Source: Terriglobales bacterium (GTDB lineage: Bacteria > Acidobacteriota > Terriglobia > Terriglobales > Acidobacteriaceae). From it: DNA of 64,000 nt. The stretch is from NCBI GenBank assembly GCA_025462725.1, contig JAOAPE010000011.1, forward strand, positions 372,001-436,000, read 5' to 3'. The notes under the pieces were generated by a model. The model was not told the DNA's origin. It did not search any database and was given only the letters and a program-made list of their open reading frames with translations. How positions within the stretch are numbered: position 1 is the first letter of the stretch; every line of letters begins with the position of its first letter. A program made the position numbers and the translations under genes. This document shows positions 1-64,000 of the stretch, in pieces.

Positions 1-175
1 CCGGCGGACGGACGCGCTTGGAAGGGGTTACTTGGTATCAGCACACCCTATGGCCAACTCCGTACTGGCGCATTTGGTCGGACTTCATCATTCATCGGAT
101 ACATCTGCGTGTTCTGAACCACGTTAAGAGTCTTTCGGAAAAGCCGCAGGCTTGAACGGCTTCCGTGCCATCTTC

Positions 176-257
176 CGTCCCAGCGGGACGTGATGAAATT
201 AGCCCAGCGCTTCAGCGCTGGGTAATCGCCCAATAACATCGCGAGTCCCAGAGGGAC
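176..257. repeat. REP-like palindromes left of the RAYT gene
   Basis: Three short perfect palindromes lie here. CGTCCC-AGC-GGGACG is at 176-190, CCCAGCGCT-TC-AGCGCTGGG at 203-222, and GTCCC-AGA-GGGAC at 245-257. Both sequence types (GTCCC/GGGAC and AGCGCT) recur on the other side of the transposase gene, which is how REP elements flank RAYT genes. Confidence 0.7.
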
Positions 258-263
258 GACTGA

Positions 264-710
264 TCAGCCGAAGACATATTTGGGGTCGTATTCGATGCCA
301 TGTCTTTCCAATAACAGAATGAACTCTGCACAGAAATCCATTTTCTTGTGGTGACTCGACTGATTCTGAACATAGTGGATGGTCTTTGGCAGCTGTGATG
401 AGCTCACGCTGAAGGCGCCGTATCCTTTTTGCCATACGAAGTCGCGGAGGTGCTTTTCGCGAAACCATTTTGACGAGCCGCCTTTGACAAGTTGGACCGC
501 TTTTGCAACCGCCATATCAGCGGGCAGGGCCAGCAGCAAATGACAATGGTCTTCCATGCCGCCGATTGCGATCGGTTTCATGTGGTTTGTTCGCGCGATT
601 CCGCCTATATATGGCCAGAGTAGTTTTTGGAATTCCGGGGTGATTTGTTTTTTTCGGTCCTTGGTGCTGAATACGCAGTGGATCACATTGCTGACGTAGG
701 TGTGGGACAT
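264..710 (-). CDS. REP-associated tyrosine transposase (RAYT, IS200-like Y1 family)
   Basis: This 148-residue protein matches the small Y1_Tnp / IS200-like transposase fold. It has an HxH metal-binding motif (HCHLLLAL, about residues 55-62) and a candidate catalytic tyrosine in a helix reading IHYVQNQ near residue 113. RAYTs nick and move single-stranded REP hairpins, and they are normally single-copy chromosomal genes rather than selfish insertion sequences. Palindromes of two types flank the gene on both sides, supporting RAYT over a mobile IS200. The length is normal for the family. No tnpB-like partner is seen. Confidence 0.85.
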   Translation of the reverse strand: MSHTYVSNVIHCVFSTKDRKKQITPEFQKLLWPYIGGIARTNHMKPIAIGGMEDHCHLLLALPADMAVAKAVQLVKGGSSKWFREKHLRDFVWQKGYGAFSVSSSQLPKTIHYVQNQSSHHKKMDFCAEFILLLERHGIEYDPKYVFG

Positions 711-730
711 CGGCGGGAATTCTATCAGTC

Positions 731-814
731 GTCCCTACGGGACTGTGTTCGATTAACGTCGGCAACCAGCGCTGAAGCGCTGTGCTAATATCATGCCGTG
801 CCGAACGGCACGGC
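731..814. repeat. REP-like palindromes right of the RAYT gene
   Basis: Three palindromes lie here: GTCCC-TAC-GGGAC at 731-743, CAGCGCT-GA-AGCGCTG at 767-782, and GCCGTGCCG-AA-CGGCACGGC at 795-814. The first two repeat the types seen left of the transposase gene. The third is a different 9-bp hairpin. Confidence 0.65.
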
Positions 815-824
815 CATTCCTCCC

Positions 825-853
825 TTGACATTTTCTCTGACTCAAGATATAGT
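825..853 (+). promoter_or_regulatory. Strong sigma-70-type promoter
   Basis: A perfect TTGACA box (825-830) is followed after exactly 17 bases by TATAGT (848-853). Transcription would start near 860 and run toward pruA, leaving a leader of about 395 bases. Confidence 0.65.
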
Positions 854-859
854 CTAAGA

Positions 860-1254
860 ATGTTACTTAACTATTAGTTAATATAAATGCATCCCGGCAA
901 CTCCTTTGCTTTCTATATTTTGATAGATAACTCCCGTGTTTCCGATATTTTCCAAACTTTCGGTCAGCAACTCCAATGTTTTCAATATTGTGCAAACAAT
1001 CGGGGGGGGAGCAAACCTAACCGAATCCGAGATGCTAGGTTCCGCTCGACGCAGTACAGCTTTGAAATCGCGTGGTTTTAGCCGGCGCCGCACACCGCAC
1101 TCTGGTTCTCGCCGCTGGTCAGACTTCGGTGTTTTATTCCGTGTAAATCCGTCTCGTCCGGTGAAATCCGTGGCGAGTAGCTTCAAGCGCAACTCTCACT
1201 CTTGCTAAAATAAGCTTTTGCACCTACATCGACCTTCCGCTCATCTGAGGACTC
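860..1254 (+). other. Long untranslated region upstream of pruA, with degenerate repeats
   Basis: No convincing gene is seen. Three imperfect copies of a phrase of the form AACTCC..TG.TTTC.ATATT begin at 898, 928 and 968. A run of eight G occurs near 1002. At 1138-1174 there is a phrase of the kind 'tccgtg..aaatccg..tgaaatccgtggc', common in intergenic DNA of environmental bacteria. The stretch is either the pruA leader or holds an unrecognised small RNA. A GAGGAC ribosome site at 1246-1251 precedes the pruA ATG. Confidence 0.4.
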
Positions 1255-2847
1255 ATGGCTACCTTCGCTGAAACACTCTCTCCTGCTGAAATTTTGAAAA
1301 CTCCGTTCGTGAATGAAGCTTTTATTGACTTCTCGAAGGGCGAGAACGCGCGCGCGATGCGCGCTGCGCTGGACAAAGTCCGCTCTGAACTTGGACGCGA
1401 GTACGACCTGGTGATTGGCGGAGACGTCGTCCGCACGGAAGGCAAGATCAAGTCAGTAAATCCGGCGAAGCCGTCGGAAGTTGTAGGCATACATCAGAAA
1501 GCCGGGCCGGAGCAAGTTCAGCCGGCGATCCAAGCGGCGCTTGCGGCATTTGAGACGTGGCGCACGACATCCGTTGAAGAGCGCGTGGGACTGCTGCTGC
1601 GCGCGAGCGAGATCATCAAGCAGCGTCGGTTTGAGTTCAATGCCTGGCTGGTATTCGAAGTCGGGAAAAATTGGGCTGAGGCGGATGGCGACATCGCCGA
1701 GACCATAGATTTTCTGGAGTTCTACGCACGCGAAGCCATGCGGCTTGCCAATGCGGAGACGCCGGTGCAGCTTCCCGGAGAGCATGACCAGTTGCGATAC
1801 ATCCCGCTGGGTGTGGGCGCAGTGATCCCGCCGTGGAATTTTCCGTGCGCTATCATGGCCGGCATGACTGCCGCGGCGATCGTCTGCGGCAATACGGTTG
1901 TTCTGAAGCCCTCGTCTGATTCGCCGACCATCGCGGCAAAATTTTTCGAAGTGTTGCAGGAAGCGGGAATGCCGGATGGGGTGGTGAATTTCTGTCCTGG
2001 ATCCGGGGCGACGTTTGGCAATGCGATTGTGGAACATCCTAAGACGCGGTTTGTTGCTTTCACCGGTTCCAAAGAAGTTGGACTCGACATTCACGCCCGC
2101 GCCGCGCAACCGCGCAAAGGACAGATTTGGATCAAGCGCACCGTGCTGGAGATGGGCGGCAAGGATTCCATCATTGTTGATGCGGATGCGAACGTGGACG
2201 CTGCGGTTGAAGGCGTGGCGCAGTCTGCATTCGGATTCTCCGGACAGAAGTGTTCGGCGTGCTCGCGTGCCATTGTGGACGAAAAGATTTATGACGTCTT
2301 CGTCGCGCGGCTGAAAGAGCGCGTCAACAAGATCTCTGTCGGCGATCCGGCGGAGAACAAAGCGATGGGCCCGGTGGTGAATGAGAGCGCGATGAAGTCC
2401 ATATTGAGCTACATCGAAGCGGGAAAGAAAGAGGGAAGACTCCTCACTGGCGGTGGGAAAGCCGAATACGCCGGCGATGGATATTTCATCCAGCCGACCG
2501 TGATCAGCGATGTGCCGCCGAACGGGAAGATATCGCTGGAAGAGATTTTTGGCCCGGTGCTCGCGGTCATCAAGTCAAAGAATTTTGAAGACGCGATGGC
2601 GATCGCCAACAACACCGAGTTCGGATTGACGGGATCCATCTACACTTCGTCGGCGGAAAAGATCGAGCGTGCCAAGCGCGACTTCCACGTGGGGAATCTG
2701 TACATCAACCGCAAATGCACGGGAGCCATGGTGGGCGCGCATCCGTTTGGAGGGTTTAATATGTCAGGAACGGACTCCAAGGCGGGCGGTCCGGATTACT
2801 TGTTCTTGTTCACCCAAGCGAAATCTATAGGTGAAAAGCTGACATAA
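1255..2847 (+). CDS. pruA: L-glutamate gamma-semialdehyde (P5C) dehydrogenase
   Basis: This enzyme oxidises 1-pyrroline-5-carboxylate/glutamate semialdehyde to glutamate with NAD+, the second step of proline catabolism. The 530-residue length and N-terminal extension fit the RocA/PruA group of aldehyde dehydrogenases. Visible features are the IPPWNFP substrate/NAD region, the KPSSDSP strand, catalytic Glu299 in LEMGGKD, nucleophile Cys333 in GQKCSACSR, and the EEIFGPVL motif. It is the stand-alone form. No proline dehydrogenase gene is nearby. A ribosome site (GAGGAC) sits just before the ATG. A strong promoter lies about 400 bases upstream. Confidence 0.93.
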   Translation: MATFAETLSPAEILKTPFVNEAFIDFSKGENARAMRAALDKVRSELGREYDLVIGGDVVRTEGKIKSVNPAKPSEVVGIHQKAGPEQVQPAIQAALAAFETWRTTSVEERVGLLLRASEIIKQRRFEFNAWLVFEVGKNWAEADGDIAETIDFLEFYAREAMRLANAETPVQLPGEHDQLRYIPLGVGAVIPPWNFPCAIMAGMTAAAIVCGNTVVLKPSSDSPTIAAKFFEVLQEAGMPDGVVNFCPGSGATFGNAIVEHPKTRFVAFTGSKEVGLDIHARAAQPRKGQIWIKRTVLEMGGKDSIIVDADANVDAAVEGVAQSAFGFSGQKCSACSRAIVDEKIYDVFVARLKERVNKISVGDPAENKAMGPVVNESAMKSILSYIEAGKKEGRLLTGGGKAEYAGDGYFIQPTVISDVPPNGKISLEEIFGPVLAVIKSKNFEDAMAIANNTEFGLTGSIYTSSAEKIERAKRDFHVGNLYINRKCTGAMVGAHPFGGFNMSGTDSKAGGPDYLFLFTQAKSIGEKLT

Positions 2848-2951
2848 TCCGGCTATTTGGCATCGAAGTTGACACTGCGGAGAGCCTGCCGCAGAATATG
2901 TGCAGGTTTTGTAAGGGTACTCCACCCTGAAGTAGTGAAAGACCCCCACTT

Positions 2952-3320
2952 ATGGCAAGAATTTTGTGCGTGGACGACGAACCAAACATCGTTAAGCTGA
3001 AATGCGCGATCTTGGAAGCTGCCGGTCATCAGGTAACTCCCTGTACCTCTGCCCAAGAGGCAATCGAAATGCTGAAGATTGCCGAGTATGACGCCGTCAT
3101 CACTGATTGGCGATTGGGCGATGCCAACGGCCGCGCCGTAGTCGAAGCCGCCAAAGACCATTCGAACATGCCCGTGGTCGTGGTCTCAGGATTCGTGAAC
3201 GACGCGTTCCAAGCCGCTGAACCGCTGGCGGACCTGTATTTGGAAAAGCCGGTGAATCCGGAGGAGCTGGTCACGATTGTGAATGAGTTGCTGAAAACGG
3301 GAGAGAAGACAGCTTCGTAA
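2952..3320 (+). CDS. Single-domain response regulator (CheY-like receiver)
   Basis: This 122-residue stand-alone receiver domain has all the key residues: acidic pair Asp8-Asp9, phospho-acceptor Asp52 (VITDWRLGD), switch Ser79 and Lys99 (LEKP). It has no output domain, so it must act by protein contact or as a phosphorelay carrier. No histidine kinase is adjacent, so its partner is unknown. The next gene, convergent, is another response regulator. Confidence 0.9.
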   Translation: MARILCVDDEPNIVKLKCAILEAAGHQVTPCTSAQEAIEMLKIAEYDAVITDWRLGDANGRAVVEAAKDHSNMPVVVVSGFVNDAFQAAEPLADLYLEKPVNPEELVTIVNELLKTGEKTAS

Positions 3321-3354
3321 TTACCCACCCTTTGCTCAGAGTGGGGCACCCGTT

Positions 3355-4002
3355 TTAGTGCAGGCTGGCGCTGGTGGCTGAGGCGGCTTCGAGAAGTATC
3401 CGGTGATGGATGGTGAAGAGAGCCAACTCCAACCGGTCAGAGACGCCAATCTTGTCGTAGACATTCCGCAGATAATTTTTGATCACCTGCTCCGTTGTGC
3501 CGAGCGTTGTGGCGATTTCCTTGTTCTTGTATCCCTGAACGATCAGCGCAACGATCTTCAATTCCTTGGGGGTCAGACGATCGCGAACGCGGGCGCCGAC
3601 TGCGTCGTTCTCAGTGTTCTCAACTTCCGCTTCGCCGGTCTGTAGATAGTTCTCGCCCTTGGCAACTGTGCGAACGCAATCCACCAGCGCCGGTCCACTC
3701 ACATTGCGGAAGATCACGCCGTTGACGCCGTTTTGCTGGAGATTGCCTACGCTCTCCTGGCTGTCTGCGACGATTATCAATCTCGTCTTGTGTTTCTTGG
3801 CGACGGCAGCAATCTCTTGCAGGTTTGATTTCAGGCTTTCGGAAAATATGAGCACACCCGCATGGAAACTCGACAACGCTGACTTCAGCTTTTCATCGCA
3901 ATCAGCTTGCGCGACGACGCGAAGATCATCTTCCACCGCGAGCACTTTAGCAGCGCCTGCGCGGAAGATCGCCTGATTGTCAGCCAAGATGATTTTCAGC
4001 AT
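3355..4002 (-). CDS. NarL/FixJ-type transcription regulator with degenerate receiver
   Basis: This 215-residue protein has an N-terminal receiver-like domain (about 1-120) and a C-terminal LuxR helix-turn-helix (about 141-200; LTPKELKIVALIVQGYKNKEIA). It looks unable to be phosphorylated. The acidic pair is Asp8-Asn9, the acceptor position reads VLIFSES (Phe53/Ser54, no Asp), and the usual Lys position reads IFRN. Such pseudo-receivers act through ligand binding or constitutive dimers. Its target genes are not evident from the sequence. The convergent neighbour is an intact CheY-like protein. Confidence 0.88.
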   Translation of the reverse strand: MLKIILADNQAIFRAGAAKVLAVEDDLRVVAQADCDEKLKSALSSFHAGVLIFSESLKSNLQEIAAVAKKHKTRLIIVADSQESVGNLQQNGVNGVIFRNVSGPALVDCVRTVAKGENYLQTGEAEVENTENDAVGARVRDRLTPKELKIVALIVQGYKNKEIATTLGTTEQVIKNYLRNVYDKIGVSDRLELALFTIHHRILLEAASATSASLH

Positions 4003-4014
4003 TTCCCGTTTCCG

Positions 4015-4356
4015 TTATAACTTGCGAACAAATTTGTAGGAGTCGATCACGCAACCGATTCCGCTCTTCTTGCTTTTCTTCGAACCCTTTTCTATCTCGG
4101 CGCGTACCACTCGGCCTTTGCATACCACTTCCACGTCGCAATCGGTTCCCACCATCTTCGCCGGGAGGACGATATCGAACTCGATCTTCGAGCCGATCTC
4201 CAATTTTGAGTCGGCTTGGATGTAAACTCCCGCGCCGCTTACGTTCGTGGTCTTCGCCGAAAGCGCGCTGGCCGACTTCTTGGCTCGCAGCTTGATCGGC
4301 AATGTGAGCGGAAATCGTTTTCCTGTGCGCGCGTCAGACAAATGACCTCCAGTCAA
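4015..4356 (-). CDS. PilZ-domain protein (probable c-di-GMP receptor)
   Basis: This 113-residue single-domain protein shows the PilZ signature: an Arg-rich start (ARTGKR, about residues 9-14) and NVSGAG (about 38-43, the [DN]xSxxG motif), followed by beta strands and a final GIGCVID strand. It likely binds c-di-GMP and passes the signal to a partner. The first arginine motif is spaced RTGKR rather than the canonical RxxxR, but both arginines are present. It lies 12 bases upstream of the LuxR-type regulator in the same direction and may be co-transcribed with it. Confidence 0.8.
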   Translation of the reverse strand: MTGGHLSDARTGKRFPLTLPIKLRAKKSASALSAKTTNVSGAGVYIQADSKLEIGSKIEFDIVLPAKMVGTDCDVEVVCKGRVVRAEIEKGSKKSKKSGIGCVIDSYKFVRKL

Positions 4357-4500
4357 AGCGCGCAGGGGGTCAGCGCATCGCTGTGGAATGGCTTAGTGTT
4401 AAAAGGGTTTATACCACGAATCGAGAGGATTGCCGATAGAGGAAATGCCCGGCAACCGGCGCTGAATCCGCGCTAGTGCCGAGCAGATTATGCGAGGCAA

Positions 4501-4758
4501 TTATTCCAAGTCGTACCAGCCGCCGTAAGTTCGGCGTTCACGCCCGGCAAAGAAGATTCCGCCGAGGCTGTATCCGATCGCTAACCCGATGATGGCGAGC
4601 ACACCCGAAGCGGTCGCCATGTATTCGCGGGCATTGGCTTTTACATCGAGTTTATGTCGCAGCACGTCTCGCAGGTCGCCGACAGCGCCATGCAGTTTTT
4701 GCCGCTGTTGAGCGGCGCGAGCTTCATACACATCTACTGGTAGCGGTTCTGAAGTCAT
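4501..4758 (-). CDS. Small membrane protein, DUF3618/YqjK-like
   Basis: This 85-residue protein has a helical, charged N-terminal half (about 1-45) and one membrane segment (about 48-70, SGVLAIIGLAIGYSLGG), ending in a basic/aromatic tail. It is the third gene of an operon that mirrors E. coli yqjD-yqjE-yqjK, and its start overlaps the stop of the preceding gene by 4 bases. Family assignment rests on architecture and position rather than clear motif identity. A role in envelope or ribosome-membrane association under stress is inferred from the E. coli operon. Confidence 0.6.
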   Translation of the reverse strand: MTSEPLPVDVYEARAAQQRQKLHGAVGDLRDVLRHKLDVKANAREYMATASGVLAIIGLAIGYSLGGIFFAGRERRTYGGWYDLE

Positions 4759-5171
4759 GCTGCCCTCGCTTCATCTTTGATCCATCGCTGGTCTTGCTTC
4801 AGGACTTCCATCGTGCGGTTTGGCGCCAGGCTCTCGGCCGTGAGTTCACGATAGCCAAGATATCCGAGGATGCCGGCGACGATCCCATACACAACCGTTA
4901 CGATCAGCGCGCCGAAGAACCACGCGTATTTTGAATCCATGGATTCAGCGATAACGGCGACGATGGCATATGTCAATGCGAAGAATGCGCCTAGCCCCAT
5001 CAAAGCTGCTGCGCCCAACATCGGCAGCGAGACTTTGAACATGTGGACCTTTTCTTTCACTTCCGCCATCAGCATTTCGTAGCGGGTTGTCGCAAATGCG
5101 CTGAGATCGTTCTTGATCTCCTGCAACACTTGCGTCAGAGTTTTTTCGTTGTTGTAAGTATGGTTAGCCAC
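4755..5171 (-). CDS. Phage-holin-superfamily III / YqjE-like inner membrane protein
   Basis: The 138-residue protein has two closely spaced membrane segments (about 45-70 and 78-102) after a helical N-terminus, typical of YqjE / holin-X-like proteins. The GTG start at 5171 is chosen because GGAAGGAG lies six bases upstream. An upstream ATG would add 11 residues deep inside the preceding gene and has no ribosome site. It overlaps the YqjD-like gene by 8 bases and the DUF3618-like gene by 4. It is a host envelope protein, not evidence of a prophage. Confidence 0.72.
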   Translation of the reverse strand: MANHTYNNEKTLTQVLQEIKNDLSAFATTRYEMLMAEVKEKVHMFKVSLPMLGAAALMGLGAFFALTYAIVAVIAESMDSKYAWFFGALIVTVVYGIVAGILGYLGYRELTAESLAPNRTMEVLKQDQRWIKDEARAA

Positions 5172-5625
5172 GATTCTCCTTCCATGCGCGCAATCCCGCG
5201 CCAACTACGATTCCTGCCACTCCGGCGCCGAGGATGACTTGCAGCGGATAATCCTGCACAGCGCGGCGTTGCAGATCTGCTGCTTTGTATCGCGCCTGAT
5301 TGAGTTTGTGCTGTGCCGTGAGCTTCGCGTCGTCGAGGGATTCGCTGACGGAGTCGCCGGTTTCAGAGGTTTTCTGTCGGATCACTGACTGCGCCTCGTT
5401 GATGCCGTCCTTTGCCCGATACCTGATCTGTTCCAACGTGCCGACGATCGTGCCCACTACCCATCCGATCTTCCTTGCCGGCTCGGTCAATGCGGTTCGG
5501 CGATCGCCATACGCGTATGCACGATAGTGCGACTCAGAAGCATGCTCTGGGAGTTCGGGCGTATCAGGATAATTCGAAGAATTGGGGATGTCGGCACTGC
5601 TGTATCGTCCCTGGGGGTCGGGCAT
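5164..5625 (-). CDS. YqjD/ElaB-like (DUF883-type) membrane-anchored protein
   Basis: This 153-residue protein has a variable, proline-rich N-terminus, a long amphipathic helical stretch (about 55-125, rich in Ala/Gln/Lys/Asp), and a C-terminal glycine-rich membrane anchor (about 128-147, ILGAGVAGIVVGAG) ending in Arg/Lys. This is the layout of YqjD/ElaB proteins, which tether ribosomes to the inner membrane in E. coli stationary phase. The start at 5625 follows GGAGGA at a 5-base spacing. It is the first gene of a three-gene operon. Confidence 0.68.
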   Translation of the reverse strand: MPDPQGRYSSADIPNSSNYPDTPELPEHASESHYRAYAYGDRRTALTEPARKIGWVVGTIVGTLEQIRYRAKDGINEAQSVIRQKTSETGDSVSESLDDAKLTAQHKLNQARYKAADLQRRAVQDYPLQVILGAGVAGIVVGAGLRAWKENRG

Positions 5626-5732
5626 GTGTGTCCTCCGCGGAGAGTGCGCCTGTGTTGTTCTTTCAGGCAAGCCACTTCCTCAATACTCTGATGTGACTTA
5701 TCGCGGCAGTGTTTTACTCAGGCAGAGAAGGA

Positions 5733-5772
5733 TTGAGAGCTGCTGCCAATCCTTGAGAGCTGCTGCACATCC
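5733..5772. repeat. 20-bp tandem duplication
   Basis: Two back-to-back 20-base copies (5733-5752 and 5753-5772) begin TTGAGAGCTGCTGC and differ at two positions near their ends. They lie in the gap between the yqjD-like promoter region and the cupin remnant. Confidence 0.75.
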
Positions 5773-5929
5773 TTGGTCACACAACCTCTACTTCTCGCCG
5801 ACTTACTATGCCGAGTTTCGTTACTCAAGACACCGATTCTCACCGCCACTTCAGCTACTCTCGCCGCCCCTGCGGTGACATTGGCTGCAACCCTCGAAGC
5901 GCAAAAGTTCTCAGTGCCCGTCGCAAAGG

Positions 5930-6222
5930 GCCTGGCAAACAGGATTACGGATACTGCGCCACGAACCGCAGGTCGCGATATCATCGATTTCGAGACTGGC
6001 GACGTGGGGTACGTGCCGCAAACCCTGCCACACTACATTGAAAATACCGGAGACACGGACTTGCGTTTTCTGGAGATGTTCAGAGCTGACCACTATGAGG
6101 ACATCTCACTTTCAGAGTGGCTGTCGCACACTCCTCCGGAACTAGTGATGGTACATCTAAATATTGACCGGACGACTTATGACGAGATCCCAAAGGACAA
6201 GCTTGTGGTCACGCCACGGTAA
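5930..6222 (+). pseudogene. Remnant of oxalate decarboxylase-type bicupin (C-terminal end only)
   Basis: The reading frame ending at 6222 keeps only the last part of a bicupin oxalate decarboxylase: GDVGYVPQTLPHYIEN, then RFLEMFRADHYEDISL and HTPPELVMVHLN, all characteristic of the second cupin of OxdC-type proteins. The first cupin and the HxH...E metal-binding part of the second are missing, and the frame upstream of about 5930 encodes unrelated low-complexity sequence. It therefore cannot be an active enzyme. It sits 20 bases upstream of formate dehydrogenase; oxalate decarboxylase makes formate, so an ancestral oxalate-to-CO2 pair is plausible. Confidence 0.7.
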
Positions 6223-6242
6223 AAAGCAAACAGCGGGAGGCA

Positions 6243-9224
6243 ATGATGCTGGAGACAATCGATAAGTCTGCTGATCAAGTTGTGGATGTCACGATCAACG
6301 GCATGCAATATAAGACGAATTCTCAAGAGCGATTGGTAGATGTCATTAACCGTGCCGGAATCAAGCTTTCGCAGGTTTGCTATCACCCACAGTTGGGACC
6401 AATCCAGACCTGCGACACCTGCTTGGTTGAAGTGGACGGCAATCTGGTGAGGGCCTGCGCAACCCCAGTCTCATCGGGGATGAAGGTCTTTACAACTTCT
6501 CCAGCTGCTGCGAACGCGCAAAAAAAGGCCTTCGATGTCATCCTCAGCAATCATCTTCTCTACTGCACCGTCTGCGACAACAATAACGGCAATTGCACGA
6601 TCCACAACACTACCAAGCAATTGGCCGTCAACCATCAAGCGATTCCGTTCAAGAAGAAACCATACGAGATTGATAGTACGAATCCCTTCTATCGGTACGA
6701 TCCCGATCAATGCATTCTCTGTGGTCGTTGCGTCGAAGCATGCCAAAATCTGCAGGTGAATGAAACGTTATCCATCGATTGGGAATCGCCCCACCCTCGC
6801 GTGCTTTGGGACGGTGGCTCAACGATCGGCGAGTCCAGTTGTGTCTCTTGCGGACATTGCGTGACGGTTTGCCCGTGCAACGCACTGATGGAAAAAACGA
6901 TGCTTGGCAAAGCCGGTTTTATGACCGCGCTGCCGAAACCCGTTTTAGAAGTCATGATTGACGCGGTGAAAGCGCTCGAACCGATGACCGGTTATGCACC
7001 GATCATGAAGGTTTCCGAAGCCGATGCAGCTCTGCGGAAGCACCGGGTTCGCCGCACTAAGACTGTTTGCACCTATTGCGGAGTCGGTTGCAGCTTTGAA
7101 ATGTGGACCAAAGATCGGCACATATTTAAGGTTGAGCCGCATGACGGTCCTGCGAATGGCATCTCCACCTGCGTCAAGGGGAAGTTCGCTTGGGACCACG
7201 TCAATAGCACTGACCGTCTCACGACTCCTTTGATCCGCGAGGGTTCGGGATTCCGCGAGGCAAGTTGGGAAGAGGCTCTCACGCTGATCGCAACCAAGTT
7301 CAAGCAGATAAAGGATGAGACTGGGCCGGATTCTCTCGCCTTCATTTCTTCCTCCAAGTGTACGAATGAAGAGAGTTATCTCATGCAAAAACTCGCTCGG
7401 GCAGTGATCGGCACCAACAACATTGATAACTGTTCACGATATTGCCAGGCTCCGGCAACCATGGGTCTCTTCCGCACCGTAGGATATGGCGGCGATTCCG
7501 GTTCAATATCTGATATCGCTAAAGCGGATCTCGTGCTCATCATCGGCAGTAATACCGCTGAGAGTCACCCGGTGCTTGCCACCAGAGTGAAGCGTGCACA
7601 CAAGACGAAAGGCCAGAAGCTGATTGTGTCTGACATTCGCGAGCACGAAATGGCAAAACGGGCGGATATCTTCCTGCGTCCGCACCCCGGCACTGATCTT
7701 GTCTGGTTATCAGCGATCAGCAAGTATCTTCTCGATCAGAATCTCGCGGATTCCCGTTTCCTGACTGAATGGGTGAATGGAATTGATGAATACAGAACCA
7801 GCCTGGCGCAATTCACCATGGAGTATGCAGAGCGGGAGTGCGGCATTTCAGCGGAGACACTGAAGAACGTGGCGCACATCATCGCCGAACAGGACAAAGT
7901 ATGCATCCTCTGGGCGATGGGCGTCACTCAGCAAAGTCAAGGCTCAGACACTTCTACGGCAATCTCCAACCTGCTTCTGATCACCGGCAATTACATGCGT
8001 CCAGGTACTGGAGCTTACCCATTACGCGGACATAATAATGTACAAGGTGCGAGCGATCACGGTTCGATGCCCGGTCTCTTGACGGGATACCAATCGGTAG
8101 ATGATCCAGAGGTGCGTGCGCGTTTTGAAAAGGCCTGGAAAACCAAGTTGCCTTCCACCAAGGGACTGGATAACCACGAGATGGTGGACGGCATTCAGAG
8201 CGGCAAATTGCGGGCGATGTACCTGATCGGCGAAGAGATGGCGATCGTCGATTCGAACACGAATTACGTTGAAGAAGCCTTTTCGAAACTCGAGTTCATG
8301 GTCGTGCAGGACCTGTTCTTCAGCACTACATGCGAGTTTGCGACCGTGGTGCTCCCGGCATCGCCAAGCCTGGAGAAAGAAGGCACTTTTACCAGCACAG
8401 AGCGGCGGATACAGAGACTCTACCCGGTGTTTGAACCGCTCAAGGGCAGCCGCCCGGACTGGCAGATCACCCAAGATGTCGCCAACGCTATGGGCGCGAA
8501 TTGGGATTACAAAGATCCTTCGGAGATTTATGACGAGATCGCCGCGCTTACTCCTCTTTTCGCCGGAATCGACTATAAAAAACTTGAAGGCTTCAAATCT
8601 TTGCAATGGCCAGTCGCAAGTGATGGCACTGACGAACCTCTTCTCTACACAAAGCGGTTTCCCTTTCCGGACGGTAAGGCGCGACTCTTCCCGCTCTCAT
8701 GGACTGGTCCGGTTGAAGTTCCCGATGCCGAGTACGACCTTCATCTAAACAACGGAAGGCTACTGGAACATTTTCACGAGGGGAACCTTACTTACCGCGT
8801 TCCCGGAATCAAACAAAAAACTCCGGACACATTCGTGGAGGTCTCTCCGGAACTCGCGCAAGAGCGTAGCATCACCAGTGGGACATGGGTTCAACTGATC
8901 TCCCGCTATGGCCGAGTCCGCGTTCGCGCTCTGGTGACCGATCGGGTCAAAGGCAAAGAACTGTATATGCCGATGAATTCCACCACTGTTCCAGTGAACT
9001 TGCTCACGGGCAGTCACGTGGATCCGCAGACCCACACTCCTGCCTATAAGGACACGTCGGTTCGAATGCGCGTCCTCGGAGAAATAGGTGAGAGTCCTTT
9101 GCCGCGCATCAACCATAGGTTCGGACATCCCACGCCACGAAAAGGGGTGGAAGTCGAACGAAAGTGGGAACGGCAGGATTACCGCTTCCCAGGTCAAGAG
9201 TTAGTGCAGATTCAAATCAAGTGA
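6243..9224 (+). CDS. Formate dehydrogenase alpha subunit, YjgC/YrhE-like, with N-terminal Fe-S modules
   Basis: This large (about 993-residue) molybdopterin enzyme is predicted to oxidise formate to CO2. Domain order: 2Fe-2S ferredoxin-like domain (about 10-90), NADH-G-type 4Fe-4S/His motif, a two-cluster ferredoxin domain (CILCGRC and CVSCGHC blocks, about 155-220), the Mo-bis-MGD catalytic core opened by CTYCGVGC, and the C-terminal dinucleotide-binding domain. The metal-ligand site reads NCSRYCQAP: Cys401 replaces selenocysteine, and Gln402 stands where E. coli FdhF has His. This is the arrangement of Bacillus YjgC/YrhE-type enzymes. GGGAGG at 6235-6240 sits better before the second ATG (6246). 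No beta or gamma subunit or FdhD gene is adjacent. Confidence 0.88.
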   Translation: MMLETIDKSADQVVDVTINGMQYKTNSQERLVDVINRAGIKLSQVCYHPQLGPIQTCDTCLVEVDGNLVRACATPVSSGMKVFTTSPAAANAQKKAFDVILSNHLLYCTVCDNNNGNCTIHNTTKQLAVNHQAIPFKKKPYEIDSTNPFYRYDPDQCILCGRCVEACQNLQVNETLSIDWESPHPRVLWDGGSTIGESSCVSCGHCVTVCPCNALMEKTMLGKAGFMTALPKPVLEVMIDAVKALEPMTGYAPIMKVSEADAALRKHRVRRTKTVCTYCGVGCSFEMWTKDRHIFKVEPHDGPANGISTCVKGKFAWDHVNSTDRLTTPLIREGSGFREASWEEALTLIATKFKQIKDETGPDSLAFISSSKCTNEESYLMQKLARAVIGTNNIDNCSRYCQAPATMGLFRTVGYGGDSGSISDIAKADLVLIIGSNTAESHPVLATRVKRAHKTKGQKLIVSDIREHEMAKRADIFLRPHPGTDLVWLSAISKYLLDQNLADSRFLTEWVNGIDEYRTSLAQFTMEYAERECGISAETLKNVAHIIAEQDKVCILWAMGVTQQSQGSDTSTAISNLLLITGNYMRPGTGAYPLRGHNNVQGASDHGSMPGLLTGYQSVDDPEVRARFEKAWKTKLPSTKGLDNHEMVDGIQSGKLRAMYLIGEEMAIVDSNTNYVEEAFSKLEFMVVQDLFFSTTCEFATVVLPASPSLEKEGTFTSTERRIQRLYPVFEPLKGSRPDWQITQDVANAMGANWDYKDPSEIYDEIAALTPLFAGIDYKKLEGFKSLQWPVASDGTDEPLLYTKRFPFPDGKARLFPLSWTGPVEVPDAEYDLHLNNGRLLEHFHEGNLTYRVPGIKQKTPDTFVEVSPELAQERSITSGTWVQLISRYGRVRVRALVTDRVKGKELYMPMNSTTVPVNLLTGSHVDPQTHTPAYKDTSVRMRVLGEIGESPLPRINHRFGHPTPRKGVEVERKWERQDYRFPGQELVQIQIK

Positions 9225-9390
9225 AGTCAAGACTTCCAAATCTAGCCGCAGTACAAGGGCTGTGCGATAATGAGGCTGCCCAGAATGGAGCAACTGACAC
9301 TAGAACTGACACCATCGGTTTTAGTGACGTTCAAGCAGGCAATGCCAGATTGAACTAAGTTGCTCTGCCGCAAAAAGTTACTTCCCAATC

Positions 9391-9478
9391 GCCGGGATGG
9401 CGGAACTGGCAGACGCAGCGGACTCAAAATCCGCCGGGCCTTGCGCCCTTGGGGGTTCGATTCCCCCTCCCGGCACCA
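9391..9478 (+). tRNA. tRNA-Leu (anticodon CAA)
   Basis: This is an 88-base class II tRNA with encoded CCA. The acceptor stem GCCGGGA pairs with TCCCGGC, the anticodon loop CTCAAAA gives anticodon CAA (codon UUG), and there is a long variable arm and a GGTTCGATTCC T-loop. Its 3' end is the integration site of the adjacent mobile element and is reconstituted intact. Confidence 0.95.
9456..9478 (+). other. attL core: 23-bp repeat within the tRNA-Leu 3' end
   Basis: These 23 bases, running from the T-loop (TTCGATT) through the acceptor strand and CCA, are repeated exactly at 31310-31332. Bases on both sides of the two copies differ. This marks site-specific integration by the neighbouring tyrosine recombinase. 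Confidence 0.93.
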
Positions 9479-9501
9479 TTAATCAACAACTTAGAGCATA
9501 C

Positions 9502-9524
9502 TGCGGTACGTTTGCGGTACAACT
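9502..9524 (+). promoter_or_regulatory. Candidate integrase arm-type sites (left)
   Basis: Two direct copies of TGCGGTAC start at 9502 and 9513, 11 bases apart (about one helical turn), just inside the attL core and against the integrase stop codon. An identical pair with the same 11-base spacing is found near the right end (31209 and 31220). The second copy extends to TGCGGTACAACT at both ends. Confidence 0.65.
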
Positions 9525-10646
9525 TCACTGCAACAGCTGATTAACAACTCCGTCATGAGCAACGCGCTTCGACTCTGAAGGCGCATTACCGTAAACGTTC
9601 AGCGTGGTAGTGATCGATGCGTGACGCATCAACTCTTTCTGTACATCCATTGAGATTTTCGAATCGCCCAACAGGGAACGATACGTGTGCCTCAATGCAT
9701 GCCACCCGATTGCCCCAATGCCGACCCGAACAGCAGCTGGCGTGATGTAGTTTTGCTGCAAGCTACGCCCAGGGTATGGCATTGCACCGCCCGACTTAGG
9801 ATCCGCAAAGACCCAATCAGTCTCAGCCCTGTATGGCGTAATCGCTCTCCAAGCGAGAAGAGATTCAGCGAGCTTCTGATTGACCGGAAGGATGTCATAA
9901 CTGCTCGGGGTTTTCACCTCGCCAACATGACCCTCGACAATCGCCCGTTGAATCGTTACGACCTCGGCAACGAAATCGAAATCTCCCCACTTCAGACCGA
10001 ACAACTCACTACACCGTAGCCCAAGACACGCGCACGTTACCGCCATAGTTTTCAGCGGCTCCCATGACAGTTCCGAAAGCAACAGCTTCCATTGCATGAG
10101 AGTGATTCCGCGGCGCGTCTTTTTCTTAACCGTCGCTCCAGCGATACGAACCAGAGCCATCGGGTTACGTTCCGTTTTCATCCATCCCCGCCGCATGGCT
10201 GAATCGAAGAGAATGTGCATCAGGCTTCGAAGATGACATTTCGATTTTCCTGAAAGCTGCAATCCCTTCAACCATGTTTCAAACTCAGCAGGAGTGACAG
10301 AGAGCATATTCACACCATCCCACTTGGGCCTGATGTGATTCTGTAACTTCGCCAAGTATCCACGCCGCGTTGAGTGACGCTCCGGAAGATCATCAGCGAT
10401 GTAAGCGTCAATGACCTTGCCGAATGTAACGACCTCACCTTGAGGACGGCTCAGGATTTCGTCTTTGTTGATTGCTATGCGTAGCGACTCAGCCGCACGC
10501 TTCGCCGCCGACAACGATGGCAACTCCCGAAAGGTCCCTATCTTCTTCGAACGATGTTTGTCGCCTTCCCACCACCGGAAGAAGTAAGCCTTCTTTCGAT
10601 TGTCGGGTTGCACATGACCGTTCTGATATTGCTTTGCTCGCCTCAT
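9525..10646 (-). CDS. int: Tyrosine recombinase integrase
   Basis: This 373-residue phage-type integrase catalyses integration and excision at the tRNA-Leu site. It has an N-terminal arm-binding region (about 1-75), a core-binding SAM-like domain (about 75-165) and a catalytic domain with Arg211 (GLRCSELFGL), His316-x-x-Arg319 (WHALRH), His342 and nucleophile Tyr352 (LNVYGNA). All catalytic residues are present. The gene lies next to attL and reads toward the tRNA. Its ATG overlaps the stop of the excisionase-like gene (TAATG), so the two are translationally coupled. Confidence 0.95.
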   Translation of the reverse strand: MRRAKQYQNGHVQPDNRKKAYFFRWWEGDKHRSKKIGTFRELPSLSAAKRAAESLRIAINKDEILSRPQGEVVTFGKVIDAYIADDLPERHSTRRGYLAKLQNHIRPKWDGVNMLSVTPAEFETWLKGLQLSGKSKCHLRSLMHILFDSAMRRGWMKTERNPMALVRIAGATVKKKTRRGITLMQWKLLLSELSWEPLKTMAVTCACLGLRCSELFGLKWGDFDFVAEVVTIQRAIVEGHVGEVKTPSSYDILPVNQKLAESLLAWRAITPYRAETDWVFADPKSGGAMPYPGRSLQQNYITPAAVRVGIGAIGWHALRHTYRSLLGDSKISMDVQKELMRHASITTTLNVYGNAPSESKRVAHDGVVNQLLQ

Positions 10647-10858
10647 TACATTGGTCTCCCTTGAGGCGGCAATTGAGAGTTGGAGGATTCTATCTGCTTT
10701 CTAATCCATTCATCCAACAATGACGCGCGGAATTTCCATAGCCGACCAATTTGCATCGCTGGAATCTGACTAGCGACGGCCATGTTTGTAACTTGACGGC
10801 GAGACACACCGATGATCTTGGCTGCGGCAGCGGCATCAATGAGAGGTTCGCAGTTCAT
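10646..10858 (-). CDS. Excisionase / AlpA-like helix-turn-helix protein
   Basis: This 70-residue protein is a single winged-helix domain of the HTH_17 (MerR-like excisionase) type: AAAKIIGVSRRQVTNMAV (about 11-28), then IPAMQIGRLWKFRASLLDEWI. Proteins of this size next to an integrase usually direct excision or regulate it. GGAG lies 8 bases before the ATG, and the gene starts just after the helicase stop codon. It belongs to one coupled unit with int, the helicase and the initiator gene. Confidence 0.82.
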   Translation of the reverse strand: MNCEPLIDAAAAAKIIGVSRRQVTNMAVASQIPAMQIGRLWKFRASLLDEWIRKQIESSNSQLPPQGRPM

Positions 10859-10859
10859 C

Positions 10860-12191
10860 TCAATTGCTCCATTGCTCTTGAAAGGTCAAGGTGCGTTTGT
10901 TAAATGTCAGTTCGAGTCTGACGTCTGAGTCTCCGAAGCGCTGCTTCGGAACCAAAAGCAACGCGGGCCGGTGAAGAACGTTGTGATTTTGCCTTTCAAC
11001 TGGCCGATGTAGCAGAACGCAGGTGGCTGCGTCCTGGTATATCTCTCCGGTTTCCTTCAAGTCGTCTGCCGTTGGCTCTCTGTCTTCCTGTCCATTCGGT
11101 GCCTTGCGCAGTTGCGAGAGCGCAATCACTGGTACGCCCGTAGACTTAGCAAGTTCACAGACAGCGTTGGAGGCTGCTGCTACGCGCTCGAGGTTTGTTT
11201 GCCGCGCCTCACCGCGCATACGCTGCAGATAATCCACCACAAACAGATCAGCACCCCTAGTGGCGTGCAGCCGTGCTCGGGCTACCAAGTCGCTTGCGGT
11301 AAGATTCCCAGTCTCATCCAGCACGAGTGGTAGTTTGCAGACCTCGGCAGTCCATTCCTGTACTTGCTCTAGCTGACTGTCGGTGAGTTCTCGCGGATCA
11401 CGCAACTTGTAAAAGGGAATTGAGCCCTGTCCGTAAGCCGCTACCGAGCAGCTCAGTACCTGCTTCGCAGTCATCTCGAGAGTGAAGATGACCACCCTTT
11501 TTCCTTGCATTGCATTCGCCAAGGCAATCTGCCGTCCCAAGGCGCTCTTGCCGACCGCCGGTCTTGCTCCAATTACCCAAAGTTCCGACTGCCTAATGCC
11601 CGTCGTGATTTTGTCCAGTTCTGGTATCGCGGTAGTGAGCCCAATCACATCGTTCTTTATCTTGCGGATGGCATGCAATTCGTTCAGCCACTCAAGTCCC
11701 ACTTCAGGAAGCGCAAGCGCGGTTCGCCTGTAACCGCGAGCAACCAACTCTGAAACTTGCTGCTGTAGTTCTCCTAACACTTCGTCAGGAGCGTTACCAT
11801 CCATTGATTTCGTGATGACGCCGTTTGCGGCCGAAATGAGGTCCCGGGATCGAGACCTATCGCGCACAATCTTTGCGTACTCCTCAACACTGCGCTGATG
11901 TGGCACGCCATCGATCAGGGAAGCAACATATGCGGCCCCGCCAATACTGTCCGCGGATTTGCCGAGCGCGTTAGTCACTGTGAGAATGTCGATTGGCTGC
12001 CCATTCTTCGATAGCTTGACCATCGCATTCAATATCTGGCGGTGAGACTCCAGGTAGAAATCATTGGGTCCTACTAACTGCAAAGCTTCATTGCAGAGCG
12101 CCCCCTCCAGCAGGATGGCGCCAAGGATGGTCTTTTCAGCATCGATGCTGGCTGGCAGCGCAGTTTCAATGTCCTGATACTTGGTGTTCAT
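10860..12191 (-). CDS. DnaB-family replicative helicase
   Basis: This 443-residue protein unwinds DNA for element replication. The N-terminal DnaB_N domain (about 8-110: DAEKTILGAILLE, FYLESHRQIL) is followed by a RecA-like domain with Walker A GARPAVGKS, a hydrophobic Walker B ending VVDYLQ, and ALSQLRKAP. The start at 12191 gives the canonical N-terminus and makes an ATGA overlap with the upstream replication gene. An upstream alternative (12323) would lie inside that gene. It is near the usual DnaB length, so probably functional. A self-encoded helicase argues for autonomous replication after excision. Confidence 0.92.
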   Translation of the reverse strand: MNTKYQDIETALPASIDAEKTILGAILLEGALCNEALQLVGPNDFYLESHRQILNAMVKLSKNGQPIDILTVTNALGKSADSIGGAAYVASLIDGVPHQRSVEEYAKIVRDRSRSRDLISAANGVITKSMDGNAPDEVLGELQQQVSELVARGYRRTALALPEVGLEWLNELHAIRKIKNDVIGLTTAIPELDKITTGIRQSELWVIGARPAVGKSALGRQIALANAMQGKRVVIFTLEMTAKQVLSCSVAAYGQGSIPFYKLRDPRELTDSQLEQVQEWTAEVCKLPLVLDETGNLTASDLVARARLHATRGADLFVVDYLQRMRGEARQTNLERVAAASNAVCELAKSTGVPVIALSQLRKAPNGQEDREPTADDLKETGEIYQDAATCVLLHRPVERQNHNVLHRPALLLVPKQRFGDSDVRLELTFNKRTLTFQEQWSN

Positions 12192-13051
12192 TGAATCGCC
12201 TCCCGCTGCTCCCGAATCTGCGCTGGGGTCAAAGAACCCGGTTGAACTTTGCCGGTGTTGCTGGGCGCAGTATTCCACCACCGCTCCATTGCCTCGTAAC
12301 TGCCGAACAGATGACCTTCCCATTCGCAGTATCTTTTACCGTTCGTCTTCGGATCTCGTCCCATGTGCCAATCAGAACTTGCAATACCGTCGATGGCACG
12401 TTTCATCATCTCCATAGCCTCGCCGTTATCGTTGCCAACCTTGGACAGACACTCCTTCATTCGAGCAATCCCCTTGCGCTTACGTACAGCAGTGAAAGCG
12501 TACGTGCTGGGCTTACGCTCAGTGACCTTCAGGTAGTAATTCCAAACCTCCCCCAAGCCCTTTAGCACTTCAGGATCTGTATCTCTCTCAGGGTTAGTTG
12601 TTATAGGTATTGGAGATGCAGATGCAGATGCAGAGCAGCTTTCCGGTGCAGGTTCGGTAGCTGCTGGGTGTTCCGGCGGCACTGGTTCGGTACTAGTTCG
12701 GCTGTACCGAACATTTGCGCGCGCTCGCTGAGCTTCACTAAAAGCCTTTTGTTTCTCGAAGGTTCGCTGCAATCCGTGTTGTTCAAACCAGAGGCCATCG
12801 GCGCTCAATTTCCAAGCACCGGCCAGAAGCTGACCTTTGATTCGTTGCCAGTCTTGCTCCGATGGGTTCCGTAGACGGTTGCGGATTGCTCTCTCGTCGG
12901 TAGAGATTCGGTAGCCTTCCGGTGAAGCTGCGGCGGCACACATCAAAATGACGTGTGCCCCCACTGAATCAAGATCCATCGCCGTAACGTGATCATCTGC
13001 AGCGAACTGCCTTGGGTAGAACTGAAACGCAGGTGATCGGTCTTTCATCAT
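12188..13051 (-). CDS. DUF1376-like phage replication initiator / helicase-loader candidate
   Basis: In this 287-residue protein, residues 1-120 match the DUF1376 / replisome-organiser style: FQFYPRQFAADDHVTAMDL, then AIRNRLRNPSEQDWQRIKGQL. A Pro/Ser/Thr-rich linker (about 120-165) follows. The C-terminal part (about 165-260, RKGIARMKECLSKVGNDNG, DWHMGRD, WEGHLFGSYEAMERW) resembles the C-terminal domain of phage replication proteins that recruit a helicase. Stop and start overlap (ATGA) with the DnaB-type gene, so the pair probably forms the initiation and loading complex. GGAGGCGGC precedes the start. Confidence 0.78.
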   Translation of the reverse strand: MMKDRSPAFQFYPRQFAADDHVTAMDLDSVGAHVILMCAAAASPEGYRISTDERAIRNRLRNPSEQDWQRIKGQLLAGAWKLSADGLWFEQHGLQRTFEKQKAFSEAQRARANVRYSRTSTEPVPPEHPAATEPAPESCSASASASPIPITTNPERDTDPEVLKGLGEVWNYYLKVTERKPSTYAFTAVRKRKGIARMKECLSKVGNDNGEAMEMMKRAIDGIASSDWHMGRDPKTNGKRYCEWEGHLFGSYEAMERWWNTAPSNTGKVQPGSLTPAQIREQREAIQ

Positions 13052-13332
13052 GCCGCCTCCGGTGTTTCAGTTGATGGTGGTGTTGGAGCGGTAGACTCCG
13101 GCGGCACGCTTCCTGGCGTGGCTGGCACGATTCTGAACCATGAGTACCGCACACCATCAATCCTCTCGGTTCTGTTTTCTATGTTGTGGCCCTCGGCTCG
13201 CAATTCGTGGATCCGAGCTGAATACTGAGCAATTCCCATCTCCAGAATTACTGGTAGCGGAACCCAGTGGTTTGGAGTTTGGTTCAGTCGTGACAGGATT
13301 CTTTGCGCCTGAGTTGGCTGTCCATTAGGCAT
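13048..13332 (-). CDS. Small winged-helix DNA-binding protein
   Basis: The 94-residue protein has a predicted winged helix (about 5-65: QRILSRLNQTPNHWVPLP, QYSARIHELRAEG) and a Pro/Thr/Ser-rich tail. The IHELRAEGHxI motif is common in phage helix-turn-helix proteins. The ATG at 13332 is chosen because GGAGAGG lies six bases upstream. It overlaps the small gene before it (8 bases) and the replication initiator after it (ATGA). It could be an accessory replication or regulatory protein. Confidence 0.7.
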   Translation of the reverse strand: MPNGQPTQAQRILSRLNQTPNHWVPLPVILEMGIAQYSARIHELRAEGHNIENRTERIDGVRYSWFRIVPATPGSVPPESTAPTPPSTETPEAA

Positions 13333-13489
13333 GGGACACCTCTCCAATCATTCGCTGAAGGCTGGACTCCATAGCCAATAATTCAGCAATCAAAGGATCG
13401 CCCGCTAACCCTGCGGCCTTGTGCACCAGCATCCTTGCTTGACCGATATGTGCTGCTATCAATTCTTCTTTCGTGTTATAACTGTTCAT
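13325..13489 (-). CDS. Small hypothetical protein (54 aa)
   Basis: This compact helical protein begins MNSYNTKEELIAAH and is rich in Ala, Leu, Glu and Met. An AAAGGGA ribosome site lies just upstream, and its end overlaps the start of the winged-helix gene by 8 bases. It resembles small phage accessory ORFs at the head of replication operons. No family is recognised. It appears to be the first gene of the unit running down to the integrase. Confidence 0.6.
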   Translation of the reverse strand: MNSYNTKEELIAAHIGQARMLVHKAAGLAGDPLIAELLAMESSLQRMIGEVSHA

Positions 13490-13514
13490 CCCTGTATCCC
13501 TTTCTAAAGCAAAT

Positions 13515-13536
13515 ACGGCGCCTTCCAGGGCGCCGT
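13515..13536 (-). terminator. Hairpin between HTH gene and replication operon
   Basis: An 8-bp stem, ACGGCGCC / GGCGCCGT (13515-13522 and 13529-13536), has a short loop. The flanking AT-rich sequence gives only a weak T-run, so it may be a terminator or attenuator between the upstream regulator and the replication genes. Confidence 0.55.
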
Positions 13537-13568
13537 TGTTATTTACAACCTCGATTGTTTTGGAACTG

Positions 13569-13787
13569 TTAAGCTTTCGCTTCGCGAATAAATCGCCGTA
13601 ACTCTGACTGCTCTATCAACAAATCCCTTCCTATTCGCACTCCTCGAAGGAGTCCGTCGGCGACATATTTCCGCATCGTCCAATGTGAACGTCGGATGAT
13701 TTGCGCTGCCTCATCCAACGTCAGCAGAGGCTCAAGTAGCACTGCGTCGGGCTGTTTTGGCTCTGCGGTGATCAATTGCGTGTTCAT
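13569..13787 (-). CDS. Small HTH_17 (MerR-like/AlpA-like) DNA-binding protein
   Basis: This 72-residue protein has a leader of about 20 residues and a helix-turn-helix of the excisionase type: LTLDEAAQIIRRSHWTMRKYV, then a wing RGVRIGRDLLIEQSELRRFI. A strong GGGAGG site lies 8 bases before the ATG. It is the second of three such regulators in the element and sits at the head of the replication genes, so it could be the activator or repressor that switches the element on, like AlpA or Stl in satellites. That role is inferred. Confidence 0.75.
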   Translation of the reverse strand: MNTQLITAEPKQPDAVLLEPLLTLDEAAQIIRRSHWTMRKYVADGLLRGVRIGRDLLIEQSELRRFIREAKA

Positions 13788-13799
13788 GTTGTAGCCTCC

Positions 13800-14096
13800 C
13801 TACCTTTGAGCATGGTGAAACTGTGTTGTTTTCAGAGCGGCTCCATCAGCCGAGAATGTTGCAATCCACTCTCCGCCTTTATCAGATTCAGCTTCCGAAA
13901 TCATCACAACGGCCTTATGAGAGTCAGTCCGCTTTGGTTTTGCCAATCGAGCAGAGCCAGAAGCGATCTCCTTCACTGCTCGAGCAGCTCCCCAGTGCCG
14001 ATGGTTGCGACAGTCTGCAAGGAAACCCTCATGTTCCACTGAGTGGGCCTCCACCTCGTTCAAAACGCAAACTCTTTGCTGTGACCTTGCGGGCAT
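13800..14096 (-). CDS. Hypothetical protein (98 aa)
   Basis: No family is recognised. The protein is mixed alpha/beta in character with a His/Cys-containing middle (ADCRNHRHWG) and a basic stretch. It ends 12 bases before the start of the HTH gene, in the same direction. An AGGAGGG motif lies about 12 bases upstream of the ATG, a longer spacing than usual. Coding status is likely but not certain. Confidence 0.5.
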   Translation of the reverse strand: MPARSQQRVCVLNEVEAHSVEHEGFLADCRNHRHWGAARAVKEIASGSARLAKPKRTDSHKAVVMISEAESDKGGEWIATFSADGAALKTTQFHHAQR

Positions 14097-14214
14097 ACTT
14101 CGGGTGTCCCTCCTACGTAGTGCGTCAAGACTTGGCGTCCTGAAGTGCCGCTAGCGTTGCTAGCAATGACACCTTAGCGCAGGGGAGACACCTCAACAGC
14201 CTGTGTGGCTGACA

Positions 14215-14314
14215 TTGGTAAGTATTTGTGGGGAATGAAGAGAATAGCAGCCAACGGCGCGGGTTCAAGGCCTAGTGGTAAGTAGTTGATGGTATGTAGG
14301 TGGTAAGCGGTAAC
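14215..14314 (+). repeat. Iteron-like direct repeats, candidate origin or operator
   Basis: GGTAAGTATTTG (from 14217) and GGTAAGTAGTTG (from 14277) are direct repeats exactly 60 bases apart. They are followed by related GGTATGTAGG (from 14291) and GGTAAGCGGTAAC (from 14302). The stretch lies in a non-coding gap of about 240 bases upstream of the replication genes, the usual place for an iteron origin or a regulator-binding cluster. An inverted repeat GCTAGC-GTT-GCTAGC occurs nearby (14151-14165). Confidence 0.45.
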
Positions 14315-14335
14315 AGGTGACGCGCAGGTAAATCT

Positions 14336-15445
14336 CTAGTCCAATAACTTGTTGGCGCGCATCTTATTTCGTACCTTGGCAATTATCGAGTTGATCTTTC
14401 CGCGGTGCTCCGTGCTCTTGTACGCGGTGTCGAATTGCCTCTCCTGGCCAACCTTCCACCGGCATTCAATTCCATCATCGTCCAACATTCGACAGATCTC
14501 TAACGCGGATGCCTGAGGCTTCTTCGTTAGAACGACGCAGATCGCACGTTTCAATTCCGATTTAAAGATCAGAGCAGCTTTCGTCTGTTTCGTTTCAGGT
14601 TTGCTGATAGCTGGCTCTCTTAAGGCCAGGGCGATGATCGGCGCAGCAAGTACCTCTTTGTCAGCCTGCGCAAACAGGGGTTCTGAGGAGAGGAGTGCCT
14701 CGATTTCCAATGACTCACAGGTCTTAACCGCAGCATCCCAGCCGTTCTTGCAACGAAGATTATCTTCTAACGCCAGCCTGACTCGACCTTTAGCGGTCAC
14801 GTCGGCGATGGATGTTTTAATACCGCCCTCTGTTGCGTGTTGCACTTCTTTAGCGAGAGCGCTATTGACCGCTGCTTTCGACTGCTGTTTCCACGCTGTA
14901 ATTGCCTCTGAGACGAATCGCAGCTCGACAATATAGCCTTCTGGGTCAAGCCGCACTCTCTTGCACAGAGCGTCCTTTAAGACCTCATCGGCCAACGACA
15001 GATTAGCCTTGAGTTCTCTTATGCCGGGTCCCTGATGAATTTGCTCGATGAACTGAAGCCATTCATTTGATCTTAATAGCTCGTCTTTTCGCGGGTGGTG
15101 ATCATTGGAGGGATCGTTGTACACAACAAGTGACCATACCAACTTATCCATTGCCTGTTCTGCATTGGTTGGCGTGGCAATGTGGGCATCGACGAGGTCC
15201 ACCATTCCGGGCATAAGTCTGGCAATAATGGCCTTTATCATTTGGGCCATCAATGATTGATCGGCGAACTCCCGAATAGCACGATTTAGTATGGTGCTGG
15301 CCGAGGGATGTTTATTGAACAGCACAGGAATATCTGGTGGGATCCTCGTAGGCTTGGACGGCGATGAGACGTAGCCACCGCCGCGAACCGGCGAGATTGG
15401 TTGTGGTGCCCGGCTGATTATTGGTGCCTGTGGCTTGTCTGACAT
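14336..15445 (-). CDS. Hypothetical protein, element-borne (369 aa)
   Basis: No family is recognised. The protein has a Pro-rich N-terminal tail (about 1-40), a long helical middle with many Ala/Leu/Glu/Lys, and a basic C-terminal helix (NSIIAKVRNKMRANKLL). No catalytic motif, membrane segment or metal site is visible. The start at 15445 is chosen because GGGAAGGTGAC directly precedes the ATG. An upstream extension to 15559 lacks a ribosome site. A nucleic-acid-binding or replication-accessory role is possible but unsupported. Confidence 0.6.
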   Translation of the reverse strand: MSDKPQAPIISRAPQPISPVRGGGYVSSPSKPTRIPPDIPVLFNKHPSASTILNRAIREFADQSLMAQMIKAIIARLMPGMVDLVDAHIATPTNAEQAMDKLVWSLVVYNDPSNDHHPRKDELLRSNEWLQFIEQIHQGPGIRELKANLSLADEVLKDALCKRVRLDPEGYIVELRFVSEAITAWKQQSKAAVNSALAKEVQHATEGGIKTSIADVTAKGRVRLALEDNLRCKNGWDAAVKTCESLEIEALLSSEPLFAQADKEVLAAPIIALALREPAISKPETKQTKAALIFKSELKRAICVVLTKKPQASALEICRMLDDDGIECRWKVGQERQFDTAYKSTEHRGKINSIIAKVRNKMRANKLLD

Positions 15446-15601
15446 GTCACCTTCCCGTGACTTTCCCATTTTGTTGTGTTCTGGAAAGCGAGGGTGGGAA
15501 GACCCTCGCCTTGTCGTCATCGGTAATGAGCCGCTGACTATCCGAGTTGCTGAAAACATTATCTACCCTCGCGTTTCAAGGGCAAAGGCGAATCTCTGGA
15601 A

Positions 15602-16243
15602 CTATGCTGCTTTTGGTATAGATTGTGCTGCGCTTGCCGGCGGGCGCTTAGGGTCCATGAGTGCAGTCAGCACTTCGGACGCGCAACCGAACATGTCTTT
15701 CCATATCTCACTGCCGGTGAATCGGAAGACTGGATACCCGAGCGCCTGCAAATTCCTGTCGCGCTTCTTGTCGCTCCCCGCTTGCTCACTGGTGCGCTCG
15801 TGAAAATCGTGCCCGTCGCATTCCACAATAACGGCACGCTCCCAATTTGAGTCCGGAGAATCCCGATAGATAATCAGTAGGTCTACGCGGTGTTTTCCCA
15901 GACGTGCTTGCGGATAGAAACAAATGCTCTTCGTTCCATTTGTCCACCACTGTTTAATGAACTGCTGACCATAGACCACGTATGGAACCTTTTCCCTGGC
16001 TGCAAGAATCAAGGCCCCGGCCATTGCGTACTCGATCGGTGATTCACTCGAGGACTCGAGAGACTCTATGAGTCGCGGTACATCTAGCCTGGCTGACTGC
16101 GATAACAGGTTTTCGGTCATCGTTACGCTAAACTCTGAACTCTCATCAGCAGGTTGCAGCGAGCATGACGGGAGATTGTTTCTCTCCTGAAACGACCGGA
16201 AGCTTTGCTTGAACTGCATGGCCCATTGTCGGTGGGGCTGCAT
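15602..16243 (-). CDS. DUF559-like endonuclease-fold protein
   Basis: This 213-residue protein has a C-terminal half (about 85-200) with the DUF559 / very-short-patch-repair-like restriction-endonuclease fold: LGKHRVDLLIIY (metal-binding Asp), AVIVECDGHDFHERT (Glu/Asp core), KKRDRNLQALGYPVFRFTGSEIW. The N-terminal 80 residues are unassigned. DUF559 proteins are probable DNA nucleases, often carried by mobile elements. AAAGGAGAG lies 7 bases before the ATG. It is flanked downstream by a long hypothetical gene and upstream by a hairpin terminator. Confidence 0.78.
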   Translation of the reverse strand: MQPHRQWAMQFKQSFRSFQERNNLPSCSLQPADESSEFSVTMTENLLSQSARLDVPRLIESLESSSESPIEYAMAGALILAAREKVPYVVYGQQFIKQWWTNGTKSICFYPQARLGKHRVDLLIIYRDSPDSNWERAVIVECDGHDFHERTSEQAGSDKKRDRNLQALGYPVFRFTGSEIWKDMFGCASEVLTALMDPKRPPASAAQSIPKAA

Positions 16244-16264
16244 TGTCTTTCTCTCCTTTATGAA

Positions 16265-16286
16265 AGGGGCTACCCAGCTAGCCCCT
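16265..16286 (-). terminator. Hairpin terminator
   Basis: An 8-bp perfect stem AGGGGCTA / TAGCCCCT with a 6-base loop is followed on either strand by a short T-run (CTTT on plus, TTTC on minus). It overlaps the stop codon of the 59-residue gene and separates it from the nuclease gene. Confidence 0.6.
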
Positions 16287-16449
16287 CTTTGTGTGCATCT
16301 ACTGTTGTCGACCAGAGCCGTTTCAGTATCGTTTTATTCGCTTGCCTTGCCGACATACCTGAATTGAGCAGGTAGGTCCGCGCGGCGGTGATGCCATTAA
16401 ATTGCAGGATCTCGTCAAGATCGGCGGCTTCTGCTTTTGCGTTTCGCAT
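16270..16449 (-). CDS. Small hypothetical protein (59 aa)
   Basis: This small helical, basic protein begins MRNAKAEAADLDEIL. An excellent AGGAGG site lies six bases before the ATG. It overlaps the end of the upstream Cys-containing gene by 35 bases, and its stop codon sits within a terminator hairpin. The pattern NGITAARTYLLNSGM could be a helix-turn-helix, but this is weak. No family is assigned. Confidence 0.65.
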   Translation of the reverse strand: MRNAKAEAADLDEILQFNGITAARTYLLNSGMSARQANKTILKRLWSTTVDAHKEGLAG

Positions 16450-16759
16450 TGGCTGCCTCCTGCTTCATGCGCCGCTCCCGGAGCCTTGCCTTACAGAAAA
16501 TGCGGTTGGCGCAAACAAGCTGGCCGCGCTTGTACCAGCCTGCGAATGGTTCCTCGATGTCGAGGCTCAGTTCTGCATTGCAGAGTGAGCACGTGCCAAT
16601 CGTGGTATATGCGCCAACGTTTATAGATTCGATCTTGTTCTTTTCAAATTCCTTGTAGGTGAATGGTGGTTTGTGGAACTGCCCGAACTTTCCAAGATAG
16701 CGGTTATATGCTGGCCGGAAAATCCCACGCGGTAGCGTCTGTTGCTTGCTGTCTCTCAT
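16415..16759 (-). CDS. Small cysteine-containing, probably zinc-binding protein (114 aa)
   Basis: The basic protein carries CSLC (about 57-60) and a second cysteine pair, CANRIFC (about 83-89), a possible treble-clef or HNH-like zinc site. The C-terminal tail is very rich in Arg/Lys/Ser. AAAGGA lies five bases before the ATG. The LCxxC-x(n)-C-x5-C arrangement resembles restriction-like HNH proteins, but no catalytic His-Asn-His can be named. The function is unknown. Confidence 0.6.
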   Translation of the reverse strand: MRDSKQQTLPRGIFRPAYNRYLGKFGQFHKPPFTYKEFEKNKIESINVGAYTTIGTCSLCNAELSLDIEEPFAGWYKRGQLVCANRIFCKARLRERRMKQEAANAKRKSRSRRS

Positions 16760-16785
16760 GGTGTCCTTTCGTGTTAGCCGTTAAA

Positions 16786-16807
16786 TGGGGGCGGTGTTCT
16801 GCCCCCA
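16786..16807. terminator. Hairpin terminator
   Basis: A 7-bp GC-rich stem, TGGGGGC / GCCCCCA, with an 8-base loop lies between two minus-strand genes. No good T-run is visible, so it may act mainly as an mRNA-stabilising or attenuating structure. Confidence 0.45.
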
Positions 16808-16820
16808 TCTGGTGCTTTTT

Positions 16821-17225
16821 TTAGGCGGTCTTTTGCCGAATCGAGTGGTTGTGATTCCTGAGAACTACAACACCATCAACATTCGGTGAGTACCCGAAAG
16901 CACTCGGTGGGTGGGGTTGGTGGCGCACGCGAGCAGTTGCTTTCCGCAGCTTGAGGCTCAAGCCAAAGGTGAGGATGGCGTCCAGCGTTTTCACTTGGGA
17001 TAGCATTTGCGCTTCGCCAGCACGTGCCAAGATCGCAAGGGCGAACTCTTCCACCCATTCGACGGTGAGGCTGTCGATTGGGGCAGCGCAGAACCATTGG
17101 TTCAATGATTCGACGTTGGCGGCGAGTCTTGCGTTCTTGTCGGCGGTGCGGGTAGGGATGTTGATAGCGAGAAATCTTTCAGCAACACTGCCAAAGAGTT
17201 CTGCTCGTTCGTTTTGCTTTCTCAT
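16821..17225 (-). CDS. Hypothetical protein (134 aa)
   Basis: This helical protein begins MRKQNERAELFGSVAERFLA, with a second helical region EWVEEFALAILARAGEAQML and a basic tail. No family is recognised. The start at 17225 is chosen because AGAGGTAACC precedes the ATG. The open frame extends further upstream, but without a ribosome site and with less protein-like composition. It lies in a run of small same-strand genes typical of a phage early region. Confidence 0.55.
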   Translation of the reverse strand: MRKQNERAELFGSVAERFLAINIPTRTADKNARLAANVESLNQWFCAAPIDSLTVEWVEEFALAILARAGEAQMLSQVKTLDAILTFGLSLKLRKATARVRHQPHPPSAFGYSPNVDGVVVLRNHNHSIRQKTA

Positions 17226-17364
17226 TTGGTTACCTCTTCTGCCATGTAGGCGATTGAGGCACGCGTTGTAGGATTTGAGGAGGAGCGGTTGCGTGCGTGT
17301 ACGCTGCCCTCTTTGGCTGGCTGGGTGTTGAACGCACTCAGTCCAGCCGACAGACCGCCGCAAG

Positions 17365-17574
17365 TCAATTCCTGTAGAGCCGGATTGATTGGCGCAAAGT
17401 CGATATAGGGATGTGGAGATCACAGGACATCTGTTGCAATGCGAATGTCCTCGACTGAATGTCCGGAATGGGAGGGGCGTTGCTGGAAGCTATGCTCGTG
17501 TGAGTGAGCGCGAGCTTTGGTTTATGCAGTTGTTGAGTGGCTAACGAAATACTGTTACGGTTCTTAACAGCCAT
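17365..17574 (-). CDS. Small hypothetical protein (69 aa), possible frameshift extension
   Basis: AAGGAGG lies six bases before the ATG, so translation is likely. The product has no recognisable domain. Downstream of the stop, the -1 frame stays open to 17229 (about 60 codons) and reads like protein (DFAPINPALQELTCGGLSAG), ending just before the next gene. Either one base has been lost, or a second product arises by frameshifting, or the overlap is chance. This cannot be decided from the sequence alone. Confidence 0.5.
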   Translation of the reverse strand: MAVKNRNSISLATQQLHKPKLALTHTSIASSNAPPIPDIQSRTFALQQMSCDLHIPISTLRQSIRLYRN

Positions 17575-17644
17575 AGTTGCCTCCTTCTAGGCGACTTGGT
17601 TAGCGTCGTATCGGTGTTCAAGCACCGGTGCGGCGCGTTATTGT

Positions 17645-17860
17645 CTAGGCCTTCTTTGGTCTACCTCGGCCTTTGCGGTAGTTTGCTTCTTTGAAGCGTC
17701 TTGCCCGTTCTAAATCACGGTCAGTCCACAAGCGAATGCTCTGACCACCGTTCTCGTGTCGCTTTGGTTCTGGCAGCTTTCCAGCTTCCAACCACCGCAA
17801 CAGAGTCTTTTTGACAACCCCGATCTTCTTCGCTACTTGAGCAGTTGAATATGCAACCAT
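17645..17860 (-). CDS. Small MerR-like regulator
   Basis: This 71-residue protein is a MerR-type winged helix-turn-helix: YSTAQVAKKIGVVKKTLLRWLEAGKL, then SIRLWTDRDLERARRFK, ending in a basic tail (GRGRPKK). It has no effector domain. AGGT lies 7 bases before the ATG. It is the third small HTH protein of the element and lies downstream of the three membrane-protein genes, on the same strand. Confidence 0.8.
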   Translation of the reverse strand: MVAYSTAQVAKKIGVVKKTLLRWLEAGKLPEPKRHENGGQSIRLWTDRDLERARRFKEANYRKGRGRPKKA

Positions 17861-17907
17861 AATGTGTACCTACTATGGACATATTAGATTCAAATGTCAA
17901 GGGCGAA

Positions 17908-18228
17908 TTATCGGCTTCTACTCCTCAGCACCGCTCTTATAGGCAGCATAAGGAATATCACCAGTACGTTAGTGAAAGTTCCGCCCATCGCGAAGGTCAC
18001 TCCGAGAACATTGGAGATACCGTGAGTCGTATAGTTCACGCCTTCGGTAATCAGGAGGGAGGTGCTCTTGTGGTTTCGCACCCAGTCTAGGCACCGATCA
18101 GTGCTTAGCCATCGTCTGACTCGCAGGATGTCGGCTAGATCATCAGCCTTGAAGACCGATGCCCAGACGAGCATCCAGAATCCGGCACCAGCAACGAATG
18201 AACCCTTGCTGCTCGGGGTGAATATCAT
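17908..18228 (-). CDS. Small membrane protein (106 aa), third of a coupled trio
   Basis: Two hydrophobic segments are visible, FVAGAGFWMLVWASVF (about 11-26) and a longer one near the C-terminus (about 72-100, FTNVLVIFLMLPIRAVL), with a charged middle. The start at 18228 gives an ATGA overlap with the gene before it. A longer upstream reading would lie wholly inside that gene. Two-segment proteins of this size can be holins or toxin/immunity proteins, but nothing specific identifies it. Confidence 0.6.
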   Translation of the reverse strand: MIFTPSSKGSFVAGAGFWMLVWASVFKADDLADILRVRRWLSTDRCLDWVRNHKSTSLLITEGVNYTTHGISNVLGVTFAMGGTFTNVLVIFLMLPIRAVLRSRSR

Positions 18229-18542
18229 AATGTCACCGCCGAACGCAACCGTCGCTGGCCGCTTCGCGCCTTCGTTGAAATGCGATGAACGACGGTCAAC
18301 ACCAGACGTTCGAAGCTCTGGGTGTAAACCGCGGCCCGTATAGCTTGCGTGACCTTCGAGGCAATCCACCGTTGTGCAGAACTCACCGATGGAGTACCGG
18401 ATTGGAATAGCGGTTGGCCTCGGTGAGCAATCGGCGTGCGCTGGGCGAGCAAGACTCGCTTTCGGGCAGCCTGAGCGTTGAACGCACGTACTGCCCCGAG
18501 CAACAGGATGTCAGATAGTGCAATTGCTGCAATGACACTCAT
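18225..18542 (-). CDS. Hypothetical membrane-associated protein (105 aa), second of a coupled trio
   Basis: A hydrophobic N-terminus (MSVIAAIALSDILLLGAVRA) acts as a membrane anchor or signal. The rest is basic and polar, without a known motif. GGAGG lies six bases before the ATG. The start codon shares a base with the stop of the upstream gene (TGATG), and the end overlaps the next start (ATGA), so all three products are probably made together. Confidence 0.55.
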   Translation of the reverse strand: MSVIAAIALSDILLLGAVRAFNAQAARKRVLLAQRTPIAHRGQPLFQSGTPSVSSAQRWIASKVTQAIRAAVYTQSFERLVLTVVHRISTKARSGQRRLRSAVTL

Positions 18543-18979
18543 CAGCGGCCTCCAATCAAGTGGAAGGCCACATTAGCTGCACCGGCGAGTATGCCGGCGA
18601 AGAACGCCGCGACAAGCACCAAGCAAGTGATCATCGTGAACTTACTGGCATGGCCAATTGCAGCGGCAGGCTCTGCCAGCCTGCGGAGTCTTTCGAGTCC
18701 AGGGATCTCCGCGTACAGGAAAGCGGTATCCAGTGACCATTTGGTAGTGAACAGCCGACAGCGCTCGTCTGCCTGACGGTAGAGAACGCCATAGAGATGG
18801 TTTCCTGCTGTGACACCGTTGCTCTCATGTGCGTTCGCAGCATTTATATATCGCTCGAGATCGATCTCAAGCATTCGCCTGTCAATGAATCGACGTGCTG
18901 ACTTGAAGCGGTCTTTTAGCAGCCCAGAAAGGCTGTCAGAGACTTGCTGTGTGCTGGATGCTGCTTTGTGAATGTTCAT
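18542..18979 (-). CDS. Membrane-anchored hypothetical protein (145 aa), first of a coupled trio
   Basis: The first 110 residues are soluble and helical with many Arg/Leu/Glu (RFKSARRFIDRRMLEIDLER). A single membrane segment lies near the C-terminus (about 115-138, MITCLVLVAAFFAGILAGA). AAGGAGC lies five bases before the ATG. It heads a three-gene translationally coupled unit that starts from the divergent promoter region shared with the nuclease/HEPN operon on the other strand. Confidence 0.6.
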   Translation of the reverse strand: MNIHKAASSTQQVSDSLSGLLKDRFKSARRFIDRRMLEIDLERYINAANAHESNGVTAGNHLYGVLYRQADERCRLFTTKWSLDTAFLYAEIPGLERLRRLAEPAAAIGHASKFTMITCLVLVAAFFAGILAGAANVAFHLIGGR

Positions 18980-19353
18980 ACTTGCTCCTTGATTGAGATT
19001 GGTGCAAGTAGGCAGGATTTACCCCGGGTGGGCTCGAAACGGCTTCCGATTGGAGTATCTGCCTATTACACCTAGTGTCTCTATCCGGTAAGCAAATTTG
19101 CCTCGCGCGCGGGGAACTGCCTCAGCCGTGGTGTCACGTAAGTCTCAAGAATAGTTGTTTCAGACTAGGTGTTGAGCGTGTGAGAAGAGAATTTCTTCCA
19201 CCCCGGTTTAGGGTTAAGCTGTAGGCAATAATCGAATGTAAGTTGTTTGTATTCTGTATCTTAGGGGCGAGGATAGATTTGCTTCCAATCCGAATATCAC
19301 CCTTTTGAAGGTGAAACCCTATACTAAAGGCCGTTTATCTCCTCGATTTCTGG
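18980..19353. other. Divergent intergenic control region inside the element
   Basis: This 374-base non-coding region lies between the minus-strand membrane trio and the plus-strand nuclease operon. It contains a perfect 9-bp inverted repeat, ACACCTAGT (19068-19076) and ACTAGGTGT (19164-19172), and a looser AGTAGGCAG / CTGCCTATT pair (about 19007 and 19060). These are candidate operators for one of the element's small regulators. No strong promoter boxes were identified. Confidence 0.45.
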
Positions 19354-20622
19354 TTGGCAAAGATACAATTTCCGTACATGTCGCCAGAAATGCTTTTCTC
19401 TCAGGCTGAAATTGGGAATGTCATTGACCGCCAGCTTGCCCGTGCGAAAGACGCAGTAGCCAAGATTAGACCTAACGATTTATTGAATGGTGATGACGGC
19501 GCGCTCGCTCAAACAGTCATTGAGACTTACCGGATCCATGTTCCCCTATTAGATTTGGAGGCCAAGGAAGCCACACACGAGGAGATTGATTATGACCTTC
19601 GCAAGGAGCCTCGCGGCACCTACTTCATAAGTGATTATTCGCGTCCATACCCGGTTAAAGGTACAAGGGTAGAGCTTACCGTTCCATTCAATGGGGATGC
19701 TGGACTGTTTCATGTCCGACCCTCCACTTGGAGTTTAAGTCCTCCATGGGGAACAATTTCAGAGAATTGTTTGGTTTTGATCCACGAAGCCAAGACCGTT
19801 AACCCTGAGCAAATAGAGAAAGGCTTCAACAGCACTCTCGGAGAAATAAGTGCCAGCCTCGATAATCTGCGTCAGTCGGCGGAGTCTTTCGCGAAGGAGT
19901 TGGAATCGCTCGTGAAGACGGAGATACAACGGCGCAAACAGAAACTGCGAGAAGAGTCTGAGGCTCTGGGCAGGTTAAGTATGCCCATACGCCGTAAAGG
20001 AGATGCTCCCGCAACATACAGGGTTCCGATTGCGAGAAGGCCAGTTCCGGTGGCCACACAGGTAGTTAAGAGCCGTACCACTACTAATGATCCGAAGCCT
20101 ATTTTCCCCGACGACGAGTACTCACACATTCTGTCCATCTTCAGCAATATGGTTTCCGTAATGGAACAAAGTCCAAAGGCGTTTGCACACATGGGCGAAG
20201 AAGATTTGCGGACCCACTTCTTGGTTCAACTCAACGCCCAGTATCAGGGAAATGCGACAGGGGAAACCTTCAACTATTCCGGAAAGACCGACATCCTATT
20301 GCGTATCAAGGGAAAGAACATCTTCGTTGCGGAATGTAAGTTCTGGAGTGGAGAAAAGGCTTTTCTCGACACACTTGACCAACTTCTCGGTTACCTACAG
20401 TGGCGTGACAACAAAGCTGCAATTCTTCTCTTCAACCGAAACAAGAGCTTCTCTGAAGTGCTTGCCAAGATAATAGAGACGGTGCCGAAGCACTCTAATT
20501 TCGTAAGTGGTGGTGACCGCGTCGGAGAGACGAACTTCCGCTATCGCTTTAAACAGAAGCAAGATGCTGAACGAAACGTAACTTTGACGGTCATGGCTTT
20601 TGATGTACCAGCAAAGATCTAA
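19354..20622 (+). CDS. PD-(D/E)XK-family nuclease-like protein, candidate defence gene
   Basis: This protein of about 422 residues comprises an N-terminal region of unknown fold (about 1-190), a coiled/basic linker (190-250) and a C-terminal restriction-endonuclease-like domain (about 275-390). The last shows GKTDILLRIKGKNIFVAECKFW (metal-binding Asp, then Glu-x-Lys), a QLLGYLQWR helix and AILLFNRNKS. The first methionine may come from TTG (19354) or the ATG at 19378; neither has a good ribosome site. Only four bases separate it from the zinc-ribbon gene. The domain is typical of DNA-targeting nucleases in defence islands. The target and activation are unknown. Confidence 0.72.
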   Translation: MAKIQFPYMSPEMLFSQAEIGNVIDRQLARAKDAVAKIRPNDLLNGDDGALAQTVIETYRIHVPLLDLEAKEATHEEIDYDLRKEPRGTYFISDYSRPYPVKGTRVELTVPFNGDAGLFHVRPSTWSLSPPWGTISENCLVLIHEAKTVNPEQIEKGFNSTLGEISASLDNLRQSAESFAKELESLVKTEIQRRKQKLREESEALGRLSMPIRRKGDAPATYRVPIARRPVPVATQVVKSRTTTNDPKPIFPDDEYSHILSIFSNMVSVMEQSPKAFAHMGEEDLRTHFLVQLNAQYQGNATGETFNYSGKTDILLRIKGKNIFVAECKFWSGEKAFLDTLDQLLGYLQWRDNKAAILLFNRNKSFSEVLAKIIETVPKHSNFVSGGDRVGETNFRYRFKQKQDAERNVTLTVMAFDVPAKI

Positions 20623-20626
20623 AGCA

Positions 20627-20782
20627 ATGCCTCGACGTTCCAAACATCTCCCACCGATCACAACTTGGACATGTCCACACTGCCAGCACGTTCACACAGC
20701 GGCGACGCTGCTGCGGTTGGATAGTACCCGTCTCCAATGCCAGTCCTGTAAGGAGCCATTCCCCGCCATCCCAGCAAAGTAG
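20627..20782 (+). CDS. Small zinc-ribbon protein (51 aa)
   Basis: This tiny basic protein has two CxxC knuckles, CPHC and CQSC, about 23 residues apart, forming a zinc ribbon. It starts four bases after the nuclease stop and ends nine bases before the HEPN gene, so it sits inside a compact operon. Such proteins often bind nucleic acid or act as adaptors. The ATG at 20627 is preferred over an upstream one inside the nuclease gene. Confidence 0.6.
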   Translation: MPRRSKHLPPITTWTCPHCQHVHTAATLLRLDSTRLQCQSCKEPFPAIPAK

Positions 20783-20791
20783 AATGGATTT

Positions 20792-21844
20792 ATGGCAGTC
20801 GACCTTGAACAGATCGATGCCGCGCTAAAGAAAGCCGGCGTCCCAGTTATGCAGCGCCCTGTAAGGGCCTGGCGGGAACTTGTAATTTCCATGGGAGATG
20901 CCGCACCCCCTATTGACATAATAAGTGACTGGTTTTTCAACCGCTACGGCGAACGCGTTTCATGGGATGGGATTGTTGGACTACAACCCGTAGCTATTCG
21001 CGACATGGTTGGTGTCGTCAAGGTACCTTTTATCAGCGAAACAACCACCTTGCGCGTCACTGAGTACGTTGATGGCATCCCAAGTGAAATCCTCACGTCG
21101 CTTTCAGAATCGGAAATGCATGCTTTGCTCGGAGATGCGATGGCAGCGTTCTATGATTTCAAAGCGGTGTATAACCTGCATAGCGAACCGTCAATACTGA
21201 GTCGTGAAGAGTGGCAGCTTGTAGATCGAGCCATGTTTGATTTAGCGGCAGCCTCGACCCTGCTCCAAGTGAACCAAGATACTCAGGGCTGCGTGTTCAG
21301 CATTCAACAAGCTTCCGAAAAGTTCATCAAAGCGGCCCTTTCAAAACTTGGAAAGACACCGAAGCGAGGACATGCCATAAAGGATTTTCTCGACGACCTT
21401 ATCAAGGAGCACTACAAGTTTAACTACTTGCGACGCGCGGTCGATGAAATCAGTTCCGTAACCATGAACGTGCGATATGCGCAGCAGCAGTGGTCTCTCA
21501 GTGACACCTTGAGGTTGTACTCCGCAGGACGGATGATATGCGGATTCATAGCGCAACAATGGCAATTGGACCAAGAACGTGGACCAGTACAAACAGTGCT
21601 GACCCCAGGTCATTGGTACCGCGATTACGACGAACGAATCTCGTATTGCGTTTCGATTGGCCGCACCAATGGCAGGGACACCGCACGGATGTTGGTCCTT
21701 GATGTCGACGCTGGCCCTATAGGCAAGATCAGCGCCGAGGTACTGTATAACGCAGATCTCGCCTTCCACTACGTCACCATCACTGAGTCCGTTGAGATTG
21801 CACGGCTGGAAAAGCGCAGAAAATCTCTTGAGGGGCAATCATGA
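20792..21844 (+). CDS. HEPN-domain protein, candidate RNase or sensor partner
   Basis: The 350-residue protein has an N-terminal half of unknown fold. A HEPN helical domain follows (about 140-255: CVFSIQQASEKFIKAALSKLGK, then KRGHAIKDFLDDLIKE), and a C-terminal part of mostly beta character ends with Lys/Arg-rich helices. In HEPN proteins the R-x4-6-H motif forms the RNase site. Here only an Arg-Gly-His near that position is seen, so RNase activity is doubtful and a structural role is possible. It shares an operon with the PD-(D/E)XK and zinc-ribbon genes. Only nine bases separate it from the gene upstream. Confidence 0.7.
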   Translation: MAVDLEQIDAALKKAGVPVMQRPVRAWRELVISMGDAAPPIDIISDWFFNRYGERVSWDGIVGLQPVAIRDMVGVVKVPFISETTTLRVTEYVDGIPSEILTSLSESEMHALLGDAMAAFYDFKAVYNLHSEPSILSREEWQLVDRAMFDLAAASTLLQVNQDTQGCVFSIQQASEKFIKAALSKLGKTPKRGHAIKDFLDDLIKEHYKFNYLRRAVDEISSVTMNVRYAQQQWSLSDTLRLYSAGRMICGFIAQQWQLDQERGPVQTVLTPGHWYRDYDERISYCVSIGRTNGRDTARMLVLDVDAGPIGKISAEVLYNADLAFHYVTITESVEIARLEKRRKSLEGQS

Positions 21845-22087
21845 AGTGTAAACGTTGTGAGATTTCGCAATCCAATTTGTGGCTGAAGCGCGGCATGTAT
21901 CGTGGGAAACGCCTGTTTCCTGTGTTGTAGGCGAATTAGTGTGCTCGAACTTTGGTGGTCAGCAACCGGGCTCATTAACGATGAATGTCAATGTTTACGC
22001 TGCGCTGAACACACCTGGCGGTTTTTGTTGCTTCTGAAAAGGAGGTTTTGTTGCAATCTGCATATACTACTGGCTCTTCCTTTTTGA
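21841..22087 (+). pseudogene. Small zinc-finger gene, apparently frameshifted
   Basis: An ATG overlapping the HEPN stop (ATGA) opens a 29-codon frame beginning MKCKRC. It stops at 21928-21930, but the +1 frame continues with SATGLINDECQCLRCAEHTW, supplying the second cysteine pair and an aromatic end of a typical small zinc ribbon (CxxC...CxxC). A single-base change near 21920-21935 would join them. It is either a decayed fourth gene of the operon or a consensus error. Confidence 0.4.
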
Positions 22088-22168
22088 ACCAGGTGTCTTC
22101 ATCGTGGCACGAGAAAGAGCCCTCGCGCGCGTTGCAATAGGGAGGTGTGAAGCGTCTTTATCTCGTTC

Positions 22169-23158
22169 CTAGTCACCCTCTTGTTCGCTGATGCGAAACA
22201 CGTCTAACCCGCGCTCTCGGCAATACTTTTCGATGATGGCAAACCATTGCTCGTCGAGCTTTCTGTGATCCTCGAAAGAAGTAGCGGGAGAGAGAACTCT
22301 GCCGATCAGTTCGTATTCGGAGTAGAGCGTGATCGGCTGAACTTTCCCTTCAGCAACATCATAGTAAAGGCTAAAAGATCGGCTCTCAGCCTCTGAATAA
22401 CTGGCCGTTAGTTCTACTACGTAAGAGATTCCACCAAACAGCGTGACTAGCGCCCAACCTTTATGCATCCCTGTGTTGAGGTGAATGTTGACGCTGTGCT
22501 GGATGGGCGTTCTAAGCTGACTTGCAGCAAAATCAGTATTGCTGAAGATTCGGATTGGGCACGGTTCGTCCTGCCCAAGCAAATACTTCCTCAATTGTTC
22601 GAATTGGACATGTCTGGCAAAATCGATGCCGTACTCGTAAGCCAGTGTGACAAAGGCGATCTTTGCCGCGGTTCTTCGGGCGGCTTGAGTAAATGCAAAG
22701 AGTGGCCGTTGCTCAGAAACCGGTTGAAAGGTGAGATCTCTGGGCAAGCCAACTTCTGTCATACGTTCGCCACGTTTCTTTCCAGCTTGAACGAATCGCT
22801 CGGCTGCCTCGTTCGTTGTAAAGAATCCGTGCCTTACCTTGCCTCCATCGCTCGTCTTAACTTGCTGGACGAAATCATGAAGTTCGACTGTCCCATCAGG
22901 CCTGAGCTTTGCGTCAACGTTCATCCCTTCAATCTCGACAGTGACCTTCGCGCTCGGTATTTGACCGTCACGATTAGGGATGCCAAAGATATGACGAGCT
23001 GTAATTGTGGCGTTGGCTACCTCTCCTTCAAAACGGGAACAGTGCTCATTGTGCGGCTTACAACTTCCTTGCTTCAGCTCAAGCTTTGAGCCTACGAACG
23101 CAGGGAAAACATGCTCGTCGGTTAGGTTGTCCTTCGTCCCGCAGAATACGCACGGCAT
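22169..23158 (-). CDS. HNH-like endonuclease domain protein (EHVFP type)
   Basis: In this 329-residue protein the N-terminal 55 residues have the treble-clef nuclease pattern CVFCG...LTDEHVFP...SCKPHNEHCSRFE: two zinc-binding Cys pairs around a Glu-His. The rest, about 270 residues, is a mixed alpha/beta region of unknown function. It is convergent with the zinc-finger remnant. The ATG at 23158 is chosen; a TTG at 23188 would add 10 residues. A related but distinct protein is encoded next to it. Confidence 0.72.
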   Translation of the reverse strand: MPCVFCGTKDNLTDEHVFPAFVGSKLELKQGSCKPHNEHCSRFEGEVANATITARHIFGIPNRDGQIPSAKVTVEIEGMNVDAKLRPDGTVELHDFVQQVKTSDGGKVRHGFFTTNEAAERFVQAGKKRGERMTEVGLPRDLTFQPVSEQRPLFAFTQAARRTAAKIAFVTLAYEYGIDFARHVQFEQLRKYLLGQDEPCPIRIFSNTDFAASQLRTPIQHSVNIHLNTGMHKGWALVTLFGGISYVVELTASYSEAESRSFSLYYDVAEGKVQPITLYSEYELIGRVLSPATSFEDHRKLDEQWFAIIEKYCRERGLDVFRISEQEGD

Positions 23159-23255
23159 AAGGATGTGAGTATACGGGTCAGCCCCCAACCCTTGTTTTCG
23201 GATTCGGGATTTCCGCCCGCCGGTTATCGCTGCAGAGTCCTGCTTACAGAGAGAA

Positions 23256-24137
23256 TCACTCAGTTATCTTCTTCACAGTCGTTGGATGACCCGTGAAGAT
23301 CCAGCCACTTGGATCGGTGTCCCCGGATCTTTGCGCTGCCTTCTCCATCATGTCTCGTGTTGCACCTTCATCCGGCTTCTTGATCTCGATATTAGGATTT
23401 ACTGAATCGCGAGTCATTTGAGATCGGTTACGGAAATCAATCGGGTATCCCGAGGCAATCGGATTGACGGAAAGGTGTAGGTCCACTGTGCCAGCATATT
23501 CGAATGGGTATTGCGCCCAATGGTGGATTGGAGTCAGTCTGTTATCTGACAGATCTCCCCATGAGATTACAGTTCCGAGCGGCCAGAATGTGAACTCTGC
23601 GACTATGTTTTGTTTACCAGTTGTCAGGTCAATGTGCGCGCTTACGCCTGACTTGCGGCTTGATCGCATGTTTGACGCGAACATATAAATGGCAATGTCT
23701 TTCGGGATAGCTGTGTTTGTCCGTGACTTGATAAACGGCCCTATCCAATCATTTGCACTCGCAAACCCCGGTCCGTTTGCAGTGACAAACTGAAGCATCA
23801 CCTGTTTAAGTATCGGCAGAGGGCGTCTCAGGCCCAAAAGTGAGATGCTATGAAACTCACGAACGTTCCCAATGCGTTCCGCGACTCGGCGTGCCAGATC
23901 AACGTATGCGCCGCCGTACAATCTTCCCGACTGGTTGTTGCATCGTTCGCACAGACTGCGGAAGTACACACCATGCTGAAATTGTTCACCCTGATTCCAT
24001 GTCAGTTCTTCGCAGCGTCTGTCAATTTCCATTAGGAAAAGAGGGCAGTCGTTGAAAGCAGCTTCTGGAGGGATATGCTCCTTAGAAAGCTTCCCGTACT
24101 TGTTACACAGCCAACAATGGCCTTCCGGAGCGGGCAT
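23256..24137 (-). CDS. HNH-like endonuclease domain protein (EHIPP type)
   Basis: This 293-residue protein opens with CWLCNKYGKLSKEHIPP and later CERCNNQSG (about residues 62-70), the zinc and His-Asn elements of HNH-type nucleases. The remainder is unassigned. It shares the N-terminal design of the gene immediately downstream but little else, suggesting two diverged members of one class. A TATAAT box lies 9 bases before the ATG with no ribosome site, so the mRNA may be leaderless. Confidence 0.72.
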   Translation of the reverse strand: MPAPEGHCWLCNKYGKLSKEHIPPEAAFNDCPLFLMEIDRRCEELTWNQGEQFQHGVYFRSLCERCNNQSGRLYGGAYVDLARRVAERIGNVREFHSISLLGLRRPLPILKQVMLQFVTANGPGFASANDWIGPFIKSRTNTAIPKDIAIYMFASNMRSSRKSGVSAHIDLTTGKQNIVAEFTFWPLGTVISWGDLSDNRLTPIHHWAQYPFEYAGTVDLHLSVNPIASGYPIDFRNRSQMTRDSVNPNIEIKKPDEGATRDMMEKAAQRSGDTDPSGWIFTGHPTTVKKITE

Positions 24138-24146
24138 ATGTTGGAC

Positions 24147-24152
24147 ATTATA
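24147..24152 (-). promoter_or_regulatory. TATAAT -10 box, probable leaderless start
   Basis: A perfect TATAAT on the minus strand lies 9 bases before the ATG of the HNH-like gene. Transcription would start within a few bases of the ATG. The -35 region is weak. Confidence 0.5.
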
Positions 24153-24233
24153 AGTTGCACGAGCAATTGACTAAATTCCCATTGTTGAACCGGAACAACA
24201 TGAAATGAGTGCCCTAAGTGCTACGCTTGTGCA

Positions 24234-24542
24234 ATGGCGAAATTAGGCGAAGGTTCATTTGCTGATTTGAACGCTGGCATTATGCCAACGCGCATCATTG
24301 TTACCCTGGGCCCTGAGGGGTGGGAAGCCTCGGTTTTTGACTTTGATAGCAAACCACCACTGGGTCGCCACAGAGTTTGGGGCCCCGAAACCCATTCTGA
24401 AAAGGAAGATGCCATGCGGGCTGTGGAGGGCGCTGGCCGTGAGTACTGTAAGGATTACAAAACAGTACTAGCCTGGGTAGATTCCCCATTTATGATGGTG
24501 TCCGTCCCGCCTCCATTAGATACACCCACCAACGAGAAGTGA
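24234..24542 (+). CDS. Hypothetical protein (102 aa)
   Basis: This small protein has a central strand-turn pattern (RIIVTLGPEGWEASVFDF) and an acidic helical C-terminal half (SEKEDAMRAVEGAGREY). No known domain is recognised. No ribosome site is seen before the ATG. Another small gene starts 14 bases after its stop, so the two may form a pair, but there is no evidence that they are toxin and antitoxin. Confidence 0.5.
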   Translation: MAKLGEGSFADLNAGIMPTRIIVTLGPEGWEASVFDFDSKPPLGRHRVWGPETHSEKEDAMRAVEGAGREYCKDYKTVLAWVDSPFMMVSVPPPLDTPTNEK

Positions 24543-24556
24543 GCAAAGACTTTTGA

Positions 24557-24916
24557 ATGCCTAACCTGCGTATCTCGACCGTCTATGAAAACCTTGAGGC
24601 CTCTGACATTGAGAGCGTCGAGTTTCTTCGAGCGATGGAGCAAGCGTTTACTTCATTGGATGGACAATACTCGTTAATTGAGGATGATCGCTCCAAAGAT
24701 GGCTTTGTAGTATTTCTGAGCTTCGATGCCTGCAGTGACGATGAGACGGCAGTCTCTGCTGTGCTTAACTTCCATGAAGCCGAGACAGATGCCGATTACC
24801 ATCTAATGAGCTGGCTCGGGCATTTCACCACTTCAAAGTATCTCCTTCGAGCAGATTCGCTGGTAATGCAGATCCATGAAGAGGTTGTCAGGCGAATGAA
24901 GCAGGGATGGGTTTGA
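24557..24916 (+). CDS. Hypothetical protein (119 aa)
   Basis: An acidic, soluble alpha/beta protein (MPNLRISTVYENLEASD, VVFLSFDACSDDETAV) without a recognised domain. It is separated from the preceding gene by 14 bases and converges on the next gene with a 17-base gap. It is likely co-transcribed with its upstream neighbour as element cargo. Confidence 0.5.
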   Translation: MPNLRISTVYENLEASDIESVEFLRAMEQAFTSLDGQYSLIEDDRSKDGFVVFLSFDACSDDETAVSAVLNFHEAETDADYHLMSWLGHFTTSKYLLRADSLVMQIHEEVVRRMKQGWV

Positions 24917-24933
24917 TGAAAGGTGCGAGTCCT

Positions 24934-25338
24934 TCACATTAGCCACTTCTTTCTTATTTGTTGGAGCTCTTGCTCGACCTCTGGCGAAGAGAAGTTATGG
25001 ATTATCCAGCCAATGAACCTACCGAACAGTGAACGTCGATTTTGATCAAGGTAAGGCATCACAAAGTCGCCGCTCTGATCTCTCAGCTTCTCTCCTGTCT
25101 TGGGATCCTCTGGCACTTCCAAAAGTGCGATAAATTGCATCATTGCCGAGAAGCCTCGGTCGCTATCAGAAAGATAGATTTCTGTGATCTTTTGAATGTT
25201 GTGTAGGATCGCAGATTCCCGTTCGTTGTCGATGAGGCGTTTCAGCAGTCCGGGATGTTTGTCGAATGCTAGTTGCAACTTTGAATCTCTCATCGCTACC
25301 TGCAAGATGCTCTCAGTTTCGGCGCTCTGATCGTTCAT
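24934..25338 (-). CDS. Hypothetical helical protein (134 aa)
   Basis: This all-helical, soluble protein has acidic and basic blocks and ends in EVEQELQQIRKKWLM. GAGGGGG lies five bases before the ATG. No domain is recognised and no catalytic motif is seen. It is isolated on the minus strand between plus-strand genes of the cargo block. Confidence 0.55.
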   Translation of the reverse strand: MNDQSAETESILQVAMRDSKLQLAFDKHPGLLKRLIDNERESAILHNIQKITEIYLSDSDRGFSAMMQFIALLEVPEDPKTGEKLRDQSGDFVMPYLDQNRRSLFGRFIGWIIHNFSSPEVEQELQQIRKKWLM

Positions 25339-25534
25339 GGTTTCCCCCTCGGTGACCCCGGTTGTGCCACAACATACGTACCTGCTCAGGGCATGTTATT
25401 CCATGTTCATCGGTATTTCTAACACGTAGGGCATTCAACACGATAACCAACGCAGGCTTCGTTCTGAGTTGCGCTTCCCTCGGGAATCTTCATAGATTGC
25501 GCTTCGCGTGCGGGAGATGTACTCTGGCGCCGCC

Positions 25535-26098
25535 ATGAATTTGAAAGCCTGCTCAGCTATAGCATTGCTGCTGATGTTCTCGGCAACCGCTGCCGTTGCG
25601 GGCCGGGGACATTCATCTGGACGCCGCTCGTCATCACGAAGCTATACCTCGCACTCACGTTCCTACAGTAGCGGACGCAGCCACTCCTACAGTTCGAGAT
25701 CGTATTCAACACGTTCCTCATCCCGTCCTGTGCATGTTAGGAGCTATACCCGAAGAAACGGTACTGCGGTCGCCGCGCATACTCGTTCTTATGCCGGCAC
25801 CGGGTCGCGGTCGTATTCTTCGCAACGCAGCAGCAGCTCTTACTCGCGAATTACTCATGCCACAGGTCGGTCAGCAACTCATTCCGGCGCAAAGCGTAGC
25901 GCTGCGGCAAAGGATTCCTTCAAACGGCAAAGCCCGTGCCCGTCTACTGGTCGAAGTTCGGGGGCTTGTCCTGGATATGTAATAGATCACGTGCGCCCGT
26001 TAGCGTGCGGAGGAGCGGACGCCGCCAGCAATATGCAGTGGCAAACCATTGCGGCAGGTAAAGCAAAAGACAAGACGGAACGACGGGGATGCCGCTGA
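25535..26098 (+). CDS. Secreted Ser/Arg-rich protein with C-terminal HNH-like nuclease motif
   Basis: The 187-residue precursor has a clear signal peptide (hydrophobic core about 6-21, cleavage after AVA near 22). A low-complexity region made largely of Ser, Arg, Tyr and His follows (about 23-125). The C-terminal block reads CPSTGR, GACPGYVIDHVRPLACGG, SNMQWQT: the His-containing ββα-metal pattern of small HNH nucleases (DHVxPLxxGG...NxQ). An exported DNase is therefore plausible, with the SR-rich region as a disordered linker or DNA/wall-binding part. The start is chosen at the signal peptide; no ribosome site is evident. Confidence 0.7.
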   Translation: MNLKACSAIALLLMFSATAAVAGRGHSSGRRSSSRSYTSHSRSYSSGRSHSYSSRSYSTRSSSRPVHVRSYTRRNGTAVAAHTRSYAGTGSRSYSSQRSSSSYSRITHATGRSATHSGAKRSAAAKDSFKRQSPCPSTGRSSGACPGYVIDHVRPLACGGADAASNMQWQTIAAGKAKDKTERRGCR

Positions 26099-26169
26099 TC
26101 GCGAATTAGCAAGAGCCAGTAACCATAACATTGACTTGATTTCTACTCAGGAGTACGGTTTCAGCCGCT

Positions 26170-26631
26170 ATGCCAAAGCGAAACTTCCTAATCGGCTGCG
26201 TGATTGTCCTGGTCCTTGTCTCGGTTGCAGTACTTCATGGGAGCGGCACACTGGCTTCCGCGAAGGAAACCGAAATAGATTTCTATGACTCGACTGGTAC
26301 AGCCATTGCATATGCCGACCTCGAAGATGAGGCCACAATTTATCTATGGTCAGGTAAGCCCGTCGGGTATATCGAAGATGATCATGTTTACGGGTTTAAT
26401 GGAAAACATCTGGCTTGGTTCGAAAAAGGACGGATCTACGACAAGAACGGCGCTCTTGCCGGAGCGCCTGCGGATGATTTCGTTACTCCTCCAAAGATCG
26501 CACCATTTAAGAGCTTCAAGCAGTTCAAACCCTTCAAGTCGTTTCAAGCATTTGCACCTTTTAAACCGTCACTGGTTGATAGGTGGTCGAAAACAAAACT
26601 CACCCTTATTCTCGCAGCCGGCATTCGGTAA
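26170..26631 (+). CDS. Secreted 4-fold beta-flower-like protein with FK repeats
   Basis: A signal peptide or anchor (FLIGCVIVLVLVSVAVL, about 6-22) precedes a region of repeated short strands (YDSTGTAIAYAD, TIYLWSGKPVGYI, VYGFNGKHLAWF, IYDKNGALAG). This fits the '4-fold beta flower' architecture of small secreted proteins. Near the C-terminus is a tandem run of FK-containing triplets (KSFKQFKPFKSFQ), an unusual amphipathic patch that could contact membrane or nucleic acid. It follows the HNH protein and may be functionally linked. Confidence 0.55.
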   Translation: MPKRNFLIGCVIVLVLVSVAVLHGSGTLASAKETEIDFYDSTGTAIAYADLEDEATIYLWSGKPVGYIEDDHVYGFNGKHLAWFEKGRIYDKNGALAGAPADDFVTPPKIAPFKSFKQFKPFKSFQAFAPFKPSLVDRWSKTKLTLILAAGIR

Positions 26632-26691
26632 AGTGTCGGTATGCTGATTATCCACGGTGAAACCTCGTAGCCGGGGCGTAGGAGTATTTAT

Positions 26692-27063
26692 ATGACATGG
26701 TGGCAAGCCACGATTGCCTTCGCTGCTCTCATCTACTTCATTGATCAATACCTTCTCAAGCCACTTCGACGCGAAATCGAGGTCCTCAAGAGAAACAATG
26801 AACAGTTACAACAAACACTCTTCGCAGATAAGAACGAGCTGGACAGCCGGACTGAGAGAGCTCGCAGCCAGCTCACCGAGCAGCTCGGCATGACTCAAAT
26901 CGCTGCCGACCAGCGCTTAATTTACAACGTCCTATTCACCCATCCAGAGGAACTTGAGAAGGATTACGCGATGGGTACTTCGCTACTGGCTAAACGCAAT
27001 TGGGCCGCCAGATTGTTCCACCACTCCGAACGTCAAACAGAAGAGCAGCACAGCGCGTCCTGA
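26692..27063 (+). CDS. Membrane-anchored coiled-coil protein (123 aa)
   Basis: One N-terminal membrane segment (about 4-20, WQATIAFAALIYFIDQY) is followed by a long charged helix (REIEVLKRNNEQLQQTL) likely to form a coiled coil. GGAG lies seven bases before the ATG. No domain is recognised. It converges directly on the next gene, with the two stop codons adjacent. Confidence 0.6.
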   Translation: MTWWQATIAFAALIYFIDQYLLKPLRREIEVLKRNNEQLQQTLFADKNELDSRTERARSQLTEQLGMTQIAADQRLIYNVLFTHPEELEKDYAMGTSLLAKRNWAARLFHHSERQTEEQHSAS

Positions 27064-29418
27064 TTACTTCGTTTTACTTTGAGTAAGATATTTAAGCAGG
27101 CTCGGACTGGTGAGAGCCTTAGCTCCCATATTTTCGACGAGCGGGATTGCTGCCGCACCGGCTGCGATTGCGGGGTGTCCCGTAACGAGAGCTGCTCCTC
27201 CCGTAGCTAAAGCACCCCAGTCTTTGGTTGATACATTGACTGCTCCGGTTCCGGAAGGGTTCGAGTTGCTGGTCACTTTCTGGGCCACCTTGCCCAACAT
27301 CCTGAGATTTCTTGCGCCTTCCTCGCCGACCATCGCTTGTAGAACATCGACCGGCATCCTCGACAGTTTGGAATTGAGATTCTTCAAATCCAGTACGCCG
27401 CTCTTGTCGTTTATTAGGTTCTCGACAAACTGTCGTTGAAAAGCACCTTCCATCGTTCCCCCATCTTGCAAACTGGACAACGTCTGCCTTACATGCCGAG
27501 CAAGTTCTGGCTTTCCTACTAGATTTGCCGGGAGCCCGGAGGGGTACTGCGTCCGCACCGCTTGATAATAAGGGTGCTGCGGATTGTCGTATGTGCTCTT
27601 AATGCTGTCCCAAATCTTGTTGGCATTTCTGAACTGAGCTAGATCAGCACCGGAGAGACCATTGCCGGAACTCGTCATTGCACCATCAATCTTGCCGACC
27701 ATCTGCTGAATCCATGCTTCGCTTCGTCCCTTCACCACGTCTGGGTTGTTGCGGTAAAAGTCCATCAAATCGGAACGCAATTGATGGAGTTCCGTCCAAG
27801 ACATTGACTTGTTCGCGGACACTTGTCTTGAGCTTTGCGTAATTGCATTACCCGAATTGTCGGTGAACTCGGGGCTCGCTGAGGTCACGTTCTTTGTTGG
27901 GCGCTTCGCTAGATCTTCAAGTATTCCCCAAGCCTGTTTGGGCTTTAGTTCTGGGTGTTCCTCGTAGTAAGACTTATTCTGGTCGATGATCTTCTGAGCT
28001 TCAGCTTGGACAGTTCCGGTCACGTCAACTTTGTTCGCGCCGATGCTGCGATCCAGTTCTTGAAAGGCTTGAGTGGCTACACCTTTCCGCGCCTCAAGGT
28101 GGCTCTTGAGTGCGGCTTGCATCTGTGCGCCAATAACTTCGCGCGGTGCGGAATCACCAGAATACTTTTCTGCTTCCGAATTAGCCCACTTCTCCAACGA
28201 TGCGAGATTTGATTTCTGATTCTCCGAGAATCGACCGGCACCTCCCAGAGAGCGCTCAAGTAATCTCTTTGCGGAAGCAGGACCTCCCGCTTCAGTTGCG
28301 TCCGCTAAGTCCAGATTCACGCCTTTAGACCTTGCTGCGTCTAATACCTCTTGCCGTGTGAACTGCTCACCTACGGGCTTCTCTGCCATACGAGCAGCCA
28401 TTGCTCCGCGTGGGCTTGGTACCGCGTCGGCAACAGCCCGTGGAACTTGGGAGACTGGAGTCCGCATCGCTTTCGGGGAAATTGTTTCTCCCACTCCCGC
28501 CGCTCCACCAGCTGCCATTGCCCCGCCTTGTAGCCTCTGCCTCCATGCTTCGGGCGTGTTTTCTGTCCCCGCTGACACCACCTCGCCTGCGCCTTGTGCG
28601 CCAAAACCTGCCGCCGCCGTTCCGGTGACCGCTTTAGCTACTTTTCCAATGGCTCCGGGTATCTTTCCCGCCGCTCCGATTGCCATAGTTCCCGCTGCAA
28701 GAGGAGAGGTAAAAGAGGAAGCTGTATCTGATGTGTCTTGTATTGTTCCGCGCGCGAATTCCCTTATAGCGGCATGGACAGGAGATTCTTCCGGAAATGA
28801 TTTCAGCGTCTTATCAAGTTGCTCAGGGGTCATTCCCGTTAAAGCGCCAACAAAGGTGTCTTTGCTGATGATTCCCTTGTTCGCCCAATTCCACATCTGC
28901 TTAATCATTCCGGGGTGGTCAGAGTTAGGATCTGGATTCTCAGGTGTCGGGTGTAGCCCGTTCGTGTCTTCCAGTTTGTATCCAGCAGGAAGTGGAGGAA
29001 TAACCGATGCCTGCTCGGGCGTAGAACTCACCGCTCCGGCTTGCTTTGCCAATGCAGCATAGTCAACCGAGGAGCCGGGTGGAATGGGGACATTCTGTCG
29101 TTGCATCGCTTCGAGCGTCGAACCTTTGGGAATGGGAACGGCACTCGGCGGTTTCACATTCATTACCTTTGCAATCATTTCAATGGTTGAGCCTTCAGGG
29201 AAAACGTGAATAACCCCCCGCTCGTCTTGAACCCTGATCTCCCGAGTGTGGTTGATTTGAGTCCCGTCAGGGCGAGTTGAACTAGTTGCCCCATATCGCT
29301 TCGCGAGCGCCTCGTAATCTGGCTGTACGAGTTTGTAGCCCTTCGGTAGCGGCGGAATCGGCTGTTCTAACTTGTAGCCGGGTGGAAGTGGCGGAATGCC
29401 TTGTGGGTTAGTTGCCAT
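27064..29418 (-). CDS. Large phage-type protein with PPLPxGYKL repeats, possible internal or ejection protein
   Basis: This is a 784-residue protein. The N-terminus carries at least three copies of the motif PPLPxGYKL(E/V) (about residues 9, 22 and 140). A glycine/alanine-rich hydrophobic stretch (about 240-320) and a long helical region follow, ending in a hydrophobic Ala/Gly-rich tail. Long helical proteins with Ala/Gly membrane-active patches are typical of podovirus internal-virion or DNA-ejection proteins; the repeat motif has a phage-structural flavour. No catalytic motif is seen. AGAGG lies before the ATG. It is the last gene of the right-hand minus-strand module with terS. Confidence 0.55.
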   Translation of the reverse strand: MATNPQGIPPLPPGYKLEQPIPPLPKGYKLVQPDYEALAKRYGATSSTRPDGTQINHTREIRVQDERGVIHVFPEGSTIEMIAKVMNVKPPSAVPIPKGSTLEAMQRQNVPIPPGSSVDYAALAKQAGAVSSTPEQASVIPPLPAGYKLEDTNGLHPTPENPDPNSDHPGMIKQMWNWANKGIISKDTFVGALTGMTPEQLDKTLKSFPEESPVHAAIREFARGTIQDTSDTASSFTSPLAAGTMAIGAAGKIPGAIGKVAKAVTGTAAAGFGAQGAGEVVSAGTENTPEAWRQRLQGGAMAAGGAAGVGETISPKAMRTPVSQVPRAVADAVPSPRGAMAARMAEKPVGEQFTRQEVLDAARSKGVNLDLADATEAGGPASAKRLLERSLGGAGRFSENQKSNLASLEKWANSEAEKYSGDSAPREVIGAQMQAALKSHLEARKGVATQAFQELDRSIGANKVDVTGTVQAEAQKIIDQNKSYYEEHPELKPKQAWGILEDLAKRPTKNVTSASPEFTDNSGNAITQSSRQVSANKSMSWTELHQLRSDLMDFYRNNPDVVKGRSEAWIQQMVGKIDGAMTSSGNGLSGADLAQFRNANKIWDSIKSTYDNPQHPYYQAVRTQYPSGLPANLVGKPELARHVRQTLSSLQDGGTMEGAFQRQFVENLINDKSGVLDLKNLNSKLSRMPVDVLQAMVGEEGARNLRMLGKVAQKVTSNSNPSGTGAVNVSTKDWGALATGGAALVTGHPAIAAGAAAIPLVENMGAKALTSPSLLKYLTQSKTK

Positions 29419-29513
29419 TGTGATTTCCTCTTTATTCTTCCTGACTTGAATTATTCAGAACCTGTAAAACGCATTGAGCGTCTTAGCCACCGCAGGCGGA
29501 GTGCCGAAGGTGA

Positions 29514-29747
29514 CTACATTTCGAGAGAGGGAGTAGTCAGTTCCCTTGAACCTGAAAACTCCCGCCCATGAACAGCCGAAGAGAGAGAGGCGGGTTTGGT
29601 CTCCTCAGGACCGACAGGCGTTTCGTTATCCGCAAAGTTGCCCACAAATAATGACTGGAAGAACCTTATCCACTGGTAAGTGAATAGTCCTGTGTCGTCC
29701 AGAACGTGATCCCGGAACGGTGGGTTTATTGGAATGTGCTGTTGCAT
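29514..29747 (-). CDS. Small phage structural-like protein (77 aa)
   Basis: The N-terminal part reads DHVLDDTGLFTYQWIRFFQSLF, matching a motif frequent in small phage proteins near neck or tail genes (NGLLTxPWxxFFQxL). GGAGAAG precedes the ATG. After the stop, the -1 frame remains open to about 29455 and reads plausibly (VTFGTPPAVAKTL), so a frameshifted C-terminal extension is possible, but it could be chance. It supports a phage origin for the right module. Confidence 0.55.
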   Translation of the reverse strand: MQQHIPINPPFRDHVLDDTGLFTYQWIRFFQSLFVGNFADNETPVGPEETKPASLSSAVHGREFSGSRELTTPSLEM

Positions 29748-29767
29748 ATCTCTTCTCCAAATCGAAA

Positions 29768-29784
29768 AGCGCCCCGAAGGCGCT
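29768..29784 (-). terminator. Hairpin terminator
   Basis: On the minus strand AGCGCC-TTCG-containing loop-GGCGCT is followed by TTTT, a compact intrinsic terminator between the small gene cluster and the structural-like genes. Confidence 0.6.
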
Positions 29785-29813
29785 CTGTAGTTCGTTTTAA
29801 TTGTGTCGAAGCC

Positions 29814-29960
29814 TTAGGTGCAGGGAAGCAGTTGATTACCTTGCAAGCGACACTCAGATTGCTTCTGCCCATCTGCACTAACGAAGATGAGCAAGAAATC
29901 AAACTTGTGCCTCCGTTCTAATTCCTCAAGCATTGCCCTCAGCTCGTCTCGTGCTTCCAT
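29814..29960 (-). CDS. Small hypothetical protein (48 aa)
   Basis: This small protein begins MEARDELRAMLEELERR (helix), followed by a hydrophobic strand FDFLLIFVSAD and a polar tail. GGAGG lies 8 bases before the ATG. It overlaps the end of the upstream gene by 35 bases. No family is recognised. It belongs to the small-gene cluster downstream of terS. Confidence 0.6.
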   Translation of the reverse strand: MEARDELRAMLEELERRHKFDFLLIFVSADGQKQSECRLQGNQLLPCT

Positions 29961-30219
29961 TGCGTTCTTCCTCCAACGCCATCACTCGCTTACGTCCCTC
30001 ATTCATGCGCCGGCATATCTCTTGCTTTGCCTTCGGCCAGAAAGGAGAAATCTCCATCTCCTTCATGTGCTCATGCGGTACCCCGTCGATGTTCCGCTGG
30101 CGCGCTGCAGCGACGGCTTCGTAAATACCTTCTGGCGGGCCGGTCAACTCCCAAGGAGCTTCTTTGCGGCGTTGCGCTTCTTTTAGCATCTCGTCTAACT
30201 CATCCTTGGCAGTATTCAT
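29926..30219 (-). CDS. Hypothetical phage-module protein (97 aa)
   Basis: A charged helical protein (KDELDEMLKEAQRRKEAP, then KAKQEICRRMNEGRKRV). Its ATG overlaps the TerS stop codon (ATGA), so it is probably expressed with TerS. No domain is recognised. It could modify packaging or bind the terminase, but this is only positional inference. Confidence 0.55.
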   Translation of the reverse strand: MNTAKDELDEMLKEAQRRKEAPWELTGPPEGIYEAVAAARQRNIDGVPHEHMKEMEISPFWPKAKQEICRRMNEGRKRVMALEEERNGSTRRAEGNA

Positions 30220-30800
30220 TTCTTGATCACCGCATAGCCAAGTTCAGTCATCTTCTGCTGAATGGCTTTCTCTAGATCGCTGTCCGACATCTCGCGCAGC
30301 TTCACTTGAACTTCGCTCAACGTCTCCAGTCTGTCTGTAAATAGCTTCTCGTGTTTGCCCAGAAGCTCTAATGCGCCGCGCTTGTCGGCCAGTTTGAAGC
30401 GAGTCCTTTGTACCTTCTCGCGTCTTCCATCCCCGGCTCCACCGGCGGCTTCATCAATGGTGATTTCTTGAATCGCTGCGGCCTGCTCTCTGGTTAGCTT
30501 GGAGAAATCAACGAATGCCTCGCCGGTAGGCGTGATGGTCATGTAATCCATCATGTTCGCGTAGCCGATATAACTGAGCTCTCGTATGACAGCGTCGGCA
30601 CTGTGTTGAGTGCGCTTAGATCTTGCTTCCATACTTTGGGCTATCGCTTCGCGGATTCTAGTTTTACCTAGTAGCTGTGAACCAATCTTGTTGGCTGTCC
30701 TGGCGCTATATCCCGCCCTGAGAGCTGCTTTGGTGGCGTTTAAGTCCAACATGTACTCTTCTACGAATCGCGCCTGTTTAGGCTCCAGTGATTTGCTCAT
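30216..30800 (-). CDS. terS: Terminase small subunit (Terminase_2 type)
   Basis: This 194-residue protein recognises the packaging site on phage or satellite DNA. The N-terminal helix-turn-helix (KQARFVEEYMLDLNATKAAL, then RAGYSARTANKIGSQLL) is the hallmark of Terminase_2 small subunits. A helical oligomerisation region (REAIAQSMEARSKR) and an acidic C-terminal tail follow. The length is normal. No large subunit (Walker ATPase/nuclease) is encoded anywhere in the element, the situation in satellites that redirect a helper's large subunit. ATGA overlaps link it to genes on both sides. Confidence 0.9.
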   Translation of the reverse strand: MSKSLEPKQARFVEEYMLDLNATKAALRAGYSARTANKIGSQLLGKTRIREAIAQSMEARSKRTQHSADAVIRELSYIGYANMMDYMTITPTGEAFVDFSKLTREQAAAIQEITIDEAAGGAGDGRREKVQRTRFKLADKRGALELLGKHEKLFTDRLETLSEVQVKLREMSDSDLEKAIQQKMTELGYAVIKK

Positions 30801-31150
30801 TGCACCGCCTTTGTCCGCGAAGGACAGGTCTGGGTCTCAATCTGGAAGAGCACCCAAGCAGCAACAATTGCTGAACTTGGCTTTCCCTCGACCGCCTCGG
30901 TTATCAACCTGTGGACGATTTGGTGTGCGAAGGTCTGCTCTTTGCTCTGCTCCATGAGCAACGGCTCTAGTTCGGCACCAAGCAGCTGGACAAACCATTC
31001 GCCTAAGTGAGTAAGTTCAGGTGCCGGGCGCTGCATAGGCTGCGTAGACTCGCCTTCAATTCGTTGAGCGTCCCGGCTAATAACATCGCCCAAAGCCTTT
31101 AGAAACTGCTCATGCGCTGGCCTTTTCTGCTCGATCTCTGATCTCTTCAT
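30797..31150 (-). CDS. Hypothetical protein upstream of terS (117 aa)
   Basis: A helical protein with a basic N-terminus (MKRSEIEQKRPAHEQFL) and a longer helical region (TFAHQIVHRLITEAVEGK). AGGTGAAAG precedes the ATG. Its end overlaps the terS start (ATGA), so it is the leading gene of the packaging cluster. No known domain is recognised. A protein immediately before TerS may be a regulator or an adapter. Confidence 0.55.
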   Translation of the reverse strand: MKRSEIEQKRPAHEQFLKALGDVISRDAQRIEGESTQPMQRPAPELTHLGEWFVQLLGAELEPLLMEQSKEQTFAHQIVHRLITEAVEGKPSSAIVAAWVLFQIETQTCPSRTKAVQ

Positions 31151-31171
31151 CTTTCACCTCGTGCAGTAAAA

Positions 31172-31191
31172 AACCCGCCTCTCAGCGGGTT
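31172..31191 (-). terminator. Intrinsic terminator at the right end of the element
   Basis: On the minus strand AACCCGC-loop-GCGGGTT is followed by TTTTTT. Reading leftward it would stop host transcripts before the terS cluster. It leaves very little space for the cluster's own promoter. Confidence 0.75.
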
Positions 31192-31208
31192 AGTTACTCG
31201 TGTTTTCT

Positions 31209-31227
31209 TGCGGTACAACTGCGGTAC
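31209..31227 (+). promoter_or_regulatory. Candidate integrase arm-type sites (right)
   Basis: TGCGGTAC occurs at 31209 and 31220 with the same 11-base spacing and orientation as the pair near the left end. The pair lies 82 bases inside the right core repeat, versus 23 bases on the left, giving the asymmetry usual for phage attachment regions. Confidence 0.65.
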
Positions 31228-31309
31228 AACTCACCTCTGCTGGCGTTCCGCTATGCTCTAAACGACTCTCAATGCCGCCTAAGTATTTGAGTTACCGTAA
31301 GGGAGATGA

Positions 31310-31332
31310 TTCGATTCCCCCTCCCGGCACCA
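31310..31332 (+). other. attR core: second copy of the 23-bp tRNA-end repeat
   Basis: This is an exact copy of 9456-9478, including the CCA. It marks the right boundary of the element. Host sequence with the 3' end of the ADOP permease gene follows after 14 bases. Confidence 0.93.
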
Positions 31333-31346
31333 ATCCTTCAGGACGT

Positions 31347-34028
31347 TTATTCGTATCGCAATGCAATGATTGGGTCCACTTTGGTTGCCCTTCGCGCTGG
31401 AATATAGCAAGCCAGCAGCGCTGTTCCCATCAGGAGCAGTATCACACCCGCAAACGTCAGGGGATCCGTGGCAGTCACGCCGAAAAGCAATGACTTCACC
31501 GTACGTGTCAGAGCGAGTGCGCCACTGATCCCAATCACAACTCCGATAAGAATCGTGCGCATTCCTTGGCCCAGGATCAATCTTAGAATCTCGCCGGTGG
31601 CTGCCCCGAGTGCCACACGAATGCCAATCTCTCGAGTGCGGCGTGTGACCGAATAGGCCATCACTCCGAACACTCCTGTGGTCGCGAGCAGCAGTGCGCT
31701 GATGCCGAAGAATCCGATAAGGATCAGATTGAATCTTCGCGATCCCAACGATGCAGAATAGATCTGTGAAAACGTACGGAACTTCACCGGGATCTCAGGA
31801 TCCAGATCCTTCAAGATGCCGCGAGCGGTGGAGGTCACCGACTCCACGTCTGTGTCGCTAAGCATCGTCACGGTCATCGTCGAACGTGGCCGCTGGAACA
31901 GATTCACATAAACAGTCGGAGCTGGTGGCGCCTCCAGACCATACTCGTGGGTGTCGCCAACAATGCCAATGACGGTAAGCAGACGGACATCTCCGTCCAT
32001 GTTTCCAAACTCGATAGTCTGGCCGAGGGGATCCTGGTTTGGCCATCGGGTGCGTGCCAGTGATTCGCTGATGACCGCAACGTGTGGAGAATTTGCACCA
32101 TCGCGCTCATCAAAGAATCTTCCCCGAATCAGCGGGATTCCGAGCGCCTGGAAGTATCCTTCCGTGGCTACGCCAAAATCCGCATTGCCAAGACGCTCCT
32201 TTTGATTGAACAAGGCGCCAAGACCGTCCGGCGTCTTCGGCATCTCATTCTGCGCGATAAGAACAAACGTCCCGTCCGGAAGGCCACCATCCATGGGTAG
32301 GCCACTGACAGCGCCAACCTTCTGCACGCCCGGAATCTGCTTCAAGCGGTCAATCAGGTTTGAATAGAAAACTCCTTGGCTCGCCTTCGCTTTGGGATCA
32401 TTCAGCGACGGTAGAGCGACGTCCATAGTAATGATCTTGTCCACACGGAAGCCAGGATTCACTTCCAGCACTTTCATCAAGCTGCGGCCTAACAATCCTG
32501 CTCCAATCACAAGGACCAATGTGATCGCAATCTGCGCCGCCACGATCACCCGTCCGAGGTACTGGCTGCCTTCTGACCCAGTTTGCCCACGGCCTTCGCC
32601 CGCGAATCCATCGCGCACTTCTCCTGAAGTGGAACGTGCTGCGGTGAAAGTTCCCAACGCAGCGGCGACGATCGTGCAAAGAAAGAAAGCAAACACAAGT
32701 ACAGGGATGCTGATAGAGACGCTGTCCAAGCGCGGTAGATTAGCCGGAGCCAGCGCAACTAGCCCGGTTACGCCGGCGAATGCTCCCAGAACGCCGAGTG
32801 CGCCGCCCACCGACGACAGCAAGAAAGCTTCGGTCAGCAATTGCCGGACAAGTCTTCCCCGTGTCGCACCCAGGGCGCGACGAATCGCGAGTTCGCGTTC
32901 CCTTACTGACAACTGGGCGAGCAGAAGATTCGCAACATTCGCGCAAGCTACCATGAGCAGAAAACCCACTGCGCCCAGCAGGATCAGGAGCGTGGAGCGG
33001 GCCTTTCCCGTGATCGACTCCTGCAGCGGAATCACTTTTCCATCTTTGAGAAGATAATCGCCTTGCTCGCTGGAAGAATCGTGAATACGCCGTGCGATCG
33101 TGCCGATGTCAGCGTTAGCTTGCTCCACCGTGACACCGTCACGCAGTCGCCCGACTGCGCTGTAGTTGTGCGCTGTCCTGCTGATGTTCTCGCCTTCTAA
33201 GTCTGAAGGAACCCAAAGTTCGACGTCCGCCGGAAAATTGAATCCGACAGGGAGCACGCCGACCACGGAGTAAACAGCGTTGTCAATCTTCAGGTGTGCT
33301 TGCGAGAGATCCTCTGGCGATCCAAGATGCTGTTTCCAGTATCCATAGCTGACTAGAACCGTGGGGCCAGCAACTTTTTTTGCATCGTTGGCGTTGAAGC
33401 CGCGTCCAAGCGTGGGCTGGATGCCAAAAACTTTGAAAAAGTCCGGCGAGACATGTGCAACCCTCGTCCGCGAGGGCGTCGTAGTTCCTGAAACAGATGC
33501 AATAAACTCGTTGTACTTGGCGATACTCTGAAAGCTGCGGTTTTGATCACGAAGGTCGTCGAAGTTCGGGTCGGCGATGCGCGACGGCCTGCCCTTGGAT
33601 GTGACTTCAAAAACGGCCATGATCCTGTTGGCATCGGGATATGGGAGCGGACGAAGTAGTACGCCATATACCACGCTAAAGATTGCCGTTGTAACACCTA
33701 TCCCCAACGCAAGAGTTATGACGGCAACAGCAGTTGAGCCCGGATTTTTGCGGAGTTGCCGCACAGCATAGCGGCAATCAGAGAGCACGGACAAAACCCA
33801 GCTTCCATGGCGTTTCTCGCGAACCTGTTCTTTCACTTGTTCAATACCTCCAAGTTCGATCTTCGCTGCACGTTCCGCTTCTTTCGCAGACATTCCCGCT
33901 TCCACGTTTTGTTCAATCAGCATTTGCAGGTGGGAATCGATCTCCCGATCGAGATCCAAATCGGCGTGGTTGGCGCTAGAAAGATTTCGTAGCAAACTTC
34001 GGATTTTCGCAAATATCGGCATGCGCAT
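31347..34028 (-). CDS. ADOP-type MacB-like ABC permease
   Basis: This 893-residue protein belongs to the acidobacterial duplicated orphan permease family. It has an N-terminal cytoplasmic helical region (about 1-75, DLDREIDSHLQM), a first MacB periplasmic core and FtsX-like transmembrane block (about 80-470), and a second copy (about 480-893, SRRFNLILIGFFGISALLLATTGVFG and later membrane helices). It has no ATPase domain. Such permeases are thought to export small molecules or to act in sensing with a separate ATPase. It is paired with the adjacent PadR regulator, as is usual for ADOPs. The start could be the first or third codon. Confidence 0.88.
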   Translation of the reverse strand: MRMPIFAKIRSLLRNLSSANHADLDLDREIDSHLQMLIEQNVEAGMSAKEAERAAKIELGGIEQVKEQVREKRHGSWVLSVLSDCRYAVRQLRKNPGSTAVAVITLALGIGVTTAIFSVVYGVLLRPLPYPDANRIMAVFEVTSKGRPSRIADPNFDDLRDQNRSFQSIAKYNEFIASVSGTTTPSRTRVAHVSPDFFKVFGIQPTLGRGFNANDAKKVAGPTVLVSYGYWKQHLGSPEDLSQAHLKIDNAVYSVVGVLPVGFNFPADVELWVPSDLEGENISRTAHNYSAVGRLRDGVTVEQANADIGTIARRIHDSSSEQGDYLLKDGKVIPLQESITGKARSTLLILLGAVGFLLMVACANVANLLLAQLSVRERELAIRRALGATRGRLVRQLLTEAFLLSSVGGALGVLGAFAGVTGLVALAPANLPRLDSVSISIPVLVFAFFLCTIVAAALGTFTAARSTSGEVRDGFAGEGRGQTGSEGSQYLGRVIVAAQIAITLVLVIGAGLLGRSLMKVLEVNPGFRVDKIITMDVALPSLNDPKAKASQGVFYSNLIDRLKQIPGVQKVGAVSGLPMDGGLPDGTFVLIAQNEMPKTPDGLGALFNQKERLGNADFGVATEGYFQALGIPLIRGRFFDERDGANSPHVAVISESLARTRWPNQDPLGQTIEFGNMDGDVRLLTVIGIVGDTHEYGLEAPPAPTVYVNLFQRPRSTMTVTMLSDTDVESVTSTARGILKDLDPEIPVKFRTFSQIYSASLGSRRFNLILIGFFGISALLLATTGVFGVMAYSVTRRTREIGIRVALGAATGEILRLILGQGMRTILIGVVIGISGALALTRTVKSLLFGVTATDPLTFAGVILLLMGTALLACYIPARRATKVDPIIALRYE

Positions 34029-34035
34029 GCCCTCG

Positions 34036-34368
34036 CTACGAGGATTTCAACGCTTGTGCGATGGCCCACGTGATTCGGCCCCATCGCTCGGTGTCTACTT
34101 CGAGCTGCTTCAGGCCAGACTTAGACAAGCGATAATATTTGGCGCGTCGATTATTTTCTGACTCTCCCCAAAAGGATGAGAGCCAGCCTTCTTCTTCCAT
34201 CCGGTGCAGGGCGGGGAAGAGAGAGCCCGGCTTAACTAGAAAAGTGCCGCCTGAAATTTGCTGAATTCGGCGCGAGATCCCCAATCCATGTAACTCGCCA
34301 GCGACGAGCGCTTTCAAGATCAACATGTCCAGGGTGCCTTGCACGAGGGTTGTCGGTTCAGAGTTCAA
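34036..34368 (-). CDS. PadR-family transcriptional regulator
   Basis: This 110-residue winged helix-turn-helix protein of the PadR type reads GTLDMLILKAL, then GLGISRRIQQISGGTFLVKPGSLFPALHRMEEEGWL. A short C-terminal dimerisation helix (LEVDTERWGRITWAIAQAL) follows. It ends 7 bases before the ADOP permease start, so the two are co-transcribed, and it probably represses this operon in response to a substrate. A palindrome around the promoter just upstream is a likely autoregulatory site. Confidence 0.9.
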   Translation of the reverse strand: MNSEPTTLVQGTLDMLILKALVAGELHGLGISRRIQQISGGTFLVKPGSLFPALHRMEEEGWLSSFWGESENNRRAKYYRLSKSGLKQLEVDTERWGRITWAIAQALKSS

Positions 34369-34389
34369 AACGGTTCTCGTATCGGTCGT

Positions 34390-34426
34390 CTATACGAACG
34401 ATAGCGCCTTACGTATAGAGTGTCAA
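34390..34426 (-). promoter_or_regulatory. PadR-ADOP promoter with overlapping operator palindrome
   Basis: On the minus strand TTGACA (34426-34421) is followed after 17 bases by TATCGT (34403-34398). A perfect 7-bp inverted repeat, CTATACG / CGTATAG (34390-34396 and 34412-34418), brackets the -10 box. It is likely to be bound by the PadR regulator. Confidence 0.65.
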
Positions 34427-34815
34427 TAGGAGAGATCGGATTGTCGATTACGGCGCGGCTCGCCAATCAAGCTTGTGATGGTCTGAAGAAGAAGTTCGGG
34501 ATCGCCTTTGCGCACGAACCCAGCAGCGATCGGTTCCATATCTTGCGGTAGCCATGCATGGTCAGACAAAACCAGAATGGGGACGCCGGGGAAACTGCTG
34601 ATGAGTTGGCGAGCAACGTCTAAAGCAGTCACAGTACCGAAGTAGTTGTAGTCCATGATCGCGAGATCTATACGCTCGGCTAGCGGCAATTCCAGGTCGG
34701 CGCTCTTCACCAATGTGCAAAGCGAGTTAAAGCCGCCTTGGTTCACAACCCAGGAGTACAGTTTCAGGTGCAGGGGGTCGTCGTCGAGGATCAGGACAGT
34801 ATTTTTGGCAGCCAC
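34423..34815 (-). CDS. Single-domain response regulator
   Basis: This 130-residue receiver domain has the acidic triad ILDDDP, phospho-acceptor Asp in AIMDYNYFG, switch SDH, and Lys in FVRKGDP. No output domain is present. The GTG start at 34815 is chosen because AAGGGGC lies seven bases upstream; a longer reading has no ribosome site. It is divergent from the TonB receptor/YfiR/kinase operon and could be the target of that CHASE8 kinase. This pairing is inferred from proximity. Confidence 0.78.
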   Translation of the reverse strand: MAAKNTVLILDDDPLHLKLYSWVVNQGGFNSLCTLVKSADLELPLAERIDLAIMDYNYFGTVTALDVARQLISSFPGVPILVLSDHAWLPQDMEPIAAGFVRKGDPELLLQTITSLIGEPRRNRQSDLSY

Positions 34816-35035
34816 GGTAAATGCCCCTTGCAGTTTTTTTCGTCGAAAATCAGGAACAATGCAACCTGAGTAGGTGAAACTGCATCGGCAGAGGGGCGAA
34901 ATTGCGGAACTTAAGCCCTGTTGCAAACTAGCTTCAGACGTTACACTATGCGCTGTTCTGTGAATTGTTTTTTCTAAAATACAACAAGCAAGCGAACTCA
35001 TCCATAACAATCGCAAAAAGGTTTCCAAACGAAAG

Positions 35036-37087
35036 ATGCTACTTCTGCGTCGTAAATCTCGTTGTTGCCGAATGTGTGCCGTGCTGCTCTTTTGCGCCTT
35101 GACGATTGAGCTTCATGGGCAAAGCGGGCCATCGGATGGGCAAAAGGACGCCGTTCTTCTTACGCATTTGAGCTTGGAGCAATTGGGAAATCTCGAAGTG
35201 GTGACTGCATCGAAAGAACCGGAGCAGATTTGGCGGACGGCGGCGGCTATCACCGTCATCTCACAGCAGGAGATTCGTCGCTCCGGAGTCACAAGCATTC
35301 CTGAGGCATTGCGGTTGGCACCGGGCGTGGAAGTGGGACGCGTCAGCGCTACGACATGGGCGATCGGCATTCGCGGCCTCGAAAGCAATCTTTCGAAGTC
35401 AGTGTTGGTGTTGGTCGATGGCCGCAGTGTGTTCACGCCATTCTTTTCGGGGGTCTTCTGGGACCAGCAAGATGTCGTGCTCGAAGACATCGATCGTATA
35501 GAGGTGATTCGCGGTCCCGGAGGAACTATATGGGGTCCCAACGCCGTGAATGGCGTGATCAACATCATCACAAAGAGCGCGAAGGACACTCACGGCACAC
35601 TGGTTTCGATCGTTGCGGGTGACGTTGACCGCGTTGTAGCAGCCGCTCGTTACGGCGGCGGCAACTCCAAAGGTTTTGACTACCGCATCTTCGCAAAAGG
35701 ATTCGATCGCGGACCGGAGTTTCATCCAGACAACGACAACTATGATCAGTGGTATCAGGCCCGTGGTGGCTTTCGCATGGATTGGGGGTCGAGTGAGCGC
35801 GACAATTTCACCGTTCAAGGTGACATGTACAAAGGTGATTCGCCCCGAAAAGCGGGCATTGGCAGCTTGAATCCGCCACAAGTTGGACAATTCCTCACTG
35901 CCGATGACCAGATCTCAGGCGGCGATCTCCTCGCGCGCTGGCGACGCAATCTCGACAACGGTTCAGATATTTATCTCCAGGCATATTTTGACCGGACTAT
36001 CCGCACTGGTCTGGTTTATGGCGAAGGTAGAAGCACCTTCGATTTTGATTTCCTTTACCGCTTGAAGATGGGCGAACGAAACAAGGTCAGCGTGGGAGCT
36101 GGGCTTCGATGGAGTCCATACAGCTTCGAGCAGACAAATCAAGGCGTCGACATATTGCCGCACCAGGCTACAGACCATAACCATAGCGCCTTTCTGCAAG
36201 ACGAGATTGACTTGGTTCCCAAGCGCCTCTCTCTCACGTTGGGCATGAAGCTCGAACACAACAATTTCAGCGGCTTTGACGCCCAGCCCACCGCTCGAGT
36301 CCTGTGGACACCGCGAGAACACCAGACGTTCTGGGCAGCGGTGACCCGCGCAGTGACAACTCCTTCAAGGCTGGAAGAAGGATTCAACCTTCAAGGCGTC
36401 GCCAGTGTCACGCCACTCATCATCGTGCGTGTTTCCGGCAATCCGCAATTCCGCTCAGAGAGCTTGGTCGGATACGAAGGAGGATACCGCCAACTCTGGG
36501 GCAAGTCGGCATATCTCGACCTCGCGGTCTTTCACAACGCGTACAACAATCTGCAAAGCTTTGGGTCGCCCGTCGTTACAGTTGAGCCCACACCTGCTCC
36601 TCCACGGACAGTTTTGAATATTCCGTATGCGAATGACATCGCGGGAGCTACCGATGGATTTGAGATTGCGCCTACATGGAGTCCGCTGCAGCGATGGCGT
36701 CTGGCGGGCTCATATTCCTTCGTCACTACCGGATTGCACGCCAGCAACGGCACGTCGAATATCAGTTCCACTGGTTCCATCCAAACTTATGAAGGCTCAA
36801 CACCGCGGCACCAATTCGAAATTCGTTCGTATTTAACGCTTCCACGTTCTTTCGAGTTCGACTCCACTTATCGTTATTACACTTCGTTGCCTGGGCAATC
36901 CCTTGCGGGATATCAGACTGCCGACGTGCGCGTGGGTTGGAATGTTCGCGCATTGCAGTTCTCTGTCACAGGACAGAATCTGCTTCAGCCTTCTCACTAC
37001 GAGTGGGGAACGGGCGACCCCAACATTCCGCCTGTTGGAATACGCAGAGCCATTTATGGCCGAGTCGTATGGACGAGCAGCCGTTGA
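35036..37087 (+). CDS. TonB-dependent outer-membrane receptor
   Basis: This 683-residue protein has a signal peptide (about 8-28) followed by the TonB receptor plug domain (about 55-185: TVISQQEIRRSGVTSIPEAL, LVLVDGRSVF, DIDRIEVIRGPGGTIWGPNAVNGVINIITK) and a beta-barrel. It takes up an unknown ligand with energy from TonB. It is the first gene of a tight operon with a YfiR-like periplasmic protein and a sensor kinase, so the barrel may bring in or sense the signal ligand rather than only a nutrient. Confidence 0.92.
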   Translation: MLLLRRKSRCCRMCAVLLFCALTIELHGQSGPSDGQKDAVLLTHLSLEQLGNLEVVTASKEPEQIWRTAAAITVISQQEIRRSGVTSIPEALRLAPGVEVGRVSATTWAIGIRGLESNLSKSVLVLVDGRSVFTPFFSGVFWDQQDVVLEDIDRIEVIRGPGGTIWGPNAVNGVINIITKSAKDTHGTLVSIVAGDVDRVVAAARYGGGNSKGFDYRIFAKGFDRGPEFHPDNDNYDQWYQARGGFRMDWGSSERDNFTVQGDMYKGDSPRKAGIGSLNPPQVGQFLTADDQISGGDLLARWRRNLDNGSDIYLQAYFDRTIRTGLVYGEGRSTFDFDFLYRLKMGERNKVSVGAGLRWSPYSFEQTNQGVDILPHQATDHNHSAFLQDEIDLVPKRLSLTLGMKLEHNNFSGFDAQPTARVLWTPREHQTFWAAVTRAVTTPSRLEEGFNLQGVASVTPLIIVRVSGNPQFRSESLVGYEGGYRQLWGKSAYLDLAVFHNAYNNLQSFGSPVVTVEPTPAPPRTVLNIPYANDIAGATDGFEIAPTWSPLQRWRLAGSYSFVTTGLHASNGTSNISSTGSIQTYEGSTPRHQFEIRSYLTLPRSFEFDSTYRYYTSLPGQSLAGYQTADVRVGWNVRALQFSVTGQNLLQPSHYEWGTGDPNIPPVGIRRAIYGRVVWTSSR

Positions 37088-37656
37088 TCTCTCCTAGATT
37101 GTTTTCGCGCCTGCAATTGCTCGTACTTCTTGTGCCAGCCCTCGCTACAACGTCTTCGGCGCAGGCTCGAGCTACGGAGTATCAGGTCAAAGCCGCGTAC
37201 CTTTACAACTTCGGAAAATTTGTCTCATGGCCGCCGGCACAGACGAACGACGGTGATTCCTTCGGGGTGTGCGTTCTCGGAAAAGATCCCTTCGGCTCAT
37301 CACTCGATGCGACCATCGCAAACGCCACCGTCGCCAACAAAAAGATAGTAGCAAAACGGATCACGAGTGCTGACGAAGCCGTCGGCTGTCGGATCGTGTT
37401 CATCGGCAATTCTGAAGCCGCAAGGCTTGAGAAGCTTTTACCGTCCCTGAACAAGATGGGAGCGCTCACGGTCAGTGATATTCCGCGATTCATCAATCGC
37501 GGCGGTATGATCCAGTTCGTGCTGAACGAGAACCGTATTCGTTTCGAGGTGAATCTCACCCCTGCCGAGACGGCCGGGCTTACACTGAGTTCGGAGTTAT
37601 TAAAAGTGGCCGCTTCCGTAAAGCGGATAAGCGCACCAGGAGGCGCACAGCCATGA
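37069..37656 (+). CDS. YfiR-like periplasmic protein (DUF4154)
   Basis: In this 195-residue protein a signal peptide (LQLLVLLVPALATTSSAQA) is followed by the YfiR fold: EYQVKAAYLYNFGKFVSWP, ITSADEAVGCRIVFIGNSE, GMIQFVLNENRIRFEVN. YfiR in Pseudomonas binds the periplasmic sensor part of YfiN and represses it. The start at 37069 is an ATG overlapping the receptor gene's end. It overlaps the downstream kinase (ATGA), so receptor, YfiR and kinase form one translationally coupled unit. Confidence 0.82.
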   Translation: MDEQPLISPRLFSRLQLLVLLVPALATTSSAQARATEYQVKAAYLYNFGKFVSWPPAQTNDGDSFGVCVLGKDPFGSSLDATIANATVANKKIVAKRITSADEAVGCRIVFIGNSEAARLEKLLPSLNKMGALTVSDIPRFINRGGMIQFVLNENRIRFEVNLTPAETAGLTLSSELLKVAASVKRISAPGGAQP

Positions 37657-39140
37657 CCCGGCGCCTTCGGGATTATCCCCTGGCCAAGCGCCTCACCAGG
37701 ATGAACATGATGGTGAGTGGCACCGCGCTGCTCGTCGCTTGTCTTGCGTTTCTTGTCTATGATGTTTTCACTTTCCGCGATGCCGTCGTCAGAAATCTGA
37801 CGATTCAAGCGCAGATCATCGGCTTCAATAGCACGTCGGCATTGGCTTTCAATGACCCGAAGTCTGCTCAGAACACTCTGTCTGCCCTTTCAGCCTCTTC
37901 AAACATCATGTCTGCGGGAATCTTCACGCCGGATGGCAAGCCATTCGCCAGCTATGCGAGCAACGTGAACGATCAGTTCGTGCAAATCCCTCCGCTGCTG
38001 CCTGGAGAATCAGATGCGCACACGTTCAAACTGAACGAACTGGTTCTGCTTCATACCATCGTGCTTGATGGAAAACCGGTGGGCACCGTTTACATTCGTT
38101 CAAATTTGCAGCGCTTTTACGACCGTCTCTGGCAGTACTTGAAAATTTTGGTCTTGGTGTTTCTTGGTTCGCTGATCGCGGCACGCATCATCTCGGGATT
38201 TGTGGGAAAGGCTGTGGCCGAGCCCATTGTGAATCTCGCAGAGACTGCGCAAAAAGTTTCTCGCGATGAGAACTATTCCGTCCGGGCTCCCGAATCCGAC
38301 ATAGGCGGAGAGATTGCGCTCTTAAATTCAGCGTTCAATCAGATGCTCGAGCAGATAGAGTTGCGCGACCAGGAATTGCAGGACGCGCGATTAGGACTCG
38401 AAAAGCGCGTTGAGGAACGCACTCGGCAACTCGTCGCTGCCAATCGCGAGTTGGAAGCATTTTCCTACTCTGTCTCACACGATCTGCGCAATCCTCTGGA
38501 GATCATCAACGGCTTCAGCTACCTGCTGCTGCAGGAGTACGGAGACAAGCTTGATACGCAAGGCAAAGAGCATTTGCACGAAGTCACGGCTGCAACGAAA
38601 CGGATGGCGCAGCTGATCGATGATCTCTTGGGACTAGCCCAAGCCTCTACGACGGCCATGCACCGCGAGAATGTTGATCTTTCTAACCTGGCGCTAGGCG
38701 TGATGAAGGAACTGCAACGTCGTGAGCCAATGCGAAAGGTGGAATTCCAAGTGGCGCCGTCCATGAATGCGGATGGCGACTCCCGGCTCTTGCGTATTGT
38801 GCTCGATAACCTTATTCGCAACGCCTGGAAATATACTTCAGGGGTCACGCAAGCAAGTGTCGAATTCGGATGCAATCGGGAAAACGGAGTTCCCGTCTTT
38901 TTCGTTCGCGACAATGGCGCGGGATTCGACCCCCAATATTCGGATCGACTCTTCAAGCCATTTCAGCGGCTACATTCGAAAGCGGAATTTCCCGGCACCG
39001 GAGTTGGACTTGCCACTGTGCAGCGCATCATTCACAGGCACGGTGGTGAGATCTGGGCCGAAGGCAGTGTGCAGCACGGAGCGACGTTCTACTTCCGGCT
39101 CCAGTCGGAAGAAATCGCTATGCCTAAACGATGGGCCTAG
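37653..39140 (+). CDS. Sensor histidine kinase with CHASE8-like periplasmic domain
   Basis: This 495-residue protein has a first membrane segment (about 21-41), a CHASE8-like periplasmic domain (about 45-150: RNLTIQAQIIGFNSTSALAF, SIMSAGIF), a second membrane segment (about 162-182), HAMP, a coiled coil, HisKA (His in SYSVSHDLRNPL), and an HATPase with N-box LDNLIRNAWKYT, G1 DNGAGFD and G2 GTGVGLAT. In the Pseudomonas YfiBNR system the same sensor type feeds a GGDEF domain. Here it feeds a histidine kinase instead. No receiver is fused. Confidence 0.9.
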   Translation: MTRRLRDYPLAKRLTRMNMMVSGTALLVACLAFLVYDVFTFRDAVVRNLTIQAQIIGFNSTSALAFNDPKSAQNTLSALSASSNIMSAGIFTPDGKPFASYASNVNDQFVQIPPLLPGESDAHTFKLNELVLLHTIVLDGKPVGTVYIRSNLQRFYDRLWQYLKILVLVFLGSLIAARIISGFVGKAVAEPIVNLAETAQKVSRDENYSVRAPESDIGGEIALLNSAFNQMLEQIELRDQELQDARLGLEKRVEERTRQLVAANRELEAFSYSVSHDLRNPLEIINGFSYLLLQEYGDKLDTQGKEHLHEVTAATKRMAQLIDDLLGLAQASTTAMHRENVDLSNLALGVMKELQRREPMRKVEFQVAPSMNADGDSRLLRIVLDNLIRNAWKYTSGVTQASVEFGCNRENGVPVFFVRDNGAGFDPQYSDRLFKPFQRLHSKAEFPGTGVGLATVQRIIHRHGGEIWAEGSVQHGATFYFRLQSEEIAMPKRWA

Positions 39141-39169
39141 TCCGCGATATTTCAGAACCAATAATCTGA

Positions 39170-41584
39170 TCAGGCGGCCTCATCTTCCTTTGGAAATTTT
39201 GTCAATTCGTCCAAAATGGAGCGTACTTTCTCACCCAGCGTAGCAAATGAAAACGGCTTTTCCAGAAGCGGAATCCCGAGTTTCAGATGGTTTGTATCTG
39301 CGTAACCGGTAATAAAAAGTATTTTCAGTGTTTGCCGCTGCTTTCTAAGAATTTCAGCCAAGACGCCCCCTTTCATGCCGGGCATCATGACGTCTGAGAC
39401 GAGCAAGTTGATCGTTGCCGGGTACATCTCCGCGATGCGGAGAGCTTCTGGACCATTTGCAGCTTCCAAAACCTTGTATCCCAAACCTTCCAGGTAGACG
39501 CGCGTCATCGTGCGTATTCCGCTTTCGTCTTCCACCAGCAAAATCGTTTCACGTCCATTAGCAGAGGGGGCGGGTTTGTCTGGTACCACGCGAATGCCTT
39601 CACCTGTAGTATCCATTTTCGGCAGATACACCCGGAAGGTGCTTCCCCGACTTGGCTCGCTCTGAACGGATATGTGCCCGCCCGCTTGTTGCACAATCCC
39701 ATACACCGCGGAAAGCCCCAATCCAGTTCCTCTGCCAATCTCCTTGGTGGTATAGAAAGGCTCGAAGATATGCGCTTGAATCTCTTGCGACATGCCGTAG
39801 CCCGTGTCGCTTACTTCCAACAACGCAAACTCCGATTCAACTGTGTTGCGATCGTCTTTTCCCGCGATCACTTCCTCACCCGTGCGGATGGACAGCACAC
39901 CTCCGGCGGGCATTGCGTCCCGTGCATTGATCGCCAGATTGAGGATCATTAATTCCACTTGCGAGGGGTCGCCGCACACAACGATCGGCTGTTGAGAGAC
40001 TTGGATATTCACTTGAGTCTCACCCACGAATAAGCTCTTCAACATCCGCTCCATTTCGGTCACGATCTTATTTAAGTCCACGGCGGTGCGAGTGAGCGGT
40101 TGTTTGCGGCTGAACGCTAACAACTGGCGCGTAAGCGATGCCCCTCGTTTCGCAGCCTGAGTTATCTCTTCACAACTTGTGCGGACACTCCCCGGCAAAC
40201 CGCTCTGCTCCAGGATTTGTGCGGTATTTCCCGATATCAACATCAATAGGTTGTTGAAGTCATGTGCCACCCCGCCAGCCAACTGACCGATGGCTTCCAT
40301 TTTTTTCGCTTGGTGTAATTCACTTTCCATCCGCAAGGTCTGGGTCACGTCACGAAAGCTCCAAACTCTTCCGACGATCTCATCGCCGTTCAGGCGTTGA
40401 GGATGCGAGTACCTTTCAAAAACGCGACCGTCTTTGAACCGGAGTGTGTCATAGCTTTCGGCTTCCGGCTTTCCATACAGATCGTTCACGTTATGTAGAA
40501 ACGCTTGGGGGTCCTCCAATTCAATAGCGACTGCAAGCAGGAGTTCCTGTTCGCTGAATTTAGCCATAGCCGAAGCCGGGATCTTCCAAAGCTCCAGGAA
40601 TTTCTGGTTATACGTTTTGATCTGGCGGTCGGTGGAAACCACCAAAATGCCGTCTGCAGTTGCTTCAAGAGTTGATTTCAATACTGAGAGTGATTCCTGA
40701 AGCATCTTCTCCGCATAACGGCGCTCCTGGTTCTCGATCCGCATGGTGGCGTTCGCTTGTGCCAGTTCCATAGTTCTTTCTTCCACACGTTTATCGAGGT
40801 CGCGGTTCGTCCGGCGGACGGCCTCTTGTACTTCTTTTCGGAATCGCAGATCTCTCGCCGTGAAGATCACTCCCATGATGTGCGGGTCCTGCAATTGATT
40901 GTTGGCCACGATCTCAAAAGGTATCCAGCCGCCGGATGATTCTTTGAACCGCAAGACAGATGGGGGCGCCTCTCCGGGTTGCTGAACCGTTCGCATGTAT
41001 TCCGCTTGCGCGCGGGCGCGGTCTTCCGGATTAACAAAGTCGAAAACATTGCGGCCCAGCAAGTCTGACGACGCGAACCCAAGCACATGCTCCACGGATT
41101 GACTGACGAACTGAAACGTTCCTCGCTCATCAACCAGCGCCAGAATGTCGGAATTGTTCTCGACTAACGATCGAAACCTTCGTTCTCGGGCTTCAATCGC
41201 CGAATTGACCCGGTGATGCTCGTCCATGTCCCTGACCACGTTGAGAACAGCTCTTTGTCCTTCGAACTCGATGAGGGAAGTGCTGGATAATACTTTTGCG
41301 GGAAGGCCACTTTTAGCTACGTGAATTGATTCTTTTTCCCGCATTTGTCCGTCGGCCAATGTTTCAGCGATGTCTGAAACATCTCCGGTTATTTTGGCAA
41401 CTTCCATGCCGACGAGATCTTCGTAGCGATATCCGTAAAATTCAACCGCTCGTTTGTTAGCCTCGACTATGCGAAGCGAGTTTCCTTCAATAATGAGAAC
41501 GGCGTCGTGAAGAGGATCGAGGAGCGCTCGGCAAAGTTGTGCTCCGATTGAATTGGTGGTCGTGGTTGTAGCGCGCTTCCGCAT
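39170..41584 (-). CDS. Hybrid histidine kinase with PAS domains and C-terminal receiver
   Basis: This soluble 804-residue protein has three PAS-type sensor domains (about 15-130, 135-255 and 300-415), separated by coiled coil, then HisKA (His in GGVAHDFNNLLM), HATPase (NLAINARDAM, DTGYGMS, GRGTGLGLSA) and a receiver (LLVEDE, VSDVMMPGM, LEKPFS). It carries every residue for a phosphorelay. The input is unknown and no membrane segment is seen, so it responds to an internal signal. It converges on the CHASE8 kinase gene with a 29-base gap. Confidence 0.92.
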   Translation of the reverse strand: MRKRATTTTTNSIGAQLCRALLDPLHDAVLIIEGNSLRIVEANKRAVEFYGYRYEDLVGMEVAKITGDVSDIAETLADGQMREKESIHVAKSGLPAKVLSSTSLIEFEGQRAVLNVVRDMDEHHRVNSAIEARERRFRSLVENNSDILALVDERGTFQFVSQSVEHVLGFASSDLLGRNVFDFVNPEDRARAQAEYMRTVQQPGEAPPSVLRFKESSGGWIPFEIVANNQLQDPHIMGVIFTARDLRFRKEVQEAVRRTNRDLDKRVEERTMELAQANATMRIENQERRYAEKMLQESLSVLKSTLEATADGILVVSTDRQIKTYNQKFLELWKIPASAMAKFSEQELLLAVAIELEDPQAFLHNVNDLYGKPEAESYDTLRFKDGRVFERYSHPQRLNGDEIVGRVWSFRDVTQTLRMESELHQAKKMEAIGQLAGGVAHDFNNLLMLISGNTAQILEQSGLPGSVRTSCEEITQAAKRGASLTRQLLAFSRKQPLTRTAVDLNKIVTEMERMLKSLFVGETQVNIQVSQQPIVVCGDPSQVELMILNLAINARDAMPAGGVLSIRTGEEVIAGKDDRNTVESEFALLEVSDTGYGMSQEIQAHIFEPFYTTKEIGRGTGLGLSAVYGIVQQAGGHISVQSEPSRGSTFRVYLPKMDTTGEGIRVVPDKPAPSANGRETILLVEDESGIRTMTRVYLEGLGYKVLEAANGPEALRIAEMYPATINLLVSDVMMPGMKGGVLAEILRKQRQTLKILFITGYADTNHLKLGIPLLEKPFSFATLGEKVRSILDELTKFPKEDEAA

Positions 41585-41713
41585 TCGGCACCTCCTCGCA
41601 TCTGACTTCCTGAAAACGATGTCTCAGGAAGCGAGCGGCACCTTCTACCTTAGAAGCCACTTTCGCTAGAGGAGAACAGAGCTGGATTCACCACTTTTGC
41701 CAGAACAGCTTTG

Positions 41714-43534
41714 CTATTTCTGGCCCGGCGCAAACGCTTCCACCTTGGAGCTCAACTCTTCCCATCGTGAGTAGAGGCTGTCCAAGGATTGTTGGGCGGA
41801 GTTGACCTTCTCTGCGCATGCAAGCAAGCGCGCCGGATTGCTCGCAATTTCGGGGTTCTGGAGTTCCGCTTGCGCCAACTGAACGCGACTCTCAGCTTCT
41901 GAGATCTTGCCTTCGATCTCTTCCCACTCGCGGCTTTCAATGTACGAAAGTTTCTTCTTCGCGGACCCGAGCTCCCCTCTTGCCGCGCTCTTCATCTTTT
42001 TCTGCTGCTCGCTCTTGCGTGACTCCTGCTCGCGCTCCCATTGTGAGCAGTCCGCAAAGATTGCCGCGCCGCCATCTTCAGTATTTAGTCCAAGGATAAT
42101 CGTGGATACCCGCTCCAGCATGTACCGATCGTGCGTGACCAGGACGATTGCGCCGGGAAAATCCATCAGGCTTTCTTCGAGAACTTCCAGAGTTCTAATA
42201 TCGAGATCATTCGTCGGTTCGTCCAGAAGCAGAACGTCTGCTGGCTGCAGCATCATGCGGGCGATCAACACCCGCGCCTGCTCTCCACCAGACAGTCTTG
42301 CGAGGGGCAGATCGAGTTGCTCGGCGCGAAACAAGAACCGGTTCGCCCACGCACCTACGTGGATTACGCGTTCACGGAAGATCACCGAGTCCCCATGCGC
42401 CGCCAGCGCCCTGCGCAACGGCATTTCCGGGTCGAGATGTTCCCGCGCTTGATCGAAGTAAACGATCTTCACCGCATCAGCGCGCTTGATGGTGCCACTG
42501 TCCGGCTGCAATTCGCCGGTGATCAGTTTCAGCAGAGTGGTTTTTCCGCTGCCATTCGGCCCCAGTAGTCCAACGCGCGCTCCAGGCGACAGTACGAATG
42601 AGAAATCGCGAAACAGTTCGCGACCGCCCATCGCCTTGCTCACGCGTATTGCATCCACTAGCCGCTTGGTCTGGCGCTCGGTGCCTGCGAACTCGATGTT
42701 CGTGGTGCGTTTTACACCCCTAGCGGTGATATCGCTTAACTTGTCTATCAGTTCGCCAGCCGTGTCAATGCGCGCCTTTGATTTCGTCGTTCGCGCCTTC
42801 GCTCCCCGGCGCAGCCATTCCACCTCGCGCCGAACTTTGTTTTGCAATGCGTCCTGATATTTCGATTGCGCTGCAAGAAATTCTTCTTTCTTGATCAGGA
42901 AATCGCTGTAGCTTCCCGTGATCGTGAGCAGGCCGTCAGGATACGCGCGGTCCAGTTCCATGATCGATTGCGCAGTGTTCTCCAGGAAATAACGATCGTG
43001 ACTTACCGCCAGCCAAGCAAACTGTGCGCTGTTCAACAGTTTCTCCAGCCAGAAGATTGATTCAAGATCAAGATGGTTGGTCGGTTCGTCGAGCAGAAGG
43101 AGGTCAGGTTTCTTCAGTAGCTCGCGAGCAATCGACAGCCGCTTCTTCCACCCACCGGAAAGCGAATCGGCGGGAACGTCCGCATCTTGAAATCCGGCAC
43201 GGCCCAGAGTGGTGCTGATGCGAGCAGCCGTTTCCATCTCACTCAGCGATTCGCCGCGCGCCGTCTTTTCCATGATCAGCTGAATGGTTTTCCCGGGAGG
43301 GAAGCTGTCGGCCTGCGCCACATAACCCACGCGCACCATCTTGCGGACGGACACCGTGCCACTATCTGCTTCCGTGAGTCGCGCAAGGATTTGCAGCAGC
43401 GTGGACTTGCCCGAACCATTGGGCCCGATCAACCCAATGCGGTCTCCATCTGAAATGCCGAATGACAAGCTCTTGAACAGGCTTGCTGACCCGAAGGATT
43501 TTTCGATTGCATGTGCGCTAAGCAGCAGGGACAT
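41714..43534 (-). CDS. uup: ABC-F ATPase, Uup type
   Basis: This 606-residue protein has two ABC ATPase domains in tandem, each with Walker A GPNGSGK(S/T), signature (LSGGW, LSGGEQ) and DEPTN Walker B. The linker (KARIDTAGELIDKL) and a C-terminal coiled coil (about 540-600) fit Uup rather than EttA. ABC-F proteins act on ribosomes or branched DNA and have no membrane domain. It is a single gene without a partner permease. Confidence 0.9.
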   Translation of the reverse strand: MSLLLSAHAIEKSFGSASLFKSLSFGISDGDRIGLIGPNGSGKSTLLQILARLTEADSGTVSVRKMVRVGYVAQADSFPPGKTIQLIMEKTARGESLSEMETAARISTTLGRAGFQDADVPADSLSGGWKKRLSIARELLKKPDLLLLDEPTNHLDLESIFWLEKLLNSAQFAWLAVSHDRYFLENTAQSIMELDRAYPDGLLTITGSYSDFLIKKEEFLAAQSKYQDALQNKVRREVEWLRRGAKARTTKSKARIDTAGELIDKLSDITARGVKRTTNIEFAGTERQTKRLVDAIRVSKAMGGRELFRDFSFVLSPGARVGLLGPNGSGKTTLLKLITGELQPDSGTIKRADAVKIVYFDQAREHLDPEMPLRRALAAHGDSVIFRERVIHVGAWANRFLFRAEQLDLPLARLSGGEQARVLIARMMLQPADVLLLDEPTNDLDIRTLEVLEESLMDFPGAIVLVTHDRYMLERVSTIILGLNTEDGGAAIFADCSQWEREQESRKSEQQKKMKSAARGELGSAKKKLSYIESREWEEIEGKISEAESRVQLAQAELQNPEIASNPARLLACAEKVNSAQQSLDSLYSRWEELSSKVEAFAPGQK

Positions 43535-43602
43535 CTACTTAATTGTACCTGCCGCACTAAGCAGAAAATTCGACAGCAATCCCTGTAACATCTACACACG
43601 CG

Positions 43603-44982
43603 ATGTTGCAGCTTTCTTCATTACGGCAGGAGTTTGGTCCCATGCTGCGCCTCGCCGGGCCGCTGGTCGCCGCCGAACTAGGCTGGATGTTCATGGGCGT
43701 GATCGACACCGTCATGGTCGGACACCTGCCCTATAGCGCCGAAGCCATCGGCGCCGTCAGCCTCGGTACTGTGCTGTTCTACATGATCGCGCTTTACGGT
43801 GGAGGCATTCTGCTGGGGCTCGATACGCTGGTGTCGCAATCGTTCGGACGCGGCGATATCGAAGATTGCCACCACTCACTCATTAACAGCGTTTATCTGG
43901 TGCTGGTGATGACGCCGATCCTGATGGGGCTCGTCTGGTTTGGCATTCCGCTGCTGCCGCGCTTTGGTGTGAATCCCGCGGTGCTCGCCCTGACTACGCC
44001 ATTCCTGAAAGCCGTGCTCTGGAGTACTTTCCCGCTGCTGCTCTACTTCGCGTTTCGCCGATACATGCAGGGCATGAATCTCGTGAAGCCCATCATGTTC
44101 GTGCTCGTATCCGCAAACCTGGTGAACCTGGCAGGGAACTGGGTGCTCATCTACGGACACTGGGGATTTCCCGCGCTCGGCGTGGCCGGTTCCGGATGGG
44201 CAACGTGCATCTCGCGCGGATACATGGCAGTCATGCTGTTGGCTTACATTCTTTTTTACGATTGGCGGCACAAGACCAAACTGCATGGCGCGGAATTCGG
44301 TCTGGATATTGGGCGCATCCGTGAACTGCTCCGACTCGGTCTGCCCGCCGCAACGCAGATGGCGATTGAGATCGGCATCCTCACTCTGGCCACGGTTGTC
44401 ATCGGACGCCTCCAGCCCGCCGCCCTCGCGGCTCACCAGATCGCGCTGAATGTTTCCAGCGTCACATACATGGTTCCGCTGGGAGTGAGTTCCGCGGCTG
44501 CTGTCCGCGTAGGACAAGCCATTGGACGACGCGACCCTGCCGCCGCCTCCCGCGCCGGATGGGCTGCAATCGCCCTCGGACTGCTCTTCATGTCCGCCGC
44601 AGCATTGTCTTTCATCCTGTTTCCGCGATACATCGTCCGCGTCTACAGCAGCGATCCTGAAGTCATGAAGATCGGTGTGACCCTGCTCGCAGTCGCCGCC
44701 ATCTTCCAGATTTTCGATGGTATTCAGATCGTGGCTTCCGGTGCCCTCCGCGGCGCGGGCGAGACCAAGATCCCGATGCTCACTTATGGCATAGCGTATT
44801 GGCTGATCGGGCTGCCCTTTGGGTATTACCTGTGCTTCAACCGCGGATGGGGCGCAACGGGGGTGTGGGCGGGGCTTTGCTTTGGATTAGTGCTGATAGG
44901 AGTCATCCTTTTATTTGTATGGAAACAAAAAGTGGTCCAATTGACGTTCCAAATTGACCACTATTCGGCTGTCAAACCTTAG
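43603..44982 (+). CDS. MATE-family multidrug efflux transporter
   Basis: This 459-residue membrane protein with about 12 helices is of the NorM/DinF type (Na+ or H+ antiport of drugs). Early motifs LAGPLVAAELGWMFMGVIDTVMVG and RYMQGMNLVKPIMFV, and the symmetric second half (LAAHQIALNVSSVTY, ALRGAGETKIPML), fit the family. The ATG at 43603 follows a TAACAT box with an 11-base gap and no ribosome site, so the message may have almost no leader. The gene is divergent from uup. Confidence 0.92.
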   Translation: MLQLSSLRQEFGPMLRLAGPLVAAELGWMFMGVIDTVMVGHLPYSAEAIGAVSLGTVLFYMIALYGGGILLGLDTLVSQSFGRGDIEDCHHSLINSVYLVLVMTPILMGLVWFGIPLLPRFGVNPAVLALTTPFLKAVLWSTFPLLLYFAFRRYMQGMNLVKPIMFVLVSANLVNLAGNWVLIYGHWGFPALGVAGSGWATCISRGYMAVMLLAYILFYDWRHKTKLHGAEFGLDIGRIRELLRLGLPAATQMAIEIGILTLATVVIGRLQPAALAAHQIALNVSSVTYMVPLGVSSAAAVRVGQAIGRRDPAAASRAGWAAIALGLLFMSAAALSFILFPRYIVRVYSSDPEVMKIGVTLLAVAAIFQIFDGIQIVASGALRGAGETKIPMLTYGIAYWLIGLPFGYYLCFNRGWGATGVWAGLCFGLVLIGVILLFVWKQKVVQLTFQIDHYSAVKP

Positions 44983-45034
44983 ATTATTTCCATTTCTCCG
45001 GAAACTATCGGCTACTATCCTTCGTACCTCTCTT

Positions 45035-46285
45035 ATGCGCTTAGCCGTGCCTGCCAATATTCTCGCCTTGCGCGAGCCCATCCGCATCGCCTGGGACAGC
45101 ATGCGCGTGCACAAGCTACGCACTTTCCTTACGCTCCTGGGAATCATCCTCTCCGTTTCAACATTGATCATGGTGATATCCATGATCGAGGGCACTAACC
45201 TTTATATACAAAACACTGTCGCGAATCTCGGCGCGGATGTTTTTCTCGTCAACCAGTACGGCATCATTCCTGACCGCAAATCATTCCTGAAGGCCCAGCG
45301 ACACAATAAGGTCATCACCTACGAAGACTTCGAATACCTGCGCGATACCATGAAGCTTCCCAAAGCGGTTGGTCTTGAAACCCGCCGCACAGGACTCCTG
45401 CGTTTCGGCACCGAGAGCATGGAGGACGTCGACGTCCGCGGTGTGACTTCGAACATTGGTGACATGGACGTGGAAGAGCCGGATGCCGGCCGCTACATCA
45501 CTGATGCCGACGACAGTCACCGCTCGGAAGCCGCACTGATCGGCACCGACGTGGTCAGTCGTCTGTTTCCCGGACGCGACCCCATGGGGAAATACATCTC
45601 CATCGACGGACGCCCATTTCTCATCGTCGGGATTGCGAAGCCGATCGGCACTATCCTCGGCCAGAGCCAGGACAACTTCATCTACATCCCGATTCAGACG
45701 TTCCTGAAAATTTACGGCTCCAACAACAATGGGATGTCAGTCAATATTCAGGCACGCGGCCCCGAGTGGTCTCTGCAAACGCAGGAAGAAGCACGGACAT
45801 TGATGCGCGTCCGCCGACACCTCGGCCCCGGTGAAGATGACACTTTCGGGATTTCTTCCGCAGCCGGAATACTCGATATCTGGCACAACATCTCCAGCGC
45901 CATTGAAGCCGGAATGGTCGGCGTAGTCTCCGTGTTCCTTGTCATCGGCGGAGTCGTCATCATGAACGTCATGCTCACCAGTGTGACCGAACGCACACGC
46001 GAGATCGGCATCCGCAAATCTCTGGGCGCGCGACGCAATGACATTTTGCTTCAGTTCCTTTTCGAATCCGCGATGATGTCCGCGATGGGTGGGATTCTTG
46101 GAGTGCTTATTGCAGGTTCATTTTCAAAATTGATCGGCGCCACCACATCCATTCCTATGAACATGCCGTTGTACGCGGTGATCATCGCCATCACGGTTTC
46201 AACTTTGGTTGGATTATTCTTTGGTATCTACCCCGCGCGCAAAGCCGCGCGACTCGATCCGATTGAGGCCATGCGACACGAGTAG
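45035..46285 (+). CDS. MacB-like ABC permease without ATPase, first of a pair
   Basis: This protein (416 residues from the ATG at 45035) is of MacB/FtsX type: a first helix (RTFLTLLGIILSVSTLIMVISM), a large periplasmic MacB core, then three helices with the SVTERTREIGIRKSLGARR motif and PARKAARLDPIEAMRHE at the end. No ATPase is adjacent. The following gene is the same type. A longer frame starts at 44954 inside the MATE gene, but the ATG at 45035 fits the family better. A TACTAT box lies shortly upstream. Confidence 0.85.
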   Translation: MRLAVPANILALREPIRIAWDSMRVHKLRTFLTLLGIILSVSTLIMVISMIEGTNLYIQNTVANLGADVFLVNQYGIIPDRKSFLKAQRHNKVITYEDFEYLRDTMKLPKAVGLETRRTGLLRFGTESMEDVDVRGVTSNIGDMDVEEPDAGRYITDADDSHRSEAALIGTDVVSRLFPGRDPMGKYISIDGRPFLIVGIAKPIGTILGQSQDNFIYIPIQTFLKIYGSNNNGMSVNIQARGPEWSLQTQEEARTLMRVRRHLGPGEDDTFGISSAAGILDIWHNISSAIEAGMVGVVSVFLVIGGVVIMNVMLTSVTERTREIGIRKSLGARRNDILLQFLFESAMMSAMGGILGVLIAGSFSKLIGATTSIPMNMPLYAVIIAITVSTLVGLFFGIYPARKAARLDPIEAMRHE

Positions 46286-46306
46286 TAGTCACACTCAGAG
46301 TTCATT

Positions 46307-47560
46307 ATGAAACTGCAATTATCTGAAAACGCGAAGATGGCTCTCGAGACTGTCCGGGAGAACAAGATCCGTTCCATCCTCACCGTCTCCGGCGTCGTCA
46401 TTGGCATCACCACTGTTATTGCGGTCGCGTCCATCCTCGTCGGCGTGAGCCGCAATATCGAAGAGTCGCTGAATGATTTTGGTGTAAACACACTCTTCAT
46501 TTTTAAGTTCACTCCCGGCCCGCACTTCGGACGGCTTTCCACCGAAGAGCGCATGAGAAAACCTCTCACGCTCGAAGACGGCATGGCCATTCAGGATTCT
46601 TGCCCTGCGGTAAAGAAAGTTTCCGTGCAAGTGTTTCCGCGCGTGGGTGTCAATCGTCCCGCAGATCCTCTCATGCGATATAACGGCCACGAGACGGACG
46701 TAAATTTCTCCGGCGTCACACCTGCGTTTGAGACGGTGCAGAACCTGCACATCTCTAAAGGCCGCTTCTTTTCCGAAACTGAAAACGATCACCACTCTGA
46801 TCTTATCGTGCTCGGTTATGACGCCGCGCGTGCTTTGTTTCCTGATGAAAACGGGATCGGGAAGACCGTTCAGTTCGGCACGCAGAGTTTCAGCGTTGTC
46901 GGCATCCTCGAACAGCGCAAGACGAACGTGCTGCGCGGAGGCGGTTCAGACAATCAGGCACTCATTCCGTACCTGACGTATCGCAAACACAATCCAAACA
47001 ACGACGAACACTTCATCTCCGCAGAAGCCTATCCCGGAATGAAAGCGGCGGCGGAAGATCAAGTCAGAGGAATCCTTAGACAGCGTCGTCGTGTTGCTTT
47101 TAGCGCTCCGGATAGCTTTGGCATCTCAAGCGCCGAACAGATCGCTGACCAGCTTCGCCAAGTCACTGCGTCCGTCGCGCTTCTCACCGTAGCCATCAGC
47201 TCCATCGGACTACTTGTCGGCGGCGTCGGAGTAATGAACATCATGTTGATGTCCGTGACGGAACGCACGCGCGAGATCGGCGTTCGCAAGGCCCTCGGCG
47301 CGCGCAAACGTGACATCTCCTGGCAATTCCTCACAGAAGCTATGACGCTCACTGGATGTGGCGGGACTATCGGTGTTTTCCTTGGGGTAGCGATCAGCTT
47401 CACCATCAACAAACTCGTACCTGCCCTACCTTCGGCGGTTCCCGCATGGGCCATTGTCGCCGGGGTCATGGTCTCGATGAGCGTGGGATTGTTCTTCGGC
47501 ATTTATCCCGCCGTCAAAGCTGCCCGACTAGACCCCGTTGACGCCCTTCGCTACGAGTAA
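46307..47560 (+). CDS. MacB-like ABC permease without ATPase, second of a pair
   Basis: This 417-residue protein has the same architecture as the preceding gene: first helix RSILTVSGVVIGITTVIAVAS, MacB core, and a C-terminal FtsX segment with SVTERTREIGVRKALGARK and VKAARLDPVDALRYE. It starts 21 bases after the upstream stop. With that protein it could form a heterodimeric permease driven by a distant ATPase. Without one, transport direction cannot be assigned. Confidence 0.85.
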   Translation: MKLQLSENAKMALETVRENKIRSILTVSGVVIGITTVIAVASILVGVSRNIEESLNDFGVNTLFIFKFTPGPHFGRLSTEERMRKPLTLEDGMAIQDSCPAVKKVSVQVFPRVGVNRPADPLMRYNGHETDVNFSGVTPAFETVQNLHISKGRFFSETENDHHSDLIVLGYDAARALFPDENGIGKTVQFGTQSFSVVGILEQRKTNVLRGGGSDNQALIPYLTYRKHNPNNDEHFISAEAYPGMKAAAEDQVRGILRQRRRVAFSAPDSFGISSAEQIADQLRQVTASVALLTVAISSIGLLVGGVGVMNIMLMSVTERTREIGVRKALGARKRDISWQFLTEAMTLTGCGGTIGVFLGVAISFTINKLVPALPSAVPAWAIVAGVMVSMSVGLFFGIYPAVKAARLDPVDALRYE

Positions 47561-47675
47561 CGCCTAGCGATTACCACAGTGCCGATTTTGCCCTAGTACG
47601 CTGCGCAGGAACTCTGAAACTGCGATAATGGCGGCAATTGGAAGTCACTCTTTCCTGTTGGAGCAATAAGACATT

Positions 47676-49172
47676 ATGAGTCTCAATCGGATGTGGTTCG
47701 GGATCATTGCCTCTGCTTTTCTCTTCTCCACTTTTTGCGCGGCCCAGAATAACAACCCGCGCAATCCTACCTGGTGGGACAAATACGACTACCTCTTTCG
47801 GAATGGGCCAGATGCATCGGTCGGCAGTACGTCTTCCGTCAGTTCAGGCAAGAGCAACGTTGACATCTCCAACGAGTGCGGTCCACAGAGCGAGACAAAC
47901 ATCGCTTTGAGTTCGGTGAATCCCAAAAACTTGGCCGCCGGTTCAAACGAGATATTTCGCTTGCCCATGCGCGGATACTCTTCAAGCAACGGCGGATCCA
48001 ATTGGTCAGGAGTTGATCTTCCGCTTCCTCCTGCCATTGGCACCAACGGCATTGATTTCGGATCAGACCCGACTCTCGCCTTTGACACACTGGGCAATAC
48101 TTTCTACGGATATATCGTCGTTTTCTTCAGCAACGGCAACGGCATCAATGGAACGCAGATGGCAGTTGCCCGATCTACGGATGGCGGGAAAACATATCCC
48201 TCTGCTACCTTCTTTTCTTTCTCGAGCGGCTCTGATCACTTCAATGACAAGCCGATGATGACGGTGGACACGAACCCGAACAGCCCGTACAAAGACAACA
48301 TCTACATCGCCTGGGACGCCGCCAGCGGTGGCTCCACAGGCGGAGGAATCAGGATCGCAACCTCAACAGACCACGGAGCGACTTTCAACGTCGTCCGCGC
48401 TGATGATCCGAAAGGCCCGGGCCGCTCCATCGGCACCACTCCCTTTGTTGGACCGAACGGGGAGGTTTATGTGGCATGGAATGACTATGCTGCTAATACG
48501 ATTGCGTTCACAAGATCATTGGACGGCGGCAGAACGTGGGCACCCCAAACTGTTGTTACAAGTAAGCAGCTTGCTTTCGATGTTGCTGTACCGGCAGAAT
48601 CGTTTCGCGCGGCTCTCGTTTACCCGGTCTGCGATACTGACCGCTCAAGCGGCGCGCATCGTGGACGTCTCTACTGCTCATGGATGGACGCAACTGCGGC
48701 AGGCACCACGGACATTTACTTGTCCTACTCCGATGATCGCGGCACGACCTGGTCATCCAAACAGACTGTTGCCGATCAGTTCTCAACGAAAGTCGATCGG
48801 TTCAATCACTGGATGTCCGCGGACCCAGTCACGGGTGATCTGAATTTCTCGTTCTACGACACTCGGAACGACACTACGGGACAGCGTTATATGACGGACA
48901 TCTATTTCACCCAGTCGCAGGACGGCGGCGGCACGTTCCGCAGTCCTAACACTCGGGTGAGCACAGTGAGTTCCAATGAACACGATTGCAATGGCGTTTT
49001 TCCATGTTCCGGGATCAACTATGGCAATCAACAGGGAGACTATGAAGGCTTAGTCTCTTTTGGAGGCATTTCACATCCTGTATGGACAGACAGTCGTCGT
49101 CAGCAAGATCGCATTAGCGGATGCTCCCGCAATCTCGGGATGGAAGAAGTCTTCACCGCAACTGTGAAATAG
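47676..49172 (+). CDS. Secreted sialidase-superfamily beta-propeller protein
   Basis: This 498-residue precursor has a signal peptide (about 5-23, FGIIASAFLFSTFCAAQ). At least five Asp-box/BNR motifs (STDGGKTY, STDHGATF, SLDGGRTW, SDDRGTTW, SQDGGGTF) mark a six-bladed sialidase-like propeller. The catalytic Arg triad and Tyr/Glu of true sialidases cannot be confirmed, so a glycan-binding or hydrolase function is open. It follows the permease pair, and a terminator lies just after it. Confidence 0.82.
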   Translation: MSLNRMWFGIIASAFLFSTFCAAQNNNPRNPTWWDKYDYLFRNGPDASVGSTSSVSSGKSNVDISNECGPQSETNIALSSVNPKNLAAGSNEIFRLPMRGYSSSNGGSNWSGVDLPLPPAIGTNGIDFGSDPTLAFDTLGNTFYGYIVVFFSNGNGINGTQMAVARSTDGGKTYPSATFFSFSSGSDHFNDKPMMTVDTNPNSPYKDNIYIAWDAASGGSTGGGIRIATSTDHGATFNVVRADDPKGPGRSIGTTPFVGPNGEVYVAWNDYAANTIAFTRSLDGGRTWAPQTVVTSKQLAFDVAVPAESFRAALVYPVCDTDRSSGAHRGRLYCSWMDATAAGTTDIYLSYSDDRGTTWSSKQTVADQFSTKVDRFNHWMSADPVTGDLNFSFYDTRNDTTGQRYMTDIYFTQSQDGGGTFRSPNTRVSTVSSNEHDCNGVFPCSGINYGNQQGDYEGLVSFGGISHPVWTDSRRQQDRISGCSRNLGMEEVFTATVK

Positions 49173-49189
49173 CTGTTTTGCCAGAACAG

Positions 49190-49216
49190 AGGGGCACCGA
49201 TGGTGCCCCTTTTGTC
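49190..49216 (+). terminator. Intrinsic terminator
   Basis: A 9-bp stem AGGGGCACC / GGTGCCCCT with a 3-base loop is followed by TTTGTCTTT. It ends the transcript of the propeller gene. Confidence 0.85.
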
Positions 49217-49389
49217 TTTCAGTACATGTCCTCGCGGTCGTATTCCCCATCCGTTTCCTCAATCCCGTGCATCCATGCACTCGTAGGAGGGTTCTAATCC
49301 ACACAGGCAGCATGTCTGGGGAACCATTCGGATACAGCGAATGCAGACATATCGTGCAAGCCGCGGTTTGGGAAACTCAAGTGAAAGCA

Positions 49390-49641
49390 ATGGATTGGAA
49401 TCGGAACAAGAGCAAGTGCTCAGTCTGCCGCACTCCTGTGCGCGACGGCATGCCTGTAAGCTCCGTGGATGCCGATGGCGTTAAGCACGATTTCAATCGC
49501 CTCTGCCGGCGCTGCCTGGAAGCAGAAAAAGTTTTTGCTCGTAAAGTTTTTTTCTACGTGGATGCGAAGAAAGAAGAGTTCATCAATGATGGGGAAATGG
49601 TTCCACGCCCCGCGCCCGTGAAACTGCCCCGGGCAGCCTAG
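49390..49641 (+). CDS. Small zinc-ribbon-like protein (83 aa)
   Basis: Two Cys pairs, CSVC and CRRC, separated by about 30 residues suggest a structural zinc site. A basic helix (EKVFARKVFFYV) and a Pro-rich end follow. The start could be this ATG or a GTG nine bases upstream; no ribosome site decides it. The end overlaps the next gene's stop region (convergent, 4 bases). The function is unknown. Confidence 0.6.
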   Translation: MDWNRNKSKCSVCRTPVRDGMPVSSVDADGVKHDFNRLCRRCLEAEKVFARKVFFYVDAKKEEFINDGEMVPRPAPVKLPRAA

Positions 49642-52256
49642 GCGACTGCCGCAGTCTGGAACTGTGGTGCAAGTGATTTCGCTGAATCCGGACCTTCAGC
49701 CTGCGCCGCCTGCAACGCTCCCTCTACCCGGTTAATCACTTCAGTGACGATATCTATGGGTTCGTACTGCTGTTGAAGAACAGCTTCGGCAATTCCCACG
49801 GCTATGGTCGGCGTCCTGTCTGTGCCCGGAATCTTTATTGAGTGCAGTGCTTTCCGCATCTTGTCCACAACGAAGAAAGCATTTTTGTCCGTGGTGTCAG
49901 GCAGGATGAGCGCGATGGTGGTCAGTTCATATCGCACGGCAACGTCATTCTGACGAACTTGCGAACATATCGATTGCCCCAGTTGCTGCATCATGTTGTC
50001 TACTGCGGGCTCGCCGATCTCTTTCACCAGCGCTGAAGCTTTTCCGAAATGCAGCAATAACACTGATGCGGTCGTGTTCTGCGCCAGCGCCCGCTTGGCT
50101 TCAGAAAGCAGAACGTCCAGATAAGAAGAACGCTTCAGCAGTCCGGATTTTTCATCCGTCACTGCGAGGTTCTTCATCAAGCTGCGCAGCTTCGCATTAT
50201 TGACTGCCAGCACCATCTGGTCGGCGATAGTCTTCAGCACGACTGCATCGGTCTGCCGCCATGCGCGTTGCTGATCACACTGCTCCAGCATCAGGATGCC
50301 CGTATGTTCATCCGTGGCGGTGTCGAGCAGCGGCACCGCCAGAACTGATTTGATCCCCAATGCTTGAATCGAGGCCTGCACCGATGCCAACTCCGGGACT
50401 CCTGCGGCGTTATCAATTGATACCATTCCACTCTGCATGGCCAATGCTTGAACCGCCGCCAGCAATTTCACAATATGCTGAACGTCCGATTGCTTGATTC
50501 CCGGTGAGCAATATTCCAGCGCCGCGGAAGGCTGCTTGCCCGGCTGGCAAAGTCCAGCGATGCACCGGCTCGCGTTGAAGTGTCTGCCGACGTCGTTCAC
50601 TGCGGTGAAAAGAACACCCTTTACCGTGGATTGCCGATAGATGTTCCGCGTAATTTCCGTGACCCGGCTGAAGTTGTCCACGGCGTTTTCGTCGTGCGAC
50701 ATCGACGGCATCTGCTGCACGTATCCCGGCGCAGCCTTCTGTTGTCCACCACCGCCGTAACTGGGTGCCTGCCCAAAAGGAGAAAGCGGGATTGCTCCCG
50801 GTTGGGTCGGCGCTGCTTGTGGCCCCCCTGCCGCTGCTGGTGCAGGAGTGTCATACTTCGGAACGTATCCTGCATTCATGTACAGCGTGCGTAGTTTTTC
50901 GTTCTTGTCTTCTTCGCGCGGAAACAACTTGTTGATGCGCTCCAGCCGCTCTACGGCCTTCGAGCGCATTGAATACTGGATGAAGATTTCCGCCTGCAGC
51001 ATGAAGTCCTCGAGCACCGTCGGTTCTTTCTCGAATTCCTCCGGCTTTCCGCCTTCAGTCTCTTCCGTGCCGCCAACGATCTGAAAGCGGTTCGAAATGT
51101 TCGTGAAGCGCGTCTGGTCGATCTTCCCGCGCAACATCTCCAGGCGTTTCTGGTTACCAGCTTGGTAAGGATCAACTTCCACGGCGCTATCGAGCGAGTC
51201 AGCGGCCTTCAAGAAATTTCCCGCAGCGAAATACAACGAGAACAATGCGATCAGTGTTTCGCAGTAGTCCTGCTCGCGGTTCGCGGAGTTGTAGACTCCG
51301 ACCAAGTACTCCATGAACTCGATGCCGGGAGGATGTTTGCTGGTGATCTCCTTCAACAGACTGACGAACTCGCGTGTCTTGCTTTGCTTGCCCATCGCCT
51401 GTTCCAGTTTCTGTGCGACAGCCAGCGCCCGTGCATGGTTCTCCGCGGTGATCAATGAGGTGATCAGTAGCGCAATCTCGTCAATTTGCTTGGGATCTTT
51501 TTCAAACAACTCCCAAATCAGCGGCTCAGCTTCTTCCGCCCGGTTCGCGCCCAGCAGCGCGCGCGCATAAGTCTCTCGGAAATCTGGCCCGTTCCCGGAG
51601 AATGGGGCCAACACTTCGATGGCGCGGGTTACCTCTGCCTTCTGCACCAGCGCGCGACCGTAGGCCAGCGCCAGGAATGCATTCGAGGCATCGAGCGCAT
51701 GTCCTTTTTCGAGCCATGTGACCGAATCGGAAGGCTCCATCTCCGCCAATTGCAGGCATGAGATTGCTGCGGCTTTACTGTCGCCGAGCGCAGTTCCCAA
51801 CTCTGCCATGCGCTTGTGATTAGCCAGCGAAGGATCCAGAGCCACGATTCTCTTCAGCGCAGTCAACGCATCGGCATGGCGATCGGCTGCTTGGAAAGAA
51901 TTCAGCGCGAACTCGAATCCCTCGAGCGATTGCTTCTTATCTGACTTTTCAATGAATTGTGAAAACCGGAAAGTCTGGTCAACAGTCGGAGTCCCCAACT
52001 TCGCGAGTTTCTTGTAATTGACGACGGCTTTCGGTTGGTCGTTGATCTCCGCCTGATGATCGAACAGCGCACTCAGCAGAGTGCAGGCTTCGCTGTTGCG
52101 TCCCAGGGCGACGGAAATATCCGCGGCAGATTGTCGTACTTTGTCGTTGGCAGGGTCCTCCTCCAGGATTTCCAGATACTCTTCCAGAGCGTCTTCCTGC
52201 TTGCCCTTTTGAAGGTATTTTTCCGCTTTTTCCAGACGCTTCTGAATGTCAGCCAT
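49638..52256 (-). CDS. TPR-GAF protein with degenerate GGDEF domain
   Basis: This large cytoplasmic protein (872 residues) begins with TPR repeats (about 1-440). A Pro/Gly/Gln-rich linker (about 465-530), a GAF domain (about 545-690) and a C-terminal GGDEF-fold domain (about 695-850) follow. In the last, the AVTDEKSGLLKRSSYLD start is recognisable, but the GGDEF site reads RYELTT, so it probably cannot make c-di-GMP. It may work as a scaffold or effector that has lost catalysis. The TPR part points to protein-protein contact. Confidence 0.85.
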   Translation of the reverse strand: MADIQKRLEKAEKYLQKGKQEDALEEYLEILEEDPANDKVRQSAADISVALGRNSEACTLLSALFDHQAEINDQPKAVVNYKKLAKLGTPTVDQTFRFSQFIEKSDKKQSLEGFEFALNSFQAADRHADALTALKRIVALDPSLANHKRMAELGTALGDSKAAAISCLQLAEMEPSDSVTWLEKGHALDASNAFLALAYGRALVQKAEVTRAIEVLAPFSGNGPDFRETYARALLGANRAEEAEPLIWELFEKDPKQIDEIALLITSLITAENHARALAVAQKLEQAMGKQSKTREFVSLLKEITSKHPPGIEFMEYLVGVYNSANREQDYCETLIALFSLYFAAGNFLKAADSLDSAVEVDPYQAGNQKRLEMLRGKIDQTRFTNISNRFQIVGGTEETEGGKPEEFEKEPTVLEDFMLQAEIFIQYSMRSKAVERLERINKLFPREEDKNEKLRTLYMNAGYVPKYDTPAPAAAGGPQAAPTQPGAIPLSPFGQAPSYGGGGQQKAAPGYVQQMPSMSHDENAVDNFSRVTEITRNIYRQSTVKGVLFTAVNDVGRHFNASRCIAGLCQPGKQPSAALEYCSPGIKQSDVQHIVKLLAAVQALAMQSGMVSIDNAAGVPELASVQASIQALGIKSVLAVPLLDTATDEHTGILMLEQCDQQRAWRQTDAVVLKTIADQMVLAVNNAKLRSLMKNLAVTDEKSGLLKRSSYLDVLLSEAKRALAQNTTASVLLLHFGKASALVKEIGEPAVDNMMQQLGQSICSQVRQNDVAVRYELTTIALILPDTTDKNAFFVVDKMRKALHSIKIPGTDRTPTIAVGIAEAVLQQQYEPIDIVTEVINRVEGALQAAQAEGPDSAKSLAPQFQTAAVA

Positions 52257-52392
52257 GGGGGTCCCGTGGAGGAGTTTTAGGTGAGTGCGTATTGTATGCG
52301 GAACCTGCCGCGTACAGCAATTAGGGAATCGCCTTGGTTTGCAGGCCCGCGTCTCTGTGGTGAAAACCGCCTGAAACTCTTACAATCTCCCC

Positions 52393-53574
52393 ATGAGTAC
52401 CGCCGACACCCTCGTCAGCGCCGAAGCCGAACTGCTCGCCTTCCGCAAAGAGTTTCCTATCCTCGACCACACCACTTATCTCATCAGCAACTCGCTGGGA
52501 GCCATGCCCCGCGGTGTCTATGACGCAACGCAGGATTACTGCGACATCTGGGCCTCGCGCGGTGTTCGCGCTTGGGAAGAGAAGTGGTGGATGCTCGCGC
52601 GCGAAGTGGGCGACGAGATCGGCATTTTGATGAACGCCGCTCCGGGCACGGTCTCTTGCCATCAGAACGTTACCCAATGTCAGGCGATCGTTGCCTCGTG
52701 TCTTGATTTTTCCGGCAAGCGCAACAAAGTCGTTTATAGCGACATGAATTTCCCTTCCGTCATGTATTTCTGGGAATCGCAGCGTGCCTATGGCGCTCGC
52801 GTGCACATGGTAAAAACCGACGACGGCATCACTGTCCCGCTCCAGCGCATGCTTGACGCTATTGATGAAGAGACGCTGATCGTCCCCATGTCGCACGTCG
52901 TCTTTCGTAGCTCATACATTCAGGATGCGAAAGCCATCATCGACAAAGCGCACAGGGTCGGTGCCATGGTCCTGCTCGACACCTTCCAATCCCTCGGGAC
53001 CATGACGATCGACGCGCAAGCTCTGAATGTGGACTTTGTCACCGGCGGAGTCCTGAAGTGGCTCTGCGGCGGGCCGGGCACGGCATATCTTTATGTGCGT
53101 CCTGACCTCGGCACCAAATTGCAGCCTAAGTTCACCGGATGGAGCGCGCACGAAAATCCGTTCGCCTTCCAGATCGGTCCCATCACCTTCACTGACGCCC
53201 CTTACCGCTTCATGAACGGGACGCCCAACGTTCCCGCACTTTACATCGCCCGTCCTGGGCTGAAGATCATCCGCGAAGCCGGTGCAGAGCGCATTCGCGC
53301 AAAGTCCATGCGGCAGACCGCCGAACTCATCCGCCTCGCCGACGAAAAAGGTTGGAAGGTGAACACCCCGCGCGATCCCGCGGTCCGTGGCGGCACTGTC
53401 TCCATCGACATGCCCCACGCAAAGGAAGTCTGCGCCGAACTCCTCAAACGCGACGTCGTCGTGGACTACCGCCCCAAAGCCGGGGTTCGCATGTCGCCAC
53501 ATTTTTACACGCGTGATGAAGAACTGAAGACGGCGATTGAAACCGTGCAAGACATCCTGGAAGGCATGAAGTAG
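52393..53574 (+). CDS. Kynureninase-like PLP enzyme (class V aminotransferase fold)
   Basis: The 393-residue protein contains the PLP lysine Lys222 in TGGVLKWLCGGPG, close to the kynureninase motif (YKYLNGGPG). Also present are LLDTFQSLG (the Asp that binds the pyridine ring) and an ISNSLGAMP N-terminal part similar to kynureninase. Tryptophan-catabolic kynureninase activity is possible, but no neighbour of that pathway is seen, and class V members also make other C-C or C-S cleavages. The exact substrate is unproven. Confidence 0.78.
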   Translation: MSTADTLVSAEAELLAFRKEFPILDHTTYLISNSLGAMPRGVYDATQDYCDIWASRGVRAWEEKWWMLAREVGDEIGILMNAAPGTVSCHQNVTQCQAIVASCLDFSGKRNKVVYSDMNFPSVMYFWESQRAYGARVHMVKTDDGITVPLQRMLDAIDEETLIVPMSHVVFRSSYIQDAKAIIDKAHRVGAMVLLDTFQSLGTMTIDAQALNVDFVTGGVLKWLCGGPGTAYLYVRPDLGTKLQPKFTGWSAHENPFAFQIGPITFTDAPYRFMNGTPNVPALYIARPGLKIIREAGAERIRAKSMRQTAELIRLADEKGWKVNTPRDPAVRGGTVSIDMPHAKEVCAELLKRDVVVDYRPKAGVRMSPHFYTRDEELKTAIETVQDILEGMK

Positions 53575-53683
53575 AGCAACAAGGCAATTGTCATTCAGCG
53601 CGGCTTAATTTTCAGATTGCAAATCACCAGTGAAAAAGGGCTTCAGCCCTTTGGCCAAAGCCCCAGCATAGGAAACTCCAAAC

Positions 53684-54187
53684 CTACTTCATCTTCGTCG
53701 CCGTTACTTCCAACTGCACTGTTCGCGGACTTCCAACATCATCAATGCTCGCCACCACCAATGGCTTTCCCGGAATCAGAAGTGCATACGCATCCTGTCT
53801 GAAGGTGCGTACAACAGGCGTACTGAGATGCGTGTCCGGCCCGGCGTCCGGCGCCACCAGACTGCTCATTTCAAAGAGTACGCTGAGTAAGGCGGTTCCG
53901 TTTCGTTCTGTGAACTTGGAAGTAATAAACAAGCCAACATCCATATATTGGAATCCTTCTTTGGCCTGCACCGGAATTCTATTGCCCGTGCGAACCTCTC
54001 CGCGAGTGTCTTCCTTGAGCATCATCGAGTAATTCCTCACGTTGGTTCGTTTCGCATTCTGGAGTTCATAGGCTGTGAACTCAAACTTGTATACAGCCGG
54101 CTCCTGCGGCTTCGTCGCGTTATTCTCTTGCGCAAAACACGCGGCAGCCCAACTCATCATCAATAAAACTACCAATAACCGTTTCAT
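53684..54187 (-). CDS. Secreted hypothetical protein downstream of the sigma/anti-sigma genes
   Basis: This 167-residue protein has a clear signal peptide (about 4-19, LLVVLLMMSWAAACFA) and a beta-rich mature part (YKFEFTAYELQN, VASIDDVGSPRTVQLEVTATKM). No catalytic motif is seen. It follows the anti-sigma gene with a 19-base gap and is probably in the sigma factor regulon, a common layout for envelope-stress ECF sets. Confidence 0.6.
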   Translation of the reverse strand: MKRLLVVLLMMSWAAACFAQENNATKPQEPAVYKFEFTAYELQNAKRTNVRNYSMMLKEDTRGEVRTGNRIPVQAKEGFQYMDVGLFITSKFTERNGTALLSVLFEMSSLVAPDAGPDTHLSTPVVRTFRQDAYALLIPGKPLVVASIDDVGSPRTVQLEVTATKMK

Positions 54188-54206
54188 GATTTCCTTTCAT
54201 TCCTCT

Positions 54207-54797
54207 TCACCGCAGATTTGTATTTCGATCCGTGTCCCGCACCGCTCCTGGCACTGCTTGGTTCATTTCCAATTCAACTTTCGGCTCATCCGGCTTACTG
54301 TTCTTCACAATCTCCTCACGAGGAGTCCTTCGCAGATATGCGAACAGCAATCGTTCCTGCTCTGACAACGGCGCTGCTGCCGGAAACGTCTGCTGCTTCG
54401 CAACTGTGCTTCGTTTTTGGCTTTCGTGTGGTGGAGTCGCCTTCGGCTTTGTGCGCTGGGCTTGCTCCAGCGATCTGTCATGCGCTAGTGCAATTGGATT
54501 TTTTGCAATCGTGATTCCAGGAAGTGAGTCCTTCTTCACCTCCGGTGTCTTCGTCACGATCATCTGTGGAGCCGTCATCTCCCTCGCCACAAACATCGCC
54601 ACAATCAGCACACACGCCGCTGCAAATGCGGCAGTCCATTTCCAACCCCGCCATTTCCCTTGCTCGCGCCCGGCCAGCCCCGCAACAATCCTGTGCTCCA
54701 ACCCCGCCCGAGGCTCAACATTTGAGTACTCGGCCAATGCGCCATCGAGAAGGTCGTCCAGCATTTTTTGTTTTCTGTCGTTATTCATGTCTTGCAT
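54207..54797 (-). CDS. Membrane anti-sigma factor
   Basis: In this 196-residue protein a cytoplasmic helical N-terminus (MLDDLLDGALAEYSN, about 10-50) is followed by one membrane segment (about 55-72, AAFAAACVLIVAMFVA) and a periplasmic Lys/Pro/Gln-rich tail. This is the usual form of anti-sigma factors of the anti-sigma/zas type, though it has no HxxxCxxC zinc motif. GGAGGG lies five bases before the ATG. It overlaps the ECF sigma gene by 17 bases, consistent with coupled expression. Confidence 0.75.
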   Translation of the reverse strand: MQDMNNDRKQKMLDDLLDGALAEYSNVEPRAGLEHRIVAGLAGREQGKWRGWKWTAAFAAACVLIVAMFVAREMTAPQMIVTKTPEVKKDSLPGITIAKNPIALAHDRSLEQAQRTKPKATPPHESQKRSTVAKQQTFPAAAPLSEQERLLFAYLRRTPREEIVKNSKPDEPKVELEMNQAVPGAVRDTDRNTNLR

Positions 54798-55367
54798 GCT
54801 GTCCCTCCACCGCCGCCGACAGCTTCTGTTTCAGCAGATTCCGTGCGCGCATCAACCGCGTTCGGACTGAACCTTCAGGGATTCCCAGCACATCTGCGAT
54901 TTCCGCTGAGTTCAATTCCTGTACCGTCGAAAGCACTACCGTTTCGCGCAAGTCCGAAGGCAGCGTTGCGATCATCTTCTCCAGCAGCGTCTTCATCTGC
55001 TCGCTCGCAGCAACCTGCTCCGCACCCGGCCCAGTCGAAGCCAACTCTTCAAGCACCGCCGGATCAAGCTCGCTCGCCACCGGCCTCCGCGCCGACACCT
55101 TATCCAAACTTACGCGCCAGGTGATCTTCGCCAGCCAGACTTGTCCACAACTCCCGCAAGCTTGCCTTTGTACTTCAGCACGCGGACAAAAACTTCCTGC
55201 GCCGCATCTTCCGCATCCGAGTGGTTCCGCAGCATCGAGTAGGCGATGCGGAAGACGAAGCGCGAATACTCACGCACCATCTCTTCCACTGCGACATCAA
55301 TCTCAATGAGTTTGTCGTCGCCTCTGGCCATGATCACTGCATCATCCAAGATCGCCTGCCCCAGCAT
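54781..55367 (-). pseudogene. ECF sigma factor, split by a single-base frameshift
   Basis: Region 2 (FVFRIAYSMLRNHSDAEDAAQEVFVRVLKYK) is encoded in one frame from 55367. It breaks at about 55138-55144, where one base appears lost. Reading then continues in the other frame as LAKITWRVSLDKVSARRP, with region 4 (LPSDLRETVVLSTVQELNSAEIADV) to 54781. With the missing base restored the protein would be about 194 residues, normal for an ECF sigma factor. It overlaps the anti-sigma gene, so the pair was functional until recently. It may be a consensus error rather than a true mutation. Confidence 0.85.
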
Positions 55368-55450
55368 TGCTCACACTCAACATGTAAGACCGGGAGCGCG
55401 CAAGAAGTGTTCTGTTTTTTTTGGAGAAGAATTCAAGGAAGGAAATATAT

Positions 55451-55482
55451 ACTCCGTCATCCTGAGCGAAGCGTAGCGGAGT
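55451..55482. repeat. Intergenic repeat with terminal inverted repeat
   Basis: A 32-base stretch has ends ACTCCG / CGGAGT and a core reading GTCATCCTGAGCGAAGC, a phrase seen repeatedly in intergenic regions of Acidobacteriota genomes. It is probably a REP-like or structured RNA element. Confidence 0.6.
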
Positions 55483-55545
55483 CAAAGGATCTATGTATTT
55501 GATTCTCTGGCTAAAAGCGATGAGGTAACTACTAACCGTTGCCTT

Positions 55546-55863
55546 TCACCGGCCAAACCTTTGAACGATCCACCCGATCACCGTTCCGCCAACGCTCCCG
55601 AAGATCATGATGGGGGCATAAGCTTTGGTGATGATTGCGTCTGGCAGACTCAGCAGAACGCCGATTACTAGTCCCATTAGCCATCCCGGCCAGGGCAGAT
55701 TCGACGCGCCGATCAAGAACCCGATTGCGAACCGGTTGATGAACGCTCCGGTCAACGCAGCCGGCTTGTCAGGGAAGGGCAATGGCAGCATGGCGCCGGC
55801 AGACAGCGTTCCGAAGATTAGTCCGGAGATAACGCCCAACATGATTCGTGACATGCGGCGCAT
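55546..55863 (-). CDS. Small membrane protein (105 aa)
   Basis: Three hydrophobic segments are visible (about 6-24, 45-68 and 80-100), with Gly-rich turns (GVISGLIFGTLSAGA, GWLMGLVIGVLLSLP). No family is recognised. The ATG may be at the first or fourth codon. It does not overlap its neighbours. Confidence 0.55.
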   Translation of the reverse strand: MRRMSRIMLGVISGLIFGTLSAGAMLPLPFPDKPAALTGAFINRFAIGFLIGASNLPWPGWLMGLVIGVLLSLPDAIITKAYAPIMIFGSVGGTVIGWIVQRFGR

Positions 55864-55895
55864 TATAAGCGCGGCGGATTCACGCGCAACACTTT

Positions 55896-56455
55896 TTACA
55901 AGTCCTTCGGACCGCTGCCCATGTCAGCGACTTTCTCCAAATCCTCTTTGTCATCGATTGCCAGCAACAAATTCCTCAGATCAAGGTGCCGCGTGAACAT
56001 CGCCAACTTTCCATCGGGTGTGCGCGGCCACTCTTCGCGCGGACGGTCCAATACAACTCCACCCCATTCTCATCCGGATCCCGCAGATACAGTGCCTCGC
56101 TAACTCCGTGGTCGGCCGCTCCGTCCAACTGAATGCCCGCTTCGAGCACGCGACGCAACGCATCGGCCAGTTCCTTCCGCGTCGGATAGACGACCGCGAG
56201 GTGATACAAGCCCGTTGACCCTCGCGATGGCGGACTTCCGCCCATACTCTCCCACGTATTCAGCGCGATGTGGTGGTGATATCCGCCTGCGGAGAGGAAC
56301 GCTGCCTCGTCGCCCAGCCGTTGCGTCACTTCGAATCGCAGCACATCCCGATAAAACCGCAGCGCCCTCTCAAGGTCTGCAACTTTCAAATGCACGTGTC
56401 CTATGCGCACCTGCGGATGAATCGGCTTCGCGGAAGTGGAACTTGTACCTATCAT
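55896..56455 (-). pseudogene. VOC/glyoxalase-superfamily protein, C-terminal frameshift
   Basis: The frame from 56455 encodes a VOC fold: IGHVHLKVADLERALRFYRDVL, HHHIALNTW and EALYLRDPDENGVELYW, like catechol-2,3-dioxygenase-type enzymes. In this frame the end after ELYW is non-family sequence, stopping at 55976. If one G is restored in the GG of TATTGGACC (around 56048), translation runs on as DRPREEWPRTPDGKLAMF to a stop at 55896. A length near 186 is then normal. This looks like a lost base in a G-run. Confidence 0.78.
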
Positions 56456-56522
56456 TCCGCTACAGATGCAGATGAAGGAACTTACGCTTCAGAGCGCCAG
56501 AACCCTCTCCGAAACTTAGCTG

Positions 56523-56551
56523 TTGACATTCGCCTTTTCTTCGCTCAGAAT
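56523..56551 (+). promoter_or_regulatory. Probable lexA promoter
   Basis: TTGACA (56523-56528) is followed by 17 bases and CAGAAT (56546-56551), a usable sigma-70-type promoter. The lexA ATG is about 50 bases downstream. No obvious LexA box is visible in this short region. Confidence 0.5.
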
Positions 56552-56601
56552 GATTTCGCTCTGTAACAGCGATTTTCCGCGACACCTTTTGATAGGCACT
56601 T

Positions 56602-57222
56602 ATGGCACTTACAAAACGGCAGCGCGAAATCTACGACTTCATCTCGCACTTTGTCACCAAGAATGGCTACTCGCCCTCTTTTGAAGAGATTGGCGATGGC
56701 ATGGGACTCAGCTCTCTTGCCACCGTGCACAAGCACCTCACCAATCTCGAGCGCAAGGGCATGCTCAAGCGCGACTATAACCGCAGCCGCTCCATTGATG
56801 TGATCGCTCCGCGTGGCCGCATGAAACAGGAGATGGCGCTCAATACCGCCGGCGTTCTCCCGTTACTTGGACGCATCGCTGCCGGACGCCCCATCGAAGC
56901 TCTCGAAAATCCAGCGACCATTTCGCTGAATGACGTGACTCGCTCCAAAGAAGTGTTTGTGCTCCAAGTTACCGGAGACTCCATGCAGGACGAGCACATC
57001 GTCGACGGCGACTATGTGATGGTCGAACGCATGCGCACCGCCAACAACGGCGAAATCGTGGTCGCGCTTGTCGATGGGACAGATGCCACACTGAAACGCA
57101 TGTATCGCGAGGGCGATCGCATCCGCCTTCAGCCATCCAACGCCACCATGAAACCGATCATGGTTCCCGCTGCCGCCGTCCAGATCCAAGGCCGCGTCAT
57201 TGGCGTGCTGAGAAAGTACTGA
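56602..57222 (+). CDS. lexA: SOS repressor LexA
   Basis: This 206-residue protein has an N-terminal winged helix-turn-helix (about 1-70, KRQREIYDFISHFV, SLATVHKHLTNLERKG) and a C-terminal serine-protease-like domain. The self-cleavage site is Ala94-Gly95 (AAGRP), and the catalytic pair is Ser127 (GDSMQ) and Lys165 (ATLKRM). All are intact, so the protein should be autocleaved with RecA filament help. It represses DNA-damage genes. A terminator follows the stop codon. Confidence 0.96.
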   Translation: MALTKRQREIYDFISHFVTKNGYSPSFEEIGDGMGLSSLATVHKHLTNLERKGMLKRDYNRSRSIDVIAPRGRMKQEMALNTAGVLPLLGRIAAGRPIEALENPATISLNDVTRSKEVFVLQVTGDSMQDEHIVDGDYVMVERMRTANNGEIVVALVDGTDATLKRMYREGDRIRLQPSNATMKPIMVPAAAVQIQGRVIGVLRKY

Positions 57223-57230
57223 GCAACAAA

Positions 57231-57255
57231 AAACCCAGCCACTCGGCTGGGTTTT
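57231..57255. terminator. Bidirectional terminator between lexA and trxA
   Basis: A strong 9-bp stem AACCCAGCC / GGCTGGGTT has a 4-base loop, with T-rich flanks on both strands (TTTTC on plus; TTTTTTG on minus), between the convergent genes lexA and trxA. Confidence 0.85.
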
Positions 57256-57276
57256 CAATCTCAAATCTAGTACTAC

Positions 57277-57642
57277 TTAAACTTGCTTCGCAGGCTCGCT
57301 GACTTCTTTGGACACGTGCTTGTTCAGCGCAGTCTCGATCACTTCCTTGGCCACTAATCCCACAATCTGGTCTTGCACTTTGCCGTCCTTGAACACCAGC
57401 AGCGTCGGGATCCCGCGCACGTTGTAGCGCATCGGAGTGGAGTTGTTCTTGTCCACGTCCATCTTGAATACTTTAACTTTGCCCTTGTAGGCATCCGCAA
57501 CTTCGTCGAGCAGCGGAGCGATCATCTTGCATGGTCCGCACCACGCCGCCCAGAAATCCACCAAGACCGGCTGGTCCCATTTCAAAACGTCTTGCTCAAA
57601 CGTCGCGTCCGTTACTTCCATCACTGCCTGACTCGCTGCCAT
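57277..57642 (-). CDS. trxA: Thioredoxin
   Basis: This small redox protein (121 residues from the ATG at 57642) has active site WCGPC (Cys35/Cys38) in the usual VDFWAAWCGPCK context, cis-Pro (GIPTL) and a C-terminal helix. It reduces disulfides in the cytoplasm. GGAGAC lies five bases before the chosen ATG, which is the fifth codon of a longer reading frame. Its C-terminus (SKEVSEPAKQV) is a little longer than usual. Confidence 0.94.
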   Translation of the reverse strand: MAASQAVMEVTDATFEQDVLKWDQPVLVDFWAAWCGPCKMIAPLLDEVADAYKGKVKVFKMDVDKNNSTPMRYNVRGIPTLLVFKDGKVQDQIVGLVAKEVIETALNKHVSKEVSEPAKQV

Positions 57643-57654
57643 TCCCGTCTCCAA

Positions 57655-57996
57655 AGCTTTGATTTTGAATTCCGCCCAACAATCCTAACATCCCATTGGA
57701 TGCTGTATTCCCGTGAAAGTCGCAGACAGCCGACCACTCCCAGCAAGTCACACAATCCCCAGTACCTTGGTTACTTGGAGGTTACTTTGGGGATATTGCA
57801 ACCCTCACCCTGCCAAGCTAGAGTTTGCGGTGCAGGCAGACCTGGGGGAGGGCTGCCGGGAATTGCGCCCCGCAACCAAACTGGTTCCGGGGCGCTTTCT
57901 TTTTGTACTTAGGAATTTGACTGTGGTGCGCAATTCGGCGAATGGATTGGGGGCCGGGTTAAGCTGAGAGCCGACAAGTGGGAGTTGATAGCTGCG
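57655..57996 (+). other. Intergenic stretch with plus-strand terminator; possible small RNA
   Basis: This 342-base gap lies between trxA and the radical SAM gene. It ends in a strong plus-strand terminator, GCGCCCCG (57865-57872) / CGGGGCGC (57888-57895), followed by TTTCTTTTT. No plus-strand gene reads into it, so it may end an unrecognised small RNA. A hairpin-prone segment (TGCAGGCAGACC / AGGGCTGCC) lies just upstream of it. No known RNA family was recognised. Confidence 0.4.
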
Positions 57997-59055
57997 TTAC
58001 TTTATCTGCACCAACTCTTCCGTCTCGTCCTTCACTCTGGGCGGCGCACTCGGAGGTGGCGCCTTCTTTTTCTTCTGCGGCGATTCCTGCGGCGCTCTCC
58101 AATGATCGATGTACGAGATCTGATGGACACAAGACACCGTGCAATGTGGGGCGCAGAATTTCTCCTTCAAGAACTCCCGCCGGATGTCCTCAACCGAATA
58201 ATTCAGCAGCGGCACGCCCGGGATCCCGCGCTGTTGCGAGCACCAATGAACCAGCCCGTTCTCGCATATATATAGATAGCGCGCGCCTGACCGGCACCGC
58301 CAATCATTCGGCTTCCCGTAGGCGATGTTCTTCTGGAAGTGGTTGAACTGCGAGTAATTCTTCTTCTCGAACTTCATGATCTCTTCGTATACCGCGATTT
58401 CTTCATCGCGCAGCGGACGAAGCTGTCCATCGCCATCATGAATAATTCCGACTGTCGAGGTGAATCCCAATTCTATCGCGCGCTTGCTCACCACCAGCGC
58501 GTCCTGCGGATTATGTATTCCTCCGCCCACCACGCTGTTGATGTTCACGTGGAATTCCGCGAACTCTGAGAGCAGCTGCAATTTCTTGTCCAGCACCTTA
58601 AGACTTTTCTTCGAGACATCATCCGGCATTACGTTATCAATGCTGATTTGCATGTGGTCGAGTCCGGCATCGTTCAACCGCTTGATGCGCTCTTCCACCA
58701 ATAGATATCCATTCGTGATCATGCCGGCGATCGCGCCGTTCTTGCGAATCCGGCCGATCACATCGTCCAACTCCGGATGCAGCAGCGGTTCACCGCCACT
58801 GATAGTGATGATCGCCGTCCCCAGGCTGCCCAGCTTGTCGATGCGCTCGAACATCGTGTAGATCGGCACCGGCTTCGAGACGTCGTCATACTCGTTGCAA
58901 TATGTACATGCGAGATTGCAGCGACGCATCGGGATTATGTGCGCCATCACCGGGTGATCAGTGGACGCGAGCGCCCTGCCGATCATCATCAGCTCGCGCG
59001 TGCGCCGATTGGCGATGCGTAAGCGGTGTCTTAAACTTGGGGCCAAGTGGGACAT
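57997..59055 (-). CDS. Radical SAM protein with a SPASM-like C-terminal Cys cluster
   Basis: This 352-residue protein has the radical SAM motif Cys46-x3-Cys50-x2-Cys53 ([10 protein letters not shown]), ISGGEP and a TIM-barrel core. The C-terminal cysteines ([30 protein letters not shown]) look like a SPASM-type auxiliary Fe-S cluster, common in enzymes that modify peptides or other substrates. A Pro/Lys-rich tail ends the protein. No substrate gene was recognised beside it. Confidence 0.82.
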
Positions 59056-59192
59056 GGGTTAGTGTCTTTTATTACAACACAGGGCTACGCAAATTCACCG
59101 TACCGAGCAAGCGAGCGGCGAAAATCACAGGTTAAACGGCGCGGTTTAGGCGTTGCCCTGTTCCTTGAATGGCCACTGAGTACAATTCTGGG

Positions 59193-59567
59193 ATGGCTGC
59201 AAACATCAAGTTCCTCATCCCAATGGCCCACGTTGCTGACGTGCAGCGTTCCGTCGACTTCTACGCGCAGCTTGGATTCGAACCCCTTCATATCGGAAAA
59301 GATCCAGATGGACACTGCCCCTGGGCGCACATCCGGTCCGGCAACGCCCACCTGATGTTTTCGCGCGATCCCGAGTCAACCAAAGTGGAGAAAGAGAGCA
59401 CAGTCGTCCTCTACCTCTATGCCGATGACCTGATCAAACTTCGCGAAGAACTCGTCGCAAAAGAGGTAAAGGTTTCCGAAATCACTTACCCGTTTTACAT
59501 GCCAAAGGGAGAAGTCTGCCTTCAAGACCCAGACGGGTACGTCATCCTCATCGGCCAATCCGATTAG
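59193..59567 (+). CDS. VOC/glyoxalase-superfamily protein
   Basis: This 124-residue protein has the VOC fold: IPMAHVADVQRSVDFYAQLGFE, a second beta-alpha unit (VVLYLYADDLIKLREELV) and a C-terminal DPDGYVILIGQ. Bleomycin-resistance and glyoxalase-like proteins share this pattern, so the substrate cannot be named. The ATG at 59193 starts right after TACAAT (59181-59186), suggesting a leaderless message. An upstream ATG at 59169 is possible but less likely. Confidence 0.8.
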   Translation: MAANIKFLIPMAHVADVQRSVDFYAQLGFEPLHIGKDPDGHCPWAHIRSGNAHLMFSRDPESTKVEKESTVVLYLYADDLIKLREELVAKEVKVSEITYPFYMPKGEVCLQDPDGYVILIGQSD

Positions 59568-59733
59568 TTTCATCCCCAACGCGACCCACCTTTATAGTCC
59601 AGCCCAAGATTTTTGGTTTATCCGTCTTTAATTCTTCTTTTTATCCGAGGCTAAAGTTGCCTTTGCTTTTCGCATTCTCTGAGACGCTGGTAAACTAGAG
59701 AGTTCTCTTACTGCTCCCAAGGACCACATACAT

Positions 59734-60933
59734 ATGCTCAACCCTTCAGATATCGCTATCATCTCCGGCGCGCGCACTCCCATGGGCCGATACTGCGAAA
59801 AACTTCGCGACTTCACCGCCATGGAACTCGGCGCAATCGCCGGTGTCGAAGCCATCAACCGCTCCGGTATTGATCCCAAGGAATTCGATCACGTCGTCTT
59901 CGGCAACGCTCAGCAGACATCATCCGATTCGCACTACGGCGCCCGGCACGTCGGCCTCAAAGCGGGACTTCCCATTGAAACACCGGCACTCACCGTAAAC
60001 CGCCTCTGCGGTTCCGGCATGCAATCCATCGTCAACTCCGCGCAGATGATCCAACTCGGCGAAGCCAAGACCGTACTCGCCGGCGGAATGGAATCCATGT
60101 CGCAAGCGCCATTCGTCGTTCGCGGCGCGCGCTGGGGCATTGGTTTGGGTCAGGGCAAACTCGAAGACGCGCTCATGCAAGGACTCCTCGATCCGCAATG
60201 CGGCCTCTACATGGCGCAGACCGCGGAAGAGTATTCGCGACAGCAGGGAATCAATCGCCAAACAATGGACGAGTTCTCGCTCCTCTCGCAGAAGCGAGCC
60301 GCCGATGCACAAACTTCGTGCCGACTCAGTGAAGAGATCACGCCCGTCGCGCTTAAAGATCGCAAAGGAAAACCGACCGGAGAGATGTTCGAAAAAGATG
60401 ATCACCTCCGTCCGCAGACCACACTCGAAGGACTCGCAAAGCTTCCGCCCGCTTTCGGCAAAGACGGAATGGTTACCGCCGGAAACGCCAGCGGTATCGT
60501 TGACGGCGGCGCAGCAGTCGTTGTCAGCTCAATGCAAGACGCCGAAAAGCGCGGCATCAACCCGCTCGGACGCATCGTCAACTGGGGCATTGCCGGAGTC
60601 GATCCCCGGATCATGGGAAGCGGCCCGGTGCCGGCAACTCACGCAGCACTGAAGCGCGCCGGACTTAAACTGGACGACATCGACTTGATCGAGGTGAACG
60701 AGGCCTTCGCCGGACAATATCTCGCGGTAGAAAAGGAATTGGGCTTTGACCGCGAAAAGGCCAACGTGAATGGCGGTGCCATTGCCCTAGGACATCCCTT
60801 GGGTGCAACTGGAACTCGCTTGGTCATCACGTTGCTCTACGAACTCAAGCGCCGGAAGAAAAAGTACGGACTGGCGACGGCTTGTATCGGTGGTGGGCAG
60901 GGTATTGCTGTCATCGTTGAAAGTTTGGGTTAG
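59734..60933 (+). CDS. Acetyl-CoA C-acyltransferase (thiolase)
   Basis: This 399-residue thiolase has all catalytic residues: nucleophile Cys92 (NRLCGSGMQS), the His in GGAIALGHPLGATG, and Cys in CIGGGQG. It condenses or cleaves acyl-CoA: two acetyl-CoA to acetoacetyl-CoA, or the last step of beta-oxidation. With the downstream 3-hydroxyacyl-CoA dehydrogenase and crotonase genes it forms a C4 (butyrate/crotonyl) or beta-oxidation set. The set is interrupted by a repeat and a degraded GIY-YIG gene. Confidence 0.93.
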   Translation: MLNPSDIAIISGARTPMGRYCEKLRDFTAMELGAIAGVEAINRSGIDPKEFDHVVFGNAQQTSSDSHYGARHVGLKAGLPIETPALTVNRLCGSGMQSIVNSAQMIQLGEAKTVLAGGMESMSQAPFVVRGARWGIGLGQGKLEDALMQGLLDPQCGLYMAQTAEEYSRQQGINRQTMDEFSLLSQKRAADAQTSCRLSEEITPVALKDRKGKPTGEMFEKDDHLRPQTTLEGLAKLPPAFGKDGMVTAGNASGIVDGGAAVVVSSMQDAEKRGINPLGRIVNWGIAGVDPRIMGSGPVPATHAALKRAGLKLDDIDLIEVNEAFAGQYLAVEKELGFDREKANVNGGAIALGHPLGATGTRLVITLLYELKRRKKKYGLATACIGGGQGIAVIVESLG

Positions 60934-60940
60934 CTATCTA

Positions 60941-61024
60941 TAAACACATCCCGAACGGGAGCGTAGGGACCGGAGGGAGAATTATGAATACGAAGAAAGC
61001 GGCTTTCTAAACACATCCCGAACG
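60941..61024. repeat. Duplicated intergenic segment with 17-bp direct repeats
   Basis: TAAACACATCCCGAACG occurs at 60941-60957 and again at 61008-61024. The following bases are also similar (G-rich, then TTATGA-TAC), so about 67 bases have been duplicated. It lies between the thiolase gene and the GIY-YIG remnant. Confidence 0.75.
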
Positions 61025-61079
61025 CGCAGCGGGGGGATAGTTATGAGTACCGAGGCGAGTGGTTATAACCAGGTACTAA

Positions 61080-61362
61080 TATGTCTATATCCTGTCCAGT
61101 CTCGCGGGAAAACTCTACGTCGGCCTCACTGATAACCTTTCTCACGTATGCAACAGTACCTAGCTGGAAGGTTCGACGGTTTCACAAAGAAGCACAGCAT
61201 CACCGCTTGATGTACTTCGAAACGTTTACTGATCCAAAAGCAGCCGCACTACGGGAAGTACAAGTGAAGGAGTATCGTCGAGAAAAGAAACTCGAACTCT
61301 TCGCCGAAAGCAATCCGAAGTGGCAGGATTCAAGCAAAGATTTGTATTCTCTAAAGAGCTAA
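61080..61362 (+). pseudogene. GIY-YIG endonuclease-domain gene, frameshifted
   Basis: The frame from 61080 gives YVYILSSLAGKLYVGLTDNLS, the GIY-YIG core. It breaks near 61143-61146, then another frame reads RMQQYLAGRFDGFTKKHSIT, breaking again near 61201-61204. Finally the frame ending at 61362 reads RLMYFETFTDPKAAALREVQ. Each break equals one lost base in a C run. An in-frame stop also precedes the core. Single-domain GIY-YIG proteins of about 90 residues are common cytoplasmic nuclease-like proteins. Confidence 0.75.
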
Positions 61363-61374
61363 AAGGAACGATAA

Positions 61375-62268
61375 ATGGCAATCAAAAAAGTTGGTGTACT
61401 CGGTTGTGGACTCATGGGCTCGGGCATCGCGCAAGTCTCCGCCATGGCCGGCTATGACGTGGTCGTGCTCGAAGCCGAACAGAAAGCCATCGACAAAGGA
61501 TTCTCAGGCATCGAGAAATCCCTCGGCAAACTTTCTGAGAAGCCCGTCGAAAAAGGCGGCATCACCGCCCAACAAAAGGACGCAGCGCGCGCACGCCTCA
61601 AGGGCACGCTCAACAAACAAGACCTCGCCGATTGCGACATCATCATCGAAGCCATCATCGAGAACGTCGACATCAAGAAGACCATGTACGCCGACCTCGA
61701 CGGCATCGTAAAGAAGGACTGCATTTTCGCCACTAATACCTCTTCCATCTCGGTCACCGAGTTGATGGCCGCCACCAAACGTCCCGAACGATTCATCGGA
61801 CTCCATTTCTTCAATCCCGTTCCGCTGATGAAACTTGTGGAAGTCGTGCGCACCATTGCTACCGCGCCCGATGTCTTCGAGACCGCCGTCGAATTCGGCA
61901 AGAGCGTTGGCAAAGTCCCCGTCCGCACCTCTGACAAGACTGGATTCATAGTCAACCGCCTTCTGGTTCCGTATCTGCTCGACGCAATTCGAGCCTACGA
62001 AGAAGGTATCGGCTCCATCAGCGATATAGACAACGCAATGAAACTCGGTTGCGGATACCCCATGGGCCCATTCACGCTCCTCGACTTCGTTGGCCTTGAC
62101 ACCACCTACTACATCACCCACGTCATGTTCGACGAATTCAAGGAACGCCGTTTCGCCTCACCTGCGCTGCTGAAACGCATGGTCCTGGCTGGTTGGTATG
62201 GACGGAAATCGGGAAACGGTTTCTACAATTACGCCGATCCGAATAGCCCGAAAGAGAATCGTTTCTGA
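61375..62268 (+). CDS. hbd: 3-hydroxybutyryl-CoA dehydrogenase
   Basis: This 297-residue protein reduces acetoacetyl-CoA or oxidises 3-hydroxyacyl-CoA with NAD(P). The Rossmann motif GCGLMGSG (about 10-17) is at the N-terminus, LHFFNPVPLMKLVE holds the catalytic His, and the C-terminal helical domain (DKTGFIVNRLLVPYLLDAI) is complete. AAGGAACG precedes the ATG. It works with the upstream thiolase and downstream crotonase. Confidence 0.94.
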   Translation: MAIKKVGVLGCGLMGSGIAQVSAMAGYDVVVLEAEQKAIDKGFSGIEKSLGKLSEKPVEKGGITAQQKDAARARLKGTLNKQDLADCDIIIEAIIENVDIKKTMYADLDGIVKKDCIFATNTSSISVTELMAATKRPERFIGLHFFNPVPLMKLVEVVRTIATAPDVFETAVEFGKSVGKVPVRTSDKTGFIVNRLLVPYLLDAIRAYEEGIGSISDIDNAMKLGCGYPMGPFTLLDFVGLDTTYYITHVMFDEFKERRFASPALLKRMVLAGWYGRKSGNGFYNYADPNSPKENRF

Positions 62269-62289
62269 TTCTAGAATTGGTCTGGTTTT

Positions 62290-62362
62290 CTCTGTGTCTC
62301 CGTGTCTCTGTGGTGAAATGGTTTTAGTTCTAATCTGCGTTTATCCGCGTTAATCTGCGGCC
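62290..62362. repeat. Intergenic repeat phrases
   Basis: Two phrases stand next to each other: 'tctccgtgtctctgtgg', and AATCTGCGTT / TTATCCGCGTT / AATCTGCGGCC (62332-62362). Related fragments lie at 52351-52366 and 1138-1174. Such sentences are scattered in intergenic DNA of many environmental bacteria, and their function is unknown. Confidence 0.55.
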
Positions 62363-62372
62363 AAAGGTTTCT

Positions 62373-63155
62373 ATGAACTTCCAAAATCTGAAATACGAAT
62401 CCCGCAACCACATCGCCTACGTCACCATTAACCGTCCTGAGAAGCTCAACGCTCTCAACATGGCTGTCATGGAGGAGCTCCGCACGGCGTTCACCGCGAT
62501 TAAGGCTGACGCCGACATCCGCGTCGCCATCCTTACCGGTTCCGGCGAAAAAGCCTTCGTCGCAGGTGCCGACATCGGCGAGCTCAGTAAGCACAACACC
62601 GTCTCCGCCAAGGAGTACACGCACGTTGGACAATCCGTTCTCGACCTCATTGAGAACCTCGGCAAGCCCGTGATCGCCTGCGTGAACGGATTCGCACTCG
62701 GCGGGGGATGCGAACTCGCGATGGCTTGCACCATGCGCATCGCTTCAGAGAACGCCAAGCTCGGACAGCCCGAAGTAAAACTCGGCATCATGGCCGGATA
62801 CGGCGGCACGCAACGACTTCCGCGCCTTGTCGGCAAAGGACGCGCCATGCAGATCCTACTCACCGCCGACACCATCAGCGCCACTGAAGCTCATCGCATC
62901 GGACTCGTAAATGAAGTCGTCCCGCAAGGCGACCTCATCAAGCGGGCGGAGGAGATTGCGGCCAAGATCATCTCCAACGCGCCACTAGCCATTCAATTCA
63001 CCATGGAAGCCGTCAATCACGGCATGGACATGGCATTGCGCGAAGGTCTCTATCTCGAAGCCACATTATTCGGAGTCTGCTGCGCAACCGAAGACAAGAA
63101 CGAAGGCACAAAAGCATTTTTGGAAAAACGAGCCGCAAACTTCACAGGCAAGTAA
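62373..63155 (+). CDS. Enoyl-CoA hydratase/crotonase-family protein
   Basis: This 260-residue crotonase-fold protein is predicted to hydrate crotonyl-CoA or other enoyl-CoAs. It has the oxyanion-hole motifs AFVAGADIGEL and GGGCELAMACT, and LGQPEVKLGIMAGYGGTQRLPRLVG with a catalytic Glu at the expected place. Its length is normal. It belongs to the acyl-CoA gene group with thiolase and hbd. The start at 62373 follows an intergenic repeat, and the next gene begins two bases after its stop. Confidence 0.92.
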   Translation: MNFQNLKYESRNHIAYVTINRPEKLNALNMAVMEELRTAFTAIKADADIRVAILTGSGEKAFVAGADIGELSKHNTVSAKEYTHVGQSVLDLIENLGKPVIACVNGFALGGGCELAMACTMRIASENAKLGQPEVKLGIMAGYGGTQRLPRLVGKGRAMQILLTADTISATEAHRIGLVNEVVPQGDLIKRAEEIAAKIISNAPLAIQFTMEAVNHGMDMALREGLYLEATLFGVCCATEDKNEGTKAFLEKRAANFTGK

Positions 63156-63156
63156 C

Positions 63157-64000
63157 GTGATCAAATCCATCACCACCGTTCGCCTCACCAAATCGAAAGA
63201 CTTCGAAAGGCTTTCTGCGCTATTCGATACTCTCGGATTCGAACGCGGACACGGGTGGAAGGATGGACAAAGCCGCGGCGCACCGTTCCTTGCTCCCGTT
63301 GGCAGCATCGAGTTCGTGGATGGCAAGACTCCCGCAGAAGGCGACCTGCTCGTCGAAGTCTCTGATCTTGAAAATGCGCACGCACTAACGAAGAAATCGA
63401 AGATCGCGAACATCAGCGGGATCAAACCCACTCACTGGAAATCGCGCTACTTCACTGTCGAGATCAACACCGCCAAACTGACCTTCTGGTCCTTCGACGC
63501 GTCAGGAAAATCCGCATACCCCTCAACCGAAGGCGACCTCACCGTTACTGACGCGCGCTTTGCGATTGTTGTCAGCCGATTTAACCAGTTCATTACCGAC
63601 CGGCTTCTTCAAGGGGCGCTCGACGCACTGCGTCGCAGCGGCACCAAAGACGCCGACATCGAGATTGTCCGCGTCCCCGGAGCCTTCGAAGTCCCAATTG
63701 CTGCTCGCAAGCTTGCATTCACGAAAAAATTTGACGCCGTGATCTGCCTCGGACTCTTAATGCGCGGCGAAACTTCAAACTATGAACACATTTCCGACGA
63801 AGTCGCCCGTGGCATTGGCCAAGCGGCACTGGAATCAGGAGTTCCTTGCACTTACGGCGTTCTCACCTGCGACACGCTCGAACAAGCCATCGATCGTGCT
63901 GGTCTGAAATCCGGCAACAAAGGATTCGAAGCCGCGATCAGCGCCGTCGAGATGGTTTCGCTCTCACGCAAATTGCTATCGAAGAAATCATCCCGAACTT
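63157..64000 (+). CDS. ribH: Lumazine synthase (RibH) with fused N-terminal VOC-like domain, cut by window end
   Basis: Residues 1 to about 130 read as a VOC-like half (KSITTVRLTKSKDFERLSAL, HWKSRYFTVEINTAKLTFW). From about 133 the lumazine synthase domain begins: RFAIVVSRFNQFIT, IEIVRVPGAFEVP, MRGETSNYEHIS, DRAGLKSGNKGFEAA. RibH makes 6,7-dimethyl-8-ribityllumazine in riboflavin synthesis. The loop that holds the catalytic His (RGxTxH) here has Asn208. The frame is continuous across both parts with no start codon needed between them. The GTG start lies two bases after the crotonase stop. The gene runs past the window edge. Confidence 0.82.
   Translation, partial: MIKSITTVRLTKSKDFERLSALFDTLGFERGHGWKDGQSRGAPFLAPVGSIEFVDGKTPAEGDLLVEVSDLENAHALTKKSKIANISGIKPTHWKSRYFTVEINTAKLTFWSFDASGKSAYPSTEGDLTVTDARFAIVVSRFNQFITDRLLQGALDALRRSGTKDADIEIVRVPGAFEVPIAARKLAFTKKFDAVICLGLLMRGETSNYEHISDEVARGIGQAALESGVPCTYGVLTCDTLEQAIDRAGLKSGNKGFEAAISAVEMVSLSRKLLSKKSSRT

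Follow-up and report, generated by a model that had tools for sequence, protein, structure and literature searches.

The gene cluster at positions 19354 to 21930 of the 64,000-nucleotide stretch of Terriglobales DNA analysed here (the window) raises the question of whether a nuclease, a zinc ribbon, a HEPN protein and a fourth small open reading frame, tightly packed on a mobile element, constitute a new defence system. The preliminary description had suggested such a four-component system, with a zinc finger as its last member. Its account of the layout agrees with the coordinates: the genes for the nuclease (19354-20622), the zinc ribbon (20627-20782) and the HEPN protein (20792-21844) follow each other on the plus strand with gaps of 4 and 9 bases, and the fourth ATG (21841) overlaps the stop codon of the HEPN gene by 4 bases. 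This tight spacing of 4 and 9 bases indicates co-expression at this locus and is compatible with a lineage-specific partnership. The signals described upstream fared less well. An inverted repeat (ACACCTAGT/ACTAGGTGT, 19068-19076 and 19164-19172) had been assigned to a divergent control region, yet by our own estimate about 0.35 perfect 9-mer pairs are expected by chance in the 430-base upstream region, and no sigma-70-like promoter was detected in the region upstream of the nuclease gene. Both were therefore discarded as not rising above chance. Immediately 3' of the cluster, two adjacent minus-strand genes (22169-23188 and 23256-24137) match HNH_5 weakly (E = 0.0016 and 0.008), and the two do not resemble each other significantly.

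The mobile element proposed earlier was confirmed. It measures 21,854 bp (21.85 kb; window positions 9456-31332) and is integrated in a tRNA-Leu gene. The left attachment site consists of the 3' end of tRNA-Leu(caa), identified by ARAGORN, in the form of a 23-bp repeat (9456-9478, plus strand), of which an exact direct copy, attR, is located at 31310-31332 (plus strand). Between these repeats, the minus strand encodes a tyrosine integrase (9525-10646; phrog_1, E = 3.1e-51), a DnaB-like replicative helicase (10860-12323; phrog_19, E = 1.3e-81) and, at the far end of the element, a small terminase subunit (30216-30800; phrog_51, E = 5.1e-34). Genes for a capsid, a portal or a large terminase were not recognised among those of its open reading frames that were scanned. 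The tRNA integration, the integrase, the replication helicase, the small terminase and the lack of recognised structural genes are reminiscent of PICI-like phage satellites, a likeness of gene content alone. Two readings are possible for this acidobacterial element, a candidate phage satellite and the remnant of a decayed prophage.

The first gene of the cluster is a member of a family that has already been catalogued. Its 422-residue product, read from a TTG start, matches the PADLOC profile PDLC05036 of PDC-S54, a single-gene phage-defence candidate, over nearly the full length (E = 1.9e-139; query residues 10-420 of 422, profile positions 2-408 of 410). An alternative ATG start at 19378 would fit the starts of several relatives better. 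PDC families are candidate defence genes, mostly unvalidated, collected by "guilt-by-embedding" inside known systems, according to PMC12988326, which gives the preprint by Payne et al. 2024 (doi 10.1101/2024.01.29.577857) as the source. No paper naming PDC-S54 was found in the partial collection of literature searched. The earlier statement that no named system with this gene order was recognised holds insofar as PADLOC names the nuclease only, but the nuclease itself is a catalogued single-gene candidate. It has the two-module build and the catalytic residues of PDC-S54. By definition the family consists of a single gene, which is also how it is usually found, whereas the copy in the window is followed closely by the zinc ribbon and HEPN genes.

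The PD-(D/E)XK motif assigned to this protein (GKTD...ECK) was recovered in an alignment of 79 PDC-S54 relatives, in which D313, E327 and Q343 are invariant (79/79) and K329 is kept in 78. These residues belong to a nuclease domain that spans about residues 247-420 (20092-20613, plus strand). The AlphaFold2 model (pLDDT 88.6) sets the N-terminal domain apart from the C-terminal one and also contains a long helix. In the C-terminal domain, the elements are ordered alpha-beta-beta-beta-alpha-beta, which fits a PD-(D/E)XK core: a helix (282-297) is followed by a beta hairpin bearing D313 and E327-C-K329, a helix (334-347) with Q343, and a strand (354-361). Foldseek comparison of the model resulted in weak matches to Mrr, restriction endonucleases, McrC and OkrAI. 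None of the matches in the PDB and BFVD reached E<=0.001, and a search of the PDB by sequence gave nothing meaningful. Since several of the weak matches are nucleases of the PD-(D/E)XK fold, a restriction-endonuclease-like fold, predicted from the motif, the secondary structure and these hits, is likely, although not proven.

If the four genes formed one system, their relatives should be expected to remain together. They do not: in about 90 independent loci with a PDC-S54 gene, no relative of the window's HEPN protein or zinc ribbon was found beside it, and a small CxxC-CxxC open reading frame occurs near a PDC-S54 gene in one locus only (L064, about 190 bases upstream). Among 399 genomes sampled across the class, 16 contain a PDC-S54 match and 11 any match to the window's HEPN protein, and the two sets overlap in the window genome only. 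The three full-length relatives of the HEPN protein, a thin sampling, have other neighbours as well. The same gene order is thus absent from the PDC-S54 loci and from the three HEPN loci, and the homologues stand apart in every sampled locus. The proposal of a conserved four-gene operon was abandoned on these neighbourhoods of nuclease, HEPN and zinc-ribbon relatives. In most loci, the PDC-S54 nuclease stands alone. Where conflict-related neighbours occur, they include type I R-M specificity and methylase subunits, GmrSD, SEFIR, Swt1-HEPN, Schlafen AlbA_2 and Fic, and some relatives lie within type I R-M operons, as would be expected if a defence gene moves either by itself or within other systems. 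In one locus (L007:785-1459), a 224-residue gene overlaps the PDC-S54 gene by 4 bases; it carries an RNKSVAH-type motif reminiscent of HEPN and has no significant Pfam assignment.

A multi-gene system confined to this lineage, in which the nuclease would act as the effector, with the zinc ribbon as an adaptor that binds nucleic acids and the HEPN protein as either a regulator or a further effector, is unlikely in the light of these neighbourhoods. The co-directional genes spaced by 4, 9 and -4 bases would suit it, other defence loci also bring together HEPN, zinc-ribbon and nuclease parts (PMC3710099), and a few PDC-S54 relatives adjoin unrelated HEPN-type proteins (one PF05168 and one HEPN_Swt1 hit among 71 neighbours and, separately, one DUF3644 hit). 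Against it stand the solitary position of most PDC-S54 genes and the different surroundings of the HEPN and zinc-ribbon relatives. Judged by the gene content of the sampled loci, the cluster is a one-off arrangement, real in its layout, on an integrated phage-like element. The defence role proposed at the outset is retained for the nuclease, based on its PADLOC assignment, the mobile element and the conflict genes near its relatives, but not for a joint nuclease-HEPN system.

The HEPN protein was correctly recognised from the start: residues 143-233 of its 350 residues match PF05168 (E = 1.5e-13; 51.3 bits, compared to a gathering score of 22). It resembles HEPN-T in this match and differs from it by additional flanking domains that have no assignment and by the absence of an Rx4-6H motif, which a motif scan did not detect anywhere in the 350 residues. 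A role as RNase is consequently unsupported, and the canonical RNase was dropped as a candidate. HEPN-T is tabulated with a replacement of the histidine and with genomic clustering with R-M operons, and HEPN-T proteins in which D replaces this H keep another conserved H that possibly contributes to activity (PMC3710099). At this position, both H and D are missing from the window protein, so that its sequence neither supports catalysis nor rules it out. R228 and H194 are invariant in four HEPN relatives, which leaves room for another active site. The single-sequence structure prediction (pLDDT 40) was too poor for use. No relatives were found in plasmids, phages or viral contigs; the full-length ones lie in the loci L125 to L127. 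In L125 (9501-12013), the HEPN relative overlaps by 4 bases a 437-residue protein that looks TIR-like by eye and has no Pfam or PADLOC match, and in L126, the neighbours resemble AbiE-type pairs, also by eye.

The missing RNase motif leaves room for a regulatory binder, and the overlapping or adjacent gene order on a mobile element might evoke a toxin-antitoxin-like pair, in which the HEPN protein (or the zinc ribbon) would restrain the nuclease like an antitoxin and stabilise the element. However, PDC-S54 genes normally occur without this HEPN protein, and antitoxins usually precede the toxin or co-occur with it stably, which makes such a pair very improbable. Unlike in HEPN-MNT toxin-antitoxin systems, no nucleotidyltransferase (MNT) gene is adjacent; the HEPN gene is flanked by the zinc ribbon and a 29-codon open reading frame.

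The zinc ribbon (51 residues) carries the CxxC...CxxC signature attributed to it (CPHC...CQSC) and yields weak Pfam zinc-ribbon hits. Its relatives are 54-64% identical: two are encoded elsewhere in the window genome (62% and 54%), and one in another genome (64%) adjoins an ASCH-like gene. A more distant relative is found in a prophage-like region, a setting in which one or two of the relatives occur. The fourth gene, described earlier as a frameshifted zinc finger, did not withstand closer inspection. Its frame, with a CxxC, closes after 29 codons (21841-21930, plus strand), and a search of 101 genomes for the 61-residue continuation in the +1 frame (frame 2) gave no convincing homologue, with a best E of 0.04. 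For this reason, the frameshifted zinc finger was rejected, and the open reading frame is treated as a remnant or a chance occurrence.

The more informative part of the nuclease is its N-terminal module (about residues 9-208; 19378-19977, plus strand), which has a sensor-like appearance and ends in the model in a long helix (residues 151-206). The search with PDC-S54 also retrieved proteins that match its first ~230 residues alone. In five acidobacterial proteins, a TIR domain takes the place of the nuclease behind this module (L012:1495-2580; L014:1060-2223 and L015:852-2117, both on the minus strand; L016:1492-2652; L017:1453-2550), and L166 probably contains a sixth such fusion, which looks broken. 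PDC-S66 and other bacterial TIR defence proteins have the N-terminal module in common with the window nuclease through the fusions in L012, L014 and L016, but their effector is a TIR domain instead of a PD-(D/E)XK nuclease. The module also occurs by itself, in L018 (226 residues), in L164 and as 201-residue proteins on Bosea and Rhodopseudomonas plasmids (L161 and L162). On these plasmids, it directly precedes a protein of ~1035 residues, which combines an N-terminal caspase domain (FSGHGS and DCCFSGG motifs) with a HamB-like DEAD/DEAH helicase (L161:3486-7209; L162:3378-7204). TIR and caspase genes are also present on the opposite strand of L162. Conversely, plasmids of E. coli and Pantoea encode the nuclease domain with an unrelated N-terminus in front of it (L177:2506-3540; L178:2479-3513); the E. 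coli copy precedes a DEAD/DEAH helicase.

The two halves of the protein have diverged to different extents, with a median identity to the window protein of 27% for the N-terminal module versus 56% for the nuclease domain. The module thus appears to evolve faster, as expected for a recognition part under diversifying pressure, and weaker constraint would fit equally. In a quick tree of 92 modules, the one from the window falls into a supported set of seven (SH-aLRT 96), made up of three TIR-fused, three nuclease-fused and one stand-alone module, and its nearest rows are TIR-fused. Although the tree scatters the TIR fusions, an AU test is compatible with a single TIR clade (p = 0.50). Several independent effector swaps were therefore not retained, and we claim at least one exchange, not many: the phylogeny of the module shows that the C-terminal part, nuclease or TIR, has been replaced at least once behind a common front.

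These combinations suggest that the ~205-residue module might be an unrecognised, widely distributed immune sensor or adaptor that works with at least three kinds of effector, namely a PD-(D/E)XK nuclease, a TIR domain and a caspase-DEAD/DEAH helicase, the last of these as a separate subunit. We consider the chances of this proposal, including its list of effectors, to be evenly balanced. No description of a front module that connects PDC-S54 with TIR and caspase-helicase proteins was found in the partial literature searched.

The replication and packaging genes of the element could also suggest a nuclease with no defensive function, a DNA-processing enzyme of the phage or satellite used in packaging, recombination or host take-over. 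Relatives on nine contigs of viral collections would be in line with this. The bulk of the family points elsewhere: its members are spread across bacteria and archaea, mostly on chromosomes or plasmids, with some in the type I R-M operons mentioned above, the N-terminal module has no match among 50,697 phage records, and PADLOC lists the family as a defence candidate. A non-defensive enzyme is accordingly improbable.

The locus is probably best explained by a PDC-S54 defence nuclease that combines sensor and effector in a single protein and is carried as cargo by an integrative element of phage origin, next to genes that are independent of it. In this protein, the N-terminal module would detect a cue from the replication of a phage or a foreign element, or bind a partner, and the long helix could transmit the signal or dimerise. 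The PD-(D/E)XK domain, once released or assembled, would then cut DNA, which might kill or arrest the infected cell (abortive infection) or destroy the invading DNA. As their arrangement with the nuclease is not conserved, the HEPN protein and the zinc ribbon, which are co-transcribed with it, most likely represent cargo genes in their own right and not required partners of the nuclease; the former may function separately, as a non-canonical HEPN factor in defence or regulation.

The nuclease thus adds one member to a candidate family that is already catalogued, and the four-gene set is no new kind of system. The absence of a four-gene system saves effort, and the modular sensor is the interesting part. 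A catalogued, uncharacterised defence candidate gains a testable mechanism, in which a fast-evolving front module would be combined with interchangeable effectors (nuclease, TIR, caspase). If the modular reading is true, PDC-S54 would form a branch within a modular family of sensor-effector defence proteins and would not be an isolated nuclease, and if the module senses a phage cue, several candidate families that are now listed separately would become linked.
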